Shown in pieces: positions 1 to 22,733 of a stretch of DNA of 22,733 nt; position 1 is the stretch's first letter; the number at the start of each line of letters is the position of its first letter. The notes beneath the pieces were generated by a model that saw only the letters and a program-made list of their open reading frames with translations, was not told where the DNA came from and made no database searches. The DNA is from a virus. The stretch is from the IMG/VR virus record IMGVR_UViG_3300006789_000188, positions 1 to 22,733 of that record. One strand, given 5' to 3'. Made by a program: the position numbers and the translations under genes.

Positions 1-279
1 ACTTGAACTTCTCTTATTAGACTTTCCACTACTTGTATCATCTCCTTCGTTGTCGGCTTTTTCTTCTTTGTCTTCATTGTCATATTCTCCTGTAATTACA
101 CTCCCTAAATCTTCTTCGACCTTTTCTTCTAATAACTCTTCTTCAATTTCTTTTAAGTCAGTTAATATTTCATCTACTTCATCTAACTTAGAAACCATTC
201 CTCTAACTTGATTTTGTAGTGTTTCTATCTGTAACCTCATCTTTGAAATATCATTTTCCATGTCTATTGCTCTACCCAT
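1..279 (-). CDS. acidic coiled-coil protein, 3' end outside window
   Basis: An open frame starts at 279 (MGRAIDMENDISKM...) and runs off the left edge, so only the first 93 residues are seen. The start has a good SD (AAGGAG, five bases before ATG). Residues about 5-60 have a heptad-like pattern rich in Leu, Ile and Glu, typical of a coiled coil; residues 60-80 are very acidic, and the visible end is rich in Ser, Lys and Arg. It is the last visible gene of the leftward operon, after the SSB-like gene. Similar short proteins that begin alike are familiar from uncultured marine phages (my recollection, not a search). The function is unknown. Confidence 0.75.
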   Translation of the reverse strand, partial: MGRAIDMENDISKMRLQIETLQNQVRGMVSKLDEVDEILTDLKEIEEELLEEKVEEDLGSVITGEYDNEDKEEKADNEGDDTSSGKSNKRSSS

Positions 280-383
280 TGTTTCTCCTTTTTATTATTA
301 AAGTAGTACAGGCATATAAGTAATTTCTAAACATTGACATTACAAACTCATATGCCCATACCATTTCCTCTTCCTTCTATAAG

Positions 384-1016
384 TTAAAACGGTATTCCGC
401 TACCACTAGAACTTATGTCCTTTACATTTCCACCTTCCCACTTTTTACAGAACTTACAATCCCAGAAGAATGTTCTCTCTCCCTTTTTGTTAGTAAATTC
501 TCTCCCTTTGTCTACAAAGGCAACAATTGGCTGCCCAAGCATCATATCAGGAGAAAGTGTTGGTAATATCTGAACTTCAATCTCACTGCCATCAATAGTT
601 CTTACCTCAGTAGGACATTCAACTCCAATTGTCTCACAAAACCTTAAATACCCGCTATTACCGCTAGTATTTGATTCAAAGGTATCATCCTTAGCAGGCT
701 CTAAAAACCTCCATAATTTACCTCTAAATGTTTTGCCAACATATGGTTCCCCATTGGTCTTTACCATTTTCCCAGTTATGTCTTCATAAAGAAACTCATT
801 CTCTTTATTTTCAGGAGCTACTGTTACTGTGTATGTAAACAGCCTTGCTTTATACTGTCCACCTTTCACATCAAGTACTCTTGAGTCTACCTCTGTTATG
901 TGACCAAAGTATTCACCTTGTGCAAAGGGAGTGAAGTTCTTCTTTTTATCTGCTCCTTTTACGTAAAAACTTTGTTCTTTTGTTACTTCATTAAACATAT
1001 CGTTTACTGTCGCCAT
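384..1016 (-). CDS. probable single-stranded DNA-binding protein
   Basis: This 210-residue protein probably coats single-stranded DNA during recombination and replication. The body looks like an all-beta OB-type domain (alternating strands such as GEYFGHITEV and QYKARLFTYTVTV), and the C-terminus is a flexible Ser/Gly tail ending in Gly-Ile-Pro-Phe, close to the Asp-Ile-Pro-Phe tip by which bacterial SSB proteins recruit partners. The tail lacks the usual string of acidic residues. It lies directly after the DUF1071 annealing-protein gene, one base from its stop, and its SD (AAGGAAAA) lies in the end of that gene, so the two are probably co-translated. SSB next to an annealing protein is a common phage arrangement. 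The role is inferred from context, tail and fold pattern. Confidence 0.65.
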   Translation of the reverse strand: MATVNDMFNEVTKEQSFYVKGADKKKNFTPFAQGEYFGHITEVDSRVLDVKGGQYKARLFTYTVTVAPENKENEFLYEDITGKMVKTNGEPYVGKTFRGKLWRFLEPAKDDTFESNTSGNSGYLRFCETIGVECPTEVRTIDGSEIEVQILPTLSPDMMLGQPIVAFVDKGREFTNKKGERTFFWDCKFCKKWEGGNVKDISSSGSGIPF

Positions 1017-1017
1017 G

Positions 1018-1581
1018 TTATTTTCCTTTCTCTTTTATCATGTTTTGTATTTTTTCTACGCAGGCTTCGTAGTTATGTGCGTTCATTTCCATATTGCTTA
1101 CTTTGTATTTTAAGTCATTAACAAATTTAACACCTAAAGGTTTTGCTAACAAGTATAAATCATCAGCCTCCTTTGGAGTTAAAGCATTAGGTTCAGGTAA
1201 ATCTTCACCCGCAAAGATGTATAAACCCAATCCATGCAATGCTATGGTTTTTGCTAACGCTCTTTGTATGCTTGTATTTATCTGAAACGCATTTGGTTGT
1301 TCTATCGGTTGGTTACGATTGTCAAGTACGGGATGAATTTGTGACAGTGATACACCGTCAGCCTCAACCCACACATCAACAAAATAACCGCACTCTGTCT
1401 TAAAGAATGGAGAACCATCCTCTGACTTTGTCACTCCGTATCTTGCATCTGGACATGCTTTTTTAAGTAATGCCCATGCATTGGCCCAAGATAAATAATT
1501 AAACTGACCTTTTTTCTCAGTATATTTACTTACATCGGTTTTATAGAGTTTCATGAATGTGCTTTGTTTTGTGTTACTCAT
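1018..1581 (-). CDS. DUF1071 (Sak3-like) single-strand annealing protein
   Basis: This 187-residue protein should pair complementary single strands in phage recombination. The N-terminus has the block YLSWANAWALLKKACPDARY that I recognise as the signature of DUF1071, a family grouped with Sak3-type, Rad52-like annealing proteins. The middle segment (TSIQRALAKTIALHGLGLYIFAGEDLP) is the conserved helix/strand region of the same family. The start at 1581 is chosen because AAGGAG lies five bases upstream; a GTG two codons earlier is less likely. It sits between a small unknown gene and the SSB-like gene, with the Cas4-like nuclease upstream in the operon, which fits an exonuclease/annealase/SSB set. 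Confidence 0.82.
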   Translation of the reverse strand: MSNTKQSTFMKLYKTDVSKYTEKKGQFNYLSWANAWALLKKACPDARYGVTKSEDGSPFFKTECGYFVDVWVEADGVSLSQIHPVLDNRNQPIEQPNAFQINTSIQRALAKTIALHGLGLYIFAGEDLPEPNALTPKEADDLYLLAKPLGVKFVNDLKYKVSNMEMNAHNYEACVEKIQNMIKEKGK

Positions 1582-1622
1582 ATTCACTCCTTTCGTTTTT
1601 TATTTTCATAAAATTATTGTTT

Positions 1623-1871
1623 TTATTTAGTCATGTAAGCTTTTATCTCAGAAATCTTACCTTTTAAATGATACCCTTCTTCCAAATATACTTCAAACCC
1701 TTTACCTCCATCATACTGAACATAATGTTTATCATAATCACTATCATAAAAGCCAATTTCAAAAGCATCTATGGTAAGGTAACTCTCTTTATGTAATGTA
1801 TACCATTTATTATCGCTTAACAGTATTTTTACAACTTCTTTTTTATCTGATTGTGCATCTATAAAAATCAT
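1623..1871 (-). CDS. hypothetical protein
   Basis: This 82-residue acidic protein has no family I recognise. It is predicted to be mostly beta strand, rich in Tyr and Asp (for example FYDSDYDKHYVQYDGG), with no membrane segment and no cysteines. The SD is GGGGATAAAG just before the ATG. It lies between the nuclease and annealing-protein genes on the same strand, so it is probably expressed with them; a role in recombination is possible but rests only on position. Confidence 0.7.
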   Translation of the reverse strand: MIFIDAQSDKKEVVKILLSDNKWYTLHKESYLTIDAFEIGFYDSDYDKHYVQYDGGKGFEVYLEEGYHLKGKISEIKAYMTK

Positions 1872-1885
1872 AACTTTATCCCCTT

Positions 1886-2698
1886 TTATGTTGGAGGGTT
1901 ACAATGTTCTTTAAACTGACAATAATTACATTGCCACTTTTGAACTGGAGATACTCCAACTCTGAACTGTGGTAACCCTTGTTTGTGTTCATCATTAATA
2001 TTCTTCCAGAAGAGATATGCTCTTGATATATAAGTGAGCGGTACCTCTACGCATCTCATCTTAGAATCATCTTTACTGTAATAATAAAGAAACATACCAT
2101 CTAACTGTCCGAACTGTTCTTTAAGTGCATACCCATATGTCCCTAATTGTAATTCATAATGAATACTAGGATTAATGGTTTTGCTTCTCCCAAATTTCAT
2201 CTTCCATGCCCAACCGCCACAAGTTTTAATATCATACAAATAAATTTGTTTACCATTATTTGAATGCTTTGCAACTACATCATAGAATCCTCTAACATTT
2301 AATTCTTCAATTTTAACTTCACCTTCAACTAAAAATTCAATATCTTTTTCTTTATTATTAATTTCTTTTTGAATAAGTGTAGTATCTTTATTAGTATCTC
2401 TATTAGTATCTCTATTAAGTATCTCTATGACAGGCGCCCGCGTAAGAGACTTCTGAACATCTTCATGCACTAAATTTCCTAATTGTAATAGCCTCTTAGT
2501 TCTCTCATCAAAAGTGCTTGTCGGTTTAATTTGTTCTACTGATTCAAAATATAACTTTCTTGAACAAGAACCTGCTCCAGAGGCATGATACCATGATTCA
2601 TTCCCTTCATACCTCTCTCTTCTATTCTTCTCTTGTAACTCATCAAGGTAAGAATTATATATTCCTTCAATATCCGTAGGACTTTTAACTCCAAGCAC
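1886..2698 (-). CDS. Cas4/RecB-like PD-(D/E)XK exonuclease with probable Fe-S cluster
   Basis: This 270-residue protein looks like a Cas4-type nuclease that would resect double-stranded ends to give single strands for the annealing protein. Visible motifs, in order: Cys45 in GAGSCSRKLYFE; His78 in LGNLVHE; Asp140 in RGFYD; Asp156-x-Lys158 in YLYDIKT; the Q-x3-Y motif Gln184...Tyr188; and three C-terminal cysteines at 257, 260 and 266. Cys45 plus these three match the 4Fe-4S set of Cas4/AddB-type enzymes. The start is GTG at 2698, overlapping the TAG stop of the gene before it; no ATG lies near. Residues about 94-121 form a low-complexity insert (NRDTNRDTNKDT) encoded by a tandem DNA repeat that recurs at 9560-9644. 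No cas genes are present, so CRISPR adaptation is unlikely. Confidence 0.85.
   Translation of the reverse strand: MLGVKSPTDIEGIYNSYLDELQEKNRRERYEGNESWYHASGAGSCSRKLYFESVEQIKPTSTFDERTKRLLQLGNLVHEDVQKSLTRAPVIEILNRDTNRDTNKDTTLIQKEINNKEKDIEFLVEGEVKIEELNVRGFYDVVAKHSNNGKQIYLYDIKTCGGWAWKMKFGRSKTINPSIHYELQLGTYGYALKEQFGQLDGMFLYYYSKDDSKMRCVEVPLTYISRAYLFWKNINDEHKQGLPQFRVGVSPVQKWQCNYCQFKEHCNPPT
2344..2428. repeat. dispersed duplicate, copy 1 (inside nuclease gene)
   Basis: Bases 2344-2370 are identical, in the same orientation, to 9560-9586 (27 bases). The similarity continues, with small gaps, through about 55 further bases that in both copies consist of repeated TATCTCTA-type units. Here four units of AGTATCTCTATT or close variants fill 2381-2428. 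In this copy the stretch is coding and gives the low-complexity insert of the nuclease; the other copy is noncoding and lies upstream of the small terminase gene. Confidence 0.8.
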
Positions 2699-2844
2699 TA
2701 TACATTTCCTCGTGAGTACTCTTTAATGAACCATCTGAAGCAGTCTGCTATAGTTTTATGGTCACTTTTTAAACATTTAATCTTAAATTTAACCCACAAA
2801 TCTCTGTCTATTCCATTAATTAAATAAGACTTATTATCTTCCAT
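2698..2844 (-). CDS. small ribbon-helix-helix-like protein
   Basis: This 48-residue protein (MEDNKSYLINGIDRDLWVKF...) could be a DNA-binding regulator. A short strand (SYLINGI), then a helix (DRDLWVKFKIKCLKS), a turn and a second helix (KTIADCFRWFIKEYSR) match the order of Arc/MetJ-type ribbon-helix-helix proteins. The start at 2844 is preferred over one 20 codons upstream because AAAGGGGATAAAT sits just before it and the upstream part has no conserved look. Its stop overlaps the GTG start of the nuclease gene, so the two are coupled. The family call rests on pattern only. Confidence 0.6.
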   Translation of the reverse strand: MEDNKSYLINGIDRDLWVKFKIKCLKSDHKTIADCFRWFIKEYSRGNV

Positions 2845-2914
2845 ATATTTATCCCCTTTATTATGCATATTCTGTATATTATAAATATAATAAAACATAT
2901 ACATATATTGTTAG

Positions 2915-3058
2915 TTATTTTTTCATTTTCTTTATTATTTTTTCCTTGAATTCTCTGAATTCCTTCTCATCTATCTTCCCATAATGTGTTTCCCATAAAG
3001 TAGACACCATTATCTTCAACATGTTTATCTCTGCAAGTATATCCTCTCTTGAATTCAT
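2915..3058 (-). CDS. hypothetical small charged protein
   Basis: A 47-residue frame starts MNSREDILAEINMLK and ends in a Lys-rich tail (KIIKKMKK). The start overlaps the stop of the preceding gene as TAATG, the usual coupling in this operon, which is the main support for it. It is predicted to be helical. I do not recognise the family. Confidence 0.6.
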   Translation of the reverse strand: MNSREDILAEINMLKIMVSTLWETHYGKIDEKEFREFKEKIIKKMKK

Positions 3059-3450
3059 TATTTACTATCCCTTTCTGGCTCACAATCTTTACAAAAATCA
3101 GCATTTCCATCATCAAAGAACATTTCTTTATAGGAAAATCCTCCCCCACAATTAACACACATGTAATCTCTTTTTCTTTTATTGTACGAAGGATAACCAG
3201 TTTCCCACTCTCCTTCTTTTCTTATTATTTCATTAATGTAATTTTCGCTATCTTTTAATTGGATATTTAATTTTTTAATTGTCAATTTTAGTCTTTCATT
3301 TTCCACCCTAATTTCACCGCCTTTTTTTAGCTTGGCTATCGTTACCCTTAGTTCATCGTTTTTCTCGCTTAAAAGGGCAATTTCACGCAAAAAAACGCTA
3401 TTTGAGGTGTCATCACGCATTCTTTTTAATTCTTGATATTCATTTTTCAT
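3058..3450 (-). CDS. coiled-coil protein with C-terminal zinc ribbon
   Basis: This 130-residue protein has two visible parts. Residues 1-80 are a long charged helix with Leu/Ile heptads, a likely dimerising coiled coil. Residues 95-125 hold two CxxC pairs, Cys98-Cys101 and Cys120-Cys123, about 18 residues apart, a typical zinc ribbon. The SD (GGGAG) lies in the end of the gene before it. Such proteins often bind nucleic acid or partner proteins, but no specific function can be named. Confidence 0.75.
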   Translation of the reverse strand: MKNEYQELKRMRDDTSNSVFLREIALLSEKNDELRVTIAKLKKGGEIRVENERLKLTIKKLNIQLKDSENYINEIIRKEGEWETGYPSYNKRKRDYMCVNCGGGFSYKEMFFDDGNADFCKDCEPERDSK

Positions 3451-3459
3451 TATTTCTCC

Positions 3460-3627
3460 CTAATCATTTATAATTTTAATAAACTCGTAACTATTTTCTC
3501 TGTATTCATCTGGTAATTCCATGTTTTCCATCAGCTCTTTTATTTGTTTGTCTGTATATCTGCTTGGAAATGGATATTCAAGTTCTACTTTTATTATTGC
3601 TGTTTTTACAAAATTGGCTTTTTTCAT
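3460..3627 (-). CDS. hypothetical small protein
   Basis: A 55-residue frame (MKKANFVKTAIIKVELEYPF...) with a good SD (AAGGATAA) ends ten bases before the next gene. A strand-rich start is followed by a helical segment (DKQIKELMENMELPDEY). No known family is recognised. Confidence 0.65.
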   Translation of the reverse strand: MKKANFVKTAIIKVELEYPFPSRYTDKQIKELMENMELPDEYRENSYEFIKIIND

Positions 3628-3645
3628 TATTTATCCTTTCATACA

Positions 3646-3667
3646 AGCAGGAGCCGAAACCCCTGCT
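3646..3667 (-). other. intergenic hairpin
   Basis: AGCAGG (3646-3651) pairs with CCTGCT (3662-3667) around a ten-base loop, in the gap between two minus-strand genes. No T-run follows on the minus strand, so it is not a standard terminator; it could slow read-through or mark an RNA-processing point. Confidence 0.4.
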
Positions 3668-3672
3668 CATAT

Positions 3673-3696
3673 TGTGTTATTTAATGTGTTATTTAA
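3673..3696. repeat. 12-base direct repeat, two copies
   Basis: TGTGTTATTTAA occurs twice in immediate tandem (3673-3684 and 3685-3696). The second copy covers the stop codon of the neighbouring minus-strand gene, so the duplication probably arose at the gene's end. No function is apparent. Confidence 0.7.
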
Positions 3697-3983
3697 TCAA
3701 CCAGTAGGTCTTTAGCTTCTTTAATAACTTCGACCTCTTTGATAACCTCTACTTCTCTGATAACCTCTACTTCTTTGATTACCTCCACCACTTTTGGTTC
3801 AGCTATTTCTAATGAATTTAATCTATCCATAGAATGTGATACTTCTCTTGCAAGTAGGTTATAATTAGTTTCCAAATTACTCAAACTTGTAAGTAAGTTT
3901 CCACTTTTAACTGAGTTCCAGGTACACCATGTTGTTAGCATCATTGCTAAACAATATAATGTTGTTGTGTTACACTTTTTCAT
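3693..3983 (-). CDS. membrane-anchored protein with EVEVIK repeat
   Basis: This 96-residue protein (from Met at 3983) has an N-terminal hydrophobic segment (residues about 7-22, TTLYCLAMMLTTWCTW), a helical middle, and a tail of repeated six-residue units of the form EVEVIK/R. The segment with charge following Lys-Lys at the N-terminus looks like a signal anchor, which would place the tail in the periplasm if the host is Gram-negative. The start at 3983 is chosen because AGGAG lies six bases upstream; the ATG at 3989 touches that SD. It could be a lysis-accessory or envelope-associated protein, but this is inference. Confidence 0.65.
   Translation of the reverse strand: MKKCNTTTLYCLAMMLTTWCTWNSVKSGNLLTSLSNLETNYNLLAREVSHSMDRLNSLEIAEPKVVEVIKEVEVIREVEVIKEVEVIKEAKDLLVD
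3721..3792. repeat. 18-base tandem repeat, four diverged units
   Basis: Four units of about 18 bases with the core TTGATAACCTCTACTTCT (3721-3738, 3739-3756, 3757-3774, 3775-3792) encode the six-residue repeat of the membrane-anchored protein on the minus strand. The unit length is a multiple of three, so gain or loss of units keeps the frame. Confidence 0.8.
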
Positions 3984-3998
3984 GTCCATCTCCTTTTC

Positions 3999-4496
3999 TT
4001 ATTTATTTGACCATAAAGGCTGTTCACAGCTCTTCATTGTTGTATTACCATCTCCTAATCCATCTCCATCTCTATCTGCATACCATACTGACTGGCCATC
4101 GCCACCACATACACCACAATCATCTCTATCGTTTGTTGCGCAGTAATCATCATTATCATCAGAATTTCTCACCCACATACCAATAACATCATCTGAAGGA
4201 AAAATATATGTTCCTTTTTCTTCATAGTCGGTAGTATATGTGGCCCCATTCCAAGTAAAGACACCTCCAGCTCCAAACTCTGCTCTTGCTTTAGCAAATG
4301 CTTGTTCGAATGTAACATTATCAGTTTTGGCCGCCAAATCTATCTCTTTTTGCTCCATGTTTTGTATCATACGATTAACAGCCTCATCTATTCTATGCTG
4401 TTCTTCTGCATTATTGTTTATTTTACTGCTGTTCATTGTTAGCCAAATTGTTGTCATGGCTAATATTGCCCATACTGCTTTTACTTGTGTTTTCAT
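3999..4496 (-). CDS. exported or membrane-anchored protein with calcium-binding-like tail
   Basis: This 165-residue protein has three parts. Residues 7-21 are a hydrophobic helix (AVWAILAMTTIWLT) after one Lys pair, either a signal peptide or an anchor. Residues 63-94 carry AFAKARAEFGAGGVFTWNG and YTTD, a motif I have seen in small phage and bacterial proteins of unknown role. The tail has DRDDCGVCGGDG (residues 123-134) and YADRDGDGLGD (139-149), with Cys119, 127, 130 and 157; the Asp/Gly string resembles thrombospondin type 3 or MopE-like calcium-binding repeats. The SD is AAGGAG. It neighbours another membrane-anchored protein, so the pair may act at the cell envelope. Exact function unknown. 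Confidence 0.75.
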   Translation of the reverse strand: MKTQVKAVWAILAMTTIWLTMNSSKINNNAEEQHRIDEAVNRMIQNMEQKEIDLAAKTDNVTFEQAFAKARAEFGAGGVFTWNGATYTTDYEEKGTYIFPSDDVIGMWVRNSDDNDDYCATNDRDDCGVCGGDGQSVWYADRDGDGLGDGNTTMKSCEQPLWSNK

Positions 4497-4512
4497 TCTT
4501 ACTCCTTTTTGT

Positions 4513-4575
4513 TTATTTTCTTATTGTTTCTGCAATTAATAAAACTAAAATTATTACAGATATCCAGCCTATCAT
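4513..4575 (-). CDS. 20-residue single-membrane-span peptide
   Basis: A 20-codon frame (MIGWISVIILVLLIAETIRK) is almost wholly one hydrophobic helix with a charged end. It has a near-perfect SD (GGAGGTGGTAA) and overlaps the stop of the preceding gene as ATGA, both strong signs that it is translated. It may insert in the membrane and could help a holin or a toxin-like function; this is inference. It is next to the two envelope-associated proteins. Confidence 0.6.
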   Translation of the reverse strand: MIGWISVIILVLLIAETIRK

Positions 4576-4745
4576 TTACCACCTCCATAATATTCTCTTT
4601 CAGACATTCCTTTGTATTTCCATACAGGCATGCCCGTTATCATTACCATTCTTATATCCTCCAATGCTGGAAGCACGTGGTCAGTATATCCTAACTCATA
4701 TCCATATTCTTCCAAGAAGTTTTGTAAGTAACTTTTCATTCTCAT
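4572..4745 (-). CDS. hypothetical small protein
   Basis: A 57-residue frame (MRMKSYLQNFLEEYGYELGY...) with SD GGAGGAG, coupled at both ends through ATGA overlaps. It has one helical N-terminal segment and a Met/Val-rich middle (IRMVMITGMPVW). The end GGGK is encoded by the SD of the next gene. No family is recognised. Confidence 0.65.
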   Translation of the reverse strand: MRMKSYLQNFLEEYGYELGYTDHVLPALEDIRMVMITGMPVWKYKGMSEREYYGGGK

Positions 4746-4882
4746 TTTTTCTCCTCCTTTGTTTCACAATTACTACAATACCCATTATCTATTTCTATCT
4801 CATCAGTAGTGAGCCATTGTATTCCACAATTATTTTTACAGGGAACATTATAATAAATATTCCCATCATGTATCGTTTCCAT
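4742..4882 (-). CDS. zinc-ribbon microprotein
   Basis: A 46-residue frame (METIHDGNIYYNVPC...) holds Cys15-x3-Cys19 and Cys36-x2-Cys39, a likely single zinc-binding ribbon. SD AAAGGGGAAATA precedes the ATG, and both ends overlap neighbouring genes (TAATG and ATGA). It is one of several tiny zinc-binding proteins in this phage; partner and role are unknown. Confidence 0.68.
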   Translation of the reverse strand: METIHDGNIYYNVPCKNNCGIQWLTTDEIEIDNGYCSNCETKEEKK

Positions 4883-4986
4883 TATTTCCCCTTTCTTAGT
4901 TTCTTTTGTTCCCTTTTCCACTTCTTAATCGCCAGGCTCTTCGCCTTTCTCTCTTGTTTTCTCTGTTTTGCTTTTCTATTAGGCAT
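4882..4986 (-). CDS. 34-residue highly basic peptide
   Basis: A 34-codon frame (MPNRKAKQRKQERKAKSLAI...) is about half Lys and Arg, with almost no acidic residues. SD GAAAGGGGTATAA precedes it and its stop overlaps the next start as TAATG. It probably binds nucleic acid; short Lys/Arg-rich peptides starting MPNRK are familiar from marine phages (recollection). Confidence 0.62.
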   Translation of the reverse strand: MPNRKAKQRKQERKAKSLAIKKWKREQKKLRKGK

Positions 4987-5149
4987 TTATACCCCTTTCT
5001 GTTTCATCTAATTGCTCACACATTGTCTCACTACCTTTCAATAACTTATCCAGGTAACTCTCATATATTGATATTTTTTTATTCGCTCTATCTAACCTTT
5101 TTTGAAGGCTAAATAATGTTGTTGCTGATTCTTTGCTCATTTTGTGCAT
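4979..5149 (-). CDS. hypothetical coiled-coil protein
   Basis: A 56-residue protein from ATG at 5149 (MHKMSKESATTLFSLQKRLD...), chosen because AAGGAGAACAA lies just upstream; an earlier in-frame Met is inside the preceding gene and has no SD. Residues 10-48 have a heptad pattern typical of a coiled coil. It overlaps the previous gene by 13 bases and the next by 8. No family is recognised. Confidence 0.62.
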   Translation of the reverse strand: MHKMSKESATTLFSLQKRLDRANKKISIYESYLDKLLKGSETMCEQLDETERGINA

Positions 5150-5400
5150 TTGTTCTCCTTTTTGTATTCTGATATATGTAGTGGGTGACACATATCATTG
5201 CATTTATTACACCAATATTGATTATCATCTCTATCTGTACCATATTTATAGTAAGGCTCTCCTTCAATGGATACATAACTATTTGTATCAACCCATATTT
5301 TTTCTTCTATATCTGTTTCACCACAATCTTGACATACTATCAAATCTTGCTCTTTAATCTTTCGTATGTCTTCCTTCATTTGTTTTGTTAATCTTATCAT
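5137..5400 (-). CDS. zinc-finger-like protein
   Basis: This 87-residue protein has Cys23-x2-Cys26 (VCQDCG) and Cys64-x2-Cys67 (WCNKCN) plus Cys71 and a nearby His73, a zinc-ribbon arrangement with a 37-residue spacer containing WVDTNSYVSIEGEPYY. This spacer pattern is one I associate with small phage zinc-ribbon proteins of unknown role. Its start overlaps the stop of the preceding gene (ATGA), with SD AAGGAG inside that gene's last codons. Confidence 0.75.
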   Translation of the reverse strand: MIRLTKQMKEDIRKIKEQDLIVCQDCGETDIEEKIWVDTNSYVSIEGEPYYKYGTDRDDNQYWCNKCNDMCHPLHISEYKKENKCTK

Positions 5401-5594
5401 TTCAACTCCTTGATTATATTATTTAACTTTTCACCTTCCCATATTCTGTTGTATATCTCATCAAAATCATCTTCTGCTGTAGGATAATCACTCCAATCAA
5501 ACAGCTTGTATAGTTCATATGCTATATTTTTAAGTTTGCCCTCATCTGCATATTCGCAGTTTTCAGCTTCATGCCACAAATCTATCTCATTCAT
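5397..5594 (-). CDS. hypothetical acidic protein
   Basis: A 65-residue acidic protein (MNEIDLWHEAENCEYADEGK...), mostly helical, with no recognised domain. SD AAAAGGAG precedes the start. Its last codons (Lys-Glu-Leu-Lys-stop) are also the SD region of the next gene. Confidence 0.68.
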   Translation of the reverse strand: MNEIDLWHEAENCEYADEGKLKNIAYELYKLFDWSDYPTAEDDFDEIYNRIWEGEKLNNIIKELK

Positions 5595-5595
5595 T

Positions 5596-5754
5596 TCAAC
5601 TCCTTTTCTTTTCTATTTCTGTTATTTTATCATCAATCATATTCTCAAATCTTTCCACTAATCTTGCTCTCATATTGTACGTTAAATTGTCTGAATACTG
5701 CCCATAATACCAACACATATGGGCAATCTCATCTTTTGTATAATAATCTTCCAT
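5596..5754 (-). CDS. hypothetical small protein
   Basis: A 52-residue frame (MEDYYTKDEIAHMCWYYGQY...) begins at 5754 where ATG overlaps the stop of the preceding gene (TAATG). An in-frame ATG two codons earlier is possible. It is predicted helical and ends with a charged segment. No family is recognised. Confidence 0.62.
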   Translation of the reverse strand: MEDYYTKDEIAHMCWYYGQYSDNLTYNMRARLVERFENMIDDKITEIEKKRS

Positions 5755-6080
5755 TAACATATCTTAAACCCTCCACTTTCGATACAAAATAGGGCAAATT
5801 CTTCGACAATTTCTACATCAAAAGGGTAATCACTATCTTTTTGATAATCCTCTTGAAATTGCATAGCTCTACCATCTGCAATATATTTCATTAATCGTTC
5901 TCCAAGTTTTTTTGAATCATCTGCATTTAATCCTGCGCCATTATTATAATGTCCAGATTCCCATAATTCTTCTGAAATTATATCTTCTGCAATCTCTCTG
6001 CAATAATTCCATAAAGGTCTCCAATTCCAATTACTCTTACTGAATTCTTTTCCTTTTAATCCATGTATGACCATTCCCAT
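5754..6080 (-). CDS. conserved phage protein (HGL...WRPLW...GGFKIC type)
   Basis: This 108-residue protein matches a pattern widespread in phages of varied hosts: an N-terminal Met-Gly-Met-x-x-x-Gly opening, then Asn-x-x-Trp-Arg-Pro-Leu-Trp with an adjacent Tyr-Cys, a middle Gly-His-Tyr-Asn-Asn-Gly-x-Gly-Leu, and an end Tyr-Pro-Phe-x-Val...Glu-Phe-Ala...Gly-Gly-Phe-x-Ile-Cys. The family has no assigned function that I know. The start at 6080 is chosen for its SD (AAAGGAG) and because translation from 6137 would overlap the previous gene by 56 bases. Confidence 0.78.
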   Translation of the reverse strand: MGMVIHGLKGKEFSKSNWNWRPLWNYCREIAEDIISEELWESGHYNNGAGLNADDSKKLGERLMKYIADGRAMQFQEDYQKDSDYPFDVEIVEEFALFCIESGGFKIC

Positions 6081-6081
6081 T

Positions 6082-6339
6082 TCATTCTCCTTTTGTGTTG
6101 TTAATATTATATACAGGGCATAATAAAATATCGTCATTTTCTCTTTTAACTAATTCTCTTTCAATTCTTTGAAATTCTATTAAAGATTTAACTTTCTTTG
6201 TTTTATTCCAATGGTCAAAAATATCCTCGCTAAATTTTATTAATTGTTCTGTTGAGTAATTACTTGCATTACCTAATGCCTCGTTAGGTAAAAAATCTGT
6301 ATAACTATATAATTTATATTTTATTTGTTTCTTATCCAT
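6082..6339 (-). CDS. hypothetical protein
   Basis: An 85-residue protein (MDKKQIKYKLYSYTDFLPNE...), predicted mostly helical, without cysteine pattern apart from one residue near the end. SD AAAGGAG overlaps the end of the preceding gene. Its own last codons form the same SD-stop-start junction for the next gene. No family is recognised. Confidence 0.68.
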   Translation of the reverse strand: MDKKQIKYKLYSYTDFLPNEALGNASNYSTEQLIKFSEDIFDHWNKTKKVKSLIEFQRIERELVKRENDDILLCPVYNINNTKGE

Positions 6340-6340
6340 T

Positions 6341-6484
6341 TCATTCTCCTTTTGCCTTTATTTCGCTCAAAAATAGTCTTTTTACGGTACTTTTTGAATA
6401 TCCTATATAAAGCCTCGATACTAAATAATTGTCCACAATATCGCTAACTTTTATATACCCGTTTATTGTTCTTTCGATTGTCAT
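6341..6484 (-). CDS. hypothetical small protein, possible helix-turn-helix
   Basis: A 47-residue frame (MTIERTINGYIKVSDIVDNY...) with SD GGAGAGTAAT. Helices at about residues 13-22 and 30-46, with a turn between them (YIGYSKSTVKRLFLSEI), could form a small DNA-binding helix-turn-helix, but the match is weak. An in-frame ATG four codons earlier lacks an SD. Confidence 0.58.
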   Translation of the reverse strand: MTIERTINGYIKVSDIVDNYLVSRLYIGYSKSTVKRLFLSEIKAKGE

Positions 6485-6502
6485 ATTACTCTCCATAATT
6501 AT

Positions 6503-6712
6503 TTAAGATTGCTCACTTCTAAAATCTTCTACAATATCCCAATCTTTTAAATAAGAATCTTCTATATCATAACAGAAAAAACCTCCGCTGTGAGTATTGT
6601 TTGGTGGAGTATGCACCCCTACTTTTTGATAAGCTAAATATACTCTTGATATTTCGTAGCCATCTTCTGTATTCCATACATCAATAATTACCTTTTCTTT
6701 TTTATTGCTCAT
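6503..6712 (-). CDS. hypothetical protein
   Basis: A 69-residue protein (MSNKKEKVIIDVWNTEDGYE...), mostly beta by pattern, with a Gly/aromatic-rich centre (THSGGFFCYDIEDSYLKDWD). Its start overlaps the stop of the preceding gene (ATGA). No family is recognised. Confidence 0.68.
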   Translation of the reverse strand: MSNKKEKVIIDVWNTEDGYEISRVYLAYQKVGVHTPPNNTHSGGFFCYDIEDSYLKDWDIVEDFRSEQS

Positions 6713-7029
6713 ATTATTTCTCCTTTTTTGTTGTTTGACATAATTATTTTTGTTGCTTGAACTCCAATATCGTGTATTTCTTTTCTTTGTTCTTCTTCTG
6801 TCATATTAAACGTTATATTTCTTGCTAATCTTGTTCTGTTTCCATCACTTAAACCTGCTAACCACATAATGAAATTTGTTTGCATTTGCTTAAATTTATC
6901 TACTAAATAATCTCCTCCGTTTGCAACATCAAAAGCGGTTCCTGTTACTCCATAACTATCTTCTGCAAATTGTTTTAAATTACTATCTACCGCCCACCTT
7001 ACTAATTTATCTAAATCGTTCTTATTCAT
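6709..7029 (-). CDS. hypothetical protein
   Basis: A 106-residue, mainly helical protein (MNKNDLDKLVRWAVDSNLKQ...). The end, Lys-Lys-Gly-Glu-Ile-Ile, is encoded by the SD of the next gene. The start overlaps the previous stop (ATGA) and uses SD GAGGAGGTG. No family is recognised. Confidence 0.7.
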   Translation of the reverse strand: MNKNDLDKLVRWAVDSNLKQFAEDSYGVTGTAFDVANGGDYLVDKFKQMQTNFIMWLAGLSDGNRTRLARNITFNMTEEEQRKEIHDIGVQATKIIMSNNKKGEII

Positions 7030-7355
7030 TTTTTCACCTCCTCTTTTTCTGTCTTTGTAATTTCGCTTATATGCTCGTGCAATCCATCAACTATGGCTTG
7101 GTATATATTTGCTTGAATTTGGTCGTGTGCGTTGCCTTCTGGATTTATTTCGGGGATTTCTGTCATTAACCAACTATTATTTCCTGCATATCTTCCTATA
7201 TCATAATAATAAATCGGTACATTACTATCTGCTATTTGGTGAATTGCGTCTTCAAGGTCGTAATGTCCTTTTTGTATTTCTTTCCAATCGTAGTTTAAAT
7301 CATCACAAGCCTCTGATATTAAATCTGCTAATTCGTATCTATTTTTCTTGTTCAT
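7026..7355 (-). CDS. conserved small phage protein
   Basis: A 109-residue acidic protein. The order of motifs, a short helix, then ADSNVPIYYYDI, a Trp/Leu segment and QANIYQAIVDGLHEHI, matches a family of small phage proteins that I recognise by pattern but that has no known function. SD AAAGGACAATAAG precedes the start. Confidence 0.72.
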   Translation of the reverse strand: MNKKNRYELADLISEACDDLNYDWKEIQKGHYDLEDAIHQIADSNVPIYYYDIGRYAGNNSWLMTEIPEINPEGNAHDQIQANIYQAIVDGLHEHISEITKTEKEEVKK

Positions 7356-7356
7356 C

Positions 7357-7530
7357 TTATTGTCCTTTCACAATTTTATTTATTTTGTCTATATCTGTTC
7401 CATTTAAAACTATTTCATTTATATCTTCTCCGTCAATTTGTATTAAAAATAATATACCATTTGATTTGATTAGTTTAGTACACTCGTTGGTATCTTTATT
7501 TTCCCAAATTATCCATTGTTTAAATGACAT
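7357..7530 (-). CDS. hypothetical small protein
   Basis: A 57-residue frame (MSFKQWIIWENKDTNECTKL...) with SD AAAGGACAATAAA, one base after the preceding stop. It is strand-rich (GILFLIQIDGEDINEIVLNG) and may be a small beta-grasp- or SH3-like domain; no family is recognised. It ends in Lys-Gly-Gln-stop, as does the gene before it, because both share the same SD junction. Confidence 0.66.
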   Translation of the reverse strand: MSFKQWIIWENKDTNECTKLIKSNGILFLIQIDGEDINEIVLNGTDIDKINKIVKGQ

Positions 7531-7531
7531 T

Positions 7532-7813
7532 TTATTGTCCTTTCTGTGTGCGTTTATTATATCCGCTTGTTTTTGGTAAGAATAAATTATCGAATGTTCC
7601 GTTTAAGTCGTGAGCTATTGTTGGTGTGATTTTATTTTCCATATCTCTATCTTTACAAAATTGTATAAAGGCTTGAATGTCTTTTACTCCATATTCTTCG
7701 ACATATTTAAAACATATCATTGACTTTTCCAATTCGTCTTTGAAATCCCAATGGTCTAAATATGTATTAACTATTTTTTTTAATTCTTTCATTTCTTGCA
7801 ATGAATCTTTCAT
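7532..7813 (-). CDS. hypothetical protein, first gene of leftward operon
   Basis: A 93-residue helical protein (MKDSLQEMKELKKIVNTYLD...) with SD GAGGATAA. It is the first minus-strand gene after the divergent gap, so it is probably the first expressed on that side. No family is recognised. Confidence 0.7.
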   Translation of the reverse strand: MKDSLQEMKELKKIVNTYLDHWDFKDELEKSMICFKYVEEYGVKDIQAFIQFCKDRDMENKITPTIAHDLNGTFDNLFLPKTSGYNKRTQKGQ

Positions 7814-7990
7814 TTTCTTATCCTCTCATTTTCTTTATTTATTAATCATATCTAACGATTGAATATAAATATATATAATGATAATAACAATAATAATTAT
7901 AATAAATATAATAATTATAATAAATATAATGGAACTTTTGTAAATTATAAGCATTAAAGAGATAGAAACAATAATTAAACAGAGGTGAAA
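7814..7990. promoter_or_regulatory. divergent intergenic region, likely promoters for both operons
   Basis: This 177-base, almost pure A/T gap separates the leftward and rightward gene blocks and must hold or receive promoters for both. Several TATAAT boxes occur on the plus strand (7874-7879, 7898-7903, 7925-7930), but none has a good TTGACA at 17 bases, and such boxes are expected by chance in this composition. The exact start points cannot be called. Confidence 0.5.
7890..7930. repeat. 18-base perfect tandem repeat
   Basis: ATAATAATTATAATAAAT occurs twice back to back (7890-7907, 7908-7925), followed by the first five bases of a third unit. The repeat lies between the divergent operons, where it could be an operator, an easily melted origin element, or simply a slippage product. 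Confidence 0.85.
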
Positions 7991-8269
7991 ATGTCTACAA
8001 CATTTGCAATAATAAAAGAAAATGAAGAAGGCGAAAAAAATATTCGCATTGATGTAGCTCACAGAAGAAGTATTGGTGGGGGTAAATGCGGTATAAAATG
8101 GTTCAACATATCATTATATGAATTATTTAATATAACTAAGTATTTCAAGCACTACAAAATAGATGAAATACCAATTCATGCAATGGACAACACCGCACAA
8201 GGTGTAGAGACAATAGGCGATTTAATAACATTAAATGAATACGGGAGGTTGGATAATGTTAATAAATAA
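7991..8269 (+). CDS. hypothetical protein, first gene of rightward block
   Basis: A 92-residue protein (MSTTFAIIKENEEGEKNIRI...) starting at 7991, with SD GAGGTG directly upstream; the GTG two codons earlier is part of that SD. It is strand-rich at the start with a helix about residues 45-60. No family is recognised. Confidence 0.68.
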   Translation: MSTTFAIIKENEEGEKNIRIDVAHRRSIGGGKCGIKWFNISLYELFNITKYFKHYKIDEIPIHAMDNTAQGVETIGDLITLNEYGRLDNVNK

Positions 8270-8462
8270 TTTAGATGACGTTACAGAGGTTTTAAATCAA
8301 TTGGAACGTAAAATTGAAGATTTACAAGAAGAAACTCGAAATCTTCCCAGCGTAGTAAATAGCATTTACAAGAAAATAATAAAAACTAATAAAAGAATTG
8401 AAGCGGTGGAAACACTCTTTAATAACATAAATGAAATAAACTATATAGATGGGAGGTCTTAA
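8256..8462 (+). CDS. small coiled-coil protein
   Basis: A 68-residue protein from ATG at 8256 (MLINNLDDVTEVLNQLERKI...), chosen for SD GGGAGG seven bases upstream. Residues 5-58 show a continuous heptad pattern, so it is likely a coiled-coil oligomer. It overlaps the previous gene by 14 bases. Confidence 0.66.
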   Translation: MLINNLDDVTEVLNQLERKIEDLQEETRNLPSVVNSIYKKIIKTNKRIEAVETLFNNINEINYIDGRS

Positions 8463-8463
8463 A

Positions 8464-8604
8464 GTGTGTAAATGTTTAAATAATAATCATAATTATAATT
8501 GTAAATATGGCATTAAAATGAGTTTAGAAGATTACAAAATAAGGCTAGTAAAATTTGGTTATAAAGCAGAACAAATTAAAAAATTAGTAAATAAATGGTA
8601 TTAA
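8464..8604 (+). CDS. small GTG-start protein
   Basis: A 46-residue frame starts at GTG (8464) one base after the preceding stop, with SD GGGAGG seven bases upstream. The N-terminus holds Cys2, Cys4 and Cys13 with a His (CKCLNNNHNYNC), possibly metal-binding; the rest (MSLEDYKIRLVKFGYKAEQI) is a basic helix pair. No ATG start exists nearby, so without the GTG this gene would be missed. Confidence 0.58.
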   Translation: MCKCLNNNHNYNCKYGIKMSLEDYKIRLVKFGYKAEQIKKLVNKWY

Positions 8605-8640
8605 TAAACTACATAAACAATAAAACAAAAGGAGTAAAAA

Positions 8641-8823
8641 ATGAGAAAATTCGACTTTAAAAACTTAACACTTGAAACAGCAGAAGAAGAAATTTTTGCA
8701 CTGCAAGGTAGTCAATACGGCCATAATATGATAGGATTAATACTTGGCGAGGTTGCTAATAAATTCGGGGAAGATGTAGCAGACCAATTAGAGATTGATA
8801 CAGACGCGTTTGGAGGTTGTTAA
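8641..8823 (+). CDS. hypothetical small protein
   Basis: A 60-residue acidic protein (MRKFDFKNLTLETAEEEIFA...) with SD AAGGAG six bases upstream. It is mostly helical and ends in Gly-Gly-Cys, where the SD of the next gene is encoded. No family is recognised. Confidence 0.68.
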   Translation: MRKFDFKNLTLETAEEEIFALQGSQYGHNMIGLILGEVANKFGEDVADQLEIDTDAFGGC

Positions 8824-8824
8824 T

Positions 8825-9112
8825 ATGGTAAATATGAACGAGAATTGCCAATTCTTAAAAGAGTTAAACGCAGGTAATAAAATGGCGCTTTATAATTTAG
8901 CAGTGTGTAAAGGTCAAGTTAAATTATTTAGTAAGGGAATAAAACCAACCCAAAGATGGCGCTTAAAAGATGTTAAGAACTACTTTGGATTAGTTGGCGG
9001 AACAGATAAAATACTAGACCAATTAGAGCAGTTACAAGAGATAATTAATGAAAAAGAAACGTATGGAATAAAGAACAATCTTAATATTAACTTAAATGAT
9101 GAAAGGGCTTAA
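8825..9112 (+). CDS. hypothetical protein
   Basis: A 95-residue basic protein from ATG at 8825 (MVNMNENCQFLKELNAGNKM...), chosen for SD GGAGG upstream. The middle WRLKDVKNYFGLVGGTDKIL looks like a conserved core seen in small phage proteins, and the end is a helix. No function is known. Confidence 0.68.
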   Translation: MVNMNENCQFLKELNAGNKMALYNLAVCKGQVKLFSKGIKPTQRWRLKDVKNYFGLVGGTDKILDQLEQLQEIINEKETYGIKNNLNINLNDERA

Positions 9113-9114
9113 AT

Positions 9115-9282
9115 ATGCTTACTAGAAAATATTATAGATTAATAGCGAAAGCAATTAAGAGTAACACATTTAACAACAATAGGAAGTTAAATAAAGATAC
9201 ATTAATAACTGATTTATGTGCAGAGTTCAAAGCGGATAACGGGTTATTTAATCGTGATAGGTTTGTTGATGCTTGTGAGTAG
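9115..9282 (+). CDS. small conserved phage protein
   Basis: A 55-residue frame (MLTRKYYRLIAKAIKSNTFN...NRDRFVDACE) with SD AAAGGGC. The pattern of a Lys-x-Tyr-Tyr opening, a central Leu-Ile-x-x-Leu and an end Asn-x-Arg-Phe-x-x-Ala-Cys recurs in small phage proteins with an unknown role. It is the last gene before the terminator. Confidence 0.68.
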   Translation: MLTRKYYRLIAKAIKSNTFNNNRKLNKDTLITDLCAEFKADNGLFNRDRFVDACE

Positions 9283-9309
9283 ATAAAAGCGGGGATTGTG
9301 TAGCAATAG

Positions 9310-9336
9310 ACGCCTCGATTTATTCGGGGCGTTTTT
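9310..9336 (+). terminator. Rho-independent terminator
   Basis: ACGCCTCGA (9310-9318) pairs with TCGGGGCGT (9324-9332), nine pairs with one G-T, around the five-base loop TTTAT, and TTTTTGTTTG follows. It lies 27 bases after the last small rightward gene and would separate early from late transcription. Confidence 0.88.
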
Positions 9337-9559
9337 GTTTGTGTTCCTTCTCTATGTAATCAACAATTTTACAATCTTAATTATAATAATGATTGGTAAT
9401 CCAAATTTCAACCTAATTACGACCCCCTAACCCCATTTTGACGGGGGGCAAACATAAAATAATACCCACACACATTCTAACGCTATTTTTTAAACTTTGT
9501 AACAAATCACTGAAATTTCGATTTAGTTTTCCCTAAAATATTTTGGGATAAAAATTTAC

Positions 9560-9644
9560 CTTTTTCTTTATTATTAATTTCTTTTTATAAGTTGTGTATT
9601 TAATATGTGTATATCTCTAGTATATCTCTAGTATATCTCTATTA
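9560..9644. repeat. dispersed duplicate, copy 2 (noncoding)
   Basis: Bases 9560-9586 match 2344-2370 exactly, and the following bases match 2371-2428 with small gaps, in the same orientation. Here the repeat units have changed to 11-base ATATCTCTAGT. Read on the minus strand the frame used by the nuclease is broken by a stop, so this copy no longer codes. Confidence 0.8.
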
Positions 9645-9650
9645 TAGAGA
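9611..9650. repeat. three 11-base iterons plus inverted repeat
   Basis: ATATCTCTAGT occurs at 9611-9621 and 9622-9632, with the variant ATATCTCTATT at 9633-9643. The last unit runs into a perfect inverted repeat, TCTCTA-TTA-TAGAGA (9636-9650). Regular 11-base spacing puts each unit on one face of the helix, as expected for cooperative protein binding; the binding protein is unknown. Confidence 0.82.
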
Positions 9651-9716
9651 GAATATAATCAAATAAATGAATTAAACAAGACTTTTTTTTTAACTAAATA
9701 TTTATTATATTATTTC

Positions 9717-10484
9717 ATGGATGTAAAAGTAATAAAAGGCGAAGAAAATTATTTATACGATGATGAGGTTGAATTCAAGGCTTTCAATCCTGGAGTTCCC
9801 ATTGTTGGCAACTGGAGAATTGGAACCATTGGTGATTGGGTATATACCGATGATGACTATGTTCTTCAGATAATCAAGCGTAGTGGGTTAAAGCATCCAG
9901 GCTATAAATCTCCAAGGAATGTTGTATTGACTGTTTGCGGTTCTTATATCGTTGAGCAGAAGACTCATCAAATAATGGGAGATAGAGGTGTTGCGCAAAA
10001 CATTTTTTCATTTTCTGGAAACTATGATGCAATTTATGAGAGGGCCAAAGATAGAAAGTTAAACAACCGTGAGTTCTTATTTGCCAGATACGTTGCAGCT
10101 GGGGAAGATACCATTTCAGCTTATAAAAAAGCATACCCAAAGGCTAAGAATGAGGATTATATTAAGCAGAAAACAAATATTTTACTAAATAAAGAGGAAG
10201 TTAGAACTATGGTTAAAGAAGAGGTAAAAAAAGTATTAGCCGATGAGGGTGTTTCTCCTGAGTGGATTATAGCAAAGTTCAAAGATATTGCAGATTTATC
10301 CGATAGAGACACCGATAAGCTTAATTCCTTAAAAGCACTGGCTACTATGTCTGGATTATTTGATACAGAGAAGAAACAAGAGCAATTAACAGTATTTCAA
10401 GGATTCACACAAGAGCAAATGGAGGCTTTAAGTGGAAAAACACCTGCAAAGGTCATCGCTCACAAAGAAAAAGACGAAGATTAA
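9717..10484 (+). CDS. terS: terminase small subunit with N-terminal beta domain
   Basis: This 255-residue protein probably recognises the phage packaging site and hands it to the large subunit. Residues about 115-185 (NNREFLFARYVAAGEDTISAYKKAYP..., a helix-turn-helix-like segment with Tyr/Ala spacing) and the helical end match small terminases. Residues 1-105 are an extra, strand-rich domain with GNWRIGTIGDWVYTDDDYVL, similar to beta-barrel segments placed before some marine-phage small terminases (recollection). It is the first gene after the noncoding gap and 2.4 kb before the large subunit gene. The ATG lacks an SD (TATTATATTATTTC precedes it), unlike most genes here. Confidence 0.78.
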   Translation: MDVKVIKGEENYLYDDEVEFKAFNPGVPIVGNWRIGTIGDWVYTDDDYVLQIIKRSGLKHPGYKSPRNVVLTVCGSYIVEQKTHQIMGDRGVAQNIFSFSGNYDAIYERAKDRKLNNREFLFARYVAAGEDTISAYKKAYPKAKNEDYIKQKTNILLNKEEVRTMVKEEVKKVLADEGVSPEWIIAKFKDIADLSDRDTDKLNSLKALATMSGLFDTEKKQEQLTVFQGFTQEQMEALSGKTPAKVIAHKEKDED

Positions 10485-10677
10485 AGACCCTTGTCCTATT
10501 TGCGAGAAAGAATTGTATCATAATCAGTATTATTCCAAACGTGTTGGCTTATTTGACACAAACACTACAGACCATGACGTAATTGGCTGGATGTGTCCTA
10601 AATGTAATTCAGAATTTGATAATAACGATAATATTATGTATATTTACGGGGAAAATTCAATAGGTGGAAAGACATAA
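10432..10677 (+). CDS. zinc-ribbon protein overlapping terminase small subunit
   Basis: This 81-residue protein has Cys21-x2-Cys24 (CPICEK) and Cys55-x2-Cys58 (CPKCNS) around a Tyr/Gly-rich core, a classic zinc ribbon. The GTG start at 10432 has GGAGG six bases upstream, inside the terminase gene, giving a 53-base overlap. No ATG lies before the first CxxC pair, so the GTG is the only start that keeps the domain whole. It may support packaging or late regulation; only position suggests this. Confidence 0.75.
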   Translation: MEKHLQRSSLTKKKTKIKDPCPICEKELYHNQYYSKRVGLFDTNTTDHDVIGWMCPKCNSEFDNNDNIMYIYGENSIGGKT

Positions 10678-10697
10678 ACAATAAAAATGGAGTTATG

Positions 10698-11510
10698 ATG
10701 GCAGATTATCCAAGCAATGATGCAAGAAATAGAATGCAAAAAAATGAATTTAGTTTAAATTTATCAGATAGCAGTTCTATATACGAAAAAAATCAAGCTA
10801 AAAGAAAAAAAGCTAAAGAAAAGACTGATGCAAGAAAACAAGAATTAAAAGAAAAGAATGCTCCTAAAAAAGCTATTAGAGCAGAACGTAGAGCTGCAAG
10901 GAAAGCTGCAAGAAAAGCTGCAAGAAAAGATATTTTATCTGCATTTTCAAAGAAAAGAAAAGCTAAAAGAGCTGCAAAAGATGTAGCAAAATCAAAAATG
11001 AAAGCATTAAAAGATAAATCTTATATTGCAGATGACCTATCTAAAATTCGCCCTAGTAGTAAACCAGTTTCTGCTAAAAAAGGTAAATCTGATTCTAACT
11101 TAGGATTAGCTAAAAAAGGGAAATATGGCACAGCATCATCTTCTAAAAAAACTTCTGCTAAAAAAACTGTTGTTCCAATTAATAAAAAAGAACAAGCTAA
11201 AATAGATGCTAAGGCTCCAGCTAAGAAAAAAATGATTCCAATTAATAAAGTAGAACAAGCTAAGTTAGATAAGAAAAAGTCTTCAAAGCCTGTTGTTACA
11301 AAAAAAGAGAAATCTAAAATTGCTAGAAAAACAGCTAGTACTGGCAAGAGTGTATCAGAAATAGCTGCAGAATTAAAACCTAAAGGTAAAGCTAAAATAA
11401 ATATAGATGAATTAAGAAAAGCAAGTGCTGAACTTAAAAAGAAGAAAAAAGCTCCTAAAAATAAAATAACAGGATTCACTATGGGTGGAAAAACAATTTC
11501 ACTCAAATGA
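10698..11510 (+). CDS. histone-H1-like Lys/Ala-rich basic protein
   Basis: This 270-residue protein is dominated by Lys, Ala, Ser and Arg, with stretches such as AARKAARKAARK and two copies of PINKxEQAKxD (near residues 160 and 184). It resembles the C-terminal tails of histone H1 and the H1-like proteins of some bacteria. It should bind DNA without sequence preference; in a phage it might be packed with the genome, help condense it, or coat host DNA. It ends with a different, conserved-looking segment (NKITGFTMGGKTISLK). ATG 10698 is preferred over the ATG directly before it because GGAG then has a five-base spacer. Low complexity makes homology hard to judge. Confidence 0.72.
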   Translation: MADYPSNDARNRMQKNEFSLNLSDSSSIYEKNQAKRKKAKEKTDARKQELKEKNAPKKAIRAERRAARKAARKAARKDILSAFSKKRKAKRAAKDVAKSKMKALKDKSYIADDLSKIRPSSKPVSAKKGKSDSNLGLAKKGKYGTASSSKKTSAKKTVVPINKKEQAKIDAKAPAKKKMIPINKVEQAKLDKKKSSKPVVTKKEKSKIARKTASTGKSVSEIAAELKPKGKAKINIDELRKASAELKKKKKAPKNKITGFTMGGKTISLK

Positions 11511-11653
11511 AAATAGTCTACAAATATCAAGCCACAGATGAAGATGTTCAAGGTACCTCTCTTATCCCATGTTGTGTTAATCATACTCTATACCCTTCTT
11601 TGTTTGTGGCTGATAACTCCAATTTTGCTATGTGGGAGTCAGATGGCGAATAG
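11507..11653 (+). CDS. small coupled protein
   Basis: A 48-residue frame (MKIVYKYQATDEDVQGTSLI...) starts inside the stop of the H1-like gene (ATGA), which favours translation by coupling. It ends FAMWESDGE, and the codons for these last residues carry the GGGAG SD and the ATG of the lysozyme gene, overlapping it by 11 bases. The sequence has Pro, Cys-Cys, His and aromatic residues spread like a folded domain. No family is recognised. Confidence 0.58.
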   Translation: MKIVYKYQATDEDVQGTSLIPCCVNHTLYPSLFVADNSNFAMWESDGE

Positions 11654-12242
11654 TAATGATATGAATAGTATTTTAGATTCATTGCTTTTTACACAACAGA
11701 ATAATTACCAATATAAAGATTCTATGCAAAAAACAATGAATTTTGAAGGTTATGAAGAAAAGCCATATCTTGATTCATCTGGCTTTCCAACTATAGGTAT
11801 TGGAAACAAGTTAGAATCTGTATCTTATAAAAAAGGACAAATGCCAGAAAAATATTCTAATATGGAAGTTTCAAAAGAGAAAGCAATTAATAATTATATT
11901 AATAATTACTTAGAAATCGAAGGTATAGTAAAGAAAAAGTATGGAAAAGGTTACGATAAGTTACCAGAAGATGCTAGAGGAGTTTTAAATGACTTGGCAT
12001 TTAATTTAGGAGGATTTAAACTTTTTGATGAATTTCCTGGTTTTATTGAAGATTTTAAAAAAGGTCAATATGGGGAAGCTGCTAAAGAATTAAAATTTAC
12101 CAACCCAGACGAAGGTGATATGAATTTTAGTAAATGGTGGAAGCAAATAGGTGCTTTAAATACTGAAAATGAAAATTTAAAAAGAAGTGATAATAGAGGA
12201 ACTTCTGCTTATGATATATTATTAAATTTAAAAGGAAAATAA
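11643..12242 (+). CDS. GH24 phage lysozyme (endolysin or virion lysozyme)
   Basis: This 199-residue protein should cut the glycan strands of peptidoglycan. The catalytic triad of T4-type (GH24) lysozymes is visible with exact spacing: Glu35-x8-Asp44-x5-Thr50 (NFEGYEEKPYLDSSGFPTIGIG region), and VLNDLAFNLGG matches the later conserved Asn-x-Gly block. The start at 11643 has GGGAG four bases upstream. A longer reading from 11538 would add 35 residues with a strong hydrophobic stretch, but has no SD and overlaps the preceding gene. Its place between the terminase genes, far from any clear holin, is unusual and leaves open a virion-borne role. Confidence 0.88.
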   Translation: MANSNDMNSILDSLLFTQQNNYQYKDSMQKTMNFEGYEEKPYLDSSGFPTIGIGNKLESVSYKKGQMPEKYSNMEVSKEKAINNYINNYLEIEGIVKKKYGKGYDKLPEDARGVLNDLAFNLGGFKLFDEFPGFIEDFKKGQYGEAAKELKFTNPDEGDMNFSKWWKQIGALNTENENLKRSDNRGTSAYDILLNLKGK

Positions 12243-12307
12243 TGATAGATACTAAGCTAGATGAAAGATTTAATAGAATAGAAGAATTATTAATGGATTT
12301 AGAATAA
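12242..12307 (+). CDS. 21-residue helical peptide (candidate)
   Basis: A 21-codon frame (MIDTKLDERFNRIEELLMDL) begins at the stop of the lysozyme gene as TAATG and ends 10 bases before the next gene. Leu/Ile spacing gives one amphipathic, coiled-coil-like helix. Coupling is the main support, since no strong SD is present. Confidence 0.42.
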   Translation: MIDTKLDERFNRIEELLMDLE

Positions 12308-12317
12308 GGAGTTTACT

Positions 12318-12848
12318 ATGTCATGGACAAATAAAGAATCAAAAATAGATTATACTGGAGCAAGTGCTCAAAAATATACAGATGCATATACAAATAGACC
12401 TGAAGATGCAGGAAGTTTAAAAGGTATTCAAGGTTTATTAGATAAAATAGGTATGGTACCAGGTATTGGAGAACCAGCTGATTTATTAAATGCTTTATTA
12501 TATGGAATGCAAGGAGAAGGAAAACAAGCTGGATTATCAGCATTATCAATGCTACCATTTCTGGGCGGTATAATAAAGCCTATGAAAAAAGCCAAGAAAT
12601 ATTATGGATTAGAAGATATTGGGCATATAGACCCTAAACTTCAAGAACAAAAGTTATTTAAAGATAAGGCTAGAAAAAAATATTTTGCAGAAAAGTCAGC
12701 AGAGAATAAAAGACTTGAAGATGATTATTTTGAAAAAGAACTTAATTTTCAAGATATTGAAACAGATGATATTAAATCTGCTAATTTTGCAGAATCTCAA
12801 AGCTTTTTAGATTCTCTATTTGATTCATTTAAAGGAAAGGAATTTTAA
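12318..12848 (+). CDS. protein with glycine-rich hydrophobic hairpin
   Basis: This 176-residue protein has SD AAGGAG six bases before its ATG. Residues 38-87 (around MVPGIGEPADLLNALLYGMQ and ALSMLPFLGGIIKP) form a Gly/Pro-punctuated hydrophobic stretch of two helices, which resembles the hydrophobic hairpin segment placed before toxin domains in polymorphic toxins and also found in some virion proteins. The rest (residues 90-176) is a charged helical region. It could be a membrane-active virion protein, a holin-like protein or a lysis partner of the lysozyme next door. No enzymatic domain is visible. Confidence 0.66.
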   Translation: MSWTNKESKIDYTGASAQKYTDAYTNRPEDAGSLKGIQGLLDKIGMVPGIGEPADLLNALLYGMQGEGKQAGLSALSMLPFLGGIIKPMKKAKKYYGLEDIGHIDPKLQEQKLFKDKARKKYFAEKSAENKRLEDDYFEKELNFQDIETDDIKSANFAESQSFLDSLFDSFKGKEF

Positions 12849-12892
12849 TGAGTTCGGCAGCAAAAAGATATAAAAAAGCTAGAAATGGCTAA
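12848..12892 (+). CDS. 14-residue leader-like ORF before terminase (candidate)
   Basis: A 14-codon basic frame (MSSAAKRYKKARNG) starts as TAATG on the previous stop, with AAGGA at a good distance. It ends at 12892, eight bases inside the large terminase gene, whose own ATG has no SD. Ribosomes ending here could restart on the terminase. The peptide itself may have no function. Confidence 0.38.
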   Translation: MSSAAKRYKKARNG

Positions 12893-14453
12893 TTTAAATC
12901 TTAATGGTAATGTTTCCCAAAATGAAAAGGTTCTTGAGATGGCATATAAAGACCTTATCGTATTTGGTAAACTATTTTCACCTCAAGACTTTTTGGCTTC
13001 AGCGACTCCTGAATTCCATAATGTAGTTGGTAAAAAACTATTAGATAGAAAAAATCAACAATTGGCTCTTGTATTGCCTCGTGACCACGCAAAGTCAACT
13101 TTAGCAGCAACTGCTGTATTACATCGTTTTCTATTTGCGAATAAAGAAAGCCCAGAATTCATCGCTTGGGTTGGCGAGGCTCAAGACCAGGCTATTGATA
13201 ACCTCAACTGGATTTCCAATCATATATACTCTAATCCTGCAATACATTATTATTTCGGTGACCTTCAAGGCGATAAATGGACTAAAAACGAAATAACATT
13301 AACAAATAATTGTAGGATGATTGCTAAAGGAGCAGCCCAAAGACTGCGTGGTAAAAAGCAATTATCTACAAGATACACTGGAATTATACTTGATGACTTT
13401 GAATCTGAGTTAAATACTAAAACTCCTGAAGCAAGACAACAAATTAAGAATTGGGTAACAGCTGCTGTATATCCAGCGATTGATTTTGATAAGGGTGGGT
13501 TCTTATGGTGTAATGGTACTATTGTACATTATGACTCATTTTTAAATGGATTAACTAAAAATCATAAAGAAGCAATGAATAATGGTGCTGAGTATTCTTG
13601 GGACTTAATAACCTATAAAGCAATACTTGATAATGGTGAACCATTATGGCCCTCACGTTGGCCTCTTAAAAAATTAGCAGAAAGAAAGCAGTTTTATGTA
13701 GATTCTGGTACACCGTCTAAATTCTATCAGGAATATATGAATCAAGCTAAATCTCCTGAAGACCAAATATTTAGTGAAAGCGATATAATAGATAATTTAT
13801 ATTCTGGTAGTGTGAAATTTGATGAAGAAAGAAATTCATGGTATATTAAGCTAGAAGATGGGAAAATAGAATATGTTAATATTTACATGGGTGTTGACCC
13901 TGCCTCTACTCTTAGTACTCGTAACGACTACAGTGTTATTATGGTTATTGGTGTTACTTCTGAATATGATTATTACATTATTGAGTATTGGAGACAAAGA
14001 GTATTACCTATGGACTGTGCAGATGAAATATTTAAAATCTCTGAACGATATAGACCAATTAAAAGAATAAACATTGAAACAATATCATATCAGGAAATGT
14101 TAAGAGATTATATACATAAAAGAAGTAAAAAGGAAGGAAAGTTTCTTCCTGGAATAGAACAAGGAATTAAAGGTTATGGTAATCAGAAGAAGAAAGACAG
14201 ACTCTTTGAAGGACTACAACCTATGTTTAAAGCGGGAGCTGTTCATTTAAAAAAGGATATGCATGAGTTTATTGGAGAACTATTAGATTTTCCAAAAGGT
14301 AGTCATGATGATACTATTGATGCATTTTGGTTATCAACACAATTTGCTAAGGGCAGTAAATCAGCAAGTAAGATTAAACGAGTTAAGAATAATAAAGAAG
14401 AGTGGGAAAAGCCAAAAAAGACCTATAATTGGATTACGGGGGCAAGGGGTTGA
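12885..14453 (+). CDS. terL: terminase large subunit (ATPase-nuclease)
   Basis: This 522-residue motor protein drives DNA into the prohead and cuts it. The ATPase half has a Walker-A-like PRDHAKST (residues 65-72; the usual Gly-Lys is replaced by Ala-Lys, as in some phage terminases) and a Walker B IILDDFE (167-173). The nuclease half has Asp338 in MGVDPAS, Glu398 in INIETIS, and Asp475/Asp476/Asp479 in HDDTIDAF, the RNase-H-like acidic set. Length is normal for the family. It starts inside a tiny upstream frame and has no SD. Portal, scaffold and capsid genes follow in order. Confidence 0.93.
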   Translation: MANLNLNGNVSQNEKVLEMAYKDLIVFGKLFSPQDFLASATPEFHNVVGKKLLDRKNQQLALVLPRDHAKSTLAATAVLHRFLFANKESPEFIAWVGEAQDQAIDNLNWISNHIYSNPAIHYYFGDLQGDKWTKNEITLTNNCRMIAKGAAQRLRGKKQLSTRYTGIILDDFESELNTKTPEARQQIKNWVTAAVYPAIDFDKGGFLWCNGTIVHYDSFLNGLTKNHKEAMNNGAEYSWDLITYKAILDNGEPLWPSRWPLKKLAERKQFYVDSGTPSKFYQEYMNQAKSPEDQIFSESDIIDNLYSGSVKFDEERNSWYIKLEDGKIEYVNIYMGVDPASTLSTRNDYSVIMVIGVTSEYDYYIIEYWRQRVLPMDCADEIFKISERYRPIKRINIETISYQEMLRDYIHKRSKKEGKFLPGIEQGIKGYGNQKKKDRLFEGLQPMFKAGAVHLKKDMHEFIGELLDFPKGSHDDTIDAFWLSTQFAKGSKSASKIKRVKNNKEEWEKPKKTYNWITGARG

Positions 14454-14486
14454 TTATTAATATAAATATGTTATATATTACATAGC

Positions 14487-16508
14487 ATGATAGAATCCGA
14501 TAAAAAAGCAATTTACACCAAAGAATTATACAATAGGTGGCATGAGGCTCGTAAAGAGTGGGAAGACCATGCTCGTGAAGATATTGATTTTTATTTAGGA
14601 AATCACTTCAGTGAAACAGAGGCAGATGAACTTGCATCCAGAAATCAATCAAATATACCATTAGATAGAATATACTCTGCTATTGAGCAGTTTAAAGCTA
14701 TTATTACATCTAAGCCTCCTAAGTTTTCAGCTATGCCAAGAGAGGATTCTGATAGTGACCTTGCTAGTGTATGGAAAACTATACTTGAATATATTTGGAA
14801 TATATCAGATGGTAATGAAGTATTTAAGCAAACAATACATGATTACTCAGTAACTGGTCTTGGATATTTTTATGCATATGTAGATAGAGAAGCTGATTAT
14901 GGTAGAGGTGAAGTTAAATTTACTTATGTAGACCCATTTAGAGTTGTTATTGACCCTAATGCTAGAAGTAGATATTTTGACGATGCTACGGGCATGATGT
15001 TATCTACAATATTTACAAAATTTCAATTATTAGATTTATACCCTCAATTAGCTGAAGAGCAAGAGGATGGTAAAATGATGATTGATTTAATAGAAAATTT
15101 TAGAGAAGATGAAACATGGCCTTCTCCTATGAATAAAAGAACTGTTGGTACGTTCACTCCTGATTATGTAAAAGATAAGGATACTGGTGAAGGTTCTGAA
15201 AAGTATCAATTAATTGAACATTTTTCTAAAGTTAAAGTTCCATACTATAGGATGCTTGATATGCAAACTGGAGAAGAAAGAATCCTAGATGTAAAGAATA
15301 TGGAAAAGTTTTTAGCTGACCCTAAAGTTACTGATGCAGTAGAAAAAAAACTTATAGATTTTGTAGAAGTACAGCAAACAAGAATTAAACTTATATGTAC
15401 ATTAGGGCAAACAGTATTATATGAATATATATTAAATACGGATAAATATCCTATTGTACCTGTTCCTAATATTTGGACTAATACTCCATATCCAATGAGT
15501 GATGTACGAAAGAATAAAGATTTCCAAAGATTTTTAAATAAAACAATGTCATTGATAACATCTCATGCACAAGCATCATCTGGATTAAAATTACTTATAC
15601 CACAAGGAAGTGTTGATGATATTGAAGAATTAGAAAAAAACTGGGCTAATCCCAATGCAACAATTGAATACGACCCATCTTTTGGTGAACCACATTTCCC
15701 ATCTCCGCAACCTTTATCTAATTCAGTAATGGAGTTGCCAAAGTTAATTGAAAAGTATATTGATTTAAATATGGGTATATTTGAAATGATGCAAGGAAAT
15801 TCTGCAGTTGCTCCAAATACATCTTCAGCTACCATGATGTTAGAAGATTTTGGTCAAAGACGTAGTAAATCTAAATTGAGAGACATTGAAGGTTCATTAA
15901 GACGACTTGGTCAAGTTATATATAATTTAGCAAAAGAACATTATGATTATAAAAAAGTATTTAGAGTAGCTCAACCAAATAATGATATGAGTGAATATAT
16001 GGTTAATTTTTATAATGATAAATCTCAAGCAATTAGTGAAATGCAAAACGATTTAACAATAGGCCAATATGATATTAATATCATTGGTAATTCTACTATG
16101 CCATCAAATAGATGGGGTGAATGGTCAATATATATGGAAGCTTATCAGGCTGGTTTAATAGACCAAACTGAAGCATTAATGAAGACAGATATATTTGATA
16201 AAGAGGGAGTGTTGCAAAGAATGGATATTGTTGCTAAATTACAAGGTCAATTACAGCAGTCACAAGAACAAATTAAAAATTTACAAGGTGATTTACAAAC
16301 AGCTCACAGAGAGTCAATCTCATCAAGAAAGGCAACTGAAGTTGAGAAATTTAAAACTGAGTTAAAATCACAAGAATCACAATCCAAGTCAGCTAATAAG
16401 TTAGCTATTGGAAAACTAGAAAGTGCAGTTAAACTCGAAGCAGAGAAGTTACGTTTACGTAGCCAAGCTCAAGATAAGCAAGAGAAATTGCAAAGAAAAG
16501 GAGAGTAA
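14487..16508 (+). CDS. portal protein (P22-like)
   Basis: This 673-residue protein should form the ring through which DNA enters the head. Its length, the N-terminal helical part (WHEARKEWEDHAREDIDFYL), the block SNIPLDRIYSAIEQFKAIIT, VDPFRVVIDPNAR, and the long helical C-terminus fit large portals of the P22 type. Residues about 575-673 are a long coiled coil rich in Gln, Glu and Lys, a possible barrel. Position directly after the large terminase and before scaffold and capsid supports the call. It lacks a visible SD: 14454-14486 is A/T only, with the imperfect palindrome ATGTTATATATTACAT (14468-14483). Confidence 0.87.
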   Translation: MIESDKKAIYTKELYNRWHEARKEWEDHAREDIDFYLGNHFSETEADELASRNQSNIPLDRIYSAIEQFKAIITSKPPKFSAMPREDSDSDLASVWKTILEYIWNISDGNEVFKQTIHDYSVTGLGYFYAYVDREADYGRGEVKFTYVDPFRVVIDPNARSRYFDDATGMMLSTIFTKFQLLDLYPQLAEEQEDGKMMIDLIENFREDETWPSPMNKRTVGTFTPDYVKDKDTGEGSEKYQLIEHFSKVKVPYYRMLDMQTGEERILDVKNMEKFLADPKVTDAVEKKLIDFVEVQQTRIKLICTLGQTVLYEYILNTDKYPIVPVPNIWTNTPYPMSDVRKNKDFQRFLNKTMSLITSHAQASSGLKLLIPQGSVDDIEELEKNWANPNATIEYDPSFGEPHFPSPQPLSNSVMELPKLIEKYIDLNMGIFEMMQGNSAVAPNTSSATMMLEDFGQRRSKSKLRDIEGSLRRLGQVIYNLAKEHYDYKKVFRVAQPNNDMSEYMVNFYNDKSQAISEMQNDLTIGQYDINIIGNSTMPSNRWGEWSIYMEAYQAGLIDQTEALMKTDIFDKEGVLQRMDIVAKLQGQLQQSQEQIKNLQGDLQTAHRESISSRKATEVEKFKTELKSQESQSKSANKLAIGKLESAVKLEAEKLRLRSQAQDKQEKLQRKGE

Positions 16509-16509
16509 A

Positions 16510-17235
16510 ATGGATAACGCATTAGAAAATAACAATCTTCAAGAAGGTCAAGTTAATGATAATGTAGGGCAAGATGAAGCAACTCAGCAGCAAGAGTCTG
16601 GGAGTGATTGGGAGTCACAAGCTAAGTATTTCCAATCAGAGAAAGATAAACTTCAAGCTGAAAACCAAAAGTTAAAACAATATGAGCAAGTTGGACAAAT
16701 GTTGGAATCAAGACCTGATATAGTAAATACCATTAGTGGTATGGTTCAGGGTGGTCAACCAGCACCAGAAGCACCTATTGAATTATCTAAGGATGAGTTT
16801 GACCCTTGGGAAGCCTATAATGACCCATCGTCTAAGTCGTATAAATATCGACAACAAGAGTTACAAGACACTATTAATAAAGCAGTATCAAACCAAGTTG
16901 GTGATGTAAAGAAAGAAGTTGGTATGTCTAAACTTCAAACTGAACTTGCTAACAAAGGATTAAATACAGAGCAAATTACCTCTTTTATGGATTTTGCTAG
17001 TAAGAATCCTGCAGAATATGGTATTGACGGTGCTATTAATATGTGGCAAGCAGTAACTCAAAAGCCGACTGAAGGTGAAAGTAATACGAATAATCCACTT
17101 GATGCAATTCGTCAAAATCAAGCAGTTCCTCAGCAAGCAGGTATTTTAAACGGTGAGCAACCTGTAAAGAAAGATGACAAAGATTCAATGTGGGATTCAA
17201 TTATGAAAGCTGGAAGTCGAACAAGTGTATTGTAA
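16510..17235 (+). CDS. capsid scaffold protein
   Basis: This 241-residue protein probably guides assembly of the capsid and is then lost. The N-terminal 60 residues are acidic and Gln-rich, followed by a coiled coil (about 35-70), a helical middle with Met/Gln, a Pro/Asn-rich linker, and a basic, helical end (DSMWDSIMKAGSRTSVL) of the kind that contacts the coat. Its place between portal and major capsid genes is the usual one. The start at 16510 is chosen for SD GGAGAG; a longer reading from 16423 would sit in the portal gene. Confidence 0.8.
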   Translation: MDNALENNNLQEGQVNDNVGQDEATQQQESGSDWESQAKYFQSEKDKLQAENQKLKQYEQVGQMLESRPDIVNTISGMVQGGQPAPEAPIELSKDEFDPWEAYNDPSSKSYKYRQQELQDTINKAVSNQVGDVKKEVGMSKLQTELANKGLNTEQITSFMDFASKNPAEYGIDGAINMWQAVTQKPTEGESNTNNPLDAIRQNQAVPQQAGILNGEQPVKKDDKDSMWDSIMKAGSRTSVL

Positions 17236-17256
17236 ATTATAAACTAAGGAGAAAAT

Positions 17257-18600
17257 ATGGCAACATATAGCGCAGGCAGTTTATCGGCCAATGGTGCGAG
17301 AACTCCTGGTGTATCGGCTACAGACTTTCACTCAAGACGATTATTTGATTTTAGTGATAGGATTGCTGAACTTGCACCAGAAGAATCCCCATTTTTCGTA
17401 TATCTGTCAAAAGTAGGGAAAGTACCTACTTCCGATAGTCAATTTAGATTTTTGGAAGATAGAACTAAAATATCAATTGCTGATAGAGCATTTACTGCTC
17501 AAGCTGCATTTACAGCAGCTGCAGTAGGAAGTACTGCAACAGCAACATTTGATACAACTGATTCAACACCAGTATCAGTAGATTGGTTAATACCAGGAAT
17601 GGTAATATCAGTAGGTACCGTTGATACAGGTACAGCTCAACCAGAATGGTGTACAGTAAGAGTTGAATCTGTTGTAGATTCAGGTGCTTATAGTACAGCT
17701 ACAGTTAGAACAATTGCAAAAGCTTCGGCTGCAGCTTTAACTGTTCCAGATAATGCAAAATGTACTGTTATAGGTACTGCATTTGAAGAAGGAACTGGAG
17801 CCCCAGATGTATGGTCACAAAAGCTTGAGAATGATTATGGATATACTCAAATCTTCAAAACAGCTTGTGAAATGTCTAATACAGCTAGAGCAACTGTTTA
17901 TCGTGGTTATGCTGACGAATGGCAGAGAATATGGAATCTTAAATTAAGAGAACATAAAGTTGATATTGAAAGAGCAATGCTTTTTGGCATGAGAGGTTCA
18001 ACTAATAGTATACAATATACTGATGGTATCGTTGGACATATTATTGCAAACTCTCAAGCAGAACTTGCAGATGAAGCTCAAGTATCATATAATACTGATA
18101 AAGGTTATTTAAAAACAATCACAGCAGCAAATTGGTCTTATGACTCATTATTAAGTGACTTTGAAGTAATCTTTGACCCTGCAAGGGGTGGTAGTTCAGG
18201 TAAACTTGCCTTAGCAAGTCTTCCTGTGGTATCTCACTTTAATAAGTTGGGTGGTTTTGTTAGTAGTTCTATTGATGGAACTCCTGGTAATTATAACTTT
18301 GAAAAAAGCCAAGGTGCTTTTGGACACAAGGTTATGAAAATAGAAACAATCCATGGTGATTTGTCTATGGTTAAAGAGCCTTTATTTAGAGGGAACTCTG
18401 CTGGCTTTTTAGCAATGGTTGATTTAGACCATGTATCTTATAGACCTCTTGTAGGTAATGGAGTAAACAGAGATACATCAATCACTACAAATGTGCAACA
18501 AGCGGATGAAGATTTAAGAAAAGATATGATATTGACCGAAGCTGGTCTTGAAGTATCTCTTCCTGAAACTCATGCCTTGATTCACTTACAAGGAGTGTAA
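17257..18600 (+). CDS. major capsid protein, HK97-fold, SU10/DUF5309-like
   Basis: This 447-residue protein should form the shell. The opening DFSDRIAELAPEESPFFVYLSKVGK, the strand DSQFRFLEDRTK, a beta-rich domain at about residues 80-175, the block YTQIFKTACEMSNTARA, the helix EWQRIWNLKLREHKVDIERA and the end LTEAGLEVSLPETHALI are the pattern I associate with DUF5309/SU10-type capsid proteins. SD AAGGAG precedes the ATG, unlike the terminase and portal genes, as expected for the most abundant product. Confidence 0.87.
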   Translation: MATYSAGSLSANGARTPGVSATDFHSRRLFDFSDRIAELAPEESPFFVYLSKVGKVPTSDSQFRFLEDRTKISIADRAFTAQAAFTAAAVGSTATATFDTTDSTPVSVDWLIPGMVISVGTVDTGTAQPEWCTVRVESVVDSGAYSTATVRTIAKASAAALTVPDNAKCTVIGTAFEEGTGAPDVWSQKLENDYGYTQIFKTACEMSNTARATVYRGYADEWQRIWNLKLREHKVDIERAMLFGMRGSTNSIQYTDGIVGHIIANSQAELADEAQVSYNTDKGYLKTITAANWSYDSLLSDFEVIFDPARGGSSGKLALASLPVVSHFNKLGGFVSSSIDGTPGNYNFEKSQGAFGHKVMKIETIHGDLSMVKEPLFRGNSAGFLAMVDLDHVSYRPLVGNGVNRDTSITTNVQQADEDLRKDMILTEAGLEVSLPETHALIHLQGV

Positions 18601-18602
18601 TC

Positions 18603-19031
18603 ATGAGAAGTGATATATTAAATGTAAATAGTCAACAAACTGGTAACATTAAGAAAAAAGTAGTTAATCTTACTGTTGCTGCAACACTAACTGAAGCTGA
18701 TAGCGGAAAAGTATTTGCTGTCGACAGTGCTGGTGGTGCTTATGAAATAACTCTTCCAACTTCATTAGAAGATGGAATATATTATAAGTTTGTTGTTTGG
18801 GAAGAAACTCCTACTGCTGACGTTACAATCGCTGCTGGTAGTGCAATTATTAGCGGTGTAAATAAAGATGCTGGTGGAGATGCTGCAAATTCAACTGCTG
18901 GAACACAGGTGTCAAATGTAATACTTGATACAACTGCTCAGCGTGGCGATTGGGTTTGCTTAACTGCTATTAATGGTGAATGGGCTATGGAAGCTTTTAG
19001 CAGCATTAATAATGGTATCCAAACATCATAA
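18603..19031 (+). CDS. probable head decoration or accessory protein
   Basis: A 142-residue protein right after the capsid gene. It starts with a short flexible arm and is then almost all beta: LTEADSGKVFAVDSAGGAYEITLPTSLEDGIYYKFVV is a motif frequent in virion surface proteins of marine phages (recollection). Small, beta-rich proteins next to the capsid gene are often decoration or stabilising proteins. No catalytic motif is seen. Confidence 0.68.
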   Translation: MRSDILNVNSQQTGNIKKKVVNLTVAATLTEADSGKVFAVDSAGGAYEITLPTSLEDGIYYKFVVWEETPTADVTIAAGSAIISGVNKDAGGDAANSTAGTQVSNVILDTTAQRGDWVCLTAINGEWAMEAFSSINNGIQTS

Positions 19032-19054
19032 TCCAAATCAATAAGGATTAATAG

Positions 19055-19109
19055 TTTTGTAGAACTATGGGGGTTGTCGTATAAAGGACAACTCCCGAAT
19101 CTACTAAAA
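19055..19109 (+). other. structured intergenic RNA, two nested stems
   Basis: Between two structural genes GGGGGTTGTC (19069-19078) pairs with GACAACTCCC (19087-19096), ten pairs with one G-T, around an eight-base loop. Outside it TTTTGTAG (19055-19062) pairs with CTACTAAAA (19101-19109) with one bulged T. Only a few loose A/T bases follow, without a clear T-run, so it is a weak terminator at most. It could protect the capsid mRNA end or be an RNA-processing site. Confidence 0.6.
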
Positions 19110-19141
19110 AATTTTAATCATAGATAAGAAAGGAAATGGAT

Positions 19142-19648
19142 ATGTATCCAGGAGGGAATATAATAGAAGTAACCCCAACATTAACAATTGGTAGTCCTAC
19201 TGCCTTTGCAGCGGGAGATGTTTTATTTAACTCAGTTGAAATTCCAAATGCAGTTGCGAGTAGAGGTGGGGTATCAAGGCTTGTTGCTGTAACTTGTTAT
19301 GACCAAGCTGACCAAGGTGTTGATTTTGATTTAATTTTTTCAAAAAATTCTGCAACTTTTGGAACGATTAATGATGTTGTTGACATAACAGATGCTAATG
19401 CTGAGGCTGCTAAATTAACAGGTTCTGTTAAGTTCGATTTTAGTAAAGGGTTGATTAATCTTGTTGCTAGTAAATTTATTACTTTAGGAGCTTATAGGGG
19501 TGATGTAACAGATACTGGCTTGCCTTTTTTATTAAATGCAGCAGAAGGTTCAACAAGTGTATATTTTGCAGCAATAATACAAGGCACAGCTACTTTTGCA
19601 GCAGCAGATGATTTAGATTTTACATTTCATGTTGAATATTTAGGCTAA
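19142..19648 (+). CDS. structural protein of unknown role
   Basis: A 168-residue protein (from ATG 19142, MYPGGNIIEVTPTLTIGSPT...) that is mostly beta strand, with repeated aromatic/Val/Ala pattern and no cysteine other than one. The start at 19142 gives AGGA a seven-base spacer; the ATG two codons earlier would leave one base. Its place among head genes suggests a virion protein such as a head fibre, decoration or collar subunit. No specific family is recognised. Confidence 0.66.
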   Translation: MYPGGNIIEVTPTLTIGSPTAFAAGDVLFNSVEIPNAVASRGGVSRLVAVTCYDQADQGVDFDLIFSKNSATFGTINDVVDITDANAEAAKLTGSVKFDFSKGLINLVASKFITLGAYRGDVTDTGLPFLLNAAEGSTSVYFAAIIQGTATFAAADDLDFTFHVEYLG

Positions 19649-19689
19649 TTTTAATAATTTAAAAATTTATATTAAATTAGGAATAGAAT

Positions 19690-19908
19690 ATGAAAAGGAC
19701 TAGAACATATTACTGTAAAGAATGCAAAGGATGTAAAACATTTACACCTGAAGAAAGATATGTATGTGATTGTGGACATCTATTTGGAACTACAGCAAAT
19801 ATCTCAGATGGTATTAATATGAGAAGAAATAAATGGAGTGGACAAACAAAAGTGGAATTTAGTCAAACAACAATTGATGATGATATAGCAGATAGGAATA
19901 GAAGATAA
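19690..19908 (+). CDS. small zinc-ribbon protein
   Basis: This 72-residue protein has Cys9, Cys12, Cys15 and Cys26-x-Cys28 (YYCKECKGC, VCDCGH), plus His30, a compact zinc site. The rest is basic and polar. Its SD is AGGAATAG, and its stop overlaps the next start as TAATG, so it is probably made with the connector-like protein. Function unknown. Confidence 0.72.
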   Translation: MKRTRTYYCKECKGCKTFTPEERYVCDCGHLFGTTANISDGINMRRNKWSGQTKVEFSQTTIDDDIADRNRR

Positions 19909-21623
19909 TGGCAAATTTTGATGCACAAATACAAGCATTAGCTGGAACAGCAACTCAATCAGAAATGGATGATTGGGCAGCAGATGGAGTAAAAGAAATT
20001 ATAAACATTCTTCCTGAAGAATTAAAGATAGAATGCGCAACAATTACTTCATTAACCTCTTCTACTCCAATGGATTTAGATGCAACAGGTAAAATATTTC
20101 ATGTTACTCGTGAAAATGCAAATTCTGTTTATCATATAGGATGTAGAAAAGTTAATCCAATTCATGCAGGTTCAGCTGGTGATTCTACTAGTTTGCATTA
20201 TGTAACAGCAACTGACCCAATACATTGGATTGAAAGTGATACTGGTGGAGACCCAAAATTATTTGTAAAACCTGACCCAACAGCTAGTCAGCCTGCTAGA
20301 GTACATCATGTAACATATCCAACGGTTGATGTATCAGCAGTTTCAGCTATTGTTAATTTTCCAGATGAAGCTGAATATTTAGTTGTGTTATATGTAGCAA
20401 TTAAAGTATTGCAAAATAAAATGAATGAAATGGTTGCTATATCAGATTTAAGTATAAGTTCAAGTGCTCCAACTATTCCTAATGACCCAAGTATAAGTAG
20501 TCCTGGTATATCTACTGTAGCAAAAGCTGATATAAGTGGAAATGCTCCAACATATACAAAGCCTACATTAATTGGTTTAACTTCATTTGAAGATTTTTTT
20601 AGCGGAACTGAAGATTTAAATCCATTTGGAGATTCTGACCCTGGGGTTTTTTCGACAAGTACCCCTCCTGGTTTAGGAACTGCAAGTTTTTCTACACCTG
20701 GAATATCTACTGTGACAGTTGCTAGTTTTGGTACTGCTCCAGTATATACAGTTCCTGTTGTAGCAAGTGATGGTGGTACAATAGAATTAACAACTATAGT
20801 AGCTTTAGATGCTGAAAATACAATAGATGATTTTGATGGAAATGCAATAGAATTTGACCAATGGTTCTCAACAGTAACACATCTTATAGAGGATGAAGAA
20901 GATACTGAGCTTGCTACTGCAACATTACAAAAAATACAAACTTATATACAGGCATATTCTCAGGCTATGCAGAATCAATTAAACGTATTTAATGATGCAA
21001 ATGTTGAATATCAGGCTTCTATTCAAGAAAAACTTAAGGAAGCCGACCTTGCATATCAAGAATCTAAAGAAGAAGCATCTTTATTACTTCAAAAGGAAAT
21101 TCAAGAATATGATGCGAAGATTAAGGAATATCAAGCAGAAGTAAATACAGATGTTCAAGTATATACTTTAAAATTAGATAGATATAAATCTGAAGTAGGA
21201 ATTGTTCTTCAGGCTTGGTCGACACAACAAACTCAACAATTAGAAAAAAATAAACTTGAGATACAAAATGAATTAAATGAATTTAATAAAGAAAATGAAA
21301 TATATAAAGCTAATATACAAGCTGAAATTTTAAAACATCAAACAGATGCAGCTGAAGCTCAAAAAGAAGGAGACTTGACACTGCAAGCAGCAATACAAGA
21401 TTATTCTCTTGAATTACAAAAATATCAACAAGAATTAGCTTTGTATCAACAAAATGTAAATAAAGAAGTTATTCAATATAAAACTAATTTAGAGCAATAT
21501 GGGTTAGAATATCAATGGTATCAAGGACAACAAATAAAATTACAACAAGATTATGATAGAGGTATTGCAATGTTAGTATCTCAAGGAGTACCACAGCCTG
21601 AAAAAAAAGAAAGGGCTAGATAA
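19908..21623 (+). CDS. connector-like N-terminus fused to long coiled coil
   Basis: This 571-residue protein has three parts. Residues 1-175 (ALAGTATQSEMDDWAADGVK..., later NFPDEAEYLVVLYVAIKVLQNKM) look like a helical head-completion or adaptor protein. Residues 175-310 are Ser/Thr/Pro/Gly-rich with a repeated SSPGIST-type motif. Residues 315-555 form a very long coiled coil with Tyr/Gln-rich heptads (YQASIQEK, YQAEVN, YKANIQAEIL). The end is a short basic tail. Comparable proteins are common in marine phage contigs (recollection). It may bridge the head and tail or be a long internal or fibre-like rod. Confidence 0.75.
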   Translation: MANFDAQIQALAGTATQSEMDDWAADGVKEIINILPEELKIECATITSLTSSTPMDLDATGKIFHVTRENANSVYHIGCRKVNPIHAGSAGDSTSLHYVTATDPIHWIESDTGGDPKLFVKPDPTASQPARVHHVTYPTVDVSAVSAIVNFPDEAEYLVVLYVAIKVLQNKMNEMVAISDLSISSSAPTIPNDPSISSPGISTVAKADISGNAPTYTKPTLIGLTSFEDFFSGTEDLNPFGDSDPGVFSTSTPPGLGTASFSTPGISTVTVASFGTAPVYTVPVVASDGGTIELTTIVALDAENTIDDFDGNAIEFDQWFSTVTHLIEDEEDTELATATLQKIQTYIQAYSQAMQNQLNVFNDANVEYQASIQEKLKEADLAYQESKEEASLLLQKEIQEYDAKIKEYQAEVNTDVQVYTLKLDRYKSEVGIVLQAWSTQQTQQLEKNKLEIQNELNEFNKENEIYKANIQAEILKHQTDAAEAQKEGDLTLQAAIQDYSLELQKYQQELALYQQNVNKEVIQYKTNLEQYGLEYQWYQGQQIKLQQDYDRGIAMLVSQGVPQPEKKERAR

Positions 21624-21964
21624 TGGCAAAAAGCTTAACAGTTAAAAATATTATTGAACAAGTAGAGCGGTTATTTGGAAGACAATCAGAAGCTTATATG
21701 ATGAGACTTATAAATGATGCTCTTCTTGATATTAATGATAAAAAACAACATTATACAGTATCAGCAAAAAGAGATTTAGTTGGACATGATAGATGGTATA
21801 CTTTAACCGATGATATGGTTGATATTACAAAAGTTGAAATACTTGATACAAATAGTAGATATGTAATGATACCAAAACTAGCAGACTCTCATAAGTTATT
21901 AAGAGGAGATACTGACGCAGGTATTGATGATGCTGATGATTATGAAGCTGATACATTAACGTAG
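21623..21964 (+). CDS. head-tail adaptor-like protein
   Basis: This 113-residue protein overlaps the stop of the previous gene (TAATG). Its opening (VKNIIEQVERLFGRQSEAYM, MRLINDALLDINDKKQHY) is the helical pattern of connector/adaptor proteins, followed by a strand block (RWYTLTDDMVDITKVEILDT). The end is acidic. Together with the next gene it may make one two-domain adaptor. Confidence 0.72.
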   Translation: MAKSLTVKNIIEQVERLFGRQSEAYMMRLINDALLDINDKKQHYTVSAKRDLVGHDRWYTLTDDMVDITKVEILDTNSRYVMIPKLADSHKLLRGDTDAGIDDADDYEADTLT

Positions 21965-21971
21965 GGAATTT

Positions 21972-22370
21972 ATGGCAACAAACAAAAGAACATATCCAAA
22001 TACATATTTCGCCTGGTACAATGATGATGATAGACTTGCGATATTAACTCAAGATACAACATCTACATCAGCAGAAAGTACAAAAGAAAAATATGATACT
22101 TACCAAGGAAGTGATGTTACTAATGGTATAAGAATAACATTTCATTCAAAATATGAAGAAGTAACCGCAGTAGACAATGATTTAAAAACACATGCTGGAT
22201 TAGATAGTTCATTACATAACGCTGCATTATGTTATATAAAATCAAGATTGTTTGAAGATATAGGTGATTTGCAAAAAGCTCAATATTTTATGACAATGTA
22301 TACACAAAAAATTAAGAAACATAAAGGTAGAAGGTCTGGCGTTAGATTTCTATCAGTTCCAAGATTATAG
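21972..22370 (+). CDS. head-tail connector-like protein
   Basis: A 132-residue protein. The end (LHNAALCYIKSRLFEDIGDLQKAQYFMTMYTQKIK...RRSGVRFLSVPRL) is the helical hairpin and basic tail pattern typical of small phage connector proteins; the first 70 residues are beta-rich. The SD (GGGA) is weak and only seven bases separate it from the previous stop, so it is probably translated right after its neighbour. Confidence 0.72.
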   Translation: MATNKRTYPNTYFAWYNDDDRLAILTQDTTSTSAESTKEKYDTYQGSDVTNGIRITFHSKYEEVTAVDNDLKTHAGLDSSLHNAALCYIKSRLFEDIGDLQKAQYFMTMYTQKIKKHKGRRSGVRFLSVPRL

Positions 22371-22379
22371 GGGAAATAT

Positions 22380-22733
22380 ATGGCAACTAACTGGTCAAAA
22401 GAAAGTACAACAAAAGCATCATCTACAGGCTCAACTACTTCGACTTCATTTCAGTTAGATAGTGGAGAATCCTTTTTAGTAAAAAATTCAAGTTCATCAA
22501 ATATAATGTCTCTTGCTGAATCATCAGGAAATCTTGATGTTACAGGTACAATAAATCTTGGTTCAAGTTCTTATATGACACTTAATAATAATGAGATTGA
22601 TGTGTCATCAGGTGATTTAACTGTTGATGTTGCTGGTGACATATTATTAGATGCAGCTGGTACTGATATTAAATTTCAAGTTGGTGGAACATCTTATTTA
22701 ACATGGAATGCAGGTGGAATTTTAAAAATGCTA
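22380..22733 (+). CDS. probable tail fibre or appendage protein, 3' end outside window
   Basis: The first 118 residues of a longer frame are seen. It starts MATNWSKESTTKASSTGSTT with SD GGGGAAATAT. Residues 45-118 carry short beta repeats (SGNLDVTGTINLGSSSYMTL, DLTVDVAGDILLDAAGTDIK, FQVGGTSYLTWNAGG), a pattern typical of trimeric fibre shafts in marine phages. The length and the receptor-binding end are outside the window. Confidence 0.75.
   Translation, partial: MATNWSKESTTKASSTGSTTSTSFQLDSGESFLVKNSSSSNIMSLAESSGNLDVTGTINLGSSSYMTLNNNEIDVSSGDLTVDVAGDILLDAAGTDIKFQVGGTSYLTWNAGGILKML

Follow-up and report, generated by a model that had tools for sequence, protein, structure and literature searches.

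Genomic organization around the terminase genes

The DNA analysed here, a stretch of 22,733 bases to which we refer as the window, belongs to a virus record of an uncultivated marine phage, and a head module occupies its right half (Table 1). The module extends from the small (TerS) and large (TerL) terminase subunits to a P22-like portal, a probable scaffolding protein and a SU10-type major capsid protein, and is completed by further head genes. The nearest isolated phages are distant, with identities, best among the matches listed, of 27% for TerL, 24-30% for the capsid protein and 22-24% for the portal. A search for a host or prophage through a TerL pattern in genome contigs gave 49 pattern matches and no relative.

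A Lys/Ala-rich protein, here called the H1-like protein, is encoded between TerS and TerL. It shares this interval with a Zn-ribbon-like ORF of 81 aa, a phage lysozyme and two ORFs of 48 and 176 aa. In the clade map the 81-aa ORF keeps its place beside TerS. Short Ser/Tyr-rich ORFs resembling the 48-aa ORF are found in the same interval of many relatives, and they perhaps encode a coupling or regulatory peptide. The lysozyme, whose N-terminus (MANSNDMNSILDSLLF) contains the motif LDSLL, also gave a match (E 3e-4) to phrog_2083, described as an internal virion lysozyme motif. The similarity to the T7-type internal virion lysozyme is weak and concerns its lysozyme motif, and the idea of an enzyme inside the head would be comparable, whereas here the lysozyme is a separate small protein with the LDSLL motif at its N-terminus.

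Table 1. Features of the terminase interval and head module of the window
Feature	Positions	Strand	Remarks
TerS (terminase small subunit)	9717-10484	+	phrog_51, E 1.8e-5; Pfam Terminase_2, E 0.0039, below its cut-off
81-aa Zn-ribbon-like ORF	10432-10677	+	from the ORF list; overlaps TerS; weak zinc-ribbon/endonuclease VII matches
Lys/Ala-rich H1-like protein, 270 aa	10698-11510	+	alternative ATG at 10695
DARNR, context MADYPSNDARNRMQK	10719-10733	+	residues 8-12 of the H1-like protein; instance of the clade-wide terminal DARxR
Predicted single long helix	10770-11042	+	residues 25-115; pLDDT of the block mostly 84-96 (AlphaFold2)
Repeat unit 1, VPINKKEQAKID	11172-11207	+	residues 159-170
Repeat unit 2, IPINKVEQAKLD	11235-11270	+	residues 180-191
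C-terminus GFTMGGKTISLK	11472-11507	+	predicted beta-hairpin with GGK turn
48-aa ORF	11507-11653	+	its ATG overlaps the stop of the H1-like gene
Phage lysozyme	11640-12242	+	PF00959, E 2.3e-8; phrog_7
176-aa ORF, function not assigned	12318-12848	+	C-terminus SFLDSLFDSFKGKEF, LDSLL-like
TerL (terminase large subunit)	12885-14453	+	phrog_38, E 2e-84; PF17289
P22-like portal	14487-16508	+	PF16510, E 7e-50
Probable scaffolding protein	16510-17235	+	from its position between portal and capsid genes and its composition; no family match of note
SU10-type major capsid protein	17257-18600	+	PF17236, E 2.6e-30

The Lys/Ala-rich protein

The ORF may start at either of two ATG codons, giving 271 or 270 residues, and the second ATG has the better spacing to an upstream GGAG. 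The earlier note had described a protein rich in Lys and Ala, with repeats inside it and lying between terminase genes, and this description was borne out: the 29.7 kDa product contains 25.9% Lys, 14.1% Ala and 5.6% Arg, has a calculated pI of 10.5 and a net charge of about +58 at pH 7, and includes two near-identical 12-residue units. By composition, the first 24 residues are its sole non-basic part. An AlphaFold2 model made from a two-sequence input (mean pLDDT 73, pTM 0.26) predicts a short helix at residues 7-22, a single long helix (37% Lys plus Arg, 21% Ala), a Lys-rich tail of little order in which some short helices are placed, and a hairpin at the C-terminus.

Three contigs only carry this protein, namely the window, L001 (100% identical) and L002, the one non-identical relative (86% identity), and the same contigs were returned when relatives were sought again by alignment. 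Between the window and L002 the NG86 estimates over 259 codons were 0.086 for dN and 0.242 for dS (dN/dS about 0.36), and since these values accompany 86% identity the ORF is more than a chance reading frame; it is real and under purifying selection. The gene is absent from L005, a close relative (TerL 96%), in which the slot is filled by a non-homologous protein bearing another terminal motif, AHxxID. No relative was found among isolated phages (INPHARED).

As to its family, the protein gave no match in Pfam (E 0.1), NCBIfam or PHROGs and none among PDB sequences, and the Hc1 (PF07432) and Linker_histone (PF00538) models found nothing in the window up to E 10. Membership in the histone H1 family, which had been suggested from the sequence, was therefore rejected, and "histone H1-like" is a fair term for composition and not for family. 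With chlamydial Hc1 and the eukaryotic linker histones the protein has in common its Lys/Ala-rich composition and an expected binding to DNA; it differs from them in matching neither model and in having no globular domain in the low-depth AlphaFold2 model. A large aquatic phage lineage has been reported to encode H1-like (Hc1, PF07432) proteins, and the authors of that report raise genome compaction at the time of packaging (PMC12619734).

The C-terminus had been singled out as a specially conserved end, perhaps the only part conserved in relatives. It is no more conserved than the remainder of the protein, ending as SFNMGGKTIKFK in L002. The further idea that an end of this protein is a packaging tag survives in altered form: an end does recur on unrelated proteins, but it is the N-terminal one, with its DARxR motif. 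The C-terminal sequence is present as it had been written, and GGKT, which is like its GGK turn, recurs in 7 clusters of clade proteins against 0.7 expected; this recurrence is weaker than that of DARxR but leaves some room for a C-terminal tag as well. The interest of the H1-like protein is thus in its N-terminal tag rather than in its C-terminus.

Recurrence of the DARxR tag

The clade sample consisted of the window and relatives fetched through TerL (L001 to L082), 83 loci in all. Across them DARxR was found in 57 distinct ORFs. The loci overlap in source and some contigs appear twice (e.g. L002 and L004); from the ORF and cluster counts identical proteins only were dropped. All except one of these ORFs (56/57) lie on the coding strand of their locus, and in 54 the motif is at most 20 residues from an end, against 25 expected, with 27 at the N-terminus and 27 at the C-terminus. 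The codons of the motif differ synonymously among carriers (GAT/GAC, GCA/GCT, AGA/AGG), which indicates that the peptide is what is kept.

The motif was noticed by eye, and an unguided ranking made afterwards placed it on top. The ranking covered gapped four-residue motifs within 25 residues of either end in 1316 proteins, grouped in 446 clusters. DAR.R was present in 10 of these clusters, the value from 10 shuffles being 0.1, and one cluster of the ranking is a merger of MSLY proteins, DUF6321 proteins and others. Counted by cluster, it was found in 8 of 42 within the TerS-TerL interval and in 2 of 214 elsewhere; three of the eight, which start with MPQGKGTYG, have 13 N-terminal residues in common and may be one family. 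In L021, L032 and L059, tagged ORFs were also observed farther downstream, after the capsid gene. Of 58 loci that span TerS to TerL, 26 have a tagged ORF inside the interval and 32 have none, so the tag is not obligatory there. Six held-out contigs, a sample too small to weigh, yielded one protein with a C-terminal DAR.R and one antisense match (both in L232), one AHxxID protein (L236), and nothing in the other four. The six were new in a TerL search with 424 matches, of which 80 were fetched.

We propose a class of DARxR-tagged small proteins of this clade, to which the H1-like protein belongs, with its tag at residues 8-12, within the predicted short N-terminal helix, and its gene between TerS and TerL. 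Our literature searches, made on subjects such as DUF6321 rather than with the motif, met no report of the tag.

Carriers of the tag and its apparent restriction to the clade

The unrelated small proteins with a terminal DARxR include MEVKDARNRKEV, MKVNDARLRTQSYREGGK, GFPKKDARKRSKKS, YPITDARNRSKK and SRVNDARNRSKKTY, to be compared with MADYPSNDARNRMQK in the window, and their bodies show no similarity to one another. Two carriers belong to recognised families, MSLY (phrog_25774) and DUF6321 (PF19846). Both have in common with the H1-like protein the tag and, within the clade, a location in the packaging module, whereas their bodies are not homologous to it. Literature searches on DUF6321, and on DUF2589 in phages, found nothing.

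In unrelated marine phages MSLY proteins are widespread, encoded beside the genes for terminase, portal and scaffold. The phrog_25774 model has 42 positions and matches residues 1-40, and the tag is at residues 40-44. In a scan of 80 IMG/VR loci, of which 71 matched the MSLY pattern and 9 were dropped, a single protein was tagged and it proved to be from a clade contig; the 70 proteins from outside the clade are all untagged and have either a plain Lys tail or some other extension at the end. Similarly, the DUF6321 domain starts after the tag, and its homologues in HTVC119P, MEP301 and Venkman start without it. From these sequences DARxR looks like a property of the clade, added to families that are without it elsewhere.

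Other marine phage loci, 464,813 bases in all, yielded only two DAR.R ORFs, one of them antisense. The isolates CRP-810 and Mel-JY34, which have related capsid proteins, contain five in 54,127 bases. Three of the five run opposite to the strand of the annotated structural genes and two are on the same strand, one with the motif internal in an arginine run (L239) and one with it close to the C-terminus of an ORF of 58 aa (L240). These ORFs count mildly against a strict restriction to the clade.

Some further observations concern the tag and sequences resembling it. In L002 (7496-7933) there is a natural fusion in which an MSLY body and a DUF6321 protein are joined exactly at DARxR, and relatives have instead two adjacent genes, each with the tag. 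A 165-aa protein on the minus strand of the window (3999-4496), for which no Pfam or PHROG match was obtained, has FEQAFAKARAEFGAGGVFTWNGATYTT followed by an acidic tail of DGDGLGD type; the former resembles by eye the C-terminus FRKAYAKAKKGSTFTWDNRKYKK of a tagged protein in L006 (3344-3868). A 72-aa Zn-ribbon-like protein of the window (19690-19908), also present in L015, L035, L064 and L077, has a strongly conserved C-terminus, DxDIADRNxR, which looks like a permuted DARxR tag.

Other terminal motifs

The motif AHxxID is frequent in interval proteins without DARxR and was found near an end in 9 of 42 interval clusters and in none of 214 elsewhere; for LDSLL the counts were 4 of 42 and 0 of 214. 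As these patterns, like those resembling the T4 capsid-targeting sequence (CTS), were written after the sequences had been inspected, the p-values for interval enrichment of AHxxID and LDSLL are optimistic. The LDSLL-like C-terminus of the 176-aa ORF is a doubtful instance, the LD not being kept in a homologue of the same cluster.

MSLY tails in other marine phages also recur. Some are TDKYKKK-like and others follow ARGCGxVMxxRRKxTKxY/S (L145, L149, L157, L164, L203 and L130, L197); judged by sequence, both types are perhaps the tags of other clades. In L149 the gene after MSLY also begins with a TNKYKKK stretch, and with this one pair only, TDKYKKK was set aside as a tag common to neighbouring genes in other phages.

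Comparison with T4 internal proteins and cyanophages

The internal proteins of phage T4 are described as basic and as having little in common except a targeting peptide, of which 10 residues are enough (PMC3012670, PMC9026906). The same reports state that, of their positively charged residues, only lysines are seen touching DNA phosphates. The targeting peptides are reported to be cleaved (PMC5694885), and gp21 trims T4 propeptides during head maturation. IPI to IPIII with their CTS thus resemble the proteins studied here in being small and basic, with unrelated bodies and a short terminal peptide in common. The H1-like protein is itself basic and shares such a peptide with unrelated proteins of its phage group, as the interval counts of DARxR indicate. 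The peptides differ, MKTYQEF or MKTFKEF in T4 and, here, DARxR, which may be at the N or the C end; the T4 peptide is not present at the H1-like N-terminus (MADYPSNDARNRMQK vs MKTYQEFIAEA of IPIII and MKTFKEFTS of IPI in the T4 record). Moreover, the clade phage differs from T4 in its P22-like portal, its SU10-type capsid protein and the lack of a recognised head protease in the window, and Lys accounts for 26% of the H1-like protein against 13% in IPI and in the examined part of IPIII.

Cyanomyoviruses have DUF6321 genes one or two genes after TerS, and some of the encoded proteins have starts resembling those of T4 internal proteins, MKTFNQFQAEC (S-RS29) and MKTFEQFTEG (single-cell virus AG-345-E15). 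In eight proteins examined, a start of T4 type was N-terminal in three, internal in three and absent in two. In cyanophage S-CREM2 two genes separate TerS from TerL, those of gp136 and gp137. The former (17% Lys, 11% Ala, net charge +23) starts with MQTFSMFFSED, like a T4 internal protein, and the latter has a C-terminal DUF6321 (E 3.5e-10) and no T4-type start. Both were detected in virions, gp136 by 8 unique peptides (24.1% coverage) and gp137 by 4 (4.1%), as given in Table 3 of PMC10665884. Found in virions, rich in Lys and Ala and CTS-like at its start, gp136 is by gene position a counterpart of the H1-like protein.

Possible role of the H1-like protein

The recurrence of DARxR beside packaging genes suggests that this phage group loads such proteins into the head by means of the tag. 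We are inclined to propose, at close to an even chance, that the H1-like protein is a non-conserved internal-head (cargo) protein recruited by DARxR, with a basic body that contacts the packaged DNA. The non-basic N-terminal segment carrying the tag would dock the protein on a head-assembly component of the clade, candidates being the scaffold, the portal or the inner capsid, before DNA is packaged; the long Ala/Lys/Arg helix and the Lys-rich tail would afterwards rest on the DNA inside the head, and the protein may enter the host along with it. It would be one of a set of swappable small proteins of the TerS-TerL interval, many with one of a few short terminal motifs, and the most DNA-oriented member of that set, and DARxR would do in the clade what the CTS does in T4, through a different peptide. 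In favour of the proposal are the recurrence of the tag and its rarity outside the clade, the synonymous variation of its codons, the S-CREM2 counterparts in virions, the T4 parallel and, in L005, the non-homologous AHxxID protein in the slot. Against it are the 32 intervals without a tagged ORF, the occurrence of the H1-like protein in three contigs only, the low coverage and missing T4-type start of S-CREM2 gp137, and the varied placement of T4-type starts in the eight proteins examined. The tag could equally bind terminase, the membrane or a host partner, and the basic body could instead have RNA as its target or work inside the cell alone.

Such an intracellular role is the substance of one alternative, in which a nucleoid-type protein not present in virions would act as Chlamydia Hc1 does, by coating or compacting the DNA of the host or of the replicating phage, and DARxR would dock it on a cytoplasmic partner, possibly terminase. 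We consider this rather unlikely: composition and charge would suit it, as would the Hc1-type proteins and the compaction idea reported for the large aquatic phage lineage (PMC12619734), but neither an Hc1 nor a linker-histone match was obtained, the tag is also on small proteins that are not H1-like and whose genes lie in the packaging and structural modules, and DUF6321, a family sharing the tag, has a relative detected in virions. The least credible of the readings weighed here is that the gene is a low-complexity ORF without a specific role; its presence in three contigs only and its absence from L005 are what such an ORF would show, but the dN/dS ratio, the good start site, the overlap of its stop with the start of the following ORF and the presence of the tag all argue against it.

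The tag itself may be read in other ways. A proteolytic signal, at which a phage or host protease trims termini at head maturation, would account for its terminal position and would have a parallel in the cleaved targeting peptides of T4 (PMC5694885). The earlier note had likewise allowed for a cleavage tag, and we found no support for one: in the window, which is part of a genome, no protease family was recognised with Pfam and PHROGs among 20 proteins, recognised head genes included and the truncated last ORF excluded. The tag is also equally frequent at N and C ends, sometimes two or three residues before the stop, where cleavage would have little effect, and we regard the proteolytic reading as improbable. 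Slightly less probable still is that DARxR marks a recurring DNA junction at which small genes are shuffled, the peptide being without function. The MSLY-DUF6321 fusion at the tag and the adjacent genes with tags at facing ends in L006, L008 and L011 would agree with a junction, but the residues are kept despite synonymous codon variation, frame and terminal position are kept in non-homologous proteins, and the motif is far rarer in the other marine phage loci.

If the cargo reading is extended from the H1-like protein to its neighbours, the clade might have a head-loading code of its own, in which unrelated terminal tags send swappable, non-homologous proteins into the procapsid, the T4 CTS being one instance of a general and convergent practice. 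This broader proposal is speculative and we would put it forward as possible rather than probable. In such a code DARxR would mark mostly basic proteins, and enzymes and other small proteins would have AHxxID and perhaps LDSLL; the cargo cassette would lie largely between TerS and TerL, in a phage with a P22-like portal and a SU10-type capsid; and other marine phage groups would attach other tails, TDKYKKK or RGCGxV on MSLY, to the same bodies.

Should DARxR act as a loading signal, this five-residue motif would predict which hypothetical proteins of an uncultivated marine phage group travel in the virion, and would offer a lead on DUF6321 and MSLY, families without known function. It could also serve as a small portable tag for putting proteins into phage heads, and the TerS-TerL interval would be worth searching for proteins with an action on the host during entry.

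Other genes of the window

Outside the head module, the minus strand encodes at 7026-7355 a 109-aa protein resembling Ocr of T7, which counters restriction by mimicking DNA; the matches were to phrog_2568 (E 6.6e-7) and, short of the cut-off, to PF08684 (E 0.0017). Recombination genes are located on the same strand at 1018-2698, with a Sak-type single-strand annealing protein (PF06378, E 1e-42) and, near it, a PD-(D/E)XK/Cas4-like nuclease (PF12705, E 2e-12).
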